DNA of 64,000 nucleotides, from positions 2,947,002 to 3,011,001 of the forward strand of contig NZ_CP014619.1 in NCBI RefSeq assembly GCF_002074055.1. Direction: 5' to 3'. This document shows positions 1-64,000 of the stretch, piece after piece. Numbering within the stretch: the first letter of the stretch is position 1; every line of letters begins with the position of its first letter. The position numbers and the translations under genes are program-made. The DNA comes from Frondihabitans sp. 762G35 (GTDB lineage Bacteria > Actinomycetota > Actinomycetes > Actinomycetales > Microbacteriaceae). The notes beneath the pieces are model-generated. The model did no database searches. It saw only the letters and a list, made by a program, of their open reading frames with translations, and was not told where the DNA came from.

Positions 1-475
1 AGTCGAAGCGAAGAGTCGCGTGGTCCCTGATGGCATTCGAGACTGCGACCAGCACGTCGAAGGAGATGGGCTTCAGGGGTGCGTCACCGGGGCGCCCGAC
101 GGTCGTGATGTGCAAAGCATCGAGGCGGTGGCGCAGCCGAGAGGGCATCACCTGCCGGATCGTCGCGAGAGCACGGATGGCAGCTTCTTCGATACCGACT
201 CCGATCCCGGGCGCGGCCTGCAGAGCAACAGCCAGGGCGAGGGCCTGATCGTCATCGAACAGCAACGGGGGCAGTTCGCTGCCCGCGTCCAGTCGGTAGC
301 CACCGTCGACGCCCATCGTGGTGTGGATGCTGTAGCCCAGCTCACGGAGCCGGTCGATGTCCCGACGCACCGTCCGGTCGCTGATGTCGAGCCGTTCCGC
401 GAGCAGCGACCCCTTCCAGTCCCGGCGGGCCTGCAGGAGGGACAGCAGATTCAGCAGTCGGGAAGTCGTCGTCAT
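1..475 (-). CDS. YafY/WYL-family transcriptional regulator (C-terminus beyond window)
   Basis: Reading from an ATG at 475, the protein begins MTTTSRLLNLLSLLQARR and carries an HTH_11-type winged helix over about residues 6-58, with recognition-helix segment ISDRTVRRDIDRLRELGY. It continues into the linker that precedes a WYL ligand-sensing domain (GGYRLDAG, then LLFDDDQALALAVALQAAP). About 158 residues are visible; a family member has roughly 230-320, so the WYL domain is cut by the window edge. It is divergent from a VOC-family gene at 575, an arrangement often seen for this regulator type. It probably controls that neighbour and itself through the inverted repeat between them. Family confidence is high; the ligand is unknown. 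Confidence 0.85.
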   Translation of the reverse strand, partial: MTTTSRLLNLLSLLQARRDWKGSLLAERLDISDRTVRRDIDRLRELGYSIHTTMGVDGGYRLDAGSELPPLLFDDDQALALAVALQAAPGIGVGIEEAAIRALATIRQVMPSRLRHRLDALHITTVGRPGDAPLKPISFDVLVAVSNAIRDHATLRFD

Positions 476-495
476 GTTTCCGACTCTATGCGGGG

Positions 496-518
496 TCTAG
501 GCCAGATCCTGACCTAGA
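496..518. promoter_or_regulatory. inverted repeat in divergent promoter, possible WYL-regulator operator
   Basis: TCTAGG (496-501) and CCTAGA (513-518) are perfect inverted arms around an 11-bp core. The element sits between the divergent regulator (start 475) and the VOC gene (start 575), where an autoregulatory operator would be expected. The assignment is positional inference only. Confidence 0.4.
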
Positions 519-574
519 TGCCCTGGAGGCTTGACCCATCGAGCCGCTCCGGCCCGATCGATCAAGGAGCAGAG

Positions 575-1027
575 ATGACCATCCAGACGACCACCCACCT
601 CAACTTCCGAGGCGACGCCCGCCAGGCGCTGGAGTTCTACCAGTCCGTGTTCGGCGGCCACACCGTCATCAACACCTACGCCGACTTCGGAATGCCGGCC
701 GACGTACCCGGCTCCGACAAGGTCGTGTTCGGCCTCGTCGCCGCTGAGAACGGCTTCCGCGTCATGGGCTACGACATCCCCGGCGAGACCGAGGGAGCGA
801 TCGCCGGCGGCGGCTCGACCCGCCGAGAGAACGGCGTCACCATCACCGACCAGGCCCTGTTCGTCTCGCTCGGCTCGGACACCCTGGAGGAACTCCGGGG
901 CTACTGGGACGCCCTCGCGGTCGACGCCGTCATCGTCGAGCCGTTGGCAGCGTCAGCGTGGAGCACAGGCTTCGGCATGCTGACGGATCGGTTCGGCGTG
1001 ACCTGGAGCATCAGCGTCACTGCCTGA
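575..1027 (+). CDS. PhnB-like VOC-family protein
   Basis: A 150-residue protein of the glyoxalase/VOC superfamily, PhnB-like branch. It opens MTIQTTTHLNFRGDARQALE, continues FYQSVFGG and ends with FGMLTDRFGVTWSISV, both typical of PhnB-like proteins. A frame reaches back to 518, but the ATG at 575 has a good AAGGAG site at 564-569 and matches the family start, so 575 is chosen. The chemistry is unknown; relatives are cupin-like metal or substrate-binding proteins of uncertain role. It is probably regulated by the divergent WYL regulator. Confidence 0.85.
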   Translation: MTIQTTTHLNFRGDARQALEFYQSVFGGHTVINTYADFGMPADVPGSDKVVFGLVAAENGFRVMGYDIPGETEGAIAGGGSTRRENGVTITDQALFVSLGSDTLEELRGYWDALAVDAVIVEPLAASAWSTGFGMLTDRFGVTWSISVTA

Positions 1028-1338
1028 CGCCTTCTCCTCAGCTTCACAGTTCGCGGCACGGGTGCTGCCGGCCCGTGCCGCGGAAGAAAGTCCGCGTCCG
1101 GGATGAGGCCGCGCAGCAACTCGTGGAAGGCCATGTCCACGCGGGTGGTGTCCCCGGTCGCGTCGAGATTGGCCTCCCCCGCGAGCGCTCCGAGCAATGG
1201 CGACAAGCCATCTCGGAGTAGCAGAGGCGACACGCCTCGTAGTGACATTTGATCAATCGAAGCCCTGAGCGTGAGGCCAGATTGCCACGTGGCGAAAACC
1301 CGACTCGATGGCAGAACGTGGTGCCGAGGCTGGGGAAA
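1028..1338. other. 311-bp gap without a supported gene; possible gene remnant
   Basis: No convincing complete gene lies here. On the minus strand a stretch at about 1045-1248 reads like coding sequence (for example AFHELLRGLIPDADFL), but it runs on into the VOC gene in antisense and lacks a clear start signal. It may be decayed sequence or chance. Confidence 0.3.
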
Positions 1339-1989
1339 TCAGGTCGTCGGTGCCAGTGCGCCGAGCGCGTCGAGGAGGGCCTTGCCATCGGAAACGTCGT
1401 AGAAGGCCACCGGAACTGCGGAACCGAATCCTTCCAGTCCCGAGTTGCCCGGCATGCCTCTTCGAGAATTGCCGAACATGCTCGTGCGGGTGTCGGTCCC
1501 GCCGCTCCATTGAACCGTCACATGCCGCCGGTCGCGGGACCACGTGATGGTCCTGTCTCCCTCTGACAACGGCCTCTCCCTGGTGCTGCGCCCGTTGGTG
1601 ACGAAGACTCGACGGTCTGTCACGGCGTATGCGGTCGTCCGCTTCCGGTGCGCCTTCACGAAGAAGCGCCCGACGATGAAATAGAGGCCGACCAGGACGA
1701 ACACGCTGCCGAACAGAGCCAAGAAAGGCCCGGCACCTGACGTGATGGCGTTCACCTCCCAGAAGATGGCAAAACCGCCCCACAGCAGGCTGAATGGGAT
1801 GAGCCAGACGTCGGAGGAGGAGAACACAACCGAGGGGTCGCCCTGCCCAGACCAGCGGATGGTCTCGCCGGGCTGCAGTTCCTGCGTCACCAGGCCGGAT
1901 GGAGTCATGAGCCGAGAATACCGCCACGCTTTCCAGAGCCTGCGACGTCGGAGGCTCCTGAGCGCGCGAATGACTGGCGGCCTGAGCAA
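1339..1989 (-). CDS. membrane protein with bacterial PH-like domain
   Basis: Up to 216 residues from a TTG at 1989. Two membrane segments are visible (about residues 61-79 and 88-111), followed by a cytosolic part with KRTTAYAVTDRRVFVTNG. That signature is seen in small membrane proteins carrying a bacterial pleckstrin-homology-like fold. The acidic and proline-containing stretch before the first helix (LQPGETIRWSGQGDP) is also usual for this group. An ATG at 1908 (residue 28) is an alternative start and may be the true one; neither has a strong ribosome-binding site. The function is unknown, and no neighbour clarifies it. Confidence 0.7.
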   Translation of the reverse strand: MLRPPVIRALRSLRRRRLWKAWRYSRLMTPSGLVTQELQPGETIRWSGQGDPSVVFSSSDVWLIPFSLLWGGFAIFWEVNAITSGAGPFLALFGSVFVLVGLYFIVGRFFVKAHRKRTTAYAVTDRRVFVTNGRSTRERPLSEGDRTITWSRDRRHVTVQWSGGTDTRTSMFGNSRRGMPGNSGLEGFGSAVPVAFYDVSDGKALLDALGALAPTT

Positions 1990-2037
1990 CCCGCCGCTGA
2001 CTAGCGGGATGATCCCTGCGCGCGTAGCTTTCGATTC

Positions 2038-2412
2038 GTGGAACGCATCGGCGCCTGGCGGAGACGCCTTGTGGGGTTAGCCGTCGTCTTCGCCATCCCA
2101 GGGCTCCTGTTGGCGGTGGCTGCGTTCCGCTACGAGGTCTCGCCCTACGACCAGACCAGAGCCGACGTCGTGGGGCCCTTCGAAAACCTCCTGATCTTCT
2201 CAGGACCTCTCTTTCTGTCGATAGCTCTCTGTGCTCTGTCGCTCAGACGCGCGATTCCGCGGTTGGCTTCCGGAAGCCCGAGTAGCCGCCCGGCTGTCGT
2301 GACGGCACTGAGCATCTATCTGCTGGTGGCCGGGACGTGCAGTTTCGTTGCGTTGTCGGTTCTTCTCATCGTCTCCTACGTGATCGTGGGTTGCAGTACT
2401 CAAGGCTGCTGA
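2038..2412 (+). CDS. small three-helix membrane protein, unknown
   Basis: A 124-residue hydrophobic protein from GTG 2038. Three transmembrane stretches are predicted by eye at about residues 11-30, 51-69 and 84-116, with a basic N-terminus (MERIGAWRRR) suggesting a cytosolic start. It ends with two cysteines (GCSTQGC). I do not recognise a family. It is divergent from the PH-like protein gene, sharing a 48-bp intergenic region. Confidence 0.55.
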   Translation: MERIGAWRRRLVGLAVVFAIPGLLLAVAAFRYEVSPYDQTRADVVGPFENLLIFSGPLFLSIALCALSLRRAIPRLASGSPSSRPAVVTALSIYLLVAGTCSFVALSVLLIVSYVIVGCSTQGC

Positions 2413-2826
2413 CGTCCTCGACCAGTAGGCCGAGTCGAAAACGTACAGACGGCGAGTTTCAGCGGCCGCTCCCGTTGGGTTTGCCGGGTTCGCTCTCGTG
2501 GCGGTCGGCTTCGTCCTTTCGGCCCGGGCCGTCCGGCTTGGGGCAGCTTTCGCACGGCCTGCCCTTGGGATATGCGTCGCAGCGAAAACCGCGGAGGTTC
2601 TCGGCTTCCCGATCGCGCTGTTCTCGTCCCACGACTGACCGACGAGGAGAACACGCGGTCGACTTCCCACGCCTGATCTGGCGCGCAGAGTTTCGTCTGA
2701 ATGCGTGCTGACACTCGAAGAATCTTGGACCGGCCGCCCTGGTGCAATCGGTGCTCTGAGACGTTGCGTAGGGTCCGGCTGCAAACGGCCGCCGGTTCTG
2801 CGGATCACCGGTAGACGGCCCGAATC
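2413..2826. other. 414-bp gap; possible decayed membrane-protein fragment
   Basis: In the plus-strand frame ending at a TGA at 2636-2638, a stretch from about 2474 reads PVGFAGFALVAVGFVLSARA and then an amphipathic tail. It resembles a transmembrane helix but has no plausible start codon or ribosome-binding site after the preceding stop at 2426. It may be debris of a membrane-protein gene related to the one just upstream. Otherwise nothing is seen. Confidence 0.3.
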
Positions 2827-3333
2827 ATGCAAAGATCTGCCATGCGTTGGGACGAAGGCGTACTCCCCACTCCCGTCGAGACGGTCGTTCTCCATGACTT
2901 TCTACTGATTCTGTCTGACGCCCTGCCGGACCTGGCAGCACGTTGGCTCGCGGCTGACGTAGCCGACTCCCCGGCAGTGCGAGCTCTGGCAGGTGCAGAC
3001 CCGCGCGACCCTTGGAATGTCGAAGAACTGCTCTCGACATCCATCGACGAGCTTCACGCGACGGTTCCGGCCTCGATGGGTGAGCGAAGAGCGATCGCTG
3101 TCGAGTGGGTCGCCCGTACTTGGCTGCGGAGCCGCGATACACGGCAGGCGGTCAGCACCCTTTCGCGATTGGCCCTCACGAACCTCGATCTGCCTTTGCG
3201 GCTCGACGACTTCATCGGCCTTGACGATGAATGGACAGATCTCGGAACGTGGGGCCGAACGCGCGCTGAACTCGAAGCCCGTGCGACGCAGCTCCTGACC
3301 GGATTCCTTCGAGAGTTACCCACCGACCGTTAG
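2827..3333 (+). CDS. hypothetical helical protein
   Basis: A protein of up to 168 residues from ATG 2827; ATG 2842 (MRWDEGVL) is equally possible. It is soluble, rich in Leu, Ala, Asp and Arg, with no signal peptide or membrane segment. Tryptophans are scattered through it (RDPWNVEELL, VEWVARTWL, DDEWTDLGTWG). I do not recognise the family. It stands alone on the plus strand, and its base use resembles surrounding genes, which supports real coding. Confidence 0.55.
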   Translation: MQRSAMRWDEGVLPTPVETVVLHDFLLILSDALPDLAARWLAADVADSPAVRALAGADPRDPWNVEELLSTSIDELHATVPASMGERRAIAVEWVARTWLRSRDTRQAVSTLSRLALTNLDLPLRLDDFIGLDDEWTDLGTWGRTRAELEARATQLLTGFLRELPTDR

Positions 3334-3528
3334 AGGTTCCCTGATCGTCCTTCCGAGGAAACTGCCCTGACTAACGCCGAAGCCATGAGGACGAGCTCCT
3401 GACCAATTCCAGAGGCCTTTGGCGACCCGTCGACCGACCCCACCATAAAGTCGGGTGAAACGATTACAAAGTGCGGTGAGAACTCACAACAGACCGCGCA
3501 CGAGATAGCGCGAAGAACCCCGCACTAA

Positions 3529-3561
3529 AGTGCACACACCCGTGCAACTTAGGCGTACACT
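3529..3561 (+). promoter_or_regulatory. putative leaderless promoter and TetR operator
   Basis: AGTGCAC (3529-3535) and GTGCAACT (3542-3549) form an imperfect inverted repeat just ahead of a TANNNT-type minus-10 box, TACACT (3556-3561). The ATG of the TetR gene begins 7 bp later at 3568 without a ribosome-binding site, consistent with a leaderless transcript and autorepression. This is inferred from spacing and pattern. Confidence 0.4.
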
Positions 3562-3567
3562 CGACGC

Positions 3568-4284
3568 ATGCCCACTTCCTCGCCGCAGCCGCCCGCCCCC
3601 GCGCGCACCCGCGGCCCGCGCCGCGACGCCGCTGAGAACCGTGCCGCGCTGATCCAGGCCGCGGCGACGCTCCTCAACCGCGACCCGAGCGCCTCGCTCG
3701 AGGCGATCGCCGCCGAGGCGGGCCTGTCCCGACGCTCCGTCTACGGGCACTTCGCCACGCGCGACGCCCTCCTCGGCGAACTCGCCGCCAGCGGGGCCGC
3801 CCGCGTCAACGCCGCCATGCTGAGCGTCGCCGCGACACTTGAGTCCCCCGATCCTGCGGTCCAGCTCGCCGCGGTCGGCGCCCGCCTTTGGCAGGAGGTC
3901 GACCCCATCCGCGTCATGGCCCTGCACACCCTCCGCGGCCCGCAGTCGCGCGTCGCGGGTGGGGCCCTCGAGCCGCTGCGGTCTCACGTCCGCGCGATCG
4001 TCGAGCGCGGCGTCGCTTCCGGCCGGTTCCGCTCCGACGTCGAGCCGGCTCGCCTCTCCCGCCTCATCGAGAGCGCGGCCATCTCGGTCCTCGACGAGGC
4101 GAACCGCCACGATCTCCCGAGCGACGAGGGGAGGCGCCTCGTCGTCCTCTCGGTCCTGGGCCTCGCGGGCTTCGGCCATGCGGACGCCGCGGCGCTCCTC
4201 GACGACCTCACCACGGCAGACGCCGCGAACACGGCAATCACCTCAGACACCGCACACCACACCCCCACGGAGGCCTCCCGATGA
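3568..4284 (+). CDS. TetR-family transcriptional regulator
   Basis: A 238-residue protein. After a Pro/Arg-rich N-terminal tail, a TetR helix-turn-helix spans about residues 18-66 (AENRAALIQAAATLL, AGLSRRSVYGHFATRDALL). A divergent ligand-binding domain follows. Its stop codon overlaps the start of the next gene (ATGA at 4281-4284), and that gene in turn overlaps the YhgE/Pip gene, so the three are one translationally coupled unit. It therefore probably represses its own operon in response to a membrane-active or exported compound. The long Thr/His-rich C-terminal tail is probably unstructured. Confidence 0.88.
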   Translation: MPTSSPQPPAPARTRGPRRDAAENRAALIQAAATLLNRDPSASLEAIAAEAGLSRRSVYGHFATRDALLGELAASGAARVNAAMLSVAATLESPDPAVQLAAVGARLWQEVDPIRVMALHTLRGPQSRVAGGALEPLRSHVRAIVERGVASGRFRSDVEPARLSRLIESAAISVLDEANRHDLPSDEGRRLVVLSVLGLAGFGHADAAALLDDLTTADAANTAITSDTAHHTPTEASR

Positions 4285-4949
4285 GACTCACCCTCGACGA
4301 GATCTGCATCGGCGACGGCCCGGGTGCCTCGCTGCCCCCCACCTCGGCGGTCGCGACTCCTGCGGCCCCCGGCGTCGCCGCGGTCGAGACCGAGGGCGCG
4401 CCGACCCTGGCCTCGCTGATCGCGGGCGGCCGGATGGCACCGGAGCACGGCCGCGTCCTGCTCGACGGCGTCGACGACCCGGCCGCGATCCGCGCCGCGT
4501 TCGCCCTCGTCGACACCCCCACGGTCGCCGAGCCGTTCGCCGATCTCAGCGTCCTCACCGTCGTCCGCGAAGACCTCGCCCTGGCCGGGCACCGCGGCAG
4601 CCGCGAGAACGCCCGCCGCTTCCTCGACGCCGTGGGGCTCGCAGACTTCGAGGACACCAGGATGAAGGCGCTCACCACCCGCGAGCGCGTGCGACTCCTC
4701 AGCGAGCTCGCCGTCCTCCGCCCGGGCATCCGGGGCCTCGTCATCACCTCGCCGGAGCGACACGGCGGCCACACCGACGACTGGTTCGACGTGGTGCGCG
4801 ACCTCGGTGCCCGCGGCTACACCGTCCTCCTCGTCACCGGCGTCGCCGCCGGCCTCCACCTGCGGTCGCTTCTCCCCGCTTCCCTCCCTGTCGACGACGG
4901 CGTCGACGACTCCCCCTCCGCCCCCGCCGTCGAAAGCCGCGAATCGTGA
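4281..4949 (+). CDS. degenerate ABC-ATPase-like protein lacking a P-loop
   Basis: A 222-residue protein from ATG 4281. Its layout follows an ABC nucleotide-binding subunit: a strand resembling the N-terminal beta region (MRLTLDEICIG), GRVLLDGVDDPAAIRAAFAL (normally the stretch before the Q-loop), PFADLSVLTVVREDLALAG, a helical arm, RERVRLLSELAVLRPG where the signature helix lies, and GLVITSPERHGG at the Walker B position. No GxxGxGK(S/T) P-loop is present; the expected place reads VETEGAPTLASLIAGG. The Walker B Asp-Glu pair and the switch His are also missing. It probably cannot hydrolyse ATP and may be a structural or regulatory partner of the membrane protein next to it, with which it overlaps (GTGA at 4946). 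Confidence 0.65.
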   Translation: MRLTLDEICIGDGPGASLPPTSAVATPAAPGVAAVETEGAPTLASLIAGGRMAPEHGRVLLDGVDDPAAIRAAFALVDTPTVAEPFADLSVLTVVREDLALAGHRGSRENARRFLDAVGLADFEDTRMKALTTRERVRLLSELAVLRPGIRGLVITSPERHGGHTDDWFDVVRDLGARGYTVLLVTGVAAGLHLRSLLPASLPVDDGVDDSPSAPAVESRES

Positions 4950-7096
4950 AGATCATCGCCCTCATCCGCTCCGAGCTGAAGCGCCTCACCGCCACCTCGC
5001 TGGCACGGCTCGCCCTCGTCGCCCTCATGACCGTGCCGCTCCTGTACGGCGGCATGTACCTCTGGGCCAACCAGAACCCGTACGCCAAGCTCGACCACAT
5101 CCCGGCGGCCATCGTCAACACCGATACCGGGGCGAAAGACGCCCAGGGCCACACCGTCAACTACGGCGACCGCGTCACGAAGCAGCTCGTCGACGGGAAG
5201 GACTTCGACTGGCACGTCGTCAGCGCCGCCCAGGCCTCCAAGGGGATCACCGACGAGACGTACAACTTCGTCTTCACGATCCCGTCCGGCTTCTCTGAAG
5301 ACCTCACCTCGGCGTCGACGAACGACCCGTCCGCGGCCAAGATCGACCTGACCACCAACGACACGACGAGCTACCTCTCGTCGACCATCGCCGACCAGGC
5401 CGGAAAGACCATCCGGGCCACGGTGACGCAGGAGGTCAGCAAGCAGGCCGCGTCGACGCTCCTGGTCGGCCTCAGCACCGTCCGCGACGACCTCGGCACG
5501 GCCGCGATGGGTTCGCAGCAGCTCGTCGACGGCTCGACGAAGCTCGCCTCGGGGCTCGACACCGCGAAGGCAGGAGCCACGTCCCTCTTGTCCGGGGCCT
5601 CGCAGGTCTCCACGGGCGCCTCGACCCTCAACACGGGCCTCCAGACCCTGAAGTCGCAGACGTCCGCTCTCCCGTCGCAGACACGGGCCCTCGCCGACGG
5701 CGCCGACCAGCTCCGCTCGCAGACGACCGCCCTGCCCGGCCAGACGAAGGCTCTCGCGACGGGGCTCGACACCCTGCGCTCCGGAACGGCCACGCTGCCC
5801 GCCGATGCGCAGAGACTGTCCACGGGTGCGAACGACCTCGCCACGGGCACCGGCGCGTACGCGGCGGCCGTCCACAAGGCCGCCGTCGCGGCGGCCGCCA
5901 CGCAGGCGACCCTGCCGCAGGATGCAGCGGCCCGCCTCACCGCCGCCGGCTTCACCCCCGCGCAGATCACCCTGTTCCTCGGCGGAAGCCCCACCCTCAC
6001 CGCGCTCGACGGCCAGACCGGCAAGCTCGTCGCCGGTTCCGCCCAGGTGGCGGCCGGAGCCGCGACCCTGAACTCCAGCGCCCCGACACTCGCGGCCGGC
6101 ATCTCGCAGGCTGCCGGCGGCGCCGACCAGCTCGCCGCGAAGACCCCCGCCCTCACCAGCGGCATCGCCCAGGTGGCGGCCGGGAACGACCTGCTCGCGG
6201 CGAAGACGCCAGCCCTCGCGAGCGGCATCGCCCAGGCCGCGGCGGGATCCGCGGCGCTCTCCTCGGGGGCGGCGCAGACCGCATCCGGCGCCTCGACCCT
6301 CGCGAGCGGCGTCTCGCAGCTCGACTCGGGCGCCCGGCAGCTCGTCACGGGCAGCACGAAGCTCACCACCGGCCTGAAGGACGGCGTGACGAAGATCCCA
6401 GCCACCACGTCCGCGACCCGCGACAAGCAGGCCGCCGCGATCGCCGACCCGGTGACCATCACGGATTCGTCCGTCGCGAGCGCCGGCTCCTACGGGGCGG
6501 GCCTGGCGCCCTTCTTCATCAGCCTCGCCGCCTGGATCGGCATGTACGCGCTCTTCCTCATCATCAAGCCGATCTCGAAGCGCGCCCTCACCGCCGTGCG
6601 GGCGCCCGGCAGGATCACGATGGCCGGCTGGCTGACACCGGCCGCCCTCGGCCTCGTCCAGATGCTCGCCCTGTTCGCCATCGTGAAGTTCGTCCTCGGA
6701 TTCGACGTCGTCCACCCGGGCCCCATGATCGCCCTGATGGTCCTCGCCTCGATCACCTTCGCGGCCATCATCATGACGCTCAACGTGTGGCTCGGCAGCG
6801 TCGGGCAGTTCCTCGGCCTCGTGCTCATGCTGATCCAGCTCGTGACCGCCGGCGGCACCTTCCCCTGGCAGACGCTCCCCGGCCCGCTGGCAGCGCTCCA
6901 CTTCGCGCTCCCCATGAGCTACGCCGTGGACGGGCTGCGTCAGCTCATGTACGGCGGCAGCCTCGGAGCGGCCTGGCAGGATGCGGGGATCCTGGCTCTC
7001 TGGCTGCTGGGTGCCCTCCTGCTGTCGTTCGTGGCTGCTGCTCGCATGACCCGTCGTCGCACCCTGCGCGACCTGAGGCCGTCGCTGATCGGCTGA
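4946..7096 (+). CDS. YhgE/Pip-family membrane protein with heptad repeats
   Basis: A 716-residue protein from GTG 4946, chosen because the frame further upstream lies inside the preceding genes and GTGA overlaps their stop. One N-terminal membrane helix (about residues 19-38) ends LLYGGMYLWANQNPY, the YhgE/Pip signature. A large extracytoplasmic region follows with many LxxG-type heptads (for example GASQVSTGASTLNTGLQTL). About five C-terminal membrane helices resemble the ABC-2 permease fold, including a conserved HFALPMSYAVDGLRQLMYGG segment. Relatives include the phage infection protein Pip and EsaA-like proteins. With the TetR and ABC-like neighbours it looks like an exporter or envelope stress module; the substrate is unknown. 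Confidence 0.88.
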   Translation: MKIIALIRSELKRLTATSLARLALVALMTVPLLYGGMYLWANQNPYAKLDHIPAAIVNTDTGAKDAQGHTVNYGDRVTKQLVDGKDFDWHVVSAAQASKGITDETYNFVFTIPSGFSEDLTSASTNDPSAAKIDLTTNDTTSYLSSTIADQAGKTIRATVTQEVSKQAASTLLVGLSTVRDDLGTAAMGSQQLVDGSTKLASGLDTAKAGATSLLSGASQVSTGASTLNTGLQTLKSQTSALPSQTRALADGADQLRSQTTALPGQTKALATGLDTLRSGTATLPADAQRLSTGANDLATGTGAYAAAVHKAAVAAAATQATLPQDAAARLTAAGFTPAQITLFLGGSPTLTALDGQTGKLVAGSAQVAAGAATLNSSAPTLAAGISQAAGGADQLAAKTPALTSGIAQVAAGNDLLAAKTPALASGIAQAAAGSAALSSGAAQTASGASTLASGVSQLDSGARQLVTGSTKLTTGLKDGVTKIPATTSATRDKQAAAIADPVTITDSSVASAGSYGAGLAPFFISLAAWIGMYALFLIIKPISKRALTAVRAPGRITMAGWLTPAALGLVQMLALFAIVKFVLGFDVVHPGPMIALMVLASITFAAIIMTLNVWLGSVGQFLGLVLMLIQLVTAGGTFPWQTLPGPLAALHFALPMSYAVDGLRQLMYGGSLGAAWQDAGILALWLLGALLLSFVAAARMTRRRTLRDLRPSLIG

Positions 7097-7129
7097 GTCT
7101 CCTGAGTCTGGATGGAGAAATCAGAGTGT

Positions 7130-7146
7130 GATATTCTGAGTTCTAC
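7130..7146 (+). promoter_or_regulatory. AT-rich promoter element of the polysaccharide locus
   Basis: GATATTCTGAGTTCTAC lies 22 bp before the polymerase start at 7168 in otherwise GC-rich DNA. It contains a TATTCT minus-10-like box and resembles AT-rich elements ahead of other surface genes here. A ribosome-binding AAGG follows at 7156-7159. Confidence 0.4.
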
Positions 7147-7167
7147 ACAGACATTAAGGTGCTCCCG

Positions 7168-8670
7168 ATGCATTCTGTCCCGATCCCACGCTCCGCACCG
7201 CTCGACCCGACGCCGATCCTCCTGCTGGCCGTCTTCGTCGGCGTGATCCTCACGTCGACGAACCTGCCGTCGAGTGTTCAGATCGCCGTCGTCGCAGGCG
7301 CGATGCTCTGCACCCTCGTCGTCCCGATCCTGCATCGCCTCGATGGAGGCGGCGACCTCAGTGTCTTCCTCCTCCTCCCCACGGTCCTGTCAGCGACGCA
7401 GAACGTCTACCTGCTTCTCGTCACCGGCTCACTCGACTCGGCGAATCTCCAGTTCCTCCTCATCGTGAACGTCCTCTTCACGCTCGTCCTCCTCGTCCTG
7501 CTGTCCGTCACCCGGCCGCAACCAACTCGGGAGGTTCGAGATCTCGCGTCGCGTCCGAGGCGCCGGCACGCGGGCGACGTCACCCTTCGCCGAACGGCTC
7601 TGGTCGGACTCGTCTTGACGGTTTACGGGTTCGCGACGATGGTCCTCTTCTCGGCCAACACGACGTCCGCGCTCGCGTCGTTCCGCAACCTGGCCACTCC
7701 CATCCTCTTCACGCTCGTCGGGCTCCTCGCGGCGAGGAGAGCCTCCCTCGGCACCTACCTCCGCGGCCTCTGCGCCCTGGCGGTGGCCGTGATCGCCTTC
7801 GGGTTCTTCGAGCTCTTCACGCCCGGATTCTGGCAGGCGGCGAATCTCTCGGCCCTCTGGGACGCCAAGGGGATCGGGACGGCCCAGGCGACGGGCCTTC
7901 CCGGCAACTTCTATTCGTCCGAGACGGTGGATGGCGACCAGCTCCGCCGCATGGTCTCCTCGTTCGCCGACCCGGTCAACTTCGGGACGTTCCTCTTCAT
8001 CGCGTTCATGGGAGCGTGGTTCCTGAAGAGGCCGGTGGTCATGGCTCTCGTCGTCGTCGCGGCCTCGTTCGCGGTCAGCAAGGGAGCCCTCCTCGGATTT
8101 CTGATCTTCGCCATCCTCTGGACGCGCTACTACACGAATCGCGTCGTCCACGTCATCGCCATCGTCGTCACGGCGATCGTCGGCCTGCTCTTCTACGGAT
8201 TCACTCAGTCGAGTTCGACGGGAAGCACCGCCGCTCACATCGGCGGCCTGCTCTCGTCCTTCTCGGAACTCCCCCAACACCCCCTCGGTCGCGGGATGGG
8301 CAACCTCGGAGTCCTCGCCGGGCTCTTCAGCGAGGGCTCGGAGACAGGCATCAACGAGACCGGTTTCGGGATGATCCTGGGCCAGCTGGGCATCGTCGGC
8401 TTGGGACTCTTCACGGTCCTCTTCGTCACACTGCTCGGCCGATCCAGACGTCTCCCCCTGCCCCGCGAACGCTTGTTCGCCCTCGGCACCCTGCTCGGAT
8501 TCATGTCGAACGCCGCCTTCAACGAGGTCGCGATGAGCCCCAACTCCGCCGGCCCGTATTTCATCGCCCTCGGCCTCCTGCTGGCCCCCGTCCGACGTGG
8601 AGACGAAACCGCGTCGATCAGCGCGCAGCGAGCAAAAGGACCAAATATCTCTGCTTCGCTTAGTATTTAA
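7168..8670 (+). CDS. O-antigen polymerase/ligase-like membrane protein
   Basis: A roughly 500-residue polytopic protein; ATG 7168 with AAGG 8 bp upstream is preferred over GTG 7159. About ten or more hydrophobic helices are visible, with a long non-membrane loop in the second half (GLPGNFYSSETVDGDQLRRM, then SSFADPVNFGTFLFIAFMGA) of the kind found in Wzy/WaaL-type proteins. SFADPVNFG and HPLGRGMGNLG with NETGFGMILGQLG fit O-antigen ligase/polymerase-like families. Next to a Wzc-like kinase and glycosyltransferases it most likely polymerises exopolysaccharide repeat units. Sequence alone cannot separate polymerase from ligase. Confidence 0.75.
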   Translation: MHSVPIPRSAPLDPTPILLLAVFVGVILTSTNLPSSVQIAVVAGAMLCTLVVPILHRLDGGGDLSVFLLLPTVLSATQNVYLLLVTGSLDSANLQFLLIVNVLFTLVLLVLLSVTRPQPTREVRDLASRPRRRHAGDVTLRRTALVGLVLTVYGFATMVLFSANTTSALASFRNLATPILFTLVGLLAARRASLGTYLRGLCALAVAVIAFGFFELFTPGFWQAANLSALWDAKGIGTAQATGLPGNFYSSETVDGDQLRRMVSSFADPVNFGTFLFIAFMGAWFLKRPVVMALVVVAASFAVSKGALLGFLIFAILWTRYYTNRVVHVIAIVVTAIVGLLFYGFTQSSSTGSTAAHIGGLLSSFSELPQHPLGRGMGNLGVLAGLFSEGSETGINETGFGMILGQLGIVGLGLFTVLFVTLLGRSRRLPLPRERLFALGTLLGFMSNAAFNEVAMSPNSAGPYFIALGLLLAPVRRGDETASISAQRAKGPNISASLSI

Positions 8671-8680
8671 TATGCTAATC
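8662..8680 (+). promoter_or_regulatory. AT-rich element ahead of the tyrosine-kinase gene
   Basis: AGTATTTAATATGCTAATC overlaps the end of the polymerase gene and lies 79 bp before the kinase start at 8760. It contains a TATGCT minus-10-like box. The GTATTT core is shared with elements before the Ig-like protein genes. Confidence 0.4.
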
Positions 8681-8759
8681 TGAGTTCGGCTGCCACAACC
8701 CCAAGTCTGCGAGCCAGCGCGTCACGCCCGTGCGCATCATCACCGAGTCAGGGAGAGTC

Positions 8760-10211
8760 ATGGAAATCAGCGAGGTTCTCAGGGTCCTTCGAAAGGGCGT
8801 GTGGCTGATCGTCGCGCTGTCCATCGTCGGGCTCGCCGCCGGATACGCGGTCACCGCCAACACCCCGAAGTCGTACTCCTCGAAAGTCCGGCTCTTCGTG
8901 TCCGTCCAGACCTCCGGGGCGCAGAGCGCGTACGACGTCGGCCAGGGCAGCACGGCCGCTCAGTCCAAAGTGAAGTCCTACCTCGACCTCGTCACGAGCA
9001 GCAACGTCCTCGTCCCCGTCATCGAAGAACTCCATCTCCGCACGACACCGCGCGTGCTCGCTCAGTCCGTCAAGGCCACGACGCCCGCCAACTCGGTGTC
9101 CATCGAGATCTCCGTCACGAACACCAGCCCGCGCTTAGCGGCCGAAACGGCCAACGCCATCGGCAAGAGCTTCAGCAACTATGTGGTGAAGGACATCGAG
9201 ACCCCGGACGACGGCAGTGCCACTCCGGTCAAGATCGTGCCGATCGAAGCTGCGATTCCGGCGACGACTCCCACCTCACCGGATCTCAAGATCGATCTCG
9301 CCTTCGGCCTGCTCGCCGGCCTGGCCGTGAGCATCGCGCTCGTCTTCCTCCGCGCGACTCTCGACACGCGACTCCAGTCCACCCAGGACCTCGCCTCGAT
9401 CACCGAGGCCCCCGTCATCGGCGGGATCGGTTTCGACGCGACGGCGCGGAGCGCACCTCTCGTGGTGCACCTCGAGCCGCGGAGCCCGCGAGCGGAGGCC
9501 TTTCGCGACCTTCGCACGAACCTCCAGTTCCTCGATGTCGAGTCGACCCGACGCAGCTTCGTCGTCACGTCCGCGATGCCCTCCGAGGGGAAGACGACGA
9601 CCACCGCGAATCTCGCCATCGCCCTGGCCGAAGGCGGAACCCGCGTCGCCGTCGTCGACGCCGATCTCCGCCGGCCTCGACTGGCCGCCACGTTCGGCAT
9701 CGAGGGAGCCGTCGGCCTCACCGAGGCTCTCGTCGGCCGGGCAAGCGTGAGCGACGTGCTCCAGTCGTGGGGCCCGTCGGGGAATCTCGTGGTCCTGCCC
9801 GCCGGGCAGATTCCCCCGAACCCGAGCGAGCTCCTGGGATCCCGAACGATGCGGGAGCTCGTCGAGGCCCTCACGAACGATTTCGACGTCGTTCTCATCG
9901 ACGCACCGCCGCTGCTGCCCGTCACGGACGCTGCTGTCGTCAGCAAGATGTGCAACGGAGTCGTCCTGGTAGCCGCCGCGAAGCGCAGCCGTCGTCCCCT
10001 CGTCAAGTCGGCCATCGCCCGGCTGGAGAAGATCGACAGCCGCCTTCTTGGCGTCATCGTCACCATGCTGCCTACGAAGGGCGGCAACGCCTACGCGTAC
10101 GGCGCCTACGGCGACTACTACGGCTCGGATGCCGCGAGTCAGCCTGATCCGACGATGGCCGGTACACGGCGCGCCCACCTTCGCCGCACCGCGCGGCGAG
10201 CCCGCGCCTGA
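8760..10211 (+). CDS. Wzc/CpsD-type polysaccharide tyrosine autokinase
   Basis: A 483-residue protein from ATG 8760 (GGGAG site at 8751). The N-terminal Wzz-type chain-length domain begins MEISEVLRVLRKGVWLIVAL, with one membrane helix near residues 14-33 and a second near 179-197. The cytoplasmic BY-kinase domain has Walker A SAMPSEGKTTTTANLA (about 271-286), Walker A-prime VVDADLRRPR (about 298-307) and Walker B VLIDAPPL (about 378-385). A C-terminal tyrosine cluster, YAYGAYGDYYG (about 445-455), is the autophosphorylation tail. Sensor and kinase are fused in one chain. The matching phosphatase is probably the LMW-PTP at 15902. It should control chain length and export of the polysaccharide. 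Confidence 0.92.
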   Translation: MEISEVLRVLRKGVWLIVALSIVGLAAGYAVTANTPKSYSSKVRLFVSVQTSGAQSAYDVGQGSTAAQSKVKSYLDLVTSSNVLVPVIEELHLRTTPRVLAQSVKATTPANSVSIEISVTNTSPRLAAETANAIGKSFSNYVVKDIETPDDGSATPVKIVPIEAAIPATTPTSPDLKIDLAFGLLAGLAVSIALVFLRATLDTRLQSTQDLASITEAPVIGGIGFDATARSAPLVVHLEPRSPRAEAFRDLRTNLQFLDVESTRRSFVVTSAMPSEGKTTTTANLAIALAEGGTRVAVVDADLRRPRLAATFGIEGAVGLTEALVGRASVSDVLQSWGPSGNLVVLPAGQIPPNPSELLGSRTMRELVEALTNDFDVVLIDAPPLLPVTDAAVVSKMCNGVVLVAAAKRSRRPLVKSAIARLEKIDSRLLGVIVTMLPTKGGNAYAYGAYGDYYGSDAASQPDPTMAGTRRAHLRRTARRARA

Positions 10212-10277
10212 TCGCCCAGACGAGTGCGAGCGGTGGCGCGCCCACGATCTGCAGTGCGCGACCGTCCGTCGAGAGCG

Positions 10278-11432
10278 TCAGTCGCGGACGAGTCCGGCGA
10301 GGTTCGCAAGCTCCCGCTCGTAGCTGGAGCAGACCGACGCCCAGGAGTAGTCGCTCTCGGCACGGGCGCGCGCCGCTCGGCCCAGGCGTTCCTGCTCCGC
10401 ACGGTCACCCAGAAGTCGCTCGACCGCTGAGGCGATGAGCTGGGGTTCGGGCTCCACGAAAGCCGCCGCGTCGGCCAGCACCTCGCGACTGTAGGCGGTG
10501 TCGCGGGCGACGATGGGTGCGGAACACCACATCGCCTGAACGAGGGCGGGATTCGTGCCCCCGACGCTGTGCCCGTGGAAGTAGGCGCCTGCGTTCTGCC
10601 AGAGCGAGTACAGGCGACGATCGTCGCTCACGTGACCGAGCCAGGTCACGTTCGGCTCGCTCTCGGCGAGCCGACGGACGGCCTGGTCGAGAGGCCCCTC
10701 GTAACCGCTGGAGCCGACGATCACGACGTCGTGCCGGCGTGCGATGATCCGTGCGGCGTCCACGAACTCGGGAATCGTGTTCTCGGGGACGAACCGCGCG
10801 ACGACCAGGGCGTAGCCTCCGCGGCTGAGCCCGGGCTCCACAGGCTCGAGCGGAGCGTCTTCGCCTCCGTAGGGGATGAAGACACCGCCCTTCCTGAAGG
10901 TGTTCGACCAGTAGCGGCCGATCTCATGAGCATCGAACACGAGCCGGGTGCCGAACCGAGCCGTCAGTTTCGCTCCGGTCTTGAAGACCGTCTTCGCAAG
11001 ACGCCCCCACTTGGCGCGCTCCCACTCGATCCCGTCCACGTTGACCAGGGTGGGGATCCCGCGCAGGCGAAGCAGCGGCAGCCAGAACCCGTTCGCCACG
11101 TTCATGATCAGGACGACATCGGGGCGGCGAACCAGCGCGTCGATGACCGCGCTGAGACCGTACGTGAGCGTGCTCAGCGATTTCGTCTCCAGCCCTCGCG
11201 TCACCCTGACCCGAACTCGCGGATCACGCGTCGGATCGTCGACCTTGCTGGCACCGTCACGCCCGTAGACGGTGACATCCCATCCCGCGTCGGCGAGGAA
11301 GGGCGCGAGTTTGCGGACAGCAGTCTCGAAGCCGCCGTAATAGCTGGGATAACCGCGGGTTCCGATGATGCTGACGGTCGGCCTCGTGCCTGTCTGCCCG
11401 TTCGCGGGAGCCCTGAAGAGTCGTGACGGCAT
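10278..11432 (-). CDS. GT4-like glycosyltransferase (DUF1972 N-terminus)
   Basis: A 384-residue GT-B enzyme. It opens with VSIIGTRGYPSYYGGFETAV, the hallmark of the DUF1972 subgroup of family-4 glycosyltransferases, often annotated as rhamnosyltransferases. The acceptor half includes VNVDGIEWERAKWG. The C-terminal nucleotide-sugar half includes VARFVPENTIPEFVDAA and HGHSVGGTNPALVQAM, with Glu of the EX7E-like region replaced or shifted. It is divergent from the pyruvyltransferase gene and shares the palindromic promoter region at 11462-11484. It probably adds a sugar to the lipid-linked repeat unit at the inner membrane face. Confidence 0.85.
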   Translation of the reverse strand: MPSRLFRAPANGQTGTRPTVSIIGTRGYPSYYGGFETAVRKLAPFLADAGWDVTVYGRDGASKVDDPTRDPRVRVRVTRGLETKSLSTLTYGLSAVIDALVRRPDVVLIMNVANGFWLPLLRLRGIPTLVNVDGIEWERAKWGRLAKTVFKTGAKLTARFGTRLVFDAHEIGRYWSNTFRKGGVFIPYGGEDAPLEPVEPGLSRGGYALVVARFVPENTIPEFVDAARIIARRHDVVIVGSSGYEGPLDQAVRRLAESEPNVTWLGHVSDDRRLYSLWQNAGAYFHGHSVGGTNPALVQAMWCSAPIVARDTAYSREVLADAAAFVEPEPQLIASAVERLLGDRAEQERLGRAARARAESDYSWASVCSSYERELANLAGLVRD

Positions 11433-11461
11433 GGATTCTCTTTTCTCTCACCGGGCGGAAT

Positions 11462-11484
11462 CTCGTCAGTATACTGAATACGAG
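11462..11484. promoter_or_regulatory. nested palindrome in divergent promoter
   Basis: CAGTATACTG (11467-11476) is a perfect 10-bp palindrome, enclosed by CTCGT (11462-11466) and ACGAG (11480-11484). It lies between the divergent glycosyltransferase (11432) and pyruvyltransferase (11524) genes. On the minus strand it reads GTATTCAGTATACTG, close to the element before the Ig-like protein gene at 32776. It looks like an operator overlapping minus-10 boxes. Confidence 0.5.
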
Positions 11485-11523
11485 CCTGACGCATCCGTGT
11501 CGGGCACATCGGAGGGGTACCAC

Positions 11524-12414
11524 GTGTCGTCAGCTCTCAAGGCCTACTGGTGGTCGCCGCGTCGATCACCTCGCGTTCTGGCTGTGGAGATGAGAGATCG
11601 GGGCCGCGGCTGGGTTCACCTCCTCCGGCCGGCTTCGCGAGCTTTCACCAATCACGGTGACGAACTGAACGAATACGTCCTCCCGAACGTGCTCGAGAGA
11701 GAGGTGACCTGGGCGCCGATCGGGCAAGAGGACGTCCTGGCCATCGGCTCCGTCGTGGGCCTGTATGCCACGCAAGGGGGACGAGGGCTGATCTGGGGCA
11801 GCGGGGCCGCCGCCACGCAGATCGATCCCGCGCTGATGACGCCGATCCGGGATCGATTCCTCGCCATCCGAGGGCCGAACGCCAGGCGGGATCTCGGCCT
11901 ACCTGCAGATCTCCCGCTGGGAGATCCTGGGCTCACCGTGCGAGCCTTCCATCCGGCCGCCCGTCGACGATCAGGAACCCTGGTCGTCCCCCATTTCAAC
12001 GTCTACGCGTCAGCAACGGGGCGTCGGAAGCTCGCCGAGCTCCGGACGATGGGCTACACCATCATGAGCCCGACCACGGCTCCCCGCGAGATGGTTACCG
12101 CGATAGCCGGTGCCGAGCGGGTCATCAGTTCGGGCATGCACGGCATCATCCTCTCCCACGCTCTCCGGACTCCCGTGAGCGCCATCACGTTCTCGGACGG
12201 CGCTCCGACAGCGCTGCCCTACAAATACAGCGACTACAACGCCTCGGTGGGCCTGGACGATCGGCTCCACAGCTGGACCGTCGGGTTGTCGGAGACGGAG
12301 ATGGCCGGGCTCACCGAGACCGCCGTCACGGAGAACGACGCCGTCGACGCCCGAATCGACGAGCTCGTGTCGGGTCTCTACAAGTCTGCCGCCCCTCTGC
12401 GATCCCGCTCGTAG
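11524..12414 (+). CDS. polysaccharide pyruvyl transferase family protein
   Basis: A 296-residue protein from GTG 11524, with GGAGGGG at 11511-11517; longer frames would cross the divergent promoter. The region RVISSGMHGIILSHALRTP followed by VSAITFSDG is the conserved C-terminal signature of polysaccharide pyruvyl transferases, where a buried Ser/His environment binds phosphoenolpyruvate. The N-terminal AYWWSP is also common in this family. It likely adds a pyruvate ketal to a sugar of the exopolysaccharide, giving negative charge. The Arg/Ser-rich tail is weakly conserved. Confidence 0.85.
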   Translation: MSSALKAYWWSPRRSPRVLAVEMRDRGRGWVHLLRPASRAFTNHGDELNEYVLPNVLEREVTWAPIGQEDVLAIGSVVGLYATQGGRGLIWGSGAAATQIDPALMTPIRDRFLAIRGPNARRDLGLPADLPLGDPGLTVRAFHPAARRRSGTLVVPHFNVYASATGRRKLAELRTMGYTIMSPTTAPREMVTAIAGAERVISSGMHGIILSHALRTPVSAITFSDGAPTALPYKYSDYNASVGLDDRLHSWTVGLSETEMAGLTETAVTENDAVDARIDELVSGLYKSAAPLRSRS

Positions 12415-12437
12415 TTCCGGTCGCGGTGACTTCCGGG

Positions 12438-13511
12438 CTAAGCCGCAGCGCTGGAGCAGCCCGTCTCACTGAGCCAGGCATTCCACGATGCCGACGACTG
12501 CCGTTGCGCGGATCGCGCCAAACCACTGAGTCGCTCAGGAGCGGAAACGACCGCTTCGAGAACTGCCTCCGCCCAGAGATCCAGTCGCGCGTCACGAGTC
12601 ATGCCCTCGCAGTCTCCGACAAGGAGCGGCGACTCCACGCTGTAGAGAGAGGCCAAGCTGCTGTCGCGTGGCCCGACGAAAGGGGTGCCCGCTTCGAGGC
12701 TCCGCACGGCGATCCCGCTCTGGTAGAAGCGGGTATAGGGGATCACGACCGCGGCACTCGTGGCGATGAGCTCTGCGAGAGTCGCTTCGTCGACGAACCC
12801 CTCTCGAACGCTCCACCCTGAAATCGACGGCCATCCACGTCCGACGATCTCCAGCCGGACCCGCGACGACAGCCTTTCGGCGAGACCCGCGAGGAGGTCG
12901 AGATCTCTGTCCGCCTTGTACTGGCCGAGGACCCTGACCACCGGCCTCACGTCTCCCGCCATTCCACTCGCGCTCTGATCGATGTCTGGGAGGACCGGGT
13001 GCGGCAGGATCGGCGGGTTCCACGGGAGACCCTGTCGACGGACCTCCCGAAGCGCCGCACCGCAATGGAGAACGAACCCGTGCCTTCCGCGGACGAGGTT
13101 CCCCAGCGATCGGGAGAGTCGGGAGTAGCCGCGAGCGCTGACGAGCGGTCGCGGATCGTGCAGGATCACGTGCGCGGTCGCGTGGGCTCCGAGGAGGACA
13201 CGGCAGAGGAGGAGATCCAGATGACCCAGGACGGGCCAGGTGATCAGGATCCGACTCGCGCTGGAGCCGCGCGCACGGTTGCGCGCGGATCGGAGGGCGC
13301 GAGCGTAGTCGACCACCCATCGCCAGGAAGACCGCCCGGACCGGGACGGTTCCAGGAACGACAGCGTCTCGGTCGCCCGCCCCGCCTCGCGGAGATTCGA
13401 CTCGAGCGCCGACGTGTAGTGGGCCAGAGCGGCTCCGAGTGGATTGATGATCAGGACCAGTGAGGAGTCCGCCGGACCGGAGATGCTGCGGCCGCGTTCC
13501 GCGGCGATCAC
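12438..13511 (-). CDS. GT-B glycosyltransferase
   Basis: A 357-residue protein from GTG 13511, overlapping the stop of the preceding glycosyltransferase by 4 nt (GTGA). The N-terminal half begins LVLIINPLGAALAHYTSALE and has an HVILHDPRPLVSARGY acceptor-site segment. The C-terminal half has VVRVLGQYKADRDLDLLAGL, LEIVGRGWPSISGW and PYTRFYQSGIAVRSLEAGTP, the sugar-nucleotide site of GT4-like enzymes. It is last of three coupled glycosyltransferase genes. Donor and acceptor are unknown. A longer open frame upstream to 14375 is antisense shadow and not used. Confidence 0.82.
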   Translation of the reverse strand: MIAAERGRSISGPADSSLVLIINPLGAALAHYTSALESNLREAGRATETLSFLEPSRSGRSSWRWVVDYARALRSARNRARGSSASRILITWPVLGHLDLLLCRVLLGAHATAHVILHDPRPLVSARGYSRLSRSLGNLVRGRHGFVLHCGAALREVRRQGLPWNPPILPHPVLPDIDQSASGMAGDVRPVVRVLGQYKADRDLDLLAGLAERLSSRVRLEIVGRGWPSISGWSVREGFVDEATLAELIATSAAVVIPYTRFYQSGIAVRSLEAGTPFVGPRDSSLASLYSVESPLLVGDCEGMTRDARLDLWAEAVLEAVVSAPERLSGLARSAQRQSSASWNAWLSETGCSSAAA

Positions 13512-14668
13512 AGCGTTCGCCCAAGGGTGAAGTCGGCGTGGAGCCAGGAGTTGGCGCGCTTCCACCCTCCGACCTCCGGCAGGCTCGCCAGGATCGTCCC
13601 CGGGTCGAGTGGTGCTCTGAGAGCCTGGATGAGCGCCACCGTGAGCTGGCCCGTGAAGTGACGGTGGTCCGCCCTCGCATTCACGACGAGGTGTCCGTTC
13701 GCCGCCAGCCAGCCGGCGAGGCCGGTCTCTGCGGTCGAGACGACGGTGACTCCGTGGGCAAGAGCCTCCTGGACGGGAAGGCACACCTGCTCGCGAAAAC
13801 GCCCGACGGGAACGGACGGCGACACGAGAACCCTGGTGGTCGATAACAGTTGCGCGGATTCCTCGTGCGACAGGTGACCCAGCGACACTCGAGACGACGG
13901 CCTCTGTGTGCACCAGGACTCGACCATCGGACCGAGTGGCCCAGGCCCCGCAACCCGCAGGGTGGCGTCCGGCACCCATCGTTCGACTTCTTCCCAGGCT
14001 TCCAGGAGAGCGGGAATCCCCTTGCGCTCCTCCAGGACACCGAGGAATGTGACCGACATCGACGAGGGAGTCTCTCGTGCGCGGACAGCGGGTGCCGGGA
14101 GGTCGATCAGCTCGTTCTGCGGGATCCGGTCGACGAACGGCATCGACCGGTAGGTCGCTGCGGAGCCCGGCGTGGCGAAACACAGGCGATCGATCGTCAG
14201 CAGGGACGCGAGCCCTACGCACCAGGCGAAGGTGCGCTCGACCCAGCCGGGCACACGCCTCGAACCACCGATGAGTCGGGCAACCGAATTGTTCTCCATG
14301 GCGTAGACAACGAGCCGGTGAGGCTCGTGACGGAGAATCCCGGAGAGCTTCCACCAGAACGCGAGGACGAGCCACTTCGGCAGGAATCGGACCCAGAGCG
14401 GTTCGGTGAGCTCCAGCACCGTCGCCGGCGTGCCCCAGAGTTCGCGCAGAAGGGAGACGAGAGTAACGCGTCTGACACCGTCGGGTTTGTCCGCGCCCCG
14501 GACGTCGTAGTTCTCCTCGAAGTAGAAGAAGTCCGCGGGCAGGAAATGATCTCGCTGCTCGAGATGAGTCGCCCTCAGCTCAGGAAGCACTCTGAGCGCC
14601 GACGGGTTGGCACCACGCGTGAGGGGCGACTCGGACGCAACAGAACGGGAACTGCACGGGCTCGGCAT
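13508..14668 (-). CDS. GT4-like glycosyltransferase, paralogue A
   Basis: A 386-residue GT-B protein from ATG 14668. Distinct marks are LRVLPELRATHLEQRDHF, LTEPLWVRFLPKWLVLAFWW, VVYAMENNSVARLIGG, FLGVLEERKGIPALLEAWEE and REQVCLPVQEALAHGVTVVS. The same blocks recur in the next upstream gene, showing tandem duplication. EERKG with the preceding strand is the donor-binding loop, and QEALAHG is the nucleotide-sugar-binding E-x-A region. It sits between its paralogue and a third glycosyltransferase. The start codon falls within an AT-rich inverted repeat, suggesting it also has its own control point. Confidence 0.85.
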   Translation of the reverse strand: MPSPCSSRSVASESPLTRGANPSALRVLPELRATHLEQRDHFLPADFFYFEENYDVRGADKPDGVRRVTLVSLLRELWGTPATVLELTEPLWVRFLPKWLVLAFWWKLSGILRHEPHRLVVYAMENNSVARLIGGSRRVPGWVERTFAWCVGLASLLTIDRLCFATPGSAATYRSMPFVDRIPQNELIDLPAPAVRARETPSSMSVTFLGVLEERKGIPALLEAWEEVERWVPDATLRVAGPGPLGPMVESWCTQRPSSRVSLGHLSHEESAQLLSTTRVLVSPSVPVGRFREQVCLPVQEALAHGVTVVSTAETGLAGWLAANGHLVVNARADHRHFTGQLTVALIQALRAPLDPGTILASLPEVGGWKRANSWLHADFTLGRTL

Positions 14669-14695
14669 ATTCCATAGTGTATTTTAGTGGAATAT
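14667..14695 (-). promoter_or_regulatory. AT-rich inverted repeat overlapping a start codon
   Basis: ATATTCC (14667-14673) and GGAATAT (14689-14695) are perfect 7-bp arms around 15 bp. The left arm contains part of the ATG (14666-14668) of the downstream glycosyltransferase. The region is the most AT-rich in the neighbourhood. It could be an operator or an mRNA hairpin masking translation start. Confidence 0.45.
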
Positions 14696-14700
14696 TTATT

Positions 14701-15843
14701 TCAAGAGTCGTCTCCTGAATGCAGCCAGGCGTCCGCCGCCTGCCACGCGTCGATCAGCGGCAGGGCGGCTCTCACGAGCTCCCGCGGAACCGGCTCCTTC
14801 AGCGCGCGGACCAGCGCGCGTCCGAGATCGGTCACGAACTCGGCCCCGAGATCTCCGGGGTCGACGACCTGATGACCGTGATTCTCGAGCCAGTCCGCCA
14901 GACCGGTCTGGCGCGTCGTCACGACGGTCACCCCCGCCGCGAGCGCCTCCTTGATCGGCAGGCAGACCTGCTCACGCGATCGCCCCCAGGGGATCGACGG
15001 AGATACGAGCACGCGAGCCTCCTCCATCGCCTCGTGGACGCGTTCGTGCGGAATCTGCCCCCGGCACTCGCGGGAGGCGGGGGAAAGAGCCACCCATTCG
15101 TCGATCCGTCTCCGGAGAGAGCCCGGACCGACGATGGTCAATCGTGCAGTCGGCAGCTCGGCTTCGACGGACCTCCAGGCATCCAACAGGAGGAGGAGGC
15201 CCTTTCTCTCCTCGAGGACACCGACGAACAGGACACTCAGTTCCTCAACGTGGACCGTCTTGACGTCCTGTCTCGATGCAGGAAGCTCGAGTTGAGTTCG
15301 ACTGCACACCGCCGATGCGAAGAACAACCGCCCGTAAGCGGCCGCGGCGGCCGGCGTGGCGAAGCAGATCCGATCCACGAAGAGCCTCACGCTCGCCCCG
15401 ACGACGAGCCGGAAGATGAAGACCAGCCACGCCGGAACTCCTGAGGCACCACCGATGAGGGTGGCGAGGTCGTTGTGCTCCATGGCGTAGAAGACCGCTC
15501 GACGCCGCCTGCGCCTGAGGAGGCCCGAGACCTTCCAGACGCCTGCGAGCAGGACCCACCTCGGCAGAAAGCGCACCCAGAGGGCTTCGGGCAGTTCGAG
15601 GAACGCCGCCTTGCTCGTCGCGAGTATCCGGACGGCGTCGACGAAACCGACACGGTCGATACCGGCCGGCACTGCCGTCATCGCGACGTCGTAGTTGCAC
15701 GCGAAGTAAAGGATCCGCGCGGGTGCGAATACTTCGGCCTGCTCGACATGAATCGCGCGAAGCTCCGGCAAGAGCCTGATGGGTAGCGCATCCGTCGATG
15801 CCCGGCTTCCGGACATTCGACCGCGCTTGAAAAACGGAGGCAT
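14701..15843 (-). CDS. GT4-like glycosyltransferase, paralogue B
   Basis: A 380-residue GT-B protein from ATG 15843; longer frames run through the LMW-phosphatase gene and are rejected. Shared blocks with its downstream paralogue are LLPELRAIHVEQAEVF, LPEALWVRFLPRWVLLAGVW, FYAMEHNDLATLIGG, FVGVLEERKGLLLLLDAW and REQVCLPIKEALAAGVTVVT. Differences are concentrated in the middle acceptor-binding part, as expected if the duplicates use different acceptors. The gene starts 58 bp from the divergent phosphatase gene. It is the first gene of a three-glycosyltransferase run. Confidence 0.85.
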   Translation of the reverse strand: MPPFFKRGRMSGSRASTDALPIRLLPELRAIHVEQAEVFAPARILYFACNYDVAMTAVPAGIDRVGFVDAVRILATSKAAFLELPEALWVRFLPRWVLLAGVWKVSGLLRRRRRRAVFYAMEHNDLATLIGGASGVPAWLVFIFRLVVGASVRLFVDRICFATPAAAAAYGRLFFASAVCSRTQLELPASRQDVKTVHVEELSVLFVGVLEERKGLLLLLDAWRSVEAELPTARLTIVGPGSLRRRIDEWVALSPASRECRGQIPHERVHEAMEEARVLVSPSIPWGRSREQVCLPIKEALAAGVTVVTTRQTGLADWLENHGHQVVDPGDLGAEFVTDLGRALVRALKEPVPRELVRAALPLIDAWQAADAWLHSGDDS

Positions 15844-15846
15844 GAA

Positions 15847-15859
15847 GACATGATATGTC
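15847..15859. promoter_or_regulatory. palindrome between glycosyltransferase and phosphatase genes
   Basis: GACATgatATGTC is a perfect inverted repeat with a 3-bp centre, placed between divergent starts at 15843 and 15902. A related GACATA...TATGTC pair occurs before the Ig-like gene at 29159. It is probably a dimeric-regulator site. Confidence 0.4.
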
Positions 15860-15901
15860 AAATACGAATGTCCGTCAATCGCTGACCGGTACGCTCTGGT
15901 C

Positions 15902-16504
15902 ATGCAAGACGGAAACCGCCCCTTCGTCATCCTGACCGTGTGCACGGGCAATATCTGCCGCTCACCACTGGCCGAATTCGCGCTCCGCCAGCGCCTCGAG
16001 GAGCCGGAGACCGTGGTGGTGAAGAGCCGCGGCACTCACGCCATCTCCGGGACGGTTCCGCCACGGCTCGCGATCGAGTCCGGGGCCCACCTCGGGATCG
16101 ACCTGTCCGCTCATCGTGCCGAACCTCTGACCGAAAGCGACATCACCGACGCGGATCTCGTCCTCGCACTGTCCGCCGAGCACCGAGCGGCTGTCGCACG
16201 CCTTGCACCGAAGGCCGTTCGAAAGACCCTGTCACTCGTGGAATTCGGGCACCTCTCGGAAGCCGTCAGCGACGACGACTATTCCGAGTTGGCTCTGCTC
16301 ACCGCGAATCCGACGACACGACTCCGCGAGGTCGTCGCCCTCGTCATGTCCAAGCGTGGAACGCTCACGCCGAGCGTCGGGAACGACGATGTGGTCGATC
16401 CTTACGGCCACGGCGCCGCTACTTATCGCGCGAGCGCCGACCAGATCATGCCCGCGGTCGACGCCGTGGCGAGATGCATCAGCCGAGTACTCAGTCTACG
16501 GTGA
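15902..16504 (+). CDS. low-molecular-weight protein tyrosine phosphatase
   Basis: A 200-residue protein. The P-loop CTGNICRS at residues 14-21 matches C-x5-R-S, with Cys14 as nucleophile and Arg20 binding phosphate. The general-acid Asp is probably in VVDPYG near residue 165. Some actinobacterial homologues of this length are annotated as Wzb-like phosphatases. Its place at the end of the exopolysaccharide locus makes it the likely partner that dephosphorylates the tyrosine tail of the kinase at 8760. Start ATG 15902. Confidence 0.92.
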   Translation: MQDGNRPFVILTVCTGNICRSPLAEFALRQRLEEPETVVVKSRGTHAISGTVPPRLAIESGAHLGIDLSAHRAEPLTESDITDADLVLALSAEHRAAVARLAPKAVRKTLSLVEFGHLSEAVSDDDYSELALLTANPTTRLREVVALVMSKRGTLTPSVGNDDVVDPYGHGAATYRASADQIMPAVDAVARCISRVLSLR

Positions 16505-16526
16505 GCGACTCCACGTCGGGCCCTCG

Positions 16527-16940
16527 TCAGGCGGACTCGATGGCCGCGACGGCCGCGGGATCTGCATCCTGCAGGAACGTCGTCAGCCGCTCGACCTCGG
16601 CGGTCTCGCCGATGGCGGCAGCACCGCGGCGCAGCGCGTAGAGGGAGCGCAGGACACCGCGATTGGGCTCGTGGGCCCACGGCACCGGACCCTGCCCGCG
16701 CCAACCGGCCTTGCGCAGCGAATCGAGCCCTCGGTGGTATCCCACCCGCGCGTAGGCGTACGCCTCGAGCTCGCGGCCGGGCTGCGCCGCGGCCTCGTCG
16801 GACAGGAGCGCCCAGGCGAGGGAGGACGTCGGATGCGCGGTCACGACGGCCACGAGCGGCTGCGTCTGGAGCGCGGACAGGACGCCGGGCTCAGCCGGGA
16901 GGTGCGTCTCGGGGACGCCGAGGAGGTTCGAGGAGGTCAT
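16527..16940 (-). CDS. DUF3151 family protein
   Basis: A 137-residue protein from ATG 16940 (AGGAGG-like sequence is on the wrong strand, so the start rests on family fit). It begins MTSSNLLGVPETHLP and contains GYHRGLDSLRKAGWRGQGPV and PWAHEPNRGVLRSLYALRR, the conserved core of the actinobacterial DUF3151 family. Members are small soluble proteins of unknown role. It is convergent with the phosphatase gene and upstream of nothing obvious on its strand. Function not inferred. Confidence 0.85.
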   Translation of the reverse strand: MTSSNLLGVPETHLPAEPGVLSALQTQPLVAVVTAHPTSSLAWALLSDEAAAQPGRELEAYAYARVGYHRGLDSLRKAGWRGQGPVPWAHEPNRGVLRSLYALRRGAAAIGETAEVERLTTFLQDADPAAVAAIESA

Positions 16941-16972
16941 GCAGCAACGGTAGCCGCATCCTGCGCTCCGCC

Positions 16973-17626
16973 TCAGACGCCTGTGGATAAGTCGGCGCGA
17001 CGGACGACCCAGGAGTGCATCACGACGGCGGCGGCCGCCGACGCGTTGATGCTTCGCGTGGAGCCGAACTGGACGATCTCGAGGACGGCGTCGGCGGCAG
17101 TGATCGCCTCGTCCGACAGACCGGGACCCTCCTGCCCGAACAGGAACACGCAGCGCTCGGGGAGGTCGAACGTCTCGATGGGGACGGAGCCCTCCACGTT
17201 GTCGATCGCGAGGACGGGGATCCCGGCCTCCCGCGCCCAGGCCAGAAAGGCGGCCACGTCGGGATGATGGACGACGCGCTGGTACCGGTCCGTGACCATG
17301 GCCCCGCGCTTGTTCCAGCGTCGGCGACCGATGATGTGGACGGTGTCGGCGGCGAAGGCATTGGCGCTTCGCACGATGGATCCGATGTTGAGGTCGTGCT
17401 GCCAGTTCTCGATGGCGACGTGGAAGCCGTGGCGGTGGGAGTCGATGTCGGCCACGATCGCCTGCATCGTCCAGTAGCGGTAGCGATCGATCACGTTCCG
17501 GGTGTCGCCGTCGCGCAGGAGCTCCGCGTCGAACCGCTCGTCGTCGGGCCACGCGCTCTCGCCGCCCGGCCAGGGCCCGACGCCGTGGGTCGTCCACTCG
17601 GGCGTGGGCGACGTCTCCTCGGGCAT
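16973..17626 (-). CDS. TrmH/SpoU-family RNA methyltransferase
   Basis: A 217-residue SPOUT methyltransferase from ATG 17626. Three family motifs are clear: motif 1 NIGSIVRSANAFAADTVHII, motif 2 CVFLFGQEGPGLSDEAI and motif 3 FGSTRSINASAAAAVVMH. These form the trefoil knot that binds S-adenosylmethionine, and the motif-1 Arg is catalytic. It presumably 2-prime-O-methylates a ribose in tRNA or rRNA; the target cannot be told. It lacks a separate N-terminal RNA-binding domain, closer to TrmL/TrmH-like than RlmB. Head-to-head with the HAD phosphatase gene. Confidence 0.88.
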   Translation of the reverse strand: MPEETSPTPEWTTHGVGPWPGGESAWPDDERFDAELLRDGDTRNVIDRYRYWTMQAIVADIDSHRHGFHVAIENWQHDLNIGSIVRSANAFAADTVHIIGRRRWNKRGAMVTDRYQRVVHHPDVAAFLAWAREAGIPVLAIDNVEGSVPIETFDLPERCVFLFGQEGPGLSDEAITAADAVLEIVQFGSTRSINASAAAAVVMHSWVVRRADLSTGV

Positions 17627-17684
17627 CCTGCAAGGGTATCGACCGGGACGGGGATTCGCGGGTCGCGCCGCTAGGGTTCCTTCC

Positions 17685-18503
17685 ATGGCCCCTCGCGACG
17701 AAGTCGAATGCTGGTTGACCGACATGGACGGCGTGCTCGTGCACGAGAACCAGGCGCTGCCCGGCGCCGCCGCCCTCATCGAGCAGTGGCAGGACGCGGG
17801 GACCCCCTACCTGGTCCTGACGAACAACTCGATCTTCACGCCGCGCGATCTCGCGGCCCGGCTCAAGGCGTCGGGTCTCAACGTCCCTGAGGAGCGGATC
17901 TGGACCTCCGCTCTGGCGACGGCCGACTTCTGCCGCTCGCAGATGCCCGGCGGATCCGCGTTCGTCATCGGCGAGGCCGGTATGACGACGGCTCTGCACG
18001 AGGCCGGCTTCATCATGACGGAGACCGCGCCCGACTACGTGGTCGTCGGCGAGACGCGCAACTACTCGTTCGAGGCCATCACCAAGGCGGCGCGCCTCAT
18101 CATGGGCGGAGCCCGCTTCATCGTGACGAACCCGGACGCGACGGGGCCCAGTGCGGAGGGCATCCTGCCGGCGACCGGAGCGATCGCCGCCATGATCACG
18201 AAGGTCACCGGCAAGGAGCCGTACGTCGTCGGCAAGCCGAACCCGATGATGTTCCGGTCGGCCATGAACCGCATCGGCGCGCACTCCGAGAACACGGCGA
18301 TGATCGGCGACCGGATGGACACCGACATCATCGCCGGGATCGAGGCGGGGCTGCACACGATCCTGGTGCTCACGGGGATCAGCGACCAGGCCGAGATCGA
18401 CCGGTACCCGTTCCGACCGACCGAGGTGCTGAGCGGGGTCCACGAACTCGTGACGGCCGCGCCGGAGGCGTACGACCTCGGCGACGCGGACGGCAGGATC
18501 TGA
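17685..18503 (+). CDS. HAD-superfamily phosphatase, NagD-like (HAD-IIA)
   Basis: A 272-residue protein from ATG 17685. HAD motif I is WLTDMDGVLV, motif II is LVLTNNS, motif III lies at VVGKPNP and motif IV at AMIGDRMDTDIIAGIEAGL. The cap type and length place it with HAD-IIA enzymes such as NagD and 4-nitrophenylphosphatase-like proteins. It is cytosolic, with no signal peptide. The natural substrate could be a nucleotide or sugar phosphate and is not determined. Convergent with the long membrane-protein gene downstream. Confidence 0.88.
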   Translation: MAPRDEVECWLTDMDGVLVHENQALPGAAALIEQWQDAGTPYLVLTNNSIFTPRDLAARLKASGLNVPEERIWTSALATADFCRSQMPGGSAFVIGEAGMTTALHEAGFIMTETAPDYVVVGETRNYSFEAITKAARLIMGGARFIVTNPDATGPSAEGILPATGAIAAMITKVTGKEPYVVGKPNPMMFRSAMNRIGAHSENTAMIGDRMDTDIIAGIEAGLHTILVLTGISDQAEIDRYPFRPTEVLSGVHELVTAAPEAYDLGDADGRI

Positions 18504-18549
18504 GAGGCTCTGCCCGAGGAGACCGAAACCGGTCCGCAGCGGAGACGGC

Positions 18550-21147
18550 TCAGGCCGGCGCCGCCGCGAGGCTGGTCGTCATCGTCTGTCCGCCACCTCT
18601 GCTGACGAAGCAGTAGGCGGTGCGGTCGCCGGACGACCACTGCGTCGCCGTCGGGAAGCTCCCCGAGACCCGCACGTCGGTGTACGCCTTGGCCGCGTTG
18701 AGATTGACGACGGCCGCCGAGGAGCAGGCGAAGGCGATCTGGTTCTGGAGGGCCGCGTCGCCCGGGTACGCCGCGCCCGCCGCCCCGTCGAGGGTCTTCG
18801 TCGCGACCATCTGAGCGGGATGCGCGGTCGCGCAGTCGACCACGTCGTACGTCGTCTGCCACGCGTTCGGGAAGGACGACAGGCACTCGCCCCCGCGGAG
18901 GACGTTCCACGCGCGCGTGCCGGGGGCGGCGGGGCCCGAGGCCGTCGTCGGCGCCGCCGAGGCGGGAGCGCTCGGGGTGGGACTCGTACTCGGTCGAGCC
19001 GACGCCGACGTCGACGCGGATGCGGACGTCGTCGGCACGGTGGCCGGGGGCGTCTCGGCGGACGCCGTGCTCCCCCGGACGATGGCCTGCGCCGCGAAGA
19101 ACAGCCCGAGCAGCACCACGACGAAGGCGACGCCGATGGCGACGATGAGCAGGATCCGGCGCTCACGCGGCCACGAGGCGAACCCGCCACCGCCCGCCCC
19201 GGGCCCGTCTCCGCTCGAGCGCGACGGGACGCGCTCGCTGTCTGCCCCTGCTGCGGCCGGCGCAGCCGACGCCCACGCCGCGGGCGCCGCCGCGGGATCG
19301 ATCGGTCCGACGTCGGCACGAGGAGCAGCGAGGTTCCAGGAGGCGGAAGCGGGCGCCCCCGCGGCGTCGCCGAGCGCCCTCTCGGGGCGGGCGTCCTGGA
19401 TGGGAAGTCGCGAGGTCGCCACCTCCGGGCGCTCGATCGCCTCGGTACGGGCAGGATCCGCGTCACGGGGCGGCGAGGCGGGCGCATCGACCGTCGGTTC
19501 GACGACAGGCAGGATGCTCGTGGCCGCGGGTTCCCGGTCGTCGACGGGGTCGCCGGACGGTCGTGAGTCGGCAGGATGCTCGACCGGGGTCAGCGCGGGC
19601 GGGATGGGATCGCGTGGGGCGTCCGCCCACGACGGATCGCGGTCGAGGGTGTCGTCGACGGTGGACTCCGGCTCGGCCGGGACGAAGGCCGACTCGGGCG
19701 CCGGCTCCGCCTCGGGCTCGGACTCAGTCCGCGGTGAGGCGTCGGCTGCCGCCTCGGCGTCGCGATCGGCGGCCTCCGCCTCGTGGCCGACGGTGGGCGT
19801 CTCGTGGTCGGCGGCCAACGTCTCGTCGGCGACCGGCGTCTCGTCGGCGACCGGCGTCTCGTCGGCGGCTGGCAGTTCGTCGGCCATCATCGCTTCGTAG
19901 AGCCTGTCCTCGTAGGACACCCCCGACATCGGCGGCGAGTCCGACGGAGGCACGGCTGCGGCATCGGCGGGCGCCGACGCGATGTCGATGAGCGGCGCCC
20001 CGAGAGGCGGCTCCGGCAGCACGACGGGCTCCGCTGCGACGCTCGGCGCCGGCAGGTCGTTCCAGTCGAATCGCGCTGGCTCGGCAGAGGGGTGAGAAGT
20101 GTCGCTCGGGACGGAGATGAGCTCCGTGAAGGAGACGTCTCGCGAGGGCTCTTCCGGCTCGAGGGGGCTGTCGTCGTGCGGGTCAGAGGCACCGACGCTC
20201 GGCCGTTCGTCGGAGGCGGGTGCCTCGCTCGACCCGGCGGTCGACTCGCTCGACCCGGCGGGCGACTCCGTCTCCGGCTGGTCGCCGAAGACGGCGCCGA
20301 AGGCCGCGGTCGGCGTCTCGCCGGGGCCGTCATGACGGGGAAGGTATTCAGTGTCGAGCACCGTCGGATCGGCCTCGACGACGGTCGCGGACTCGACGGC
20401 GGTCGTGGGCGCGGGGTCGGGCTCGACGTCGGGCGCAGTCGCAGGCGCAGGGTCGTGCACCTCCGACCGCAGAGCGGACAGGTCGAGGGCCATGGGGTGA
20501 GGAACCGCGCTCGGCAGCGCCGAGGCGGGCACGTCGGATGCCTGCGGCTCGTCCCCGGCAGGATCGGGCCCTTCCGGCTGGCCTGCAGCGGGTTCCCCCG
20601 CCACGGAGTCGGACGCGGCGCGATCGGGATCGATGACCTCGTCATCGGCCGGCGAACCGGAGGCCGTCGCGGCTTCGCCGGCCTGCTCCTCGGTCGTCTC
20701 GACCTTCGCCGAGTGACGGGGAGCCCGCGGTTCACCGAAGAACGAGGCCGCGCTGGGAAGCCGCCGCGGCACGATGGGTGCGGTCTCGCCGAGCGAGGTG
20801 TCCGGGACGCTCTCGTCGCGGGCATCATGGAGCTCCGGCGCCTGCGTCTCCAGGTCGGCGGAGGACACGGCCGAGCCGGAGGCCTCGCCGGCGGGCCGGG
20901 AGACCTCGTCGTCAGCCGACGTGGGCTCGGGGTCGGCGCGAGGCGCGACCGGCAGGAGCGAGGTGGGCTGCGCGTCGTCGACGTCGGTCTCGGTGCGGGG
21001 GGTGGGCGGCGTCACCGGTGCGGCAGGCGGCTCCTGCGCGACATCGTCGTCGGCGAACTGCGAGGCGAACCACGCCGCGGCGTCGTCGACCGTCTCGTCG
21101 GCGCTGCTCGGCTCGTCGTGGCTCGCCGGAGGACGCCCGTCGCTCAC
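18550..21147 (-). CDS. long acidic membrane protein with septum-formation-like C-terminal domain
   Basis: An 865-residue protein from GTG 21147, which overlaps the pyrE stop (GTGA). About 700 N-terminal residues are acidic, rich in Ala, Pro, Asp, Glu, Ser and Thr, and almost certainly disordered; short tandem units such as DETPVADETPVADETLAADH occur. One membrane helix follows (RRILLIVAIGVAFVVVLLGL), then a Ser/Thr/Ala/Pro linker. The extracytoplasmic domain has GGECLSSFPNAWQTTYDVVD and CATAHPAQMVA, with paired cysteines as in the septum-formation family. Topology is therefore cytoplasmic tail, helix, outer domain. The function is unknown; a cell-wall or division link is only suggested by the C-terminal domain. 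Confidence 0.7.
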   Translation of the reverse strand: MSDGRPPASHDEPSSADETVDDAAAWFASQFADDDVAQEPPAAPVTPPTPRTETDVDDAQPTSLLPVAPRADPEPTSADDEVSRPAGEASGSAVSSADLETQAPELHDARDESVPDTSLGETAPIVPRRLPSAASFFGEPRAPRHSAKVETTEEQAGEAATASGSPADDEVIDPDRAASDSVAGEPAAGQPEGPDPAGDEPQASDVPASALPSAVPHPMALDLSALRSEVHDPAPATAPDVEPDPAPTTAVESATVVEADPTVLDTEYLPRHDGPGETPTAAFGAVFGDQPETESPAGSSESTAGSSEAPASDERPSVGASDPHDDSPLEPEEPSRDVSFTELISVPSDTSHPSAEPARFDWNDLPAPSVAAEPVVLPEPPLGAPLIDIASAPADAAAVPPSDSPPMSGVSYEDRLYEAMMADELPAADETPVADETPVADETLAADHETPTVGHEAEAADRDAEAAADASPRTESEPEAEPAPESAFVPAEPESTVDDTLDRDPSWADAPRDPIPPALTPVEHPADSRPSGDPVDDREPAATSILPVVEPTVDAPASPPRDADPARTEAIERPEVATSRLPIQDARPERALGDAAGAPASASWNLAAPRADVGPIDPAAAPAAWASAAPAAAGADSERVPSRSSGDGPGAGGGGFASWPRERRILLIVAIGVAFVVVLLGLFFAAQAIVRGSTASAETPPATVPTTSASASTSASARPSTSPTPSAPASAAPTTASGPAAPGTRAWNVLRGGECLSSFPNAWQTTYDVVDCATAHPAQMVATKTLDGAAGAAYPGDAALQNQIAFACSSAAVVNLNAAKAYTDVRVSGSFPTATQWSSGDRTAYCFVSRGGGQTMTTSLAAAPA

Positions 21148-21704
21148 GGCTCCAGCCCGAGGTCCGTGAGATCGATCGCGGCGAAGTAGGGGTAGCCCGC
21201 CTCCTCGATCACTTCGCGCGCCCCCGTTGCGCGGTCCACGACGACGGCGACGCCGACGACTGTGGCTCCGACCTTCTCGAGCGCCTCGATGGCCTTGAGC
21301 GGCGACCCCCCGGTCGTGGATGTGTCTTCGAGCACGATGACGCGCTTGCCGTCGAGCTCCGGACCCTCGACCTGGCGACCACGGCCGTGGTCTTTGGGCT
21401 CCTTGCGCACCACGAAGGCGTCGTAGGTCTTGCCGAGAGCGACGCCCTGGTGCAGGACGGCGGCGGCGATCGGGTCGGCACCCATGGTGAGACCGCCCAC
21501 GGCGAAGACGTCGGGCACACCTGCGATGAGGTCGACCATGACCTGTCCGATGAGCGGAGCGACCCGGTGGTCGAGGCTCACCTTCCGCAGGTCGACGTAG
21601 TACGTCGCCTTCTTGCCGCTGGTCAGCGTGAAGTCGCCGTGGAACACGGCGAGGTCGCTGATGTAGTCGATGAGCTGCTGGCGTGCGTCGGTCACAGCCC
21701 ACAT
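21144..21704 (-). CDS. pyrE: orotate phosphoribosyltransferase
   Basis: A 186-residue enzyme of de novo pyrimidine synthesis that transfers orotate to PRPP to form OMP. The PRPP-binding loop is VIVLEDTSTTGGSPLKAIEA, with the conserved acidic pair E-D; the Lys-rich loop is VRKEPKDHGRGRQVEG; GGLTMGADPIAAAV is also family-typical. ATG 21704 (MWAVTDARQQL) is chosen; GTG 21695 (VTDARQQL) is an alternative that fits many homologues better. It overlaps by 4 nt with the long membrane-protein gene, so the two are co-translated. Confidence 0.95.
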   Translation of the reverse strand: MWAVTDARQQLIDYISDLAVFHGDFTLTSGKKATYYVDLRKVSLDHRVAPLIGQVMVDLIAGVPDVFAVGGLTMGADPIAAAVLHQGVALGKTYDAFVVRKEPKDHGRGRQVEGPELDGKRVIVLEDTSTTGGSPLKAIEALEKVGATVVGVAVVVDRATGAREVIEEAGYPYFAAIDLTDLGLEP

Positions 21705-21791
21705 GGTACCCGGAGCCCCGCCGAGGGCCCCCGGTTGTCCACAGGGCGAGTGGCAACGGCCGACGTCGGGGGCGCCCGCTAGCGTTGTGCC

Positions 21792-22628
21792 ATGCGTGTA
21801 GCGACCTGGAACGTCAACTCCATCCGTGCCCGAGCCGGCCGCGTCGTCGACTGGCTCGTGCGCGAGGACGTCGACGTGCTCGGCATGCAGGAGATCAAGT
21901 GCAAGCCCGAGCAGTTCCCCTTCGACGTCTTCCAGGAGGCGGGCTACGACATCGAGCTCCACGGTCTGAGCCAGTGGAACGGCGTCGCCTTCGCGAGCCG
22001 CCTCACGATGGAGGAGGTCGAGATCACCTTCCCGAGCCAGCCCGGCTTCGCCAAGGGCGTCGACCCGCAGGATGCCCCGAAGGAGGCCCGCGCGATCGGC
22101 GTGACGGTCGACGGGGTCCGCCTCTGGAGCCTCTACGTCCCGAACGGCCGCGAGCTCGACGACCCGCACTACGCCTACAAGCTCGACTGGCTGGCCCGCC
22201 TCCGCGACGAGACGGCGCAGTGGCTGAGAGATCGCCCCGACCAGCCCCTCGCCCTGATGGGCGACTGGAACGTCGCGCCCCTCGACACGGACGTCTGGGA
22301 TCCTGCGGTGTTCGAGGGGCACACGCACACGAGCACGCCCGAGCGCGAGGCCTTCGCCGCCTTCGAGTCGGCGGGGCTGACGGACGTCGTCCGGCCCCGG
22401 ATCCCCGAGGGCTACACCTACTGGGACTACAAGCAGCTGCGGTTCCCGCGGAACGAGGGGATGCGGATCGACTTCATCCTGGGCAGCGGGCCGTTCGCCG
22501 ACCTGGTCACGAGCGCTCGGATCGACCGCGATGAGCGCAAGGGCGACGCCCCCAGCGATCACGTGCCCGTCGTGGTCGATCTGGCCCTCGAGGTCTCCGA
22601 CGACGACGACAGACCGATGATCTTCTGA
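21792..22628 (+). CDS. xthA: exodeoxyribonuclease III family AP endonuclease
   Basis: A 278-residue member of the endonuclease/exonuclease/phosphatase fold. MRVATWNVNSIRAR, LGMQEIKC (metal-binding Glu), LYVPNGRELDD, MGDWNVAP (Asp/Asn) and SDHVPVVVD (catalytic Asp-His) are all present. It cleaves DNA at abasic sites and removes 3-prime blocks during base-excision repair. The gene diverges from pyrE with an 87-bp gap. The length is normal for ExoIII. Confidence 0.93.
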   Translation: MRVATWNVNSIRARAGRVVDWLVREDVDVLGMQEIKCKPEQFPFDVFQEAGYDIELHGLSQWNGVAFASRLTMEEVEITFPSQPGFAKGVDPQDAPKEARAIGVTVDGVRLWSLYVPNGRELDDPHYAYKLDWLARLRDETAQWLRDRPDQPLALMGDWNVAPLDTDVWDPAVFEGHTHTSTPEREAFAAFESAGLTDVVRPRIPEGYTYWDYKQLRFPRNEGMRIDFILGSGPFADLVTSARIDRDERKGDAPSDHVPVVVDLALEVSDDDDRPMIF

Positions 22629-22646
22629 CGCCGCCGCCAGGCGCCG

Positions 22647-23573
22647 TCAGGCCAGGAGCGCGGCGACCGCGACCAGCACGGGAACGGCCGCGATCGTCGT
22701 GACGAGCACGGTGTCGCGGGCGACGACCACGCCGGTTCCGTAGCGCTGGGCGTAGTTGAAGACGTTCTGCGCGCTCGGCAGGCCGGCGAGGACGACCGCG
22801 ACGAACAGCTCCTGCCGTCCGAAATGGAAGACGAACTCACCCAGGAGCCAGGCCACGAGGGGCATCACCACGAGCTTGAGCACCGTCGCCAGGGCGACGT
22901 CGACGCGGCCCGTCCCCGCCTGCAGCGGCCGCTGCCCGTGGAGCGACATCCCGAACGAGATGAGCACGACCGGCACCGCCGCCGCTCCGACGATCTCGAA
23001 CGGCTGGAGGACGGCGTCCGGCAGGCGGATCCCCAGCACCGAGCAGATCACTCCCAGCAGCGAGGCGATGAGGAGCGGGTTCCGGAACGGCGTCGTGACG
23101 GTGCGCCAGCGACTCCTGCCCCCCTCGCGATTCGTCGTCACGTCCATCACCGTCAGGATGATCGGGGTGGCGATCACGAGCTGGAAGAGCAGAACGGGCG
23201 CGACGAAGGTGGCGCTCCCGAGCACGTAGACGGCCACGGGGATGCCGATGTTGTTGGCGTTGACGTAGGCGCCGCCCATCGTCCCGATGGTGGTCTCGGG
23301 CACGGATCGGTGGAGCACGAAGCGCAGCACCACCACCGAGATCGCGGCCGCCACGAGAGCGGCTGCGCCCGAGACCAGCAGGATGCGCGAGAAGAGCACG
23401 TGCACATCGGCCCTCGAGATCGTCACGAACAGGAGGCACGGCGTCAGGACGAAGAAGACGAGCTGGCTGAGAGGGCGGTGTCCCTGATCGCCCAGCAGGT
23501 CGATCCGGCCGACCACGTAGCCGATCAGGATGATCGCGCCGATGATCCCGAACCCCACCAGCACTCCGCCCAT
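22647..23573 (-). CDS. AEC-family transporter (auxin efflux carrier type)
   Basis: A 308-residue polytopic membrane protein with about ten helices in two repeats. It begins MGGVLVGFGIIGAIILIGYV. Conserved marks are GGAYVNANNIGIPVAVYVLG in the first bundle and GLPSAQNVFNYAQRYGTG in the second; the Asn-rich crossover segments are typical of AEC carriers. Bacterial relatives move malate, malonate or other organic anions; the substrate here is unknown. It is convergent with xthA and divergent from the hydrolase at 23648. Confidence 0.88.
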   Translation of the reverse strand: MGGVLVGFGIIGAIILIGYVVGRIDLLGDQGHRPLSQLVFFVLTPCLLFVTISRADVHVLFSRILLVSGAAALVAAAISVVVLRFVLHRSVPETTIGTMGGAYVNANNIGIPVAVYVLGSATFVAPVLLFQLVIATPIILTVMDVTTNREGGRSRWRTVTTPFRNPLLIASLLGVICSVLGIRLPDAVLQPFEIVGAAAVPVVLISFGMSLHGQRPLQAGTGRVDVALATVLKLVVMPLVAWLLGEFVFHFGRQELFVAVVLAGLPSAQNVFNYAQRYGTGVVVARDTVLVTTIAAVPVLVAVAALLA

Positions 23574-23647
23574 CGCCCCAGTCTCGCAGCCGGAGCCGCG
23601 GAGACCGGCCGTGGTGGTCGGAGGGTCATCCCGGCTAGCCTCGGGTC

Positions 23648-24463
23648 ATGGCTGAGGTGAAGTTCAAGGGCGCCGCTCTCCACTACGAACTGGAGGGCTC
23701 GCCCGCGGGCCCGCCGCTCGTGCTCATCCACGCGGGAGTGGCCACGCTGCGGATGTGGGATGCCGTCGTGCCCGCGCTGGGAGCCGACCACCGGATCCTG
23801 CGGTACGACACCCGCGGATTCGGCCTCACCTCGACGGAGGACGTCTCGTTCTCGGACGTCGACGACCTCCTCGCCGTGATGGACGCGGCGGGGATCGAGC
23901 GCGCGACGCTCATCGGGGCGTCGCGCGGCGGTCGGATCGCGATCGACGCCGCCGTCGAGCACCCCGATCGCGTCGCGGGGCTCGTGACCGTCGGCTCGAA
24001 TCCCAGCGGGTTCCCCGACGTGGAGTTGACGGAGCGCGAGAACGACCTCTTCGACGTCCTCGACGACCTTCTGGCCGCGGGCGACCTCGAGCGGTTGAAC
24101 CGCCTCGAGGCGGAGCTGTGGGCCGCCGGGCCGACGCGCGACGTCCTCGAGCTCGACCCCGCCTTCCTCGAGACGGCCTACGCGCTCAACGCGGCCAACG
24201 TCCGTCACGCCGGAGACGCTCCGAGGGCGGTGCCCATCGAGCCGCCGGCCTTCGAGCGGACCGTCGACATCGAGGTGCCGTCGCTCTTCATCGTGGGCGA
24301 GCACGATCTCTCGACGGAGCTCGCGGCCACGGAGTACCTCCTCTCGACCGTTCCCGACTCCTCGGGTGCGACCTTCCCCGACACGGCCCACCTGCCCAGC
24401 GTCGAGCGGCCCGCGGAGTTCGTGCGCGTCCTCGGCGGCTGGCTCGGAGCGCACGGCCTCTGA
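23648..24463 (+). CDS. alpha/beta hydrolase
   Basis: A 271-residue alpha/beta-hydrolase. The oxyanion-hole strand is LVLIHAGVATLRMWD and the nucleophile elbow is IGASRGGRIA (Ser in G-x-S-x-G, Gly-Ala-Ser-Arg-Gly). The acid is probably Asp in FIVGEHDLST, and the base is His in FPDTAHLPSVERP. HAGV replaces the more usual HG, a minor variant. It is cytosolic, and the substrate is unknown; such proteins are often esterases or lactonases. Confidence 0.85.
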   Translation: MAEVKFKGAALHYELEGSPAGPPLVLIHAGVATLRMWDAVVPALGADHRILRYDTRGFGLTSTEDVSFSDVDDLLAVMDAAGIERATLIGASRGGRIAIDAAVEHPDRVAGLVTVGSNPSGFPDVELTERENDLFDVLDDLLAAGDLERLNRLEAELWAAGPTRDVLELDPAFLETAYALNAANVRHAGDAPRAVPIEPPAFERTVDIEVPSLFIVGEHDLSTELAATEYLLSTVPDSSGATFPDTAHLPSVERPAEFVRVLGGWLGAHGL

Positions 24464-24597
24464 CGTCCGGGCGACGATGTCGTCCGACAGGCCGATGTCG
24501 TCCGTCCGGCGTGGGAATCATCCCCTGGGGCGATCCCCGTCATCCACAGGGTGTAACTCTTTCGGAAACCATCCCACACGTAACATACGCTGGAGCC

Positions 24598-26820
24598 ATG
24601 CGCTCCCCTCGTAAGACCCCGGCCGTCCTCGGCTTCCTCGCACTCAGCGTCGTGTCGGGGCTCCTCGTCGCCGCAGGAGTCACGCCGGTCGTCGCCGCCG
24701 TCGGCCTGGGCAGCCGAGCCGGCCTGCAGGCCCTCGACGAGATGCCGGAATTCCTCGAGGTCGGGAAGCTCTCGCAGCGCAACGTCCTCTACGCCAACCG
24801 AGGCGGCAAGCCCGTCCCGTTCGCGACGCTCTACGACCAGAACCGCGTCTCCCTGGCGAGCGGCAGGATCTCGCCGACCCTGAAAGACGCCGTCGTCGCC
24901 GGGGAGGACCGCCGGTTCTTCGATCACGGCGGCGTCGATGCCACGTCGCTGGTCCGCGCCGGGATCGGCAGCCTCCGCAAGAGCGAGCTCGGAGCCGCAG
25001 GCGGCGCTTCCACTCTCACCATGCAGCTCGTCCGCAACATCCTCGTGGCTCGCGCGGAAGCCCTCGACGACCCGAAGGCGCGCAAGCTGGCGTTCGCCAA
25101 GGCGACCGACCGGGGTCCGGCCCGGAAGATCGCCGAGATGAAGTACGCCCTGGGGCTCGAGAAGCAGTTCTCCAAAGACGAGATCCTGGCGGCCTACCTG
25201 AACATCGCCTACTTCGGCGACCAGGCCTACGGCGTCGAGGCGGCCGCTCAGCACTACTACGGCAAGAGCGCCGAGCGCCTGAGCGCCGCCGAGGCTGCGA
25301 GCCTCATCGCGATCGTCCAGTACCCCGACGAGCGCAATCTGGGTGCACCGTCACGCCACGCGGCCAACACCGCCCGCCGCGACGTCATCCTCGACAGCAT
25401 GCTCTCCGAGAAGAAGATCGACGCCGCGGCCCACCGCGCCGCGAAGGCCAGCCGCGTCGCCGATTACGTGAGACTCACGCCCGCCACCCAGGGCTGCATG
25501 GCCGTGACCGAGCGAGGAGCCCAGCAGTGGTGCGACCTCATCCGCCGTTCCGTCACCTCGCTGCCCGCCCTGGGCAAGACGGCGGAGGAGCGGGCGCGCA
25601 ACTGGCGGATCGGCGGCTACGACATCTACACGACCCTCGACCTCGACCTGACCGCGAACGCGAAGGAGCAGGTGACCCGCTTCGCCCCCAACGACGAGAC
25701 GCGCTACAACCTCGGCGGCGTCGCCGTGTCGGTCGAGGCCAAGACCGGGCGCGTCATCGTGCTGACGCAGAACAAGGACTTCGACGACACCCGCGACGGC
25801 GGCGGCCCCACGACCTCGGCCGTCAACTACGCCGTCGACAAGAGCCTCGGCGAGTCGGGCGGCTTCCAACCGGGGTCGACCTACAAGCCCTTCACCCTCA
25901 TCGACTGGCTGTCGAAGGGGCACCGCCTGACCGAGTGGGTCGACGCGAAGCCCCGGAACTTCAGCCCCATGACGGTGTGCGGCCGTCCCGAGTACACGAA
26001 GTTCACCCCGCAGAACGACAACGGTGGCAATCCCGGCCACGTGACGACACGTCAGGCGACCGCCTCCTCCATCAACACCGCCTTCGTCGCGATGGCGCAG
26101 CAGCTCGATCTCTGCGACATCCGCGACGTCGCTGAGTCCCTGGGCGTGCATCCTGCGGAGGGCGGCGAGCTCGCGGCGTATCCGTCATCGGTGATCGGCG
26201 CCGCCAACACCGTCGCGCCGCTGACGATGGCGTCCGCCTTCGCCGCCATCGGCAACGACGGCGTCTACTGCGCCCCCGTCTTCATCGACTCGGTCACCGA
26301 CTCCGACGGCGTCAAGCTGCCCGGACAGGAGCGGAAGTGCTCGCAGGCGATCGATCCCGCGGTCGCCGCCCTCACCGTCTCGGCCATGCAGGGCGTCTTC
26401 ACCGGCGGTACGGCGACGAGCGCTCGACCGGGCGACGGCGTCCCGGTGTTCGGCAAGACGGGAACGACCGACCGGGCCGAACAGACGTGGCTCGTGGGAG
26501 GCACGACCGAGGTCGTCACGGCCTCCTGGGTCGGCAACATCGACGGCCATCAGAACCAGTACCGCATCTACGGCGCGAACGGCGCCATGAACACCCAGCG
26601 GCTGACGATCTGGAAGAACGTGCAGACGGCGATCAACTCCGTCTACGGCGGGAGCGCCTTCGCGACACCGGTCTACACGGCACCCGAACCCGATCCGGCG
26701 GCGCCGAAGCCGAAACCGGCTCCCGACACCGACGCGGGCGGGGCCGACGCGGGCGGGGCGCCGGCCGGACCGGGTGCCGCCGTGCCGCCGACGACGGGCA
26801 GCGCGCGGGAGGACGACTGA
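24598..26820 (+). CDS. class A penicillin-binding protein
   Basis: A 740-residue bifunctional peptidoglycan synthase from ATG 24598; the frame upstream crosses the hydrolase gene and is rejected. A membrane anchor lies at about residues 8-35. The glycosyltransferase-51 domain has AGEDRRFFDHGGVD (catalytic Glu) and GGASTLTMQLVRN. The transpeptidase domain has the acyl-Ser motif STYKPF, an SxN motif in ASSINTAF and FGKTGTT (KTG). The C-terminal tail is Pro/Ala/Gly-rich. It polymerises glycan strands and cross-links stems outside the membrane. The gene is followed, 43 nt on, by a small membrane-protein gene in the same direction. Confidence 0.93.
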   Translation: MRSPRKTPAVLGFLALSVVSGLLVAAGVTPVVAAVGLGSRAGLQALDEMPEFLEVGKLSQRNVLYANRGGKPVPFATLYDQNRVSLASGRISPTLKDAVVAGEDRRFFDHGGVDATSLVRAGIGSLRKSELGAAGGASTLTMQLVRNILVARAEALDDPKARKLAFAKATDRGPARKIAEMKYALGLEKQFSKDEILAAYLNIAYFGDQAYGVEAAAQHYYGKSAERLSAAEAASLIAIVQYPDERNLGAPSRHAANTARRDVILDSMLSEKKIDAAAHRAAKASRVADYVRLTPATQGCMAVTERGAQQWCDLIRRSVTSLPALGKTAEERARNWRIGGYDIYTTLDLDLTANAKEQVTRFAPNDETRYNLGGVAVSVEAKTGRVIVLTQNKDFDDTRDGGGPTTSAVNYAVDKSLGESGGFQPGSTYKPFTLIDWLSKGHRLTEWVDAKPRNFSPMTVCGRPEYTKFTPQNDNGGNPGHVTTRQATASSINTAFVAMAQQLDLCDIRDVAESLGVHPAEGGELAAYPSSVIGAANTVAPLTMASAFAAIGNDGVYCAPVFIDSVTDSDGVKLPGQERKCSQAIDPAVAALTVSAMQGVFTGGTATSARPGDGVPVFGKTGTTDRAEQTWLVGGTTEVVTASWVGNIDGHQNQYRIYGANGAMNTQRLTIWKNVQTAINSVYGGSAFATPVYTAPEPDPAAPKPKPAPDTDAGGADAGGAPAGPGAAVPPTTGSAREDD

Positions 26821-26863
26821 GCGGGGCCGCGCGCCTCCCCACCCGCATCGGCCCATCAGGAGG

Positions 26864-27532
26864 ATGGACGACACTGGACGTGTGAGCACTCCCCTCGATC
26901 CGCGAAATCAGCAGCCCGCCCCGAGGCCCGATCGTGCGGACGACGACGCTCCCGTGGTCTACGCCCCGGTCGTGCCGCGCAAGCCGCGGCGCGGTGCTGC
27001 CGCGAAAGCCGCGTCCGGCGTGAAGCAGAGTGCGCCCGCGGCTCCTGCGATCCCCCCGCCCCCACGCGGCGCAACGGCCAGCGGCCGAAGCCGCACCGCC
27101 GGTGTCGACGACGACCCGGCGGCGCGCATCCTCGCCGACGACGACGACGCGCGACCCGGCCTGCCCGACGACGCTTACAGGCCTCCCGCCAAGCACGTCC
27201 GGTACCCCGGACGGACCAACCCGAGGCGCGGCGACCTGGTGATGACGGCCCTGTTCACCCTCGCGCTCTACGTCATCGCGGTCGTCTACGTGGTCGACGC
27301 CGTGCAGCGCGACGCGAGCGCCGCACGTGTCCTCGAGGGGGTGCAGCTGTCGAGCATCCTGGCGATCGGGGCGCCCATCGTGCTGGCCGTCTTCTCGACG
27401 GTGTTCTCGGCCCTCTTCATCCTGCGGAGGGTCCCGGCCTTCTGGCTCCCCGTGATCGCGAGCCTCCTGATCGTCGCGCTGTACTCGGTCACGCAGCAGA
27501 TGCTCGACACGGCCGTGATCCACAGCTTCTGA
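26864..27532 (+). CDS. membrane protein with Pro/Ala-rich N-terminus, unknown
   Basis: About 222 residues from ATG 26864; GTG 26882 (VSTPLDPRN) is an equally plausible start because the AGGAGG at 26858-26863 abuts the ATG. The first 120 residues are polar, rich in Pro, Ala, Arg and Asp, and probably disordered. Three membrane helices follow (about VMTALFTLALYVIAVVYVVD, LSSILAIGAPIVLAVFSTVF and FWLPVIASLLIVALYSV). This shape is common among actinobacterial proteins of unknown function near cell-wall genes. Co-transcription with the penicillin-binding protein gene is likely. Confidence 0.7.
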   Translation: MDDTGRVSTPLDPRNQQPAPRPDRADDDAPVVYAPVVPRKPRRGAAAKAASGVKQSAPAAPAIPPPPRGATASGRSRTAGVDDDPAARILADDDDARPGLPDDAYRPPAKHVRYPGRTNPRRGDLVMTALFTLALYVIAVVYVVDAVQRDASAARVLEGVQLSSILAIGAPIVLAVFSTVFSALFILRRVPAFWLPVIASLLIVALYSVTQQMLDTAVIHSF

Positions 27533-27562
27533 GAGCAGGATGCGAACGGAAGCGGTCCGGCG

Positions 27563-27586
27563 TACGCTATTCGGTGACGCGTCACC
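27563..27586 (+). promoter_or_regulatory. promoter with perfect palindromic operator
   Basis: TACGCT (27563-27568) fits a TANNNT minus-10 box, and the perfect 14-bp palindrome GGTGACGCGTCACC (27573-27586) covers the expected transcription start. A repressor bound there would block initiation. The controlled gene is the nitroreductase at 27743, leaving a leader of about 150 nt. Confidence 0.5.
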
Positions 27587-27742
27587 AACAGGGCCGTGTC
27601 ACCAGGGTGCGACACCGTTGCCGATCCCGGCGCTCGCGGCTGGCCGTGTGCGCTCCGAGCCGCTCTCCTCGCTGCCCACCCCGTTCACCCGCTCTGGCGC
27701 GGCGTTTCGACGCCCCGCGCCGACACTCACGAAAAGGCAGTC

Positions 27743-28342
27743 ATGACCACGACGAACCAGCACCCCTCGACCGTCCGGAACGCGGACACCAGCGTTCCCC
27801 TGGTCGACCTCCTCGACGAGCGCTGGAGCCCCCGCTCGTTCGACCCGCAGGCCACCATCTCCGACGAGCAGCTCGCGGCCCTTCTCGAGGCCGCCCGCTG
27901 GGCTCCGTCCGCGTCGAACATGCAGCCTCGGCGCTTCGTCGTCGGCCGACGCGGTACTGCGACGTTCGACACGATCCTCGCGAACCTCATGGGATTCAAC
28001 ACGGCCTGGGCCGGCTCGGCCGCTGCGCTCGTCGTCGCCATCGCCGAGACCGCCACCGAGGAGGGCGAGGCCCGCACCTGGGCGCAGTACGACCTGGGCC
28101 TCGCCGTGTCGGCGCTTACCGTTCAGGCTCACGCCGAGGGCCTCCACACCCACCAGATGGCCGGCATCGAAGTCGACGGCCTGCGCGCCGCGTTCGAGCT
28201 CCCCGAGCGATTCCTGCCCGTGACCGTGACCGCGATCGGTGTCGTGGCCGAGGCTCACCTCCTGCCCGAGCCGCTCGCGGAGCGCGAGACGCTCCCCCGC
28301 ACCCGCCTGCCCCTCGACGAGCTCGTCCTCGCGCGCGACTGA
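27743..28342 (+). CDS. nitroreductase-family flavoprotein
   Basis: A 199-residue protein from ATG 27743 (AAAGGCAG upstream). FMN-binding marks are RWSPRSFDPQATIS and EAARWAPSASNMQPRRF at the N-terminus and a central DLGLAVSALTVQAHAEGLH segment. It belongs to the single-domain nitroreductase family, which reduces nitro compounds, quinones or flavins with NAD(P)H. The native substrate is unknown. The palindrome upstream suggests it is inducible, perhaps by redox-active compounds. Confidence 0.87.
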   Translation: MTTTNQHPSTVRNADTSVPLVDLLDERWSPRSFDPQATISDEQLAALLEAARWAPSASNMQPRRFVVGRRGTATFDTILANLMGFNTAWAGSAAALVVAIAETATEEGEARTWAQYDLGLAVSALTVQAHAEGLHTHQMAGIEVDGLRAAFELPERFLPVTVTAIGVVAEAHLLPEPLAERETLPRTRLPLDELVLARD

Positions 28343-28437
28343 CCCGTCACCGCTCCGATCCGTTCCGCCGTCGACGGCGTCGCTCCTGCCGGGAGCGGCG
28401 CCGTTCGTCGTTCGCGGGACCCATCGATCGAGGAACG

Positions 28438-29058
28438 TCAGCCCCGCGCGGCCGCCACGAACCGCCGGATTGCGTCGACGTCTTTGACACCGCGCGACGA
28501 CTCCACTCCGCTCGACACATCGACCCCCGCCGGCCGCAGCATCGCGACCAGCCGGGCCACGTTGTCGGGTCGCAGGCCGCCGGCCAGAACCCAGGGCCCG
28601 CGCGGTGGGGTCTCGAGCAGACCTGCGGAGTCGAACGTGGCTCCTGCCCCCGGATCGGGCGCGTCGAGCAGCAGGCGATGCGCACCGAACTCGTCGTGCT
28701 CGGCGTCGCTCTCACCGAGCCACCGCTCCGCCGTCGTCGCCCGGATCACTCCGAAGCCGGCCGCGCGGGCGCGCTCGAAGTCCGCAGGATGCTCGTGCCC
28801 GTGGAACTGGACGGTCGAGACCCCCGCGGCCGACGCCGTCCGCAGCACGACATCGACGGGCTGGTCGCGGAAGACCCCCACCGCCCCCACCCCGGCCGGC
28901 ACCCGCTCGACGAGGGATCGTGCCACCTCCGGCGTGACCTCGCGGGGGCTTCCGGAGGCGAAGACGAAGCCGACAGCATCGGCACCGGCATCGACCGCAG
29001 CGTCGACGGATGCAGGCGTCGAGAGGCCGCAGATCTTGATCCAGAGTGGAGAAGGCAC
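28438..29058 (-). CDS. trpF: phosphoribosylanthranilate isomerase
   Basis: A 206-residue TIM-barrel enzyme of tryptophan synthesis. It starts MPSPLWIKICGLST, with the catalytic Cys in KICG. FVFASGSPREV, VQFHGHE and the phosphate-binding WVLAGGLRPDNVA and VDVSSGVESSRGVKD loops are all conserved. It stands apart from other trp genes in this window. In actinobacteria trpF is often separate or replaced by PriA, so its presence here is notable but not unique. Confidence 0.92.
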   Translation of the reverse strand: MPSPLWIKICGLSTPASVDAAVDAGADAVGFVFASGSPREVTPEVARSLVERVPAGVGAVGVFRDQPVDVVLRTASAAGVSTVQFHGHEHPADFERARAAGFGVIRATTAERWLGESDAEHDEFGAHRLLLDAPDPGAGATFDSAGLLETPPRGPWVLAGGLRPDNVARLVAMLRPAGVDVSSGVESSRGVKDVDAIRRFVAAARG

Positions 29059-29071
29059 GCTCCATCATTCA

Positions 29072-29110
29072 GACATAACGACAGTGTTGTCAATCCCGAC
29101 GAGATATGTC
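29072..29110 (+). promoter_or_regulatory. inverted repeat upstream of first Ig-like gene
   Basis: GACATA (29072-29077) and TATGTC (29105-29110) are perfect inverted arms with a further GACAgtgtTGTC motif between them. The following AT-rich stretch precedes the secreted-protein start at 29159. The arms resemble the palindrome at 15847-15859 in the polysaccharide locus. Confidence 0.4.
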
Positions 29111-29158
29111 ACATTGTTCGGACCGGCCGACGGAACCGTCGGTCGAGGAAGGAACCCT

Positions 29159-30409
29159 GTGAAGAAGAAGACTCTCGTGACCGCGGGTGCGCTGGCCCTG
29201 CTCGCGGCCCTGCCGGCGGCCGCGCTGCCATCCCGAGTCGCTGCGGATGCCGACCCCTTGTCCGCCTCCGTCTCCGCCGCCGATGCCGGCGACGCGGCCC
29301 GGGAGAACGTCCGCATCAGCGGGCACCTCGTCCTCGCCACGTCCTCGGCGACCACGTGGGTCGCCGTCCCGCTGCCGCTCGCCGACGGAACCGTCGCGCC
29401 GTCCTCGTGGCCCACGAAGGACGAGGCCGACGCCCGCGCGGCGACCTGGGCGGTGCCCGCCCCCGGCTCCACCGGCCCCGTCTCCCGGAGCATCTACTGC
29501 CTCAACGCCGGGCTTCCGGGAACGCGGGTCTTCGCCTCCTCCTGCACCGGCGCCCCGGAGCAACAGTTCCGGCTGGCCGAGGTGAGCACGGGCTGGGGCC
29601 TCCGTTCGCAGGCGTCCGACTCGTCGTTCGTCGCCTACGACGCCGCGACACGGACCCTCGTCACCCGCGGAGCCGAGTCCGCCGGCGGCGTGCAGCTCGA
29701 CCTCCTCAAGCTCGCCGGCGAGAAATCCCTCAGCGTCGAGAACGTGACGCCCGGCGCCGTCGGCGAGGCGACCGTCTCGGGCCTCGCCACTCGAGGCGCC
29801 TCCGTGACGGTCGACGGGAGGGCGGGCATCGAGGAGGCGGATGCGGACGGACGCTGGACCACGACCCTCCGCGACCTCCCGCGCGCCGGCGAGACCATCA
29901 CTGTGCGACAGACGATCGACGGCCTCGACAGGGGCTCGGTCGAGGCCGTGATCCCACCGTGGCCCGGACCGGACGCTCCGATGGCCACAGTCGTCTTCGA
30001 CGACGACGTGCACCGGAACGCGCTGATCCAGGGCACGGCGGAGGACGGCGCCACCATCGTCATCCGTTCGGGCGACGAGGTCGTCGCCGAGACGCAGGCC
30101 ACCGCAGGAGCCTGGTCGACCGAACTCCCGCCCCTCGGAGTCGGCGAGCACCCCGTGCTCGTGACGCAGGAGATCGACGGACTCGTCTCTCCCGCCACGA
30201 CCGTCCCGATCGACTTCGGTGACGCCGTGAGCATCACGTCACCCGACGACGGGAGCGATGTCCCGAGCGACGGCCGTGTCGACGTCACCGGCCGGGGTGA
30301 CCCCGGCTCGATCATCGAGCTGCGCGATAACGGAGAGGTGGTCGCGACGACGACCGTCGGCCCGGACGGCACCTGGTCGGTCCCCGCTGTCGAACTCGAA
30401 GGGCGCTGA
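29159..30409 (+). CDS. secreted protein with lectin-like head and Ig-like repeats (short paralogue)
   Basis: A 416-residue protein from GTG 29159, with GAGGAAGG about 10 bp upstream. The signal peptide is KKKTLVTAGALALLAALPAA with an AxA-type site. A head domain (about residues 35-190) contains SIYCLNAGLPG and a second Cys about 16 residues on, resembling the head of the paralogues at 32776 and 36191. Two to three Ig-like repeats follow, with NG-W turns such as DADGRWTTTLRDL and PDGTWSVPAVEL. The protein stops at VELEGR, exactly where the paralogues continue into [12 protein letters not shown], so it lacks their conserved C-terminal half. It is probably released or wall-associated; no LPxTG motif is seen. 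Confidence 0.7.
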   Translation: MKKKTLVTAGALALLAALPAAALPSRVAADADPLSASVSAADAGDAARENVRISGHLVLATSSATTWVAVPLPLADGTVAPSSWPTKDEADARAATWAVPAPGSTGPVSRSIYCLNAGLPGTRVFASSCTGAPEQQFRLAEVSTGWGLRSQASDSSFVAYDAATRTLVTRGAESAGGVQLDLLKLAGEKSLSVENVTPGAVGEATVSGLATRGASVTVDGRAGIEEADADGRWTTTLRDLPRAGETITVRQTIDGLDRGSVEAVIPPWPGPDAPMATVVFDDDVHRNALIQGTAEDGATIVIRSGDEVVAETQATAGAWSTELPPLGVGEHPVLVTQEIDGLVSPATTVPIDFGDAVSITSPDDGSDVPSDGRVDVTGRGDPGSIIELRDNGEVVATTTVGPDGTWSVPAVELEGR

Positions 30410-30414
30410 GCCGG

Positions 30415-30433
30415 CTCAGGGCGCTGGCGCCCC

Positions 30434-30437
<4 letters not shown>
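30415..30437. terminator. hairpin between convergent genes
   Basis: CTCAGGGCGC (30415-30424) pairs with GCGCCCCTCAG (30427-30437), with one bulged base and a very short loop. It lies between the convergent Ig-like gene and clpB, overlapping the clpB stop codon. No T-run follows on either strand, so strength is uncertain. Confidence 0.45.
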
Positions 30438-32599
<2,162 letters not shown>

Positions 32600-32620
32600 G
32601 AGCCGGTCCTTTCGAAAAAA

Positions 32621-32641
32621 CTTGAGTGGATCAGGCTCAAG
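32621..32641 (-). promoter_or_regulatory. HAIR element, HspR operator of clpB
   Basis: CTTGAG (32621-32626) and CTCAAG (32636-32641) form the HspR-associated inverted repeat. On the minus strand it directly follows a TAAACT minus-10 box (32640-32645 region) and precedes clpB by 21 bp, so bound HspR would block transcription. The same TAAACTTGAGCCTG junction occurs before dnaK. Confidence 0.85.
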
Positions 32642-32712
32642 TTTACGCCGAGGTCTCAAGAAGCGCCAGATGCGGGGCAGCAGCCAACTCTTGCTCATTT
32701 CGAATGTAGTCT

Positions 32713-32730
32713 GTAGTATTTCAGTATCAA
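32713..32730 (+). promoter_or_regulatory. AT-rich promoter element of Ig-like gene
   Basis: GTAGTATTTCAGTATCAA lies 45 bp before the start at 32776. The 12-mer GTAGTATTTCAG recurs exactly, in the same orientation to its gene, before the paralogue at 37846. It is also related to elements in the polysaccharide locus. Confidence 0.5.
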
Positions 32731-32775
32731 TGTGTTGCCCGCACCCGTCGGGCCCGTACAGGAAGAACCCACCAC

Positions 32776-34701
32776 ATGTCCAAGAAACGTTCCCTGAGCG
32801 CGCTCGGCGCGACTCTCCTCGCCGGCGTCACGCTGGCCACCATGGTCGCCCCGGCTGCCAACGCAGCTCCCGCGTCAACTCCCGCCGCATCGACGAGCGC
32901 GGCGCAACTCATCAAGCTGTACTCGAAAGTCGGCGATTTTCAGTGGGCGACCGGAACCCAGCAGCCGATTGGTGGAGCGAACAACCTCGAACTCACCACC
33001 GTCACTCTTCAGGCCGATGCAGAGAAGCGCGCAGCTCTTTTGGAGGTCGTTCCCCGCGAGGGAAACTTCTTCAACCTGAAGGTCGTGAAGGGTAGCCAGG
33101 AAGAATGTCTCGCCGCATACAGCCCTCCTGCCGCGGTGACCTACCTCGGCCAAGACAAATGCGACAAGACTTCAGCCCTCTGGTCGCAGCCCAGCAGCGG
33201 AGTCTTTCGCTCGGCCGACGGCTGGTATCTGACGAATCAGAGTGTCGTCTACGGCTCCAGTACTCGATTCAACATGTCGAAGGACTCTGCGGATGCCGCT
33301 GAGTTTATCGACGCCAATGTTGGAGAGTCTCTGTCCGCGACCGGATCGTTTGACGGGGACAACGCCCAGCGGGCGACGATCAAGGGGACGGGCGCCGCGA
33401 ATGCGCCCATCACGATCAAGAACACCGCCGGTGAGGTCGTCGCGTCCGGCACCGCCGACGACAACGGCGCCTTCTCGATCCCCATCACGGCTCCGAACAA
33501 GGGCGGCGTCTATGCGCTGAACGTGACGCAGACCGTCGACGGCACCGAGTCTGCTGCCGTCAAGGTCGACCTCGACTACGGCAAGGCAGTCGCCATCTCC
33601 ACCCCCGCGAACAACGCCGACCACACCGCCGGCGAGGTCGCCATGACCGGCACCGGCACCCCCGGCGGCACGATCACCGTGTTCGACAACGCCGGCAGCA
33701 CGCCTATCGGTAACGCGACCGTCAACGCTTCCGGTGCCTGGGCTCTGAACACGTCCGCGCTGAACGCCGCCGAGCACAAGCTGGAGGTGAAGCAGCTGTC
33801 CAAGGGCAACAACACCACCACGTCGACGATCACCCTGAACCCCGGCGGCACCGTCACCCCGCCCGCACCCGGCATCGGATTCGAGGTCACCACCCCGAAG
33901 AACGACTCGACCATCGAAACCTCCGACAAGCAGGTCACCTTCACCGGCCGCGGCAACCCCGGCAGCAAGGTGACCATCATGAACGGCGCCCGCACCATCG
34001 GAAGCGTCGCCAGCGTCCCCGCCTCCGGAAACTGGTCGTTCACCGCGACGATGAACTACGCCGACTACAACCTCACCGCCTACAACAAGAAGGTCCCCAC
34101 CGGCGCCGTCACCAGCCAGCAGCCGCTCCACATCACCGTCATCGACGCCACGGCCGCTCGCCCGTTCGTGATCTCCACCCCCGCCAACAACTCCACCGTG
34201 GAAACGACCGACAAGTCGGTCCGCTTCTCCGGCACCGGCAACGCGGGCGGCAAGGTCACCATCATGAACAGCTCCCGCAACATCGGCACGGCTGACGTCG
34301 ACCAGAACGGCCAGTGGTCGTTCACCGCGACGATGAACTACGCCGACTACGATCTCACCGCCTACTACAAGAAGGTCCCCGCCGGCGCCGTCACCAGCCA
34401 GCAGGCACTCAAGATCACGGTCACCCCCGGCCAGCTCGGCTTCGCCATCGGCAGCCCTGCTACAGGCACCACGGTCGACAAGGGCAACATCAGCTTCACC
34501 GGTACCGGGAAGGCGGGTAGCACCGTCACCATCTTCCTTAATAGCTCCAAGCGCGGCTCCGCGATCACGGCTGCCGACGGAACCTGGACCGTGCCCGTGA
34601 CCGTGAACACTCCCGGCCAGTACGACTTCACCGTCTACTACAAGGCCAACCCCACCGACGCCTCAGCACCCAGCGTCGAGCACTCCCTCACGGTCCGCTA
34701 A
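32776..34701 (+). CDS. secreted multi-domain Ig-like surface protein (long paralogue)
   Basis: A 641-residue protein from ATG 32776. The signal peptide ends in [10 protein letters not shown]. The head domain (about 35-195) has [10 protein letters not shown], a second Cys in [12 protein letters not shown] and GWYLTNQ, a lectin- or ricin-like pattern by eye only. Five Ig-like repeats fill the rest, each with a G-x-G-N/T-P/A-G-x-K/T-V-T-I strand and an NG-x-W-S/T turn. The unit with [11 protein letters not shown] appears twice in direct orientation. Residues about 332-455 are almost identical to the facing paralogue at 36191. No LPxTG or membrane anchor is visible, so attachment to the wall would be non-covalent. 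Likely role: adhesin or matrix protein. Confidence 0.75.
33770..34140 (+). repeat. 371-bp inverted repeat, left copy
   Basis: This segment inside the long Ig-like gene matches 36470-36840 on the opposite strand with only six mismatches that I can find in 371 bp, including a 206-bp run of perfect identity (33892-34097). The arms are 2.3 kb apart. Both arms are in the same reading frame of their genes. Confidence 0.92.
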
Positions 34702-34734
34702 CCCGGGCACCACGGCGACACCAGCACCACAACC

Positions 34735-34762
34735 GGTGGCGGGGAGTCACACCCCCGCCACC
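34735..34762 (+). terminator. hairpin terminator after long Ig-like gene
   Basis: GGTGGCGGGG (34735-34744) pairs perfectly with CCCCGCCACC (34753-34762). The sequence leading into it (ACACCAGCACCAC) and the stem are shared with the terminator of the paralogue at 36132-36157, so the duplication includes the 3-prime flank. Confidence 0.7.
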
Positions 34763-34791
34763 CCCTCACTTCAACCCACCCGGAGAACACC

Positions 34792-35241
34792 GTGCACAAG
34801 ACCCCGATCCTGACCATCGCCCTCGGCGCATCTCTCATAGCAGCCCTGGCCGGATGCACCACCGCAGCGACCACGTCGAACCCGACGTCCCCCGCTAGCA
34901 CCTCGACTCAGAGCCCGACCGCCGGCCCCACGATCACGAGCACGCCTGATGCCGACTACAAGGCACCATCCGGCATGTGCGAGAACGGGGAGGCGACCAT
35001 CATTCAGGATGTCTCGGACATCGCACTCCCCGAAGGCTGCGACATCGTCAACGTCCTCACGAACGGCAGCACCGTCGACCTGGGCCCCGTGAAGCAGCTC
35101 AACATCGAGGGCGAGAACAACACCATCACCGTCGAGAAGGTCGAGCACATCGGGATCTTCGGAACCGGCAACGACATCACCCACGGTGGTGAAGCAGCCG
35201 TCGACGACCAGGGCAGCAGCAATAAGACGACTCAGAAGTAA
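34792..35241 (+). CDS. DUF3060-like lipoprotein
   Basis: A 149-residue protein from GTG 34792. The signal peptide has the lipobox LAGC (Cys21), so it should be lipid-anchored outside the membrane. A Thr/Ser/Pro linker follows. The C-terminal half has short alternating beta turns (VDLGPVKQLNIEGENNTIT, VEHIGIFGTGNDITHGG) typical of DUF3060 beta-solenoid-like proteins. The role is unknown. It lies between the two facing Ig-like genes, so it sits within the segment that would invert if the 371-bp arms recombined. Confidence 0.78.
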   Translation: MHKTPILTIALGASLIAALAGCTTAATTSNPTSPASTSTQSPTAGPTITSTPDADYKAPSGMCENGEATIIQDVSDIALPEGCDIVNVLTNGSTVDLGPVKQLNIEGENNTITVEKVEHIGIFGTGNDITHGGEAAVDDQGSSNKTTQK

Positions 35242-35257
35242 CGATCGCAGATACAGG

Positions 35258-35286
35258 AAGGGCGCCTCCACCAGGAGGCGCCCTTT
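35258..35286. terminator. strong intrinsic terminator
   Basis: AAGGGCGCCTCC (35258-35269), loop ACCA, then GGAGGCGCCCTTT (35274-35286) forms a 12-bp stem with a short T-run within the right arm. It ends the lipoprotein transcript. Confidence 0.85.
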
Positions 35287-35330
35287 CGTCGGCCTGGGCA
35301 TCCTGCGGTCGCGAGAGCAATACTGGACCG

Positions 35331-35762
35331 ATGATCGACGTCGCTCTCGCCCGCTCCCTCGCCGAAGCCGGACTCCGCTGGCACCCCGCCACAGGAGACC
35401 GGTTCCTCATCGACACTGACGCCTTCGACGCGGAGGTCTTCACGATCAGCGAAATGACGATCGAGGCTCACACCTATCCGACCGGCACCGAACTCGGGTT
35501 CAACGGGACGACCGAGTGGGCCCTCGACTCCGTCTCGACCGACGACTCCCTCTGGCTCCCCCGCGAGGATCAGATGCGCGAGCTCCTCGGCCCCATCTTC
35601 CACGCCCTGATCCGCGGCGAGAGCGGCGACTACGAGGTGACGGTCACGATCGACGACGAGATCCAGACGTTCGCTTCACCGGATGCGGAAAACGCCTACG
35701 GCAATGCGCTCCTGGCCTACATCGATGCCTCGCTCCGGATCGAGAACGTGGAGCGGAGCTGA
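35331..35762 (+). CDS. conserved hypothetical protein
   Basis: A 143-residue soluble acidic protein. It begins MIDVALARSLAEAGLRWHP and contains GDRFLIDTDAFDAEVFTIS, GFNGTTEWALDSV and SLWLPREDQMRELL. I recall similar small proteins in Microbacteriaceae, sometimes labelled as pilus-assembly related, but nothing in the sequence supports that label. No membrane segment or signal peptide. It starts 45 bp after the terminator. Role unknown. Confidence 0.65.
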   Translation: MIDVALARSLAEAGLRWHPATGDRFLIDTDAFDAEVFTISEMTIEAHTYPTGTELGFNGTTEWALDSVSTDDSLWLPREDQMRELLGPIFHALIRGESGDYEVTVTIDDEIQTFASPDAENAYGNALLAYIDASLRIENVERS

Positions 35763-35871
35763 CAGCAGGACGAACCGTCCTCTTGCGCGGCGACCTGACC
35801 GGGGGCACACTGACTCCACCTCGACGAAGAGGCCGAGGCACGTGAAGACGAAACGCTATCGGGAGGCGTCC

Positions 35872-36045
35872 ATGTCGAAATCCAGCCACGAGACCAAGCG
35901 CGACGAACTGCGACAGGCGCAGGACGAACAGGAAGTTCGAGACGCCCTGCTGGGCGACGGAACCGAGCGCAACACCGCCTGGCTCTTCGAGCAGATCGAC
36001 GGCGGCCCGGCCACTACGAAGGCGAGCAAGCTCACCGACGTGTGA
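35872..36045 (+). CDS. small hypothetical charged protein
   Basis: A 57-residue protein from ATG 35872 with a GGGAGG site at 35861-35866. It is strongly charged and helical (HETKRDELRQAQDEQEVRDA) with a C-terminal FEQIDGGPATTKASKLTDV. A longer frame begins at GTG 35842, but the ribosome-binding site favours 35872. The family is not recognised. Confidence 0.5.
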   Translation: MSKSSHETKRDELRQAQDEQEVRDALLGDGTERNTAWLFEQIDGGPATTKASKLTDV

Positions 36046-36131
36046 GGAGACGGCCACCGCTGGCGATGCCCTGAACGTCTGCCCGTGAGGGCGTCGCTGG
36101 TTCGAGGTCGTCCCCCGGCGTAATCGACGAA

Positions 36132-36157
36132 GGTGGCGGGGATGTGTCCCCGCCACC
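36132..36157. terminator. hairpin terminator of facing Ig-like gene
   Basis: GGTGGCGGGG (36132-36141), loop ATGTGT, CCCCGCCACC (36148-36157) is a perfect 10-bp stem with the same arms as the terminator at 34735-34762. It serves the minus-strand gene ending at 36191 and may work for the small plus-strand gene too. Confidence 0.75.
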
Positions 36158-36190
36158 TCTGGTGGTGCTGGTGTTGCCGTCGAGTCCCGT

Positions 36191-37846
36191 CTAACGGACG
36201 GTGAGGGCGTGCTTGACGCTGGGAGCCGCGGCGTCGGCGGGGTTGGCCTTGTAGTAGACGGTGAAGTCGTACCGGCCGGGAGTGTTCACGGTCACGGGCA
36301 CGGTCCAGGTCCCGTCAGCAGCCGTCGTGGCCGTGCCACGCTTGGAACTGCCGAGGAAGACCGTGACCGTGCTGCCCGCCTTGCCGGTGCCGGTGAAGGC
36401 GAAGGTGCCCCTGTCGACCGTGGTGCCGGCGGCGGGGCTACCGACCGCGAAACCGACCTGACCGGGCGCGACGGTGATGTGGAGCGGCTGCTGGCTGGTG
36501 ACGGCGCCGGTTGGGACCTTCTTGTTGTAGGCGGTGAGGTTGTAGTCGGCGTAGTTCATCGTCGCGGTGAACGACCAGTTTCCGGAGGCGGGGACGCTGG
36601 CGACGCTTCCGATGGTGCGGGCGCCGTTCATGATGGTCACCTTGCTGCCGGGGTTGCCGCGGCCGGTGAAGGTGACCTGCTTGTCGGAGGTTTCGATGGT
36701 CGAGTCGTTCTTCGGGGTCGTGACCTCGAATCCGATGCCGGGTGCCGGCGGGGTGACGGTGCCGCCCGGGTTCAGGGTGACCGTCGACGTGGTGGTGTTG
36801 TTGCCCTTCGACAGCTGCTTCACCTCCAGCTTGTGCTCGGCACCGTCGAGGACCACGCCACGCGCCGTCCACGCACCCGTGGCGAGGACATCCGCGGTCG
36901 CGATGGCGGCGGGCTTGCCCGCCTCGCGGATCGTCACACGCCCCCCGGGCTCCCCACGACCCGAGAAGTCGAGGGCTCCGCCGGAATGCGCCGAGCCGTC
37001 GACAGGAGACGTGATGGTCACCTGGGCTCCGTAGTCGATGAAGACCCGAACCGGATCTGACACGGTTCCGCCCTGACCGAGGGTCTGAGTCACGTCGACG
37101 ATGTACGGCTGAGCCCGATGAGGAGCCGGGACCGACACCTCGAAGGAGCCGTCGGAGGCGGCCTCCGTCGACGCGACCACGTCGCCCGCGCTATTCCGCA
37201 GGATAACCTCCTCGAACGGCGATCCGCTGCCGAGGACCTTGGCGTCGACACCCAGGTCGTCGTCGAAGATGACGACGGCGTTGAGACCGTCCGCCGCTCG
37301 AACGTCGGCGTACGAGAAGAGCGCGGCATCGTCGGCGCTCCTGGAGAGAGCCAGGACGCCGAAACTCGCGGAGTTCCCCGTCGACGGAGACACCACGTCA
37401 GCGGTGAGCCACCACCCTGCACTACTCACGAAGAACCCGTCGTCCGTCTGAGTCCACCGGGCAGCCGCGTCGCTGCAGGAGCCGAACCCCAGAAAGGCAC
37501 TTCCGCTCGCTGTCGAGGGGACGAGGCACGAAGTCCAGTTCCGCGACTGCATCGTGAAAGCACCGCCGCCGACCGGCTTCACCGTGATTCGAGTCGCGAG
37601 GCGGACAGCCGTCTCAGCATCGCTGGGAACATGGCTGCTGAACGGTCCGTCGTACACCCGATCGGTCACGATCGTGTGATCGTTCAGGCTGTTCTCGTGA
37701 ACGAGTTTGATCGTCTTCTGGACGGGAGCGCGAAGCTTCGGTGCGGCATCGAGTGCCGATGCCGGAGAGGCGGCAGCGCCGGCCACGAGAGTGAGCCCGG
37801 CGAGGGCGGCCACGCCGAGGGCGAGGCCGCGAGGGAGATGTGACAC
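36191..37846 (-). CDS. secreted Ig-like surface protein (facing paralogue)
   Basis: A 551-residue protein from ATG 37846. The signal peptide ends near VAGAAASPASA. The head (about 40-200) has SCLVPSTASG, a second Cys in GFGSCSDAAARW and GWWLTAD, positions matching the head of the gene at 32776 although the rest has diverged strongly. Four Ig-like repeats follow. From about residue 335 the sequence [14 protein letters not shown] onward is nearly identical to the other long paralogue, and then a single final repeat ends in LTVR as there. It lacks the extra repeat unit. The promoter shares a 12-mer with the paralogue. Confidence 0.75.
   Translation of the reverse strand: MSHLPRGLALGVAALAGLTLVAGAAASPASALDAAPKLRAPVQKTIKLVHENSLNDHTIVTDRVYDGPFSSHVPSDAETAVRLATRITVKPVGGGAFTMQSRNWTSCLVPSTASGSAFLGFGSCSDAAARWTQTDDGFFVSSAGWWLTADVVSPSTGNSASFGVLALSRSADDAALFSYADVRAADGLNAVVIFDDDLGVDAKVLGSGSPFEEVILRNSAGDVVASTEAASDGSFEVSVPAPHRAQPYIVDVTQTLGQGGTVSDPVRVFIDYGAQVTITSPVDGSAHSGGALDFSGRGEPGGRVTIREAGKPAAIATADVLATGAWTARGVVLDGAEHKLEVKQLSKGNNTTTSTVTLNPGGTVTPPAPGIGFEVTTPKNDSTIETSDKQVTFTGRGNPGSKVTIMNGARTIGSVASVPASGNWSFTATMNYADYNLTAYNKKVPTGAVTSQQPLHITVAPGQVGFAVGSPAAGTTVDRGTFAFTGTGKAGSTVTVFLGSSKRGTATTAADGTWTVPVTVNTPGRYDFTVYYKANPADAAAPSVKHALTVR
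36470..36840 (-). repeat. 371-bp inverted repeat, right copy
   Basis: The reverse complement of this segment matches 33770-34140 with six mismatches, all of them silent or conservative (for example Ile/Val at one codon). Such identity, against much lower similarity either side, suggests recent duplication or ongoing gene conversion. Confidence 0.92.
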
Positions 37847-37895
37847 GGAGGGGTCCTTTCGAACGAAGCCGCGGTTCGGCTTACGACCCTCGAGT

Positions 37896-37913
37896 TTACA
37901 TCTGAAATACTAC
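37896..37913 (-). promoter_or_regulatory. AT-rich promoter element of facing Ig-like gene
   Basis: On the minus strand 37913-37902 reads GTAGTATTTCAG, identical to 32713-32724, followed by ATGTAA. It ends 55 bp before the start at 37846, a spacing close to that at the other gene. Confidence 0.5.
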
Positions 37914-37927
37914 GTGCTGGCTACGGC

Positions 37928-39112
37928 TCAGGTGTCGGCGTCGCGCCGGACCGACGCCGTGACCACGAACTTCGGCGACCGGGCCACCTGACGGGTCGGC
38001 CCGACCACGCGCTCGAGCACGGGTCGGTGGTGCAGGTGCGAGTTGAAGACCGTCCAGAGCTCCCCGCCCGGCTTGAGCACGCGCGCCGCCGCCTCGAAGA
38101 GCGCGGTCGCGATCTCAGGCTGGACGGCCGCATCGGCGTGGAACGGCGGGTTGAGCAGGACCAGGTCCACCGTCCCGGCCTGAATCGTCGACAGCGCGTC
38201 GTCCCGGACGACCGCCACGCGCTCCGAGAGGTCGTTCGCCTCGACAGTCGCGCGGGCGGACCGCACCGCCGCCTCCGAACGATCCGACGCGATCACCGCG
38301 GCCGACGGCCGGGTGCGTGCCGCCACGGCAGCCACGATGCCCGTGCCGCAGCCCAGGTCGACGATGGTCGCGGCCGTGGGAGCCGCTTCGGGCAGGTGCT
38401 CCAGGAGCATCCGCGTTCCGATGTCGAGGCGGGTGGAGGCGAAGGCACCTCCGTGCGCCTTCACCACGAGGTGGCCGCCGAGCACGGGGTCGTCGAGCGC
38501 CTCCGTGAGCGGGTAGGCGCGGGCATCCTGCGCCTCGTTCGGCTCGGAGGCGGTCAGCACGCGCGACTTCTGGCGGGAGAGACCGGCGTAGACCACGTCG
38601 AAGTGGTCGGCCAGGACCTCGTTCTGCGTGAGGGTCATGTGCTTGAGGCGACCGCCGGCGAAGATCACGACCTCCGGATGCGCGTGGCGGGCGACGAGGC
38701 TCGCGATCTCGTCGAGCGCGTCGAGGCTCCGGGGAAGCTGCAGGAGCACGACGCGCGCACCCGCGACCAGCGACTCGTCGAGCGCGTGCAGAGCGAAGGA
38801 GTCGGTGAGGCCGAGCGCGTCGGCGTTGAGCGCGATGGCCTTCTCCCCGGTCAGGGCGTCCTGGTGGGTGCGGATGCCCGTCAGCCCGAACAGGGTCGCC
38901 GCGGCGAGGGTCAGCGCGCCGTAATGGTCGCCGATGACGACCACGTCACCGGAGGCCGCCGTGCGCAGACTCGGCGCGGCCTCGTCGAGGATGAGCCGAT
39001 CGGCGGCGTCGACGGCCACGAGGTTCGGCGCCTCGAGATCGGGACGACGCCGCAGGGCCGAGAAGTCGAAGGCGTCGGACGGGTTGTCGGCAGGAGCAGC
39101 GGGGGAGGACAC
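37928..39112 (-). CDS. RlmG/RsmC-like class I methyltransferase
   Basis: A 394-residue protein from GTG 39112. Two Rossmann-type halves are present, as in RsmC and RlmG. The N-terminal half (VVVIGDHYGALTLAAATLFG) is degenerate. The C-terminal half binds S-adenosylmethionine (IVDLGCGTGIVAAVAA) and has the catalytic NPPF motif (LVLLNPPFHADAAV) used for exocyclic amino methylation. It probably makes m2G in rRNA; position not determinable. It starts 60 bp after hspR in the same direction and may be read through from the heat-shock operon. Confidence 0.85.
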   Translation of the reverse strand: MSSPAAPADNPSDAFDFSALRRRPDLEAPNLVAVDAADRLILDEAAPSLRTAASGDVVVIGDHYGALTLAAATLFGLTGIRTHQDALTGEKAIALNADALGLTDSFALHALDESLVAGARVVLLQLPRSLDALDEIASLVARHAHPEVVIFAGGRLKHMTLTQNEVLADHFDVVYAGLSRQKSRVLTASEPNEAQDARAYPLTEALDDPVLGGHLVVKAHGGAFASTRLDIGTRMLLEHLPEAAPTAATIVDLGCGTGIVAAVAARTRPSAAVIASDRSEAAVRSARATVEANDLSERVAVVRDDALSTIQAGTVDLVLLNPPFHADAAVQPEIATALFEAAARVLKPGGELWTVFNSHLHHRPVLERVVGPTRQVARSPKFVVTASVRRDADT

Positions 39113-39172
39113 CCGGCAAGCCTAGGCGGTGCGCTCCTCGCGGCGACCCGCCAGAGGGCGCGCGAGCGACTG

Positions 39173-39589
39173 CTAGCGGGTCGGCCGCCAGAGGACCACG
39201 GCGGTCTGCCGCTGCGGCCGGGTGCCGTGCCGGAGCGGCACGACGCCGCTCCCGGCCGACGACGACGCCGCGAAGACCCGCGACCCGGGGCGGTTGAGGA
39301 GCTCGTCGGCCAACGCCGACTCGAGCTCCCGCACGCGTTTGGAGAGGGACGCGACGGTGTTCTCCAGGTCGAGGATGCGCCGGATGCCCTCGAGGCTGAC
39401 GCCCTCGCCGCTGAGTCGGGCGATCTCCCGCAGCTGATTCACGTCGCGCATCGAGTAACGCCGCGACTTCCCGGCGGTGCGCGTCGGCACGACGAGGTCG
39501 AGCCGGTCGTACTGGCGGAGGGTCTGCGGGTGCATGCCCGCGAGCTCGGCCGCGACCGCGATCGCGAAGATCGGTGAGAACTCGTCCAT
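39173..39589 (-). CDS. hspR: HspR, MerR-family heat-shock repressor
   Basis: A 138-residue protein. The MerR-type winged helix is at residues 7-75 (IFAIAVAAELAGMHPQTLRQ, SRRYSMRDVNQLREI), followed by a dimerising coiled coil (ENTVASLSKRVRELESALAD). HspR binds HAIR repeats with DnaK as co-repressor. HAIR sites are present before dnaK and clpB in this window. The Ser/Arg-rich tail is variable. It is the last gene of dnaK-grpE-dnaJ-hspR, closing the autoregulatory loop. Confidence 0.93.
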   Translation of the reverse strand: MDEFSPIFAIAVAAELAGMHPQTLRQYDRLDLVVPTRTAGKSRRYSMRDVNQLREIARLSGEGVSLEGIRRILDLENTVASLSKRVRELESALADELLNRPGSRVFAASSSAGSGVVPLRHGTRPQRQTAVVLWRPTR

Positions 39590-39639
39590 GTCGGCCTCCC
39601 AACCGGCTCGGTGTCGACGCGGGGACGCGCCGGGCGGTG

Positions 39640-40632
39640 CTACTGGCGGGCTCGGTCGAGGAGCTCCGCGCGCGGATTCTCGTTCGGCAGGGCCTCCTGC
39701 AGGGCCTCGACCGCGGCTCGGGCCTTGTCGCTGAGGTGGGACGGGACGGCGACCTGGACGGTGGCGAGCAGGTCGCCCTTGCCCTCCTTGGCGTCGACGC
39801 CGCGACCCTTGACGCGCAGGACGCGACCCGAGGGGGTGCCGGGAGCGACGCGGAGCCGCACCGGCTCGCCGGCGAGGGTCGGCACCTCGATGGTGGCCCC
39901 GAGGGTCGCCTCGGCGAAGGTCACGGGGACGTCGAGCCGGAGGTTCAGGCCGTCGCGCTCGAACACGGGGTGCGGACGGACCGCGACCGTGAGGACGATG
40001 TCTCCGGCCTCCCCGCCGTCCTGGCTGGGCTCGCCGCGTCCGCGGAGGCGGATCTTCTGGCCGTCCTGCACGCCGGCGGGGATGCGGACCTTGATCGGCT
40101 TGCCCTGCGACTGCGTGAGGGTGATGGTCTCGCCGGTGACGGCGGTCTGGAAGTCGAGCGTGGTGGAGGCGACGATGTCGCGCCCCTTGCTCGGCCCACC
40201 GTAGCCGCGGTAGCCGCCGGAGGTCTGGCCGAAGCCGCCACCGCCGAACATCCCGCTGAAGATGTCCTCGAAGCCGCCGCCCGACTGGTAGCCGGACCGG
40301 CGCTGACCGCCCTGGCCGAACATGCCGCCGAAGACGTCCTCGAAGCCGCCGCCGCCCTGGCCGGGGGCACCGGCGCCGGCGGTGAAGCGGGCTCCGGAGC
40401 CCATGGCGCGGATCTGGTCGTACTCCTTGCGCTGCTCCGGGTCGGCGAGGACCGAGTGAGCCTCGCTGATCTCTTTGAAGCGGGCCTCGGAGGAGGCGTC
40501 ACCCGGGTTCGAGTCGGGGTGGTACTTCCGCGCGAGCTTGCGGTAGACCTTCTTGAGTTCGGCGGGCGTGACGTCTTTCGAGACGCCGAGCACGGCGTAG
40601 AAGTCTTTGTCGAACCAGTCCTGGCTTGCCAA
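39640..40632 (-). CDS. dnaJ: DnaJ/CbpA-type co-chaperone without zinc finger
   Basis: A 330-residue J-protein. The J domain (about residues 8-75) has the HPD tripeptide in KYHPDSNPGD. A Gly/Phe-rich stretch follows (about 95-160), then two beta C-terminal domains (LDFQTAVTGETITLTQSQG and later). No cysteine-rich zinc repeats are present, so this is a type II protein despite its place in the dnaK operon. It stimulates DnaK ATPase and delivers substrates. A 100-bp gap with a strong hairpin separates it from grpE. Confidence 0.93.
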   Translation of the reverse strand: MASQDWFDKDFYAVLGVSKDVTPAELKKVYRKLARKYHPDSNPGDASSEARFKEISEAHSVLADPEQRKEYDQIRAMGSGARFTAGAGAPGQGGGGFEDVFGGMFGQGGQRRSGYQSGGGFEDIFSGMFGGGGFGQTSGGYRGYGGPSKGRDIVASTTLDFQTAVTGETITLTQSQGKPIKVRIPAGVQDGQKIRLRGRGEPSQDGGEAGDIVLTVAVRPHPVFERDGLNLRLDVPVTFAEATLGATIEVPTLAGEPVRLRVAPGTPSGRVLRVKGRGVDAKEGKGDLLATVQVAVPSHLSDKARAAVEALQEALPNENPRAELLDRARQ

Positions 40633-40675
40633 GAGACCCGCCTTCCTTAGTGGTGCTGATGCTGAATCTTACGGG

Positions 40676-40705
40676 GGCGGCGGGCTCCCGAGGGAGCCCG
40701 CCGCC
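40676..40705. terminator. GC-rich hairpin between grpE and dnaJ
   Basis: GGCGGCGGGCTCCC (40676-40689) is followed after two bases by its exact complement (40692-40705), a 14-bp stem in the operon interior. No T-run follows, so it may attenuate or stabilise transcripts rather than end them fully. Confidence 0.6.
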
Positions 40706-40733
40706 GGTACTGCCGATCGTGCTGGTGGTGTCG

Positions 40734-41336
40734 TTACGCGGGGACCGAGACGGCGACCTTGGCCGCTCGGAGAACGCGCTCGCCGAGCACGTAGCCCGGT
40801 TCGATGACGTCGGCCACGGTGTTGACGGTGACGTCGGGCGTCGGCAGCTGCACGATCGCGTCGTGGATCTTCGGGTCGAAGACGTCGCCCTTGGCACCCA
40901 CCTGCGTCAGCCCGAACCGGTCGAAACCGCCGCGGAGCTTCTGCGCGATGACCACCATCGGGCCCTCAGCGAGGTCGCCGTGCGCCTCGGCGCGGCTGAG
41001 GTCGTCGAGTGCCGGCAGGACGGCCCGGATCACCTCGGCGATGACCGCGTCGCGGTTGGCCTCCCGGTCGCGCTCCACGCGCTTCCGGAAGTTGACGAGC
41101 TCGGCCTGCGCCCGGAGCATGTCCTGGCGCATCTCGGCGACGAGGTCGGTCGAGGCCTGGTCGAGCAGCGCCTCGTCCTCCGCGCTCAGCTCGACATCGG
41201 GACCTTCGGCCTGGATCAGGTCGTCGGCACCGTCGATGTCGGCCGTGCCGCCGTCCTCGGAGCCCGGCTCCGGCGAGGTGCGACCCTCGCCGGGGACGGT
41301 CGGCTCTTCTTCGGGGTTCTTCGCGTCGTCGCTCAT
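40734..41336 (-). CDS. grpE: GrpE nucleotide-exchange factor
   Basis: A 200-residue protein. A disordered acidic N-terminus (about 1-60) precedes the long coiled coil (MRQDMLRAQAELVNFRKRVE) and the beta domain with the family motif GVDRFG-like segment GGFDRFGLTQVG and FDPKIHDAIVQLP. It releases ADP from DnaK. It starts 3 bp after the dnaK stop, so the two are coupled. Confidence 0.94.
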   Translation of the reverse strand: MSDDAKNPEEEPTVPGEGRTSPEPGSEDGGTADIDGADDLIQAEGPDVELSAEDEALLDQASTDLVAEMRQDMLRAQAELVNFRKRVERDREANRDAVIAEVIRAVLPALDDLSRAEAHGDLAEGPMVVIAQKLRGGFDRFGLTQVGAKGDVFDPKIHDAIVQLPTPDVTVNTVADVIEPGYVLGERVLRAAKVAVSVPA

Positions 41337-41339
41337 CGA

Positions 41340-43211
41340 CTACTTCTTGTCGTCTTCGTCGTCCACGACCTCGGCGTCGACGATGTCCTCGTCGTCCGCC
41401 TTGGCGTCGCCCTCGGCGGGGCCGTCCGCAGGAGCACCGGGGCCGGCGGCAGCATCGGCCTGGCTCGACGCGTAGAGCGCCTGCCCGATCTTCTGCTGGC
41501 TCTCGGTGAGCTTGTCGACGGCCGGCTTGATGGCCGCCTCGTCGTCACCCGCGAGTGCGGACTTGAGCGAGTCGACGTCCGCCTGGACCTCGCTCTTGAC
41601 GTCGGCCGGGAGCTTCTCGTCGTTCTCCTTGAGGAGCTTCTCGATCGAGTAGACGAGCTGGTCGCCCGTGTTGCGGAGCTCCTGGGCCTCGCGGCGCGCC
41701 TTGTCTTCGGCGGCGTGCTCCTCGGCCTCGCGCACCATGCGCTCGATGTCCTCCTTCGCGAGCGAGGATCCGCCCGTGATGGTCATCGACTGCTCCTTGC
41801 CCGTCCCCTTGTCCTTCGCGGAGACGTGCACGATGCCGTTGGCGTCGATGTCGAACGTGACCTCGATCTGCGGGATGCCGCGGGGGGCCGGCGCGATGCC
41901 GGTCAGCTCGAAGGTGCCGAGGTTCTTGTTGTCTCGGGTGAACTCGCGCTCGCCCTGGAAGACCTGGATGGCGACCGACGGCTGGTTGTCGTCGGCGGTC
42001 GTGAAGGTCTCGCTGCGCTTGGTCGGGATCGCGGTGTTGCGCTCGATGAGCTTCGTCATCGCGCCACCCTTGGTCTCGATGCCGAGCGACAGCGGCGTGA
42101 CGTCGATGAGGAGGACGTCCTTCCGCTCGCCCTTGAGGACACCGGCCTGCAGGGCGGCGCCGACGGCGACGACCTCGTCCGGGTTGACGCCCTTGTTGGG
42201 CTCCTTGCCACCAGTCAGCGAGCGCACGACGTCGGAGACGGCGGGCATGCGGGTCGAGCCGCCGACGAGCACCACGTGGGCGATGTCGCCGACCTTGACG
42301 CCGGCCTCGGCGATGACGTCGTTGAACGGCTTCTTGGTCCGGTCGAGGAGGTCGGAGGTCCACTGCTCGAACTGCGAGCGCGAGATCGTCTCGTCGAGGT
42401 TGAGCGGGCCCTCGGAGGTGAGGGTGAGGTAGGGCAGCTGGATGCTCGTGCTGCTGGAGGAGGAGAGCTCCTTCTTGGCCTGCTCCGCCGCCTCCTTCAG
42501 GCGCTGCTTCGCGATCTTGTCGCCGGAGAGGTCGACGCCGTGGTCGTCCTTGAACTTCTTGATGAGGTGCTCGACGATCCGGTTGTCCCAGTCGTCGCCG
42601 CCGAGGCGGTTGTCACCGGAGGTCGCGCGGACCTGGATCGTGGAGAAGTCGTCGTCCTTGCCCACTTCGAGCAGCGAGACGTCGAACGTGCCGCCACCGA
42701 GGTCGAAGACGAGGATGAGCTCGTCCTCCTTGCCCTTGTCGAGGCCGTACGCGAGGGCGGCGGCGGTGGGCTCGTTGATGATGCGGAGCACATTGAGGCC
42801 GGCGATCTCGCCGGCGTCCTTCGTGGCCTGACGCTCGGAGTCGTTGAAGTAGGCCGGGACCGTGATGACGGCGTCGGTCACGTCCTCGCCGAGGTACTGC
42901 TCGGCGTCGCGCTTGAGCTTGCCGAGGATGCGGGCCGAGATCTCCTGCGGGGTGTACTTCTTGTCGTCCACGCCCACGGTCCAGTCGGTGCCGATGTGGC
43001 GCTTGACGCTGGAGATGGTGCGGTCGACGTTCGTGACGGCCTGGCGCTTCGCGGTCTCACCGACGAGCACCTCGCCGTCCTTCGTGAACGCGACGACCGA
43101 CGGGGTGGTGCGGAGGCCCTCCGCGTTGGCGATGACGGTGGGCTCGCCGCCCTCGAGGACCGCGACCACCGAGTTGGTGGTACCGAGGTCGATTCCTACT
43201 GCACGTGCCAT
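41340..43211 (-). CDS. dnaK: Hsp70 chaperone DnaK
   Basis: A 623-residue protein. Phosphate-1 motif [18 protein letters not shown], connect and phosphate-2 regions ([29 protein letters not shown]), the adenosine motif [13 protein letters not shown] and the linker [11 protein letters not shown] are all intact. The substrate-binding domain ends in an acidic tail, [10 protein letters not shown]. It is first in the operon and is controlled by HspR through the HAIR at 43262-43282. Confidence 0.96.
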
Positions 43212-43261
43212 GGGGCTTTTCTCCTTCGTCGTGCTTGGTGTTGCGAAGTCTGATCGCCGGG

Positions 43262-43282
43262 GTTGAGTCCGACAGGCTCAAG
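43262..43282 (-). promoter_or_regulatory. HAIR element 1, HspR operator of dnaK
   Basis: GTTGAGT (43262-43268), 7 bp, GCTCAAG (43276-43282). On the minus strand it overlaps the end of the minus-10 box TAAACT and lies 51 bp before dnaK. Confidence 0.88.
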
Positions 43283-43308
43283 TTTAGCCATCGCTCGCGG
43301 AGAGTCAA
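43281..43308 (-). promoter_or_regulatory. dnaK promoter
   Basis: On the minus strand, TTGACT (43308-43303) and TAAACT (43286-43281) are separated by 16 bp, a good housekeeping-type promoter. HAIR 1 begins within the minus-10 box, explaining repression by HspR. Confidence 0.78.
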
Positions 43309-43323
43309 GCGGGAAGCCTGAAA

Positions 43324-43344
43324 GTTGAGTGTGGTCGACTCAAG
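43324..43344 (-). promoter_or_regulatory. HAIR element 2 upstream of dnaK promoter
   Basis: GTTGAGT (43324-43330), GTGGTCG, ACTCAAG (43338-43344) is a near-consensus HAIR, 16 bp upstream of the minus-35 box. It may give cooperative HspR binding. Confidence 0.8.
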
Positions 43345-43687
43345 GAGAGGCCGTGGGGGCGGCGGGCGCGACGTGACCTCGGCCGGGCATCCTGCGGTGA
43401 CGTCACGCGGATGCGGCGGAGGAGAGAGAAGAGAGGGGCGCCCGCAAGGGGTTCTGCCGCGCTGGAGCCGACCTGACCGTGGCCCCCCACCGGTCATGGC
43501 CTTCCCCCGCTCCGGCGCGGCAGTCCCTCTGGCACACTCGATGATTCGGGCATCGAGGTCGGATCTGGTCCAACGGAACCACCCTGGCAGCCGCCCGGGC
43601 CCGCCGACAGTAGTAGATGTGATGGCACCCGAACGGGGGGTACGGTGGCCGAACCTGCGCAACCCTAGACTTTCCTCGGGAGGATCG

Positions 43688-44353
43688 ATGAGCGACCAGA
43701 CGCCGCTGCCGGTTTTACGCGTGGCTCTGGTCGAGGACCACGAAATCGTGGCGGTCGGTTTCGCCCAGCTCCTCCGCGAGTTCGCGGACATCCAGGTGGT
43801 CGCCGTGACCCCGACCGTCCGCGATCTCGACCTCGACGCGACCCCGGTCGACCTCGTCGTCCTCGACCTCCGACTCGGCGACGGGTCGAGCGCGACCGAC
43901 AACATCGGCACGCTCGTCGCGGCGGGGGCCGACGTCCTGATCCTGACCGCGGCGGAGGACCCGCAGGCGATCCGGGCCGCGGCGAAGGCGGGCGCCCTCG
44001 GCATCGTCCGCAAGTCGCAGCCGGTCGAGGAGCTCGTCGACGCCATCCGCGACGCCGCGAGGGGCACCACCGTCGCCGGGCTCGACTGGGCCGCGGCCAT
44101 CGACGGCGACGAGGCCCTGGCCGACGCCGGCCTCAGCGCCCGCGAGCGCGAGATCCTGGCGCTCTACGCGTCCGGCGAGAAGGCCCAGTCGGTCGCGTAC
44201 CTCACGAACCTCTCCAAGGCGACGGTGGCCAACTACGTCAGCAGGATCCGGGCCAAGTACGCCAACGCCGGCCGCCCCGCCCACACCAAGGTCGACCTCC
44301 ACCGGCGCGCGGCCGAGGACGGCCTGCTCACCGACGACCGGCGGCTCGGGTGA
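43688..44353 (+). CDS. NarL/LuxR-type response regulator
   Basis: A 221-residue protein from ATG 43688. The receiver domain (about 10-125) has the acidic pair in VALVEDHE, phospho-acceptor Asp in LVVLDLRLGD, Thr in LILTAAED and Lys in VRKSQ, all intact. The C-terminal LuxR helix-turn-helix is LSAREREILALYASGEKAQS then ATVANYVSRIRAKY. It is co-translated with the kinase that follows (GTGA-type overlap at 44350). It probably autoregulates the four-gene operon. Confidence 0.92.
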   Translation: MSDQTPLPVLRVALVEDHEIVAVGFAQLLREFADIQVVAVTPTVRDLDLDATPVDLVVLDLRLGDGSSATDNIGTLVAAGADVLILTAAEDPQAIRAAAKAGALGIVRKSQPVEELVDAIRDAARGTTVAGLDWAAAIDGDEALADAGLSAREREILALYASGEKAQSVAYLTNLSKATVANYVSRIRAKYANAGRPAHTKVDLHRRAAEDGLLTDDRRLG

Positions 44354-45552
44354 CCACGCGCCCGGCCCGGACGCCGGGCGACGCCGAGCTCCGCATCACG
44401 CGGATCCTGTACCTCTCCATCGGGGTCGGCGGCGTCGTCTACACGATCGTCGGCTCGCAGAAGGCCCTCGGCCAGTTCGCCGCCCTGACCCCGTGGTGGG
44501 CGCTGACGACCTGGCTGATCGCCGGGATCGGGCCCGCCGTCCTCGCCGTGCTGGCGATGTGGGCGCCGCTGCGCCTCCTGCGGGCCATCGCGACGACCTA
44601 CGCCGGGATCTTCCTCGTGACGATGGCGACGTTCCCCCTCGCGATGACGGCCTCGTCCCTGCCGGACAGCGGCTCCCCCTGGACGAACGACCTCATGGCC
44701 GTGCCGGCGATCGTCGTGGCCATCAGCTGGCGGCGGCGCTGGGTCTGGACCTACGTGATCGTGACGGCCGTCCTCTCGGGCATCATCCGCTCTCTCGCGG
44801 ATCCCGAGGTGGGGGCCTCGGTCGCCGTCCTCGACTTCGCCTACAACCTCCTCTTCGACTGCGTCTTCGTCGCCATCACGCTGATCAGCCGCTGGAGCAC
44901 GCAGCGTCTCGACGATGCGGCGGCCGCCGCCCGGGCCAAGACGGCTCGCGAGGCGCAGGCGTCGGCGCGGGTGCAGCAGCGCGTCCGGGTCGACGCGCTC
45001 GTCCACGACCACGTCCTGTCGTCGCTCCTGATCGCCTCGCGCGCCGAAGGAGTCCCCACGGACGCCCTCCGCGAGCTGGCGGCCTCGACGCTCGCCACCC
45101 TGCGCGACGACACCCTCCTGTCCGCCGAACCGCTGGCACAGGAGGACTTCGTCAACCGCCTGCGCTCGTCGGTCACGACACAGAGCGACGGGATCGGCTT
45201 CGAGGCGCACCTCGACGGCGACGCGCCCGTTCCCGCCGACATCGCGCTGGCCCTCCTCGAGGCGACGGCCGAGGCCGTGCGGAACTCGCTCCGGCACGCC
45301 GACCAGGAGGTGGAGCAGTCACCGTGGCGGCTCGTGACGGTGACGACGTCGCCCGAGGCGATCGAGATCCGCGTGAGCGACAACGGCTGCGGCTTCAACA
45401 GCCGCCGCATCCCGCCCGAGCGCCTGGGCGTCCGCGTCAGCATCCTCAACCGGATGGCGACCCTCGAGGGCGGCTTCGCCTCCGTCGACAGCGCCCTCGG
45501 GATCGGGACGCGCGTCACGATGGGCTGGGCGCGGACCGGGGCCGCCGCATGA
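44350..45552 (+). CDS. membrane sensor histidine kinase
   Basis: A 400-residue protein from GTG 44350. Five to six membrane helices (about residues 18-175) form the sensor, with very short loops, so the stimulus is probably within the membrane or envelope. The phospho-acceptor is His in VDALVHDHVLSSLLIAS. The GHKL ATPase has N-box EATAEAVRNSLRHAD, VSDNGCGFN and a second G-box near GIGTRVTMGW. It phosphorylates the upstream regulator. The H-box is shortened compared with HisKA_3 kinases. It overlaps the next gene by 4 nt. Confidence 0.88.
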   Translation: MTTRPARTPGDAELRITRILYLSIGVGGVVYTIVGSQKALGQFAALTPWWALTTWLIAGIGPAVLAVLAMWAPLRLLRAIATTYAGIFLVTMATFPLAMTASSLPDSGSPWTNDLMAVPAIVVAISWRRRWVWTYVIVTAVLSGIIRSLADPEVGASVAVLDFAYNLLFDCVFVAITLISRWSTQRLDDAAAAARAKTAREAQASARVQQRVRVDALVHDHVLSSLLIASRAEGVPTDALRELAASTLATLRDDTLLSAEPLAQEDFVNRLRSSVTTQSDGIGFEAHLDGDAPVPADIALALLEATAEAVRNSLRHADQEVEQSPWRLVTVTTSPEAIEIRVSDNGCGFNSRRIPPERLGVRVSILNRMATLEGGFASVDSALGIGTRVTMGWARTGAAA

Positions 45553-46565
45553 CCTCGCCGACGACGACCCCGAGCTTCCTCCAGCTGACCGGCCGGGGCA
45601 CGACGGCCCTCTTCCTGCTCTTCGCCGTCGTCCACGTGGCCCTGATGATCTACGGGCTGCCGTTCTACAAGGTCCCGGTCGTGTCCATCGGGGCTCTCGC
45701 GGCCGTCCTCGTCGCGGGTTACCTGGTGACCCTGCCGCGGATGGACCCGTTCCCCCTCCGCCTCACCCTGGTCGTCATCGCCCTGACGACCCTCGCCTCC
45801 TGCAGCGTCTGGGACCTCCCCGACCGGGGCTGGCCCGGCTGGGCGACCTGGATCTGGGGTGCCGTCACCTTCGTGCTCTTCCTGCTGACCCTGCGCGGAC
45901 GGGCCACCTGGTCGTGGGTGGGCTTCCTCCTGATGTCGGCGCTGACCATCGCCTGGAGCGTCCAGGTCGGCCGGGGCGCCCCCGCCGGGATCGGGTTCGT
46001 CATCCGCTCGGCGGCGCTGATGGTCGTGGTGTCGCTGTTCGCGCTGCTGCTCGCGCGGACGCGGACGTCGATCCGGCGGCTCCAGCGGACCGAGCTCGCG
46101 AGCGTGCGGGCCCAGGCGACCGCCACCGCCGCGCTCGACGAGCAGAACACGCGCCTCGACCAGCTCCGCGCGGTGGCGACGCCCGCGCTGGAGCGCATCC
46201 TGACCGCCACCGAGATCACCGACGACGACCGCCGCGACTTCACGCTCGTCGAGGCCGCTCTTCGCGACCAGCTCCGGGCGAGCGACCTCGCCACCGTCCA
46301 GGTGGCGCAGGCGGCCACCCGGGCGCGCTCGCGCGGGGTCGACGTGTCGCTCCTCGATGATCGCGCCGGTGCCGACATGCCGACGGTCGTTCGCGACCGG
46401 ATCGAGACGACCCTGGTCGAGCAGCTCGACGCGGCGACGAGCGGGCGCGTCGTGGCGCGGCTCCTGCCGGACGGCCGCGAGTCCATCGCGACGGTCCTCG
46501 CCTCGGACGGCCGCGAGACGACGCGCGTCACCATCGCCGACGACGACGGAGAGCAGGAGCCATGA
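45549..46565 (+). CDS. membrane protein resembling a kinase without catalytic motifs
   Basis: A 338-residue protein from ATG 45549 (ATGA overlap). About five membrane helices (residues 18-165) are followed by a coiled coil (RIRRLQRTELASVRAQATAT-like region near 172-200) and a soluble C-terminal domain with repeated helices. The overall plan matches the neighbouring kinase, but no His-box, N-box or Gly-boxes are found. The C-terminus (IETTLVEQLDAATSGRVVAR) aligns by position with the ATPase fold. It could be a pseudokinase that modulates the true kinase. Family not otherwise recognised. Confidence 0.6.
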   Translation: MTSPTTTPSFLQLTGRGTTALFLLFAVVHVALMIYGLPFYKVPVVSIGALAAVLVAGYLVTLPRMDPFPLRLTLVVIALTTLASCSVWDLPDRGWPGWATWIWGAVTFVLFLLTLRGRATWSWVGFLLMSALTIAWSVQVGRGAPAGIGFVIRSAALMVVVSLFALLLARTRTSIRRLQRTELASVRAQATATAALDEQNTRLDQLRAVATPALERILTATEITDDDRRDFTLVEAALRDQLRASDLATVQVAQAATRARSRGVDVSLLDDRAGADMPTVVRDRIETTLVEQLDAATSGRVVARLLPDGRESIATVLASDGRETTRVTIADDDGEQEP

Positions 46566-47944
46566 CCGAGGCGACACTGGCCGACACGACCCCGATCCCA
46601 CGCCGCCGGGTGGTCTCCTGGGCGTTGTGGGACTGGGGATCCGCCGCGTTCAACGCCGTCGTGACGACCTTCGTCTTCAGCACCTACCTCGCGAGCTCGT
46701 CGTTCGTCGACCCGGCCATCGTGCAGGCCGCCGGCGACGACACGAAGAATCCCGCGCTCGTGCTCGCGAAGGCCGGGAACGCCACCGTCATCTCCACCGC
46801 GCTGACGATCGCCGGGATCCTGGTCGCGCTCCTGGCACCCGTCCTCGGCCAGCGATCCGACGGCTCCGGCCGCCGCAAGTTCTGGCTCGGCGTCAACTCC
46901 GGGATCCTCGTGCTGGTCATGGCCGCCATGGTGTTCGTGGCGCCCGTCCCGTCGTCGCTGCTGCTCGGCGCGACGCTCCTGGCGGTGGGCAACCTCGTCT
47001 TCGAGTTCGCGAGCGTCAACTACAACGCGATGCTCGTGCAGGTGTCGACGCCGAAGACGATCGGCCGGGTCTCGAGCTGGGGCTGGGGCGCCGGCTACAT
47101 CGGCGGGATCGTGCTGCTGGTGATCCTGCTCGTCCTCTTCCTGCAGAGCTTCGGCGTCGAGGGGCGGACCGGCCTGCTCGGAGTCGCGTCGACCCCCGCG
47201 GGAGGCGTCTGGAGCGTGCGGCTGGCGATCCTGGTGGCGGCGGTCTGGTTCGGGGTCTTCGCGATCCCGCTCCTCGTCGACGTCCCCGAGATCCCGGCCC
47301 ACGACGGCCCCCGCGAGCGCGTGGGCATCATCGGCTCTTACCGGAAGCTCGGCCGGACCATCGCGGCGCTCTACCGGAAGAACCCGCAGATCCTGCTCTT
47401 CCTGGCCGCGAGCGCGGTCTTCCGCGACGGGCTCGCCGCCGTCTTCACCTTCGGGGCCATCATCGCGTCGCAGGTGTTCGGCTTCTCGTCGAGCGAGGTC
47501 ATCTACTTCGCCGTCGCCGCGAACCTCGTGGCCGGCCTGGGCAGCTTCGCGGCGGGGAGCCTCGACGACCGGCTCGGCGCCAAGCGGATCATCGTCGGGT
47601 CGCTCGTCGGGCTCGTGATCGCCGCTCTGGTCGTGCTGTTCGTGGGGACGGCGCAGCTCGGCTTCTGGATCTGCGGGCTCTTCCTCTGCCTCTTCGTCGG
47701 CCCCGTCCAGTCGGCGAGCCGCTCGTTCCTGGCGCGCGTGACGCCTCCCGGCCGCGAGGGCGAGGTGTTCGGCCTCTACGCGACGACCGGGCGGGCGGTG
47801 AGCTTCCTGGCTCCGGCCCTCTTCACGCTCTTCGTGGCCGTGACCGGCGACACCCGGTTCGGCATCATCGGTATCGCCCTCGTGCTGCTGCTGGGACTCC
47901 TGCTGATGCTGCGGGTGAACGCGGTGCAGCGCGCGCTCGACTGA
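46562..47944 (+). CDS. MFS transporter, UMF1 (vacuole effluxer Atg22-like) family
   Basis: A 460-residue permease with about twelve helices; ATGA overlap with the previous gene. The start region SWALWDWGSAAFNAVVTTFV is characteristic of the UMF1 family related to Atg22. GQRSDGSGRRKFWLG is the MFS loop 2-3 signature, and ALYRKNPQILLFLAASAVFR and ARVTPPGREGEVFGLY are family-typical. The substrate is unknown; Atg22 exports amino acids from yeast vacuoles. Being in one operon with a two-component pair suggests envelope- or nutrient-responsive expression. Confidence 0.85.
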   Translation: MTEATLADTTPIPRRRVVSWALWDWGSAAFNAVVTTFVFSTYLASSSFVDPAIVQAAGDDTKNPALVLAKAGNATVISTALTIAGILVALLAPVLGQRSDGSGRRKFWLGVNSGILVLVMAAMVFVAPVPSSLLLGATLLAVGNLVFEFASVNYNAMLVQVSTPKTIGRVSSWGWGAGYIGGIVLLVILLVLFLQSFGVEGRTGLLGVASTPAGGVWSVRLAILVAAVWFGVFAIPLLVDVPEIPAHDGPRERVGIIGSYRKLGRTIAALYRKNPQILLFLAASAVFRDGLAAVFTFGAIIASQVFGFSSSEVIYFAVAANLVAGLGSFAAGSLDDRLGAKRIIVGSLVGLVIAALVVLFVGTAQLGFWICGLFLCLFVGPVQSASRSFLARVTPPGREGEVFGLYATTGRAVSFLAPALFTLFVAVTGDTRFGIIGIALVLLLGLLLMLRVNAVQRALD

Positions 47945-47962
47945 GCGGCGGCACCGCGGCGT

Positions 47963-48835
47963 TCACAGGCAGTCGTAGTCGTCGCGAAGAACCGCCTGAC
48001 GCTCCGCCTCGGTGAAGAGGACGTCGCGCAGGCGATCGTTGCGGCCCCTGACGACGTTGGACTCCATGAGCGACTCGCCGAGGTCGACTCCCCGCATCGG
48101 GACGATGGCCCGGATCGGCAGACCCTCCACAGGGACGACGGGGCGACGATGACGCAGGGCCACGAGGTTGAACCAGATGTCGGCGGACCTGGGGGCCGTC
48201 TCGACGAAGGAGTTGCCCGCATCGCGGAGTTCGTCGAGCGCACCGGGAGGATAGAGCACCCCCTTCACCCCGACGGCGAAGTTCCGCGGACTGGGTGCGG
48301 GGTCGTGAGCGCGTCCCCAGGAGGCGTAGGGAGCGATGACGCCGTCGGCGACGGCAGCGCGATCGACACGGTGCGCGAGGATCGCCTCAGGCTGCTGAAT
48401 CGAGGCGTTCGCTAGAAAAGCCAGCCATTGCCGCGGATACAGAACGTCGTCGTCGGCCGAGACGAGGGTGTCGCAGTGTTCCTCGCGCGTCAGGGCGAAG
48501 GGGAAGTACTTCTTGTGGGGCCCGTAGTCCGGGCAGGCGAGGATCTCGAGGCCACGCCCGAGGAGGCGCTGAAGCGAGCGCGGAGGGGCCTCGACGAGGC
48601 CCGGATCATCGAGCCAGAGCAGGATGCGGGACGGACGCTTCCGCCCGCGCCCGATCGACTCGATGGCGAGGTGGACCACCCTGACGCGCTGACCGTAGCT
48701 CGTGAGGCTGACGACCGGGCCGTCCGGCTCGACGAGCGATCGTCGGCCGAAGGACGAGAGAAGTCCGTAGAGGGCCATCAGCACGCGGGCTCGGACGAAC
48801 GTCACCGTTCGCATGGTCAACGAGCGGCTCGTCAT
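47963..48835 (-). CDS. GT-A-like glycosyltransferase of the surface-polysaccharide type
   Basis: A 290-residue protein from ATG 48835, overlapping the flippase stop (ATGA). A possible amphipathic or membrane segment is near residues 15-27. SLTSYGQRVRVVHLAIESI, RILLWLDDPG and HCDTLVSADDDVLYP (DxD metal site) match GT-A enzymes seen in actinobacterial polysaccharide loci. The C-terminal half (ETAPRSADIWFNLVALRHRR) is family-conserved too. It is coupled to the flippase, so it probably acts on the same lipid-linked glycan. Donor unknown. Confidence 0.78.
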   Translation of the reverse strand: MTSRSLTMRTVTFVRARVLMALYGLLSSFGRRSLVEPDGPVVSLTSYGQRVRVVHLAIESIGRGRKRPSRILLWLDDPGLVEAPPRSLQRLLGRGLEILACPDYGPHKKYFPFALTREEHCDTLVSADDDVLYPRQWLAFLANASIQQPEAILAHRVDRAAVADGVIAPYASWGRAHDPAPSPRNFAVGVKGVLYPPGALDELRDAGNSFVETAPRSADIWFNLVALRHRRPVVPVEGLPIRAIVPMRGVDLGESLMESNVVRGRNDRLRDVLFTEAERQAVLRDDYDCL

Positions 48836-50205
48836 TCGGCCACCTCCCGCGAAGCGGATACGCCCCGACCGCTCATCCGACGAGCGGCATCCGCGAGCGG
48901 CTGCAGGTCACCAGGGCGGAGCGCCAGGAAGGAGAGCGGGGAGACGCCGTGGAGGCGGGAGAAGGTGAGGATGGTGATGGACCCGGCCACGGCGTTGGCG
49001 ACGAGCGTCGCGACGGCCGCACCGAGAGCACCCGCACTCGGGGCCAGCATCGCGACGAGAGCGATGTTGACCAGGCATGCCACTGCCAGGGCTCCGCTCC
49101 GCAGGCCAGGGCGTCCACGAGCGCTGAGGGCGATCCCGGCGAGCGAATTGCCGACCACCGTGGCGAGCAGGAGGACCAGACAGACGGGCAGGGCGGATTC
49201 GAATTCGGGCCCGAAGAGACGTGGCAGCGCGAACGGTGCCGCACCGGCGACGACGAGGGCTGCCACGCCCGTCAGACTCGTCGTCAGCCGTGATGCCCGT
49301 AGGAGGCGGGCGTCGTCGCTTCGAGCCGAGTCGGCGGAGAAGACGACGTCGCGCACCGCGTTCGTGATGATCAGCGGGACCTCCGCCATGCTCGCGGCAA
49401 CGACGTAGAGACCCAGCTGCTCGACGCCGGAGAGCGGGGTGAGGAGGGTCTGGTCCAGCCGGAGGAGGATCATGCCGGCGATGGAGCCGATCCAGACACG
49501 CATGCCGTACGACCCCAGAGCGAGCAGACCGGGCGGAGCGTCGGTGGGCTCCAAGCGGATGACGCCGCCCTTCCGCGCGAGCGAGAGATAGGCGATCCCG
49601 CCCGCCACAGGGGCCGCCGCGAGCACCAGGACCGCCGACGTGACGTCGAGACGACCCGTCGACCAGAGGACGGTGAGCGCCCCCAGCCGGACGAAGGCCG
49701 TGATCGCCTGAGCTGCGGAGATGCAGCGCCAGGCGTGCCTCCCCGCCGCGACGGCGCGGAGCAGACCGACCATCAGGGTCGGCACGAGGGCGAGGAGCGC
49801 GAGCAGGAGGAGTCCGCGGAGCCGTTCCTCTCCATCCGCCAGCACGGCGCTGACGGCGAAGACCCCGAGCGATGTCACGACGCCCGTGAGGAGGAGCAGG
49901 ACGGAACCACCGCGGACGAGGGAACGTTCGATCGCCGGATGACGAGCGACGAAGTGCGTCACGGCCGCCGGCACTCCGAAGGTCGCGACCGCCGTCGCGA
50001 GCAGGAGGGGTGCCGTCGCGGCCGCCACCTGTCCGCGCGCATCGACCCCCAGAGCCTGCGCGAGGATCGGGGCGCTCGCCAGGGAGGCGAGGGGTGGCAA
50101 GCCGTTGGCCAGGAGCGAGAAGAGGACACTCGAGCGGAGCGGACGCGTGGGTCGGTGCGAGTCGCGCGAGGCGATGGTTCGGGTGAGAACGGCAGGGGAG
50201 GACAC
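48832..50205 (-). CDS. Wzx-type oligosaccharide flippase
   Basis: A 457-residue protein from GTG 50205 with about 12-14 membrane helices. FSLLANGLPPLASLASAPIL at the start and GVDARGQVAAATAPLLLATA are typical of the polysaccharide-export (MOP/MATE) superfamily; GPEFESALPVCLVLLLA fits a later helix pair. It moves lipid-linked repeat units across the membrane. No flippase is found in the main locus at 7-16 kb, so this gene may supply it. The upstream region is AT-rich like that of the main locus. Confidence 0.83.
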   Translation of the reverse strand: MSSPAVLTRTIASRDSHRPTRPLRSSVLFSLLANGLPPLASLASAPILAQALGVDARGQVAAATAPLLLATAVATFGVPAAVTHFVARHPAIERSLVRGGSVLLLLTGVVTSLGVFAVSAVLADGEERLRGLLLLALLALVPTLMVGLLRAVAAGRHAWRCISAAQAITAFVRLGALTVLWSTGRLDVTSAVLVLAAAPVAGGIAYLSLARKGGVIRLEPTDAPPGLLALGSYGMRVWIGSIAGMILLRLDQTLLTPLSGVEQLGLYVVAASMAEVPLIITNAVRDVVFSADSARSDDARLLRASRLTTSLTGVAALVVAGAAPFALPRLFGPEFESALPVCLVLLLATVVGNSLAGIALSARGRPGLRSGALAVACLVNIALVAMLAPSAGALGAAVATLVANAVAGSITILTFSRLHGVSPLSFLALRPGDLQPLADAARRMSGRGVSASREVAE

Positions 50206-50249
50206 GAGCTTCTCTTTCGGAAGGCGGCACCCGGATCGTGAGCGCCTCA

Positions 50250-50276
50250 GTCAATATTAGACATTGATATACACAA
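50250..50276 (-). promoter_or_regulatory. AT-rich promoter element of flippase gene
   Basis: The segment holds an AATATT core within GTCAATATTAGAC (50250-50262) and continues ATTGATATACAC. On the minus strand it reads GTATATCAATGTCTAATATT, 45 bp before the flippase start. It is related to other elements of the suggested surface regulon. Confidence 0.4.
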
Positions 50277-50341
50277 CCGCAAGTGCTGGTAGGAACGACT
50301 GCCCTTTCCGGCGCGTTCGGGCGCACCCCTAGGCTGGGAGC

Positions 50342-51640
50342 ATGAGCTCCTTCGACGAGACGTACGACCTCCGCACCTTCGACCCCGTCCTCGTCGACGG
50401 GGCGCCCGACGCCGCGACGGCCGCGTGGATCGGCGCGACGCGGATCGCGTTCCACCAGTCGAGCGGTGAACAGGGCGTCCTGCAGGCCGCCCTCGGGGCC
50501 GTCGACGACGGTCGGGTCTTCACGGGCGTCTACGCGAAGCAGCCGCCGGCCTCGTCGCTCGACGCCGACTGGCCCGTCGGCACCTACGCCGGCTTCACCA
50601 AGACGATCAACGTCGGCGGCTCGTCGCTCGTGCCGTCGTACCTCATCTCCGACGTCACCGTGCGCCCCACCCACAAGCGCCGCGGCATGCTGCGCCACCT
50701 GATGACCGACCGCCTCGCCCACGCGAGCGCCACCGGTCACGCGCTGGCCGCGCTCACCGCCAGCGAGTCGACCATCTACCGACGGTTCGGGTTCGGCCCG
50801 TCCGTGAGGCAGCGCTCGATCGTGGTGCGCCGCGACCGGCCGTTCGGTCTCCACGCGCATCCTGCGGGCCGCGTCGAACTGGCCTCGGCCCACGACCTCG
50901 CCGCGGTTGCGCGCGAGGTGTTCGCCGCGTTCCACGCGCGCACCCCCGGCTCCGTCGACCGCCACCTGCAGCTCTGGAACGGGCTGCTCGGCCTCGCCAC
51001 CGACGAGGGCAAGCCCGACGAGAGCGTCCGGGCCGCCGTGCACTACGCCGAAGGGTCCGAGAGGGTCGACGGCTACGTCGTCTATCGCATCATCGACGCC
51101 GACCGTGTCACGACCCTGCAGGTCGTCGACCTCGTCGCCGGCGACGCGAACGCGCACCTGGCCCTCTGGGAGTTCCTCGGCCGCGTCGACCTCGTCGACC
51201 GGATCACGCACCGCACCTCCGCCGTCGACAACGCCGTGCTCCACGCGCTCGTCGACAGCCGGTCGCTCGAGACCCTGCGCGAGTCCGACCACATCTGGCT
51301 GCGCGTCCTCGACCCGGTGGCCGCCCTCGAGGCGCGCCCCTACCCCGTCGACGGCAGCCTGACCCTCCGCCTGCACGACGCGCTCGGCTACGCCGACGGC
51401 GTCTTCACGATCGACGCCGCAGGAGGCTCGGGGCGGGTGAGCCGCGCCGCCGAGCCCGCGACCGCGGTCGCCGACCTCGAACTCGACGTCGCGACGCTCG
51501 CCTCGCTCTACCTGGGCGGCGTCTCCGTGGGGCTGCTCGCCGAGGCCGGCCTCGTGACGGCCCGCGACGACCGGGCCGTCGCCCGCGCGACGGCGTTCTT
51601 CGCGGCCGAGCGGCCGGTGTACTGCATCACCGACTTCTAG
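50342..51640 (+). CDS. Eis-like GNAT acetyltransferase
   Basis: A 432-residue protein with the three-part Eis plan. Tandem GNAT regions cover about residues 1-290: the acetyl-CoA loop is VTVRPTHKRRGMLRHLMT, and YRRFGFGPSVRQRS is the typical Eis segment. A sterol-carrier-like C-terminal domain ends in DF, whose carboxylate acts in catalysis in Eis. Eis enzymes acetylate aminoglycosides and other amines in mycobacteria; natural substrates in other actinobacteria are unknown, and resistance cannot be inferred here. It stands alone, 136 bp from the flippase promoter. Confidence 0.88.
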   Translation: MSSFDETYDLRTFDPVLVDGAPDAATAAWIGATRIAFHQSSGEQGVLQAALGAVDDGRVFTGVYAKQPPASSLDADWPVGTYAGFTKTINVGGSSLVPSYLISDVTVRPTHKRRGMLRHLMTDRLAHASATGHALAALTASESTIYRRFGFGPSVRQRSIVVRRDRPFGLHAHPAGRVELASAHDLAAVAREVFAAFHARTPGSVDRHLQLWNGLLGLATDEGKPDESVRAAVHYAEGSERVDGYVVYRIIDADRVTTLQVVDLVAGDANAHLALWEFLGRVDLVDRITHRTSAVDNAVLHALVDSRSLETLRESDHIWLRVLDPVAALEARPYPVDGSLTLRLHDALGYADGVFTIDAAGGSGRVSRAAEPATAVADLELDVATLASLYLGGVSVGLLAEAGLVTARDDRAVARATAFFAAERPVYCITDF

Positions 51641-51749
51641 ATCACCGACTCCGAGACGGTCGGCGGCGTGCGCTCGGTCGGCGCGGGACGACGCTCCCGG
51701 GCGGAGCGGCCCCTGGCGTCACGCGCCGCAGCCTGGTTGGCTTGAGGCC

Positions 51750-52547
51750 ATGTCGACCCAGTCCACGGCCGAGAAGGCCGAACTCCTCCGCTCCCTGCAC
51801 ATCCCCGGCGACCCGCTGATCGTCACGAACGTGTGGGACAGCATCACCGCCCGCATCGTCGCCGGCGTCCCCGGCGTCAAGGCCCTCGCCACCGCCAGCC
51901 ACTCGATCAGCGAGGCCCACGGCGTCGAGGACGGCGAGGGTCTCGACGTCGACGAGGCGCTCGCCGCGGCGCAGCTCGTGATCCGCTCCGTCGATCTCCC
52001 CGTCTCCGTCGACTTCGAGAAGGCCTACGCGAAGGACGCCGCCGGCACCCTCGACAACGTCTGGCGCCTCATCGAGGCAGGAGCCGCGGGGCTCAACATC
52101 GAGGACAGCCTCGGCCAGGCCAAGGCCCCCCTCTACGAGATCGACACCCAGGTGTCGAAGATCGCCGCCGCGCGCGCCGCGGGCGACCGCGCCGGCGTGC
52201 CCATCGTCATCAACGCGCGCGTGGACGGCCTCGCCGCGGACCCCTCGACCTTCGACGACAGCGTCACCCGGGCCAACGCCTACCTCGACGCCGGCGCCGA
52301 CGTCGCGTTCGTCCTCGGTCTCTCGACGGAGGACCTCGTCAAGCGCGCCCTCGACGAGATCCACGGCAAGGTCTCCGTCATCTCGGGCCCGTCGTCCGTG
52401 CCACTGGCGCGCCTGGCCGAGCTCGGGGTGTCGCGGGTCAGCTTCGGTCCGGGCATCCTGGGGCTCACGCTCTCGCACCTCCGCGACGCCGCCGAGCAGC
52501 TCACCGCCCGCGGCGACTACCCCGCGGAGCTCGGCTTCTCGTTCTGA
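51750..52547 (+). CDS. isocitrate lyase/PEP mutase superfamily enzyme
   Basis: A 265-residue TIM-barrel protein. PLIVTNVWDSITARIVAGVP, ALATASHSISEAHG, VSVDFEKAYA and AAGLNIEDSLG are the signature of the phosphonomutase/isocitrate-lyase group; IVINARVDG provides the metal-binding Arg/Asp region. The isocitrate-lyase KKCGH motif is missing, so it is more like carboxyphosphonoenolpyruvate mutase or oxaloacetate hydrolase relatives. Exact substrate unknown. Confidence 0.85.
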   Translation: MSTQSTAEKAELLRSLHIPGDPLIVTNVWDSITARIVAGVPGVKALATASHSISEAHGVEDGEGLDVDEALAAAQLVIRSVDLPVSVDFEKAYAKDAAGTLDNVWRLIEAGAAGLNIEDSLGQAKAPLYEIDTQVSKIAAARAAGDRAGVPIVINARVDGLAADPSTFDDSVTRANAYLDAGADVAFVLGLSTEDLVKRALDEIHGKVSVISGPSSVPLARLAELGVSRVSFGPGILGLTLSHLRDAAEQLTARGDYPAELGFSF

Positions 52548-52623
52548 GCCGGGAGACACTTCTGCCGGGAGGCGGATCGGCGTAGCCTCGGCCGCAACGA
52601 TCCGCCGTCCCGAGGAGTGCACC

Positions 52624-53388
52624 ATGCCCACCGTTCCCGTCTTCCCCACCGGTGCACCGATCTGGATCGATCTGTCTTCGAGCGATCCCGACGCGTCGAG
52701 GGCCTTCTACGAGGCGCTCTTCGGCTGGTCGTCGGTCGACACCGGCCCCGATTTCGGCGACTACGTGAACTTCTCCCTGGGCGACGCCCAGGTCGCGGGG
52801 ATGGCGCAGAACCCCGAGCCCGAGAAGTCGCCCGACGCCTGGGTCACCTACCTCCAGGCGAGCGACGCGGAGACGACGGCCTCGGCGGTGACGGGTGCGG
52901 GCGGCATGGTGGTCGGCGGTCCGCACGTCGTCGGCCCGCTGGGGACCATGCTCGTCGCTGTCGACGCCGATCGCGCCGTCGTCGGCGCCTGGCAGCCGGA
53001 GCAGCACCGCGGCTTCGGAGTGCTCGACACCGTCGGAGCGCCGTCGTGGTTCGAGCTCCACACCACGAACTTCCACGACGAGGTGCAGTTCTATCAGCAG
53101 GCCTTCGGCTGGCAGACCGCGAGCATGGGCGACACGGACGAGTTCCGCTACGAGCAGCTGATGGTCGACGAGAAGCCCTACGCGGGCGTCATGGACGCGA
53201 CCGCCTACTGGCCTGCGGGCGATCCTGCGGCCTGGAGGGTCTACTTCCGCGTGGCCGACGTGGACGCGGCCGTCTCGCGAGTCGTCGAGCTCGGCGGTCG
53301 CGTGCTCGACCCGGCCGTCGACACGCCCTACGGGCGCCTGGCCGAGCTGGCCGACGTCACCGGGGCGATCTTCAAGCTCATCGCCTGA
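52624..53388 (+). CDS. two-domain VOC-family protein
   Basis: A 254-residue protein with tandem glyoxalase-type modules. Module 1 begins APIWIDLSSSDPDASRAFYE and includes LFGWSS; module 2 begins SWFELHTTNFHDEVQFYQQA and includes FGWQTASMG. It resembles hydroxylase-type VOC proteins in streptomycetes (for example those annotated as 27-kDa antigen-like). The metal ligands are uncertain. It lies 76 bp downstream of the PEP-mutase-like gene and may be co-transcribed. Confidence 0.85.
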   Translation: MPTVPVFPTGAPIWIDLSSSDPDASRAFYEALFGWSSVDTGPDFGDYVNFSLGDAQVAGMAQNPEPEKSPDAWVTYLQASDAETTASAVTGAGGMVVGGPHVVGPLGTMLVAVDADRAVVGAWQPEQHRGFGVLDTVGAPSWFELHTTNFHDEVQFYQQAFGWQTASMGDTDEFRYEQLMVDEKPYAGVMDATAYWPAGDPAAWRVYFRVADVDAAVSRVVELGGRVLDPAVDTPYGRLAELADVTGAIFKLIA

Positions 53389-53413
53389 GCAGCCGGTCCG
53401 GCCGCGGGCCCGC

Positions 53414-54529
53414 TCAGACGAAGTAGGTCGGGTCGTCGCTCGGGTTCTTCGGGCGAGCGGCCTCGGCGGCCTCCTCGCGTCGACGGTCCTCCACGGCCTT
53501 CTCGCGGACGGTGACGGCCTGCTGCACGTCCTCCGCGTGCTTGGCGGCCTTCTTGTCGATCTGGCGCGTGTCGCGCGGGGGCAGCAGGATGCTCTCCTCC
53601 GCCTCGAGTCCCGCCTGCAGCTCGCGCCCGCGCTCGGTCTCCGCGTCGAACTCGGCTCCGAAGAGCAGGGCGATGTTCGTGATCCAGAGCCAGAGCAGGA
53701 AGACGATGACACCGCCCAGGGCGCCGTAGGTCTTGTTGTAGCTCGAGAAGTTCGCGACGTAGAAGGCGAAGCCCACGGACGCCAGGAGCCAGACGCCGAT
53801 CGCCAGGAGCGCGCCTCGGCTCAGCCAGCGGAACTTCGGCTGCTGGACGTTCGGCGCGAAGTAGTAGAGGACCGCGACGACGACCACGATGATGACCGCG
53901 AGGACCGGCCACTTGGCGATGTCCCACACGAGGACCACGGTCGGACCGAGCCCGATGAACGAGCCGATCGTCTGGGCCACCCCACCGCTCAGCACGAGGA
54001 TCAGCGCCGCGACAACGACGAGGATCACGGTGATGACGGTGACCAGGAGGTTGACGGGACGGAGCTTCCAGACCGGACGCCCCTCCTCCTGCGCGTAGAT
54101 CCGGTTGAGGGCGCGGCCGAAGGCGCCGACGTAGCCGGAGGCCGACCACAGCGCTCCGACGACGCCCACGACGAACGCCACGCCCGCGGCGTTCGACTTC
54201 GTGAGCTCCTCGATGGGGCCGCTGATCGTCTTGAGCATGTCGGCCGAGACGAATCGCCCGAGCAGGTCGAGGACGGTCGTCGTCGTCGAGCCGGCCTGGC
54301 CGAAGAGCCCGAGGAGCGACACCACCGCGAGCAGGCCGGGGAACAGCGCCTGCACCGCGTAGTAGGTCAGGGCCGCGGCGAGGTCGGTGCACTGGTCGCT
54401 CGAGAACTCCCGCAGGGTCTTCTTGAACGTGTAGATCCAGGTCCGCTTGGTGAGGTCGGACGGACTCTCCGGCTTCCGCGGGTCGTCCGGATCGACGTCG
54501 GTCTCCGAGCGGGTCTTCACGAGAGCCAT
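53414..54529 (-). CDS. YihY/BrkB-family membrane protein
   Basis: A 371-residue protein from ATG 54529. Six membrane helices (about residues 45-290) include LAAALTYYAVQALFPGLLAV, the hallmark YYxxxxxxPxL motif, and GAFGRALNRIYAQEEGRP. A charged, helical C-terminal tail (KKAAKHAEDVQQAVTVREKA) is cytosolic. The family was once named ribonuclease BN in error; its real role in the envelope is unknown. First of a run with small membrane proteins, 13 bp from the DUF3618 gene. Confidence 0.9.
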   Translation of the reverse strand: MALVKTRSETDVDPDDPRKPESPSDLTKRTWIYTFKKTLREFSSDQCTDLAAALTYYAVQALFPGLLAVVSLLGLFGQAGSTTTTVLDLLGRFVSADMLKTISGPIEELTKSNAAGVAFVVGVVGALWSASGYVGAFGRALNRIYAQEEGRPVWKLRPVNLLVTVITVILVVVAALILVLSGGVAQTIGSFIGLGPTVVLVWDIAKWPVLAVIIVVVVAVLYYFAPNVQQPKFRWLSRGALLAIGVWLLASVGFAFYVANFSSYNKTYGALGGVIVFLLWLWITNIALLFGAEFDAETERGRELQAGLEAEESILLPPRDTRQIDKKAAKHAEDVQQAVTVREKAVEDRRREEAAEAARPKNPSDDPTYFV

Positions 54530-54542
54530 GGGTTTCTCCGGG

Positions 54543-54788
54543 TCACTCCTTGGAGCGCGACACGATCTTCGAGATCGCCCCGCGGGCCCTTCGGAACTGG
54601 GTCTTGGGGTTGAGCTTGTCTTCGATGGCGTCGAGGGTGGCCGCGAACTCGTCGCGCGTCGCCGCCACATCGGCCTGCAGAGCGGCCAGGTCGGACTTCG
54701 AGCGCTTGGAGCCCTTCTCCGGGCCTCCTGCGGTCTCGTCGGTGCCGTTCGGGTCGGTGCTCTTCGGCTCAGTGCTCTTCGGACTCAC
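54543..54788 (-). CDS. DUF3618 family protein
   Basis: An 81-residue protein. A charged N-terminus (about 1-30) precedes the DUF3618 core DLAALQADVAATRDEFAATL and IEDKLNPKTQFRRA. No membrane helix is visible, unlike longer relatives. It overlaps the previous gene by 20 bp, so translation is coupled. It always sits with holin-like and YtxH-like genes in related actinobacteria, as far as I recall; the function is unknown. Confidence 0.8.
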   Translation of the reverse strand: MSPKSTEPKSTDPNGTDETAGGPEKGSKRSKSDLAALQADVAATRDEFAATLDAIEDKLNPKTQFRRARGAISKIVSRSKE

Positions 54789-55203
54789 GGCGGCCCTCCC
54801 CTTTCAAAGCGCGGACGTCGCTCTTGACGCTCTCGACGGTCTCGGTCGGAACCGGCGGCACGCCCTTCTTGAGGGCCCGCACGCCGACCAGGGCGAGGAT
54901 CGCGGTGACGACCAGGAGCCCCGCGCCGACGAGCAGCGCGGCGAGCCAGGCCGGGAACACCGTCGCCGTCCCCAGGACCGCGGCCGCCACGAGCACCTCG
55001 AGCAGCAGGAAGCCGAAGAGGGCCGCGGCCACGAGGAGGCCGATGCCGACGCCCGCCGCCTTGAGCTTGGCCACGAGCTCGCCCTTGGCCAGGGCGATCT
55101 CGCCCCTGATGAGACGGGAGATGAGGTCGGGAAGGGAGGAGAGGAGGCCGCCGAGGGAGCGTCTGCTCCCGGCGGCCCGCTCGTCCGTCGTCGCGTCGGT
55201 CAT
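54769..55203 (-). CDS. phage-holin-superfamily (Actino-type) membrane protein
   Basis: A 144-residue protein with two membrane helices in a hairpin (AGVGIGLLVAAALFGFLLLE and WLAALLVGAGLLVVTAILAL) preceded by an amphipathic stretch (LISRLIRGEIALAKGELVAK). It matches the chromosomal actinobacterial holin-like family (PF07332-type). It is not evidence of a prophage, since no phage genes are near. It may act in membrane-stress response. Confidence 0.82.
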   Translation of the reverse strand: MTDATTDERAAGSRRSLGGLLSSLPDLISRLIRGEIALAKGELVAKLKAAGVGIGLLVAAALFGFLLLEVLVAAAVLGTATVFPAWLAALLVGAGLLVVTAILALVGVRALKKGVPPVPTETVESVKSDVRALKGEGRRESEEH

Positions 55204-55222
55204 GCGCTGAGCCTAAGGGGTG

Positions 55223-55504
55223 TCAGAGTTTCGGGGTCTCGGGGTCGGACTTGGACGTCGCGGACCGGACCTTCTCGGTGGCTGCGTGAGCGGCGTCCTG
55301 CGCCGTCTCCTGGATCTTGCGGCCCACGATGGGAGCCTTCTCGGCCACGAAGTCCTCGGCCTTGGTGACGCCGCGCTGGACGTTGGGGTCGTGCCACACC
55401 TTGTCGGCGCGCAGCTTGATCTTCTCGTACGACTGGCGACCCGCACGGGCGCCCACCACGTATCCGGCCGCTAGTCCGGCCACGAACAGGATCTTGCCTT
55501 TCAT
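55223..55504 (-). CDS. YtxH-like small membrane-anchored protein
   Basis: A 93-residue protein from ATG 55504. One N-terminal helix with GLAAGYVVGARAGRQSYEKI is typical of a small actinobacterial family with glycine-rich anchors; a helical charged tail follows. It begins the envelope cluster with the holin-like and DUF3618 genes. It is 120 bp downstream of the carotenoid operon end in the same direction. Confidence 0.78.
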   Translation of the reverse strand: MKGKILFVAGLAAGYVVGARAGRQSYEKIKLRADKVWHDPNVQRGVTKAEDFVAEKAPIVGRKIQETAQDAAHAATEKVRSATSKSDPETPKL

Positions 55505-55623
55505 GGGGTTCTCCTCAAATCGGGGGATGGTCTTGGTCAACGGTGGCACAGGCCCGGCCCGGGCGACCAGATCGACGGGCTTCACTCGGCAACCGGGGGA
55601 CGCCCGACGTCGTCGCGGAGCGA

Positions 55624-56637
55624 TCAGCGGGAGAGGACGACCCACCAGATGAGCAGCATCGTCGTGAAGAATCCGCAGACGAAGTTGATGAGCAGGAACC
55701 GCCGCCAGCCCCGGTTGGCCGTCGCGGCGTCCGCGTCGGAGACGTTCCAGAACGGCGCGACCGTGGCGAGGTACGGCAGGACGAGGAGCGCCGCCAGCGG
55801 CCCCGGCCAGGTCGTCAGGAGGAGCAGCACGCCGGCGAGCGCGTACGCGGCGAACGCGAAGCGCACCGTCGCGCGGGCACCGATGACGGTCGCGATGGAC
55901 GCGATGCCACCCTCGCGGTCGGCCACCACATCCTGCACGGCCCCGAACGCGTGGCTCGCCATGCCCCAGAGGAAGAAGGCGGCGAGGAGCGCCCACAGCT
56001 GCGGCGTGAAGGCGACGCCCGCCAGCACGAGACCGTAGACGGCGGGGCTGGTGAAGTGCGTGCTCGACGTGATCGAGTCGAGGAAGGGGCGCTCCTTGAA
56101 GCGGAGCCCCTTAAGCGAGTAGGCGATCACGGCGAAGACGCTGACGGCGAGGACGAGCCAGCTCTGCGGACTCCCGACCAGCACGAGGAAGACCAGGAAC
56201 GGCACGTTCGCGACGACCACGGCCCGGAGGATGGTGCGGTGGAAGCTGCGGTCGAGCATCGCTCCCTCGACGCCGCCCTTGCGGGGGTTGCGGAGGTCGC
56301 TCTCGTAGTCGAAGACGTCGTTGATGCCGTACATCGCGAGGTTGTAGGGGATGAGGAAGAAGAGGATCCCGACGACCGCCACGAGCCAGTCGACCTGGCC
56401 GAACTGGAACGCGTCGCGGGTGATCGTGAGCACGGACCACATGGCGCTGTCAGTGGGCGACTGGGGCTGGTAGACCGTGTCCTGCCTCGACATCGTCGAG
56501 AAGAGGTCGTTCGTCGAGGGCGTCCCGGCCCGGCCGAGGATGTACGCCGCCGCGAACGGGAACGCCGTGTTGACCCAGCTCAGCGGCCGCGAGACCACGA
56601 ACAGCGCGCGCAGGTTGTCGGTCGTCGACGTGGTCAT
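55624..56637 (-). CDS. crtEb: UbiA-type lycopene elongase (prenyltransferase)
   Basis: A 337-residue polytopic UbiA-family protein. The two Asp-rich motifs are NDVFDYESD and VQDVVADREGG, binding Mg and dimethylallyl diphosphate. It should add two C5 units to lycopene to make C50 flavuxanthin-type carotenoids. Start ATG 56637 shares its last base with the upstream stop (TGATG). It is last in the crt operon, as in Corynebacterium crtEb. Confidence 0.9.
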   Translation of the reverse strand: MTTSTTDNLRALFVVSRPLSWVNTAFPFAAAYILGRAGTPSTNDLFSTMSRQDTVYQPQSPTDSAMWSVLTITRDAFQFGQVDWLVAVVGILFFLIPYNLAMYGINDVFDYESDLRNPRKGGVEGAMLDRSFHRTILRAVVVANVPFLVFLVLVGSPQSWLVLAVSVFAVIAYSLKGLRFKERPFLDSITSSTHFTSPAVYGLVLAGVAFTPQLWALLAAFFLWGMASHAFGAVQDVVADREGGIASIATVIGARATVRFAFAAYALAGVLLLLTTWPGPLAALLVLPYLATVAPFWNVSDADAATANRGWRRFLLINFVCGFFTTMLLIWWVVLSR

Positions 56638-56963
56638 CAGCGTCTTCCCCTCCCGGCGCCGAGCAGCACCCACAGCGACGGCAGCAGGACGAGTGCCGCC
56701 ACCGAATACGAGAAGTCTTCCAGAGGCGCGATGCCGATGAAGACGCCGCTGATCTTCGCGGCGTCGTAGCCGACGAGCCCGATGCCGATCATGACGTTGT
56801 CGAAGACGGCCGTCATGACGAGCAGGATGCCCGCGCCGACAATGCAGGCCAGAGCGCGCCTCCTGCCGAGCGTCGCACCCCGGCGCCGGAGCGTCACGAA
56901 GGCGGCGATCCCCGCCGCGGCGGCTATCGCGAGGAACACGGCGTTGAGACCCCAGTACGTCAC
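56637..56963 (-). CDS. crtYf: C50-carotenoid cyclase subunit
   Basis: A 108-residue protein with three membrane helices (MTYWGLNAVFLAIAAAAGIA; ACIVGAGILLVMTAVFDNVM; DFSYSVAALVLLPSLWVLL). VFDNVMIGIGLVGYD and PLEDFSY are typical of heterodimeric lycopene cyclase subunits. With the adjacent subunit it closes the ends of the C50 chain. It overlaps the upstream gene by 4 nt. Ring type (epsilon versus gamma) cannot be told by eye. Confidence 0.88.
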   Translation of the reverse strand: MTYWGLNAVFLAIAAAAGIAAFVTLRRRGATLGRRRALACIVGAGILLVMTAVFDNVMIGIGLVGYDAAKISGVFIGIAPLEDFSYSVAALVLLPSLWVLLGAGRGRR

Positions 56964-57301
56964 GAGGATCGCTCGTCTCGCCCAACCTGCATTCTCGACA
57001 GGAGCAGCGGGACCCCGGCCAGCAGGTTCATCGTGAGGTAGCAGAGCAGGGTGAGGAAGAAGAGCTCCTCGACGGGCAGCTCGGGTGCCACCTGGAGGCC
57101 GGTCATGAACGACGTCTCGCCGCGGAAGAAGATGCCGAGGTGGATGCCGAGGACGTCCCAGACGAGGAAGAACACCACGCCGACGGGAAGCACCACGCGG
57201 GCCCGCCGGGCATCGCGCCAGAAGAACAGCCGGAAGCGCCGGTCGAGCACGACCATGCCCGTGAGGGCGACGAGGAGGCCGAGCAGGTAGAGGAGTCCCA
57301 C
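56960..57301 (-). CDS. crtYe: C50-carotenoid cyclase subunit
   Basis: A 113-residue protein, the partner of the next subunit. MGLLYLLGLLVALTGMVVLD, FFLVWDVLGIHLGIFF and PVEELFFLTLLCYLTMN match the N-terminal half of fused lycopene cyclases; the Pro-x-Glu-Glu motif is catalytic in this family. It lies 10 bp after crtI. Confidence 0.88.
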   Translation of the reverse strand: MGLLYLLGLLVALTGMVVLDRRFRLFFWRDARRARVVLPVGVVFFLVWDVLGIHLGIFFRGETSFMTGLQVAPELPVEELFFLTLLCYLTMNLLAGVPLLLSRMQVGRDERSS

Positions 57302-57311
57302 GGTCGAGGAC

Positions 57312-58919
57312 TCAGGCCGGAGTGCGGCCGGCGCGGACGGGCGCGGGCTCCCGCAGCGGCTCCGTGCTCGTGTCGCCCCGGAGGTTCTTCAGCAGCACCT
57401 CGGCGCTGATGAGGCACATCGGCAGGCCGATGCCGGGCCGCACGGACCCGCCCACGTAGAACAGGCCGCGCACCTTCTTCGACACGTTGCCGGCGCGGAA
57501 CATCGCGCTCTGGGCGAGCGTGTGCGCCGGGCCGAGCATGCTGCCGGACCACGAGTTGTAGTCGTCCACGAAGTCCTGCGGGCCGCGGGTGCGGCGGAGC
57601 ACGATTCGAGAACTCAGGTCGGGGATGCCCGCCCACTCGCCGATCTGCTCGATCACGGCGTCGCCCAAGGCCTCGATCGTCGCCGAGCCTGAGTTGTCGA
57701 CGCCGCCGGAACCCAGCTCGGGCTGAGCGGGGAGCGGCACGAGGACGAAGAGGTTCGTGCGGCCCGCCGGCGCGGTCGAGGGGTCGACGGTCGACGGCTT
57801 GCAGACGTAGAGCGACGGCGGCTCGGGGATCGACTTGTCGCGGCCGAAGATCCGCCCGAAGTTGTCGCTCCAGTCGCGGGCGAAGAGCAGCGTGTGGTGC
57901 TCGAGCTCGGGCAGCTCGCCCTCGACGCCGAGGTACATCAGCATCGCGCTCGGCCCGGGGTTGCGGTCGCGCCAGTAGCCCTCGCCGTACGACTGCAGCT
58001 CGGTCGGGAGCAGGGCCGTCTCGGTGTGGTGCAGGTCGGCGGCCGACACGACGAAATCGGTGAAGTCGGAGCGGGTGACCCCTGCGGCGTCGCGCCACTC
58101 GACGCCCGTGGCGTGGGCGCGCCCGCCGGAGGTCCGGATGCGGGTGACGGTCGCGTCGGTCACGATCGTGACCCCGGCCGCCTCGGCCAGCGCGGCGATC
58201 CGCTGGATCACGGTGGTGAGACCGCCCTGCGGGTACAGCACGCCGTCGTCGAGGTCGAGCGTCGACATGAGGTGGTACATGCTCGGCGCCTGGAACGGCG
58301 ACGACCCGAGGAACACCGCCGGGTACCCGAGGATCTGCCGGAGCCGCGGGTCGCGCACCGTCTTGCCGACGAAGCCGTCGAGGCTCTCGAGCAGGAGCCG
58401 CGCCAGCGTCGGCAGGCGCGTCAGGACGTCGCGGCGCAGCAGCGGCAGGAGCGACGGGAACGACGTGTAGAGGAAGCGCTTCTTGGCGATGTCGTAGGTG
58501 TCGCGCGACGAGGCGAGGTACTCCCGGATCCGGCTGCCCGCCCCCGGCTCGATGCGATCGAAGAGCGCGACGTTCTCCTCGAGCCCCTGCGGGATGTCGA
58601 TCGGCTCGGTCTGCCCCTCGAAGTAGACGCGGTAGCCGGGGTCGAGCGGCACGAGGTCGAGCTGCTCGCTGGCCGTCGTGCCCATCAGGCGGAAGAAGTG
58701 GTCGAAGACCTCGGGCATGAGGTACCAGCTCGGGCCGAGGTCGAAGCGGAAGCCCTCGGACTCCCACGACGCCGCGCGCCCGCCGACCTGGGACGACTTC
58801 TCGTAGAGCGTGACGTCGTGGCCCTCCTTGGCGAGGAGGGCGGCGGAGGCGAGGCCGGAGATCCCGCCGCCGATGATGGCGACGCGTTTGCCGTGGCGGG
58901 CGACGGAGGGTGAGGTCAT
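57312..58919 (-). CDS. crtI: phytoene desaturase
   Basis: A 535-residue FAD-dependent desaturase from ATG 58919. The dinucleotide-binding motif is VAIIGGGISGLASAALL, then LYEKSSQVGGRA. The C-terminal signature is LFYVGGSVRPGIGLPMCLIS. It converts phytoene to lycopene in four steps. It overlaps crtB by 4 nt. The length is slightly above 500 due to a charged C-terminal tail. Confidence 0.94.
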   Translation of the reverse strand: MTSPSVARHGKRVAIIGGGISGLASAALLAKEGHDVTLYEKSSQVGGRAASWESEGFRFDLGPSWYLMPEVFDHFFRLMGTTASEQLDLVPLDPGYRVYFEGQTEPIDIPQGLEENVALFDRIEPGAGSRIREYLASSRDTYDIAKKRFLYTSFPSLLPLLRRDVLTRLPTLARLLLESLDGFVGKTVRDPRLRQILGYPAVFLGSSPFQAPSMYHLMSTLDLDDGVLYPQGGLTTVIQRIAALAEAAGVTIVTDATVTRIRTSGGRAHATGVEWRDAAGVTRSDFTDFVVSAADLHHTETALLPTELQSYGEGYWRDRNPGPSAMLMYLGVEGELPELEHHTLLFARDWSDNFGRIFGRDKSIPEPPSLYVCKPSTVDPSTAPAGRTNLFVLVPLPAQPELGSGGVDNSGSATIEALGDAVIEQIGEWAGIPDLSSRIVLRRTRGPQDFVDDYNSWSGSMLGPAHTLAQSAMFRAGNVSKKVRGLFYVGGSVRPGIGLPMCLISAEVLLKNLRGDTSTEPLREPAPVRAGRTPA

Positions 58920-59809
58920 GAGGCGCCTCCCAGCGCGGTCGTGCGGGCAGGAGTCACGCGGCCGGCGGCCGAGGCGGCCGCGATCCGCAGTTTGACGGGG
59001 TTGGGCACGCGGATGCGCGTGTGCATGAGCTCGGCGGCGGGCGTCTCGCCGAGGCGGCGGTTGAGCTCGGCGAAGAGCCCGTGAGCGAGGGCGACGGCGC
59101 GGCGGGAGCTGCGCGGAAGGTGCGGGATGACGGCTCCGGACACGCGGAGGTCGTCGTCGATGTCGGCGACGAGCCGATCGCGCTCGGCGTCGGTGAAGGA
59201 CGTCGGGTCGATTCCGGGGAAGTAGCTGCGGCCGAGCGTCTGGAAGTCGTCGGCGAGGTCGCGCAGGAAGTTGACCTTCTGGAAGGCCGCGCCGAGCGCG
59301 CAGGCGCCGGCCTCGAAGCGGGCGAGCGTCGCCGCGTCGTAGGGCTTGCCCTGCAGGAACGCGCGCAGGCACATCAGGCCGACGACCTCGGCGGAGCCGT
59401 AGACGTAGCGGTCGAACGACTCCTGGTCGTGGTGGCTGGCGCTCAGGTCGGCGCGCATCGAGGCGAAGAACGGGGCGCTGAGGTCGCTGCCGAAGCCGGT
59501 GGCGCGGGCCGTGCGGGCGAACGCGTGGACCACGAGGTTGGCACTGAAGCCCAGCTCGACGGCCTGCTCCGTCTCGCGCTCGAACTCGTCGAGCAGGCGG
59601 GCGGCGGTGGCCGGGTCGGCTCCCGCCTCGGCGGCGGGCCCGTCGACGATCTCGTCGGCGACACGGACCAGCGCGTAGATGTTCTCGACGTGCTGGCGGA
59701 CGTCGGCCCCCAGGAGCCGCGACGCCAGCCCGAACGACGTCGAGTAGCGGTGGATGACGCCGCTCGAGGTCTCCTCTGCCACGCGGTCGTACAGCGCGAG
59801 ACGCGTCAT
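58916..59809 (-). CDS. crtB: phytoene synthase
   Basis: A 297-residue enzyme joining two GGPP. The motifs HRYSTSFGLASRLL, RVADEIVDGP (first Asp-rich, DxxxD) and NFLRDLADDFQTLGRSYFPG (second) are intact. Start ATG 59809 overlaps the crtE stop (ATGA-type). Soluble or peripheral. Confidence 0.94.
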   Translation of the reverse strand: MTRLALYDRVAEETSSGVIHRYSTSFGLASRLLGADVRQHVENIYALVRVADEIVDGPAAEAGADPATAARLLDEFERETEQAVELGFSANLVVHAFARTARATGFGSDLSAPFFASMRADLSASHHDQESFDRYVYGSAEVVGLMCLRAFLQGKPYDAATLARFEAGACALGAAFQKVNFLRDLADDFQTLGRSYFPGIDPTSFTDAERDRLVADIDDDLRVSGAVIPHLPRSSRRAVALAHGLFAELNRRLGETPAAELMHTRIRVPNPVKLRIAAASAAGRVTPARTTALGGAS

Positions 59810-61035
59810 CGGACGCGCTCGAGCACGGTGTCGACCACGGGCTGGAGGACCCTGCGGAGGTCGGCGGGCATGCCGTCGCGCTCGAGGACGGCGAGCGCGC
59901 GGGCGGCGTGCTCCTTCACGAGGATCTCGGCGCGAGCGCGCGAGCCGCAGGAGGTGAGGCGGGCGCGGACGTGCTCCGCCTCCTCCTCGGTGAGATCGGC
60001 CTTGCCGACGAACGGCCGGATCGAGAACCAGTCGTCGGTCGTCGCGGCGTGCGCGATCAGGACGGTCCGCTTGCCCTCGCGGAGGTCGCCCGTGGTGGTC
60101 TTGCCCGTCGTGCGCTCCTCGCCGAACACTCCGAGGAGGTCGTCGACGATCTGGTAGGCGATGCCCACCTCGCGGCCGAACTCACCGAGGGCCTCGACGA
60201 TCTCCTCCGGTGCGTCGGCCAGGACGGCTCCCGCCATCAGCGGCGCCTCGAACGAGTAGACCGCCGTCTTGGCGCGCTCCATCTCGAGCACCTCGTCGAC
60301 GGTCGGCACGTCGGGCGCGAGCGACAGCTCGACGTCGAGCAGCTCGCCGCCGGCGCTGACGAAGATGGCCTCGTCGAGGATCTCCAGGAGCCGCGACCGC
60401 GAGGCGTCCGCGCAGGTCACGCCCAGCAGGAGCCGGCTCGCACCCGTGAGGGCGAGGTCGCCCGCGATGACGGCGGCCGACATGCCCCGGTGCTCGGCCG
60501 CGGGGGTGGAGATGCCGGCCGTGGTCGCGGTGTCGCGGTAGCTGCCGGAGACGTTCGGGATGCCGCGACGGGAGAAGTCGCGGTCGATCACGTCGTCGTG
60601 GACGATCAGGGCGGTGTGCAGGAGTTCGAACGCGGCGCCGACGAGAGCCGACGCCTCCGTGTCGGAACCGCCGAGGGCCTCGTAGGCGGCCACGACCATG
60701 CGCGGGCGGAAGCGCTTGCCTCCGACGGAGTTGCGCTCCAGGACGTCCCACAGCTCGACGTAGCGGGCCCCGACGACGCTCGCGCGGGCCTTGGCCTCGC
60801 GGAAGAAGGTGTCGAGCACGGCGTCGACGCGCTCGGTGTGGTCTCTGCCCTCACGGGCGCTGCCCTCGCGGGCGCCGCCCTCACGGATGCCGGCCTCGCC
60901 GGGACCGGCGTCGTGCGAGCCGGTGAGCTCGGCCTCGGCGGAGACGGAGTCGACGCGGACGGGACTGTCCAGGGAGGCGCGCTCACCTCCGGCGACCCGA
61001 GCCCGGGCCTTCTCGAGCAGGTGATCACTGTCCAC
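59806..61035 (-). CDS. crtE: geranylgeranyl diphosphate synthase
   Basis: A 409-residue prenyltransferase from GTG 61035. The first Asp-rich motif is LIVHDDVIDRDFSRRG and the second is YQIVDDLLGVFGEE; GKRFRPRMVV is conserved. About 60 N-terminal residues are additional and contain a short Gly/Arg/Glu repeat (GIREGGAREGSAREGRD). The start has no ribosome-binding site; a TAGTCT box 6 bp upstream on the minus strand suggests leaderless transcription. It is first of the six-gene crt operon. Confidence 0.92.
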   Translation of the reverse strand: MDSDHLLEKARARVAGGERASLDSPVRVDSVSAEAELTGSHDAGPGEAGIREGGAREGSAREGRDHTERVDAVLDTFFREAKARASVVGARYVELWDVLERNSVGGKRFRPRMVVAAYEALGGSDTEASALVGAAFELLHTALIVHDDVIDRDFSRRGIPNVSGSYRDTATTAGISTPAAEHRGMSAAVIAGDLALTGASRLLLGVTCADASRSRLLEILDEAIFVSAGGELLDVELSLAPDVPTVDEVLEMERAKTAVYSFEAPLMAGAVLADAPEEIVEALGEFGREVGIAYQIVDDLLGVFGEERTTGKTTTGDLREGKRTVLIAHAATTDDWFSIRPFVGKADLTEEEAEHVRARLTSCGSRARAEILVKEHAARALAVLERDGMPADLRRVLQPVVDTVLERVR

Positions 61036-61054
61036 TCTGGCAGACTACAACGCA
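61036..61054. promoter_or_regulatory. 19-bp divergent region between crtE and idi
   Basis: Only 19 bp separate the starts of crtE (61035) and idi (61055). The crtE-directed TAGTCT box (minus strand, about 61047-61042) is within it; the minus-35 and the idi promoter would overlap the opposite coding region. Leaderless transcription in at least the crtE direction is inferred. Confidence 0.45.
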
Positions 61055-61624
61055 ATGAACCCCGAACCTGAGGCACTTCTCCAGCCCGAGACACCCGCAG
61101 CGACGACTTCGACGGTCGAACTCGTGGTATTGGTCGACGATGCAGGCACCCCCGTCGGAACGACGCCGAAGTCGACCGTCCACACGGCGACGACGCCGCT
61201 GCACCTCGCGTTCAGCTGCCACGTCACGAACGCCGAGGGCGACATCCTCGTCACCCGGCGCGCCCTGACGAAGGCCACCTGGCCCGGCGTCTGGACGAAC
61301 TCGTTCTGCGGCCACCCGGGGCCGGGCGAGACGCCCGCCGAGGCCGTGGCGCGCCGGGCCTTCCAGGAGCTCGGGATGGAGGTCGAGGGCGTGACCCCGA
61401 TCCTGCCGGATTTCCGCTACCGCGCCGTCGACGCCTCCGGCATCGTCGAGAACGAGATCTGCCCCGTGTTCACCGCGCGGGCCGTGGGCGAGCCGAACCC
61501 GTCGGCCGACGAGGTCGCCGAGTGGGCGTGGATCGCCCCCGACGCGCTCCGGGCGTCCGTCGAGGCGACGCCGTTCGCGTGGAGCCCGTGGCTCGGGTGG
61601 CAGCTCCAGGCCTGGCCCGCGTAG
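61055..61624 (+). CDS. idi: isopentenyl-diphosphate delta-isomerase (type I)
   Basis: A 189-residue Nudix-fold enzyme. The catalytic Cys is in NSFCGHPGPGE and the Glu is in ENEICPVF, with HLAFSCHV supplying metal-ligand His. It converts IPP to DMAPP for GGPP and for the C5 units added by CrtEb. It is divergent from crtE. Confidence 0.94.
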   Translation: MNPEPEALLQPETPAATTSTVELVVLVDDAGTPVGTTPKSTVHTATTPLHLAFSCHVTNAEGDILVTRRALTKATWPGVWTNSFCGHPGPGETPAEAVARRAFQELGMEVEGVTPILPDFRYRAVDASGIVENEICPVFTARAVGEPNPSADEVAEWAWIAPDALRASVEATPFAWSPWLGWQLQAWPA

Positions 61625-61678
61625 AACCGCGTCGACCTGGCGCCGGCAGAGGCGTGGCGGCAGGAGCCGCGGTGCGGG

Positions 61679-62290
61679 TCAGCCCCGGGCCTCCTGCGCG
61701 GAGGACGGAGCCGCCCCCGTGTCGGTGCGCACGAAATTCTGGAACGAGCGCGACGCCGTCGGCCCGCGCTGCCCCTGGTAGCGCGACCCGTAGATCGATG
61801 ATCCGTAGGGGTTCTCGGCCGGCGACGAGAGCCGGAAGTAGCAGAGCTGCCCGATCTTCATGCCCGGCCAGAGCTTGATCGGAAGCGTCGCGACGTTGCT
61901 CAGCTCGAGGGTGACGTGGCCGGAGAAGCCGGGGTCGATGAATCCGGCCGTCGAGTGCGTGAGGAGACCCAGGCGCCCGAGCGAGCTCTTGCCCTCGAGG
62001 CGGGCGGCGATGTCGTCCGGGAGGCTGACGAGCTCGTAGGTCGAGCCGAGCACGAACTCGCCGGGGTGCAGGATGAACGGCTCATCGGGCCTGGACTCGA
62101 CGAGGTGCGTCAGCTCGGGCTGGTCTTCGGCGGGGTCGATGAACGGGTACTTGTGGTTGTCGAACAGGCGGAAGAACCGGTCGAGCCGGACGTCGATGCT
62201 CGACGGCTGGATGAGGCTCGGGTCGTACGGGTCGAGCCCGATGCGGCCGAGCTCGAGTTCGGCCTTGATGTCGCGGTCGGAGAGCAGCAC
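61679..62290 (-). CDS. dcd: dCTP deaminase (probably bifunctional)
   Basis: A 203-residue protein from GTG 62290. It begins [20 protein letters not shown]. The key motifs [20 protein letters not shown] (active site Glu nearby) and [20 protein letters not shown] are conserved. Actinobacterial Dcd enzymes often make dUMP directly. Convergent with idi. Confidence 0.93.
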
Positions 62291-62352
62291 GCCGCCAGCC
62301 TAGTGACCTCGGGCGGGAGGTCGGCCGCGCGGGCGGGGTCAGCCGGTGGGGA

Positions 62353-62769
62353 TCAGCCGACGGGCGCGAAGTCGTCGGGGTGGTCGCGGTAGCGCGTGGC
62401 GACGAGCGCCGTGAGCGCCGACTCCGACGGGACGAGCTCGGCGTAGCGGTCGTCGAGGGCGTCCAGGCGTTCGTCGACCTCGTCGGCCGTGGGCGCGTCG
62501 TCGTCTTCATCGTCGGGCACCACGTCCAGGTCGCTCGCCTCCAGGACGAGATCGCGGACGGCGAGCGCGCCGAAGAACTCGAAGCCCTCCGCGCCCTCCT
62601 CGAGGTCGCTGCGCGTGAGGGTCTTGAGGGCGTCCTCGAAGCCGCTGCTGGACACCTCGGCGTGCACCCGCAGGAGCGCGGAGAGGGCCTGGTCGCCCGC
62701 CTCCGGGGCGTCGCCGCCCGCTCGCAGCTCGGCGCGGTCCCAGATGGCTTCTTCGATGTCGGTGCTCAC
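62353..62769 (-). CDS. hypothetical acidic protein
   Basis: A 138-residue protein from GTG 62769 (VSTDIEEAIWDRAELRAGG). It is acidic and helical, with an Asp/Glu-rich central segment and an FEFFGALAVRDLVLEA block. No family is recognised. It is 102 bp from the quinone-oxidoreductase start, divergent. Confidence 0.6.
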   Translation of the reverse strand: MSTDIEEAIWDRAELRAGGDAPEAGDQALSALLRVHAEVSSSGFEDALKTLTRSDLEEGAEGFEFFGALAVRDLVLEASDLDVVPDDEDDDAPTADEVDERLDALDDRYAELVPSESALTALVATRYRDHPDDFAPVG

Positions 62770-62871
62770 CCGAGCATCCTGGCACCGACCGGCGCCCGCG
62801 GCCAGCGCGCGGGGGCGGCCGGGCGCGCCGCACGCTGGGGCCGTCACCGGCGGCGGGTGCACTATCGAGGG

Positions 62872-63939
62872 ATGCGCGCAATCACCATCCCCCAGCCCGG
62901 CGGCCCCGAGGCCCTCGTCCTCGCCGACATCGCGGAGCCCGTCGTGGGCCCGAACGACGTCCTCATCGAGATCGCGGCGGCGGGTGTGAACCGGGCCGAC
63001 ATCGGCCAGCGGCAGGGCAGCTACCCGTCGCCCCCCGGATCGCCGGCGGGGCCGGGCATGGAGGTGTCCGGCACGATCGTGGGCCTCGGTTCGGCGCTGG
63101 TGGCTGCCGCTGCTGCTGCCGCGCCCGCGGACGCAGCCGACAACTCAGGCCGGGCGGGCTCCTCCCCCGCTGACGCACCCGCGTCCGACAACTCAGGCTG
63201 GGCGATCGGCGACCGCGTCTGCGCGCTGCTCGGCGGCGGCGGCTACGCGGAACGCGTCGCGGTCGACGCCGGGCTGGTCCTCCCCCAACCTGCAATGACG
63301 ACACTGGTCGACGCCGCGGGCCTCCCCGAGGTCGCCGCGACCGTGTGGTCGAACGTCTTCGAGAACGGCGGCCTCCGCGAGGGGCAGACGCTGCTCGTCC
63401 ACGGCGGCACGAGCGGCATCGGCACGATGGCCATCCAGCTCGGCATCGCCGTCGGAGCCCGCGTCGTCGCGACGGCCGGCTCCGCCGAGAAGGTGGCCTT
63501 CTGCGAGAGCCTCGGCGCGATCGGCGTCAACTACCGCGAGGACGACTTCGTCGCCGCGGCGAAGGCGGCGACCGACGGTCGCGGCGTCGACGTGATCCTC
63601 GACCTCGTCGGCGGCGACTACCTGGCCCGCAACATCGACGCCCTCGCCACGGCGGGCACCATCGCGGTGATCGCGAACCAAAGCGGCTCGGCGAGCACGT
63701 TCCAGCTCGGCGCGCTGATGGGCAAGCGGGGTCGGATCTGGGCGACGACGCTCCGGGCCCGCCCCCTCGCCGAGAAGGTCGCGATCATCGCCGGCGTGCG
63801 CGAGCACGTCTGGCCGCTCATCGCCGCGGGATCGGTGAGGCCGATCATCGACCGCGTGTTCCCCCTGGCCGACGCCGCCGACGCCCACCGCCGGATGGAG
63901 GGCGGCGACCACATCGGCAAGCTGCTCCTCACTCCGTAG
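62872..63939 (+). CDS. NADPH:quinone oxidoreductase-like MDR protein
   Basis: A 355-residue medium-chain dehydrogenase/reductase without zinc ligands. MRAITIPQPGGPEALVLADI and GVNRADIGQRQGSYP are typical of the quinone reductase branch, and the NADPH motif is VHGGTSGIGTMAIQLG. An Ala/Asp/Ser-rich insert of about 30 residues (AAAAAAAPADAADNSGRAGS) breaks the usual GxVxxVGxGV loop before GDRV. It carries a 48-bp duplication. The protein may still fold if the insert is a loop. Confidence 0.88.
   Translation: MRAITIPQPGGPEALVLADIAEPVVGPNDVLIEIAAAGVNRADIGQRQGSYPSPPGSPAGPGMEVSGTIVGLGSALVAAAAAAAPADAADNSGRAGSSPADAPASDNSGWAIGDRVCALLGGGGYAERVAVDAGLVLPQPAMTTLVDAAGLPEVAATVWSNVFENGGLREGQTLLVHGGTSGIGTMAIQLGIAVGARVVATAGSAEKVAFCESLGAIGVNYREDDFVAAAKAATDGRGVDVILDLVGGDYLARNIDALATAGTIAVIANQSGSASTFQLGALMGKRGRIWATTLRARPLAEKVAIIAGVREHVWPLIAAGSVRPIIDRVFPLADAADAHRRMEGGDHIGKLLLTP
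63137..63198 (+). repeat. in-frame 48-bp-spaced direct repeat within oxidoreductase
   Basis: CCGACAACTCAGGC occurs at 63137-63150 and again at 63185-63198, 48 bp (16 codons) apart and in frame, each followed by a related CGGGCG/TGGGCG. It marks a duplicated insert. Confidence 0.7.
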
Positions 63940-63964
63940 AGCTCTGCGACGAGCAGCAGACGAC

Positions 63965-63995
63965 GAACGCCCCCGCGATCACAGCGGGGGCGTTC
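63965..63995. terminator. strong hairpin terminator
   Basis: GAACGCCCCCGC (63965-63976), 7-nt loop, GCGGGGGCGTTC (63984-63995) is a perfect 12-bp stem, 25 bp after the oxidoreductase stop. Confidence 0.85.
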
Positions 63996-64000
63996 ATCGA

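What the first reader, a model, noticed from the sequence alone, without database searches (positions are those of the whole stretch)
33770..36840. Near-identical 371-bp inverted repeats could swap the tails of two facing surface-protein genes
Seen: 33770-34140 and the reverse complement of 36470-36840 differ at six positions, with a 206-bp identical run. Each lies in frame in an Ig-like secreted-protein gene. Known: homologous recombination between inverted repeats inverts the segment between them. Inference: inversion would exchange the C-terminal parts (two extra repeats versus one) between two proteins with very different heads, giving a reversible switch or a gene-conversion engine for surface variation. 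The lipoprotein and two small genes ride inside the 2.3-kb segment.
Basis: partly seen in the sequence, partly recalled or inferred. Interest (0 to 1): 0.78.

Follow-up and report, generated by a model that had tools for sequence, protein, structure and literature searches.

The report
Two facing surface genes sharing DNA
Two neighbouring, oppositely oriented genes for secreted Ig-repeat proteins in a Frondihabitans-like bacterium share an almost identical stretch, best explained by DNA copied from one gene to the other during evolution; a reversible switch is possible but not shown.

Summary
The pattern is a sharp mosaic: among codons for identical residues, synonymous differences are 30 of 49 in the heads, 5 of 120 in the arm and 20 of 73 in the last Ig domain. 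This points to copying between old paralogues (gene conversion). In all six other genomes of the genus, ClpB, Big, g143 and MT lie in the same relative order with no Big gene between g143 and MT. So B looks like the addition, and the segment between the arms lies in the ancestral orientation. No match to two recombinase families lies in the window. Both starts and a shared promoter-like element lie outside the arms. Inversion would exchange stalks only (547 and 645 aa by arithmetic). It is possible, probably rare, and untestable here because one genome of the species is held. Conversion is supported; the switch is not shown.

The parts
32776..34701 (+). Gene A, 641 aa: signal-peptide-like start (by eye), head (about 43-180) with predicted beta-trefoil-like fold, five Ig-like domains
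   Evidence: ORF; Pfam Big_6, 5 stretches; model mean pLDDT 78; head model pLDDT 86, best matches beta-trefoil proteins at TM about 0.5
36191..37846 (-). Gene B, 551 aa: same layout with four Ig-like domains, facing gene A (B was not modelled)
   Evidence: ORF; Pfam Big_6, 4 stretches; alignment with A
33764..34140 (+). Arm in gene A: end of Ig2, linker, Ig3
   Evidence: 98% inverted repeat, identical core 33892-34097
36470..36846 (-). Arm in gene B: same part
34141..34422 (+). Ig4 unit of gene A, without counterpart in B; 77% identical to Ig3, 90% in the second half
34423..34701 (+). Ig5 of gene A, 84% identical to the last domain of B
36191..36469 (-). Last Ig domain of gene B
34735..34762 (+). 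Hairpin after gene A
   Evidence: -23.7 kcal/mol, z -4.85
36130..36159 (-). Hairpin after gene B, similar to that after A
   Evidence: -27.1 kcal/mol, z -6.83
32713..32724 (+). Promoter-like element GTAGTATTTCAG upstream of A, outside the segment between the arms
   Evidence: 2 matches in the window, both exact, 0.01 expected; elements within 3 mismatches of its last 11 bases upstream of 7 of 12 relatives' Big starts, no chance control
37902..37913 (-). Same element upstream of B, outside the segment between the arms
34792..35241 (+). Lipoprotein-like gene with DUF3060, between the arms
   Evidence: PF11259, E 6.9e-7
35331..35762 (+). g143, conserved gene of unknown function, between the arms
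   Evidence: no Pfam match; conserved in relatives
35872..36045 (+). g57, small ORF between the arms; matched between g143 and MT in 3 of the 6 other genomes of the genus
   Evidence: no Pfam match

Best explanation
A and B are old, facing paralogues of a secreted protein family of the Microbacteriaceae (predicted beta-trefoil-like head, modelled for A only, on a stalk of bacterial Ig-like domains) in the chaperone neighbourhood. Ordinary homologous recombination between them has copied the stretch from the end of Ig2 through Ig3 from one to the other more recently than the rest (gene conversion; donor unknown), after an earlier common origin or transfer of the last domain and 3' hairpin. Shown: the mosaic, its clustering, the gene order of the genus, no match to two recombinase families in the window. 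Inferred: that the mosaic arose by conversion between these two copies, and that occasional crossovers would invert the 2.3-kb segment and exchange the two stalks in frame, at low frequency.
For: Synonymous differences: head 30/49, Ig1 17/32, rest of Ig2 13/19, arm 5/120, last domain 20/73; 0 of 20000 permutations as clustered. Sliding identity is 0.43-0.65 before 33764, 0.95-1.0 over most of the arm, and 0.73-0.97 over the last domain, with a near-identical patch at 34582-34653. Internal direct repeats of 81-98% identity in Big genes of several relatives show that alike neighbouring repeats are usual in the family. In the six other genomes of the genus no Big gene lies between g143 and MT. 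No PF00239 or PF00589 match in the window. Published rates for inverted near-identical genes in Salmonella fit rare conversion with some inversions (PMC8262849, PMC5485169; passages).
Against: The donor cannot be named. A single transfer of a cassette would leave the same trace as conversion. Five of the eight differences are C/G exchanges, so the copying is not very recent or left old sites unconverted. No event was seen directly, since no second strain of the species is held. A Big gene between g143 and MT is not unique in the wider family: 7 of 86 loci outside the genus's usual pattern have one, 5 in the direction of g143 and 2 opposite, so B could be an old copy kept here and lost elsewhere in the genus.
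Confidence: 0.75

Rival explanations
1. Reversible inversion switch: recombination between the arms flips the 2.3-kb segment often enough that cultures hold both orientations, exchanging the long and short stalks between the two heads.
For: 98% arms with a 206-bp identical core, 2.3 kb apart, in frame; products of 547 and 645 aa by arithmetic. Inverted near-identical genes do give inversions in Salmonella: 5 of 59 recombinants, and almost half of events at one tuf site (passages).
Against: No PF00239 or PF00589 match in the window; present gene order equals that of the six other genomes of the genus; starts and promoter-like elements lie outside the segment, so the effect would be small; 0 of 92 related loci (89 distinct) has an inverted repeat of 100 bp and 80%.
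Confidence: 0.12
2. Inverted duplication: B got its stalk and terminator by one duplication from A and the heads come from elsewhere, with no later exchange.
For: Similar hairpin and shared promoter-like element; no B-like gene at this place in the other genomes of the genus.
Against: Two different levels of divergence within the shared stretch (5/120 against 20/73 synonymous) suggest at least two events.
Confidence: 0.12
3. Selection alone keeps the Ig3 sequence identical.
For: The amino-acid sequence of Ig3 is identical in A and B over the 83 aligned residues.
Against: Synonymous sites are nearly identical too: 2 of 80 codons differ in Ig3, against 30 of 49 in the heads.
Confidence: 0.01

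Closest known systems
Salmonella tufA/tufB and kan-cassette recombination (PMC5485169, PMC8262849; passages read)
   Same: Inversely oriented near-identical genes recombine by conversion, RecA-dependent, with inversion as a by-product
   Different: There the genes are near-identical over their length and far apart; here only a 377-bp island is near-identical and RecA dependence is untested
Yeast flip/flop region (PMC9731477; abstract and section list read)
   Same: Homogenised inverted gene pairs flank an invertible segment
   Different: There both orientations are found; here one orientation in one genome
Lactobacillus acidophilus slpA/slpB inversion (PMC6176008; passages read, the 1996 paper only as a cited title)
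   Same: Two surface-protein genes interchanged by inversion of a chromosomal segment
   Different: There an active and a silent gene are interchanged; here both genes have a promoter-like element of their own and only stalks would be exchanged
Ureaplasma UU172/UU171 inversion (PMC3047005; abstract and section list read)
   Same: Inversion at repeats in surface genes, with chimeric genes proposed
   Different: There called site-specific and shown on genomic and protein level; here no matching recombinase is near and nothing has been seen to invert

Membership tests
Bacterial Ig-like repeat proteins (Pfam Big_6) | Ig-like domains over the curated cut-off | tested here: met
   A 110.1 and B 63.8 bits against 27.6
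Recombinase-driven invertible switch | A recombinase gene next to the invertible segment | tested here: not met
   No PF00239 or PF00589 match in the window; nearest is a resolvase fragment about 43 kb away. Other families were not searched
Inversion-based phase variation | Both orientations found in one strain or among strains | not testable with these tools
   One assembled genome of the species; no reads
Inversion-based phase variation | Inversion moves a promoter or start and so changes expression of A or B | tested here: inconclusive
   Starts and shared promoter-like elements of A and B lie outside the segment, which speaks against it; no expression data, and the lipoprotein gene and g143 would change neighbours
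Concerted evolution of paralogues by gene conversion | Island of near identity, synonymous sites included, between diverged paralogues | tested here: met
   5/120 against 30/49 and 20/73; 0 of 20000 permutations
Concerted evolution of paralogues by gene conversion | Paralogues within a genome more alike than the same segment between species | tested here: met
   A and B arms 98%; with 33764-34423 as query 3 of 398 family genomes matched at E 1e-10: the own one, and two with 61- and 95-bp stretches at 87 and 78% (2 candidates scored per genome)
Concerted evolution of paralogues by gene conversion | Conversion tracts that differ among strains | not testable with these tools
   No second strain of the species held

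The most novel reading that the evidence does not exclude
The facing pair is a slow stalk exchanger without a dedicated recombinase: crossovers in the Ig3 arm swap a longer and a shorter terminal stalk between two lectin-like heads while the lipoprotein gene and g143 change partner, so that natural populations of this species hold both arrangements; the inversions beside Big genes in Curtobacterium would be further products of such a process.
Probability: 0.12. Interest if true: 0.6.

Novelty: new member of a known kind. Interest (0 to 1): 0.36.

Why it matters
It shows the trace of DNA exchange between two facing secreted-protein genes of an environmental actinobacterium, in a chaperone neighbourhood where Big genes of close Curtobacterium species differ strongly in head and tail. 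If both orientations exist in nature, it would be a surface-protein exchange that needs no dedicated recombinase.

Tried and rejected
Looking for the other orientation elsewhere: the scan of genome contigs with protein B gave 23 pattern matches and no relative by tblastn. The arm DNA matched 3 of 398 family genomes.

Inverted pairs in relatives: one search tested the window slice and 92 related loci; only the window has an inverted repeat of 100 bp and 80% (E 1e-12, loci up to about 20 kb). Of 89 distinct loci (L064, L065, L072 dropped as repeats of L053, L054, L060), 86 hold g143, 41 of these a Big match, and 3 have Big matches in both orientations: L075, L087, L126. These Big counts are lower bounds: a Big gene in L127 was missed by the first tblastn and found.

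A Big gene between g143 and MT: 7 of 86 loci (L075, L076, L079, L100, L118, L136, L141), so that place is not unique to the window, though no other genome of the genus has it.

Inversions in Curtobacterium as support: 4 of 37 loci holding g143 and DnaK have the chaperone block inverted, all four Curtobacterium. Where compared, the ends lie beside lipoprotein, HspR or Big genes and are not shown to be inside Big repeats, so I do not count them as evidence for repeat-mediated inversion.

Naming the donor from third-position composition gave no answer. The second near-identical patch in the last domain (34582-34653) is only suggestive. Foldseek on whole A gave general Ig-domain matches at low TM.

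Full report
Observation. In 20 Markov resamples of the 10.5-kb region the longest exact inverted match was 13 to 18 bases; in the whole window all six exact inverted repeats of 30 bases or more link the same two genes. In the single-contig genome (3,409,251 bases) the arm gave three matches: the two arms and, at 80%, Ig4 of gene A (40 of 106 candidates scored).

The genes. A (641 aa) and B (551 aa) face each other. Both begin with what looks like a signal peptide (by eye). Both have Big_6 domains above the curated cut-off. The model of A shows a beta-rich head and five Ig-like domains. A model of A's head alone (mean pLDDT 86) has as best Foldseek matches interleukin-1 family proteins and, lower down, several beta-trefoil lectins, at TM about 0.5 (that these share the beta-trefoil fold is partly recalled). 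A lectin-like role is therefore a guess, and B's head was not modelled. No Pfam family reached its cut-off for either head (one match at E 0.086 for A, none for B). The arm covers the end of Ig2, the linker and Ig3. A then has Ig4 and Ig5, B only the counterpart of Ig5. Neither protein shows an obvious cell-wall anchor by eye, so surface display is assumed.

Mosaic. Among codons for identical residues, synonymous differences are 30 of 49 in the first 180 residues of A, 17 of 32 in Ig1, 13 of 19 in the rest of Ig2, 5 of 120 in the arm and 20 of 73 in the last domain; 0 of 20000 permutations gave runs as long. Identity rises abruptly at 33764 and falls beyond the arm. The last domains are related at an intermediate level, and similar hairpins follow both genes. 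At least two transfers at different times are the simplest reading. The donor is unknown.

Neighbourhood and relatives. Loci found with g143 include Frondihabitans sucicola and Frondihabitans sp. PhB188, whose contig lengths equal those of G006 and G005, two of the six genomes of the window's genus. So the window is from Frondihabitans, as far as these labels go. In all six other genomes the relative order is ClpB, one or more Big genes, g143, MT, with no Big match between g143 and MT; a lipoprotein match stands before g143 in 4 of 6 and g57 after it in 3 of 6. Gene B therefore looks like an addition of this lineage, and the segment between the arms is in the ancestral orientation. Outside the genus 7 of 86 loci do have a Big gene between g143 and MT, so loss elsewhere in the genus is not excluded. 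Only one genome per species is held, so orientation within the species could not be tested.

Mechanism. No PF00239 or PF00589 match lies in the window; the nearest is a resolvase fragment about 43 kb from the repeat. A 12-base promoter-like element occurs upstream of A and B and nowhere else in the window (2 matches, 0.01 expected); looser copies stand upstream of 7 of 12 relatives' Big starts examined, without a chance control. These elements and the heads lie outside the segment, so inversion would change only stalks: 547 and 645 aa. In Salmonella, recombination between inverted near-identical genes is RecA-dependent and rare (conversion about once in 10^5 to 10^6 generations is stated); 5 of 59 recombinants carried an inversion in one study, up to a quarter in work it cites, and almost half of events at one tuf site in another (PMC8262849 and PMC5485169, passages read). 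Those repeats differ in length and spacing, so the rate here may differ.

Wider view. In 4 of 37 related loci holding g143 and DnaK, all four Curtobacterium, the chaperone block is inverted relative to g143; in L126 against L127 the inverted block is 4.46 kb at 96.7% identity. The ends are beside Big or lipoprotein genes but not shown to be in repeats. In three close Curtobacterium genomes (L126, L127, L124) the dnaK-adjacent Big gene keeps its first 40 residues (90-95%) and a central block (78-100% over residues 281-400), while residues 41-200 are 18-37% and those beyond 480 are 10-46% identical (L126's protein holds masked residues in its tail). So strong change of heads and tails occurs in the family; by what route is open.

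Novelty. Gene conversion between inverted paralogues, and inversions from it, are known. The literature searches listed no paper on this gene family in Frondihabitans; I saw only the listings (15 of 68 papers, 10 of 35), so this is no proof of absence. I file it as a new member of a known kind.

Noticed in passing
L126, L127, L124 with L144-L146: The dnaK-adjacent Big gene of three close Curtobacterium genomes keeps its start and a central block but differs strongly in head and tail.
   Followed up: partly
L076, L077, L100, L126: The DnaK block is inverted relative to g143 in these four Curtobacterium loci, of 37 loci holding both genes.
   Followed up: partly
window 29159-30409 +: A third Big gene (true start not determined), convergent with ClpB, with three Big_6 stretches; the arm DNA is not found in it.
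   Followed up: no
window 32620-32642: An inverted repeat upstream of ClpB resembles the HspR-binding HAIR element (name recalled); similar sequences stand upstream of several relatives' Big genes next to ClpB.
   Followed up: no
L052 11459 +: A near copy (one mismatch) of the A/B promoter-like element lies upstream of the lipoprotein gene in G002.
   Followed up: no
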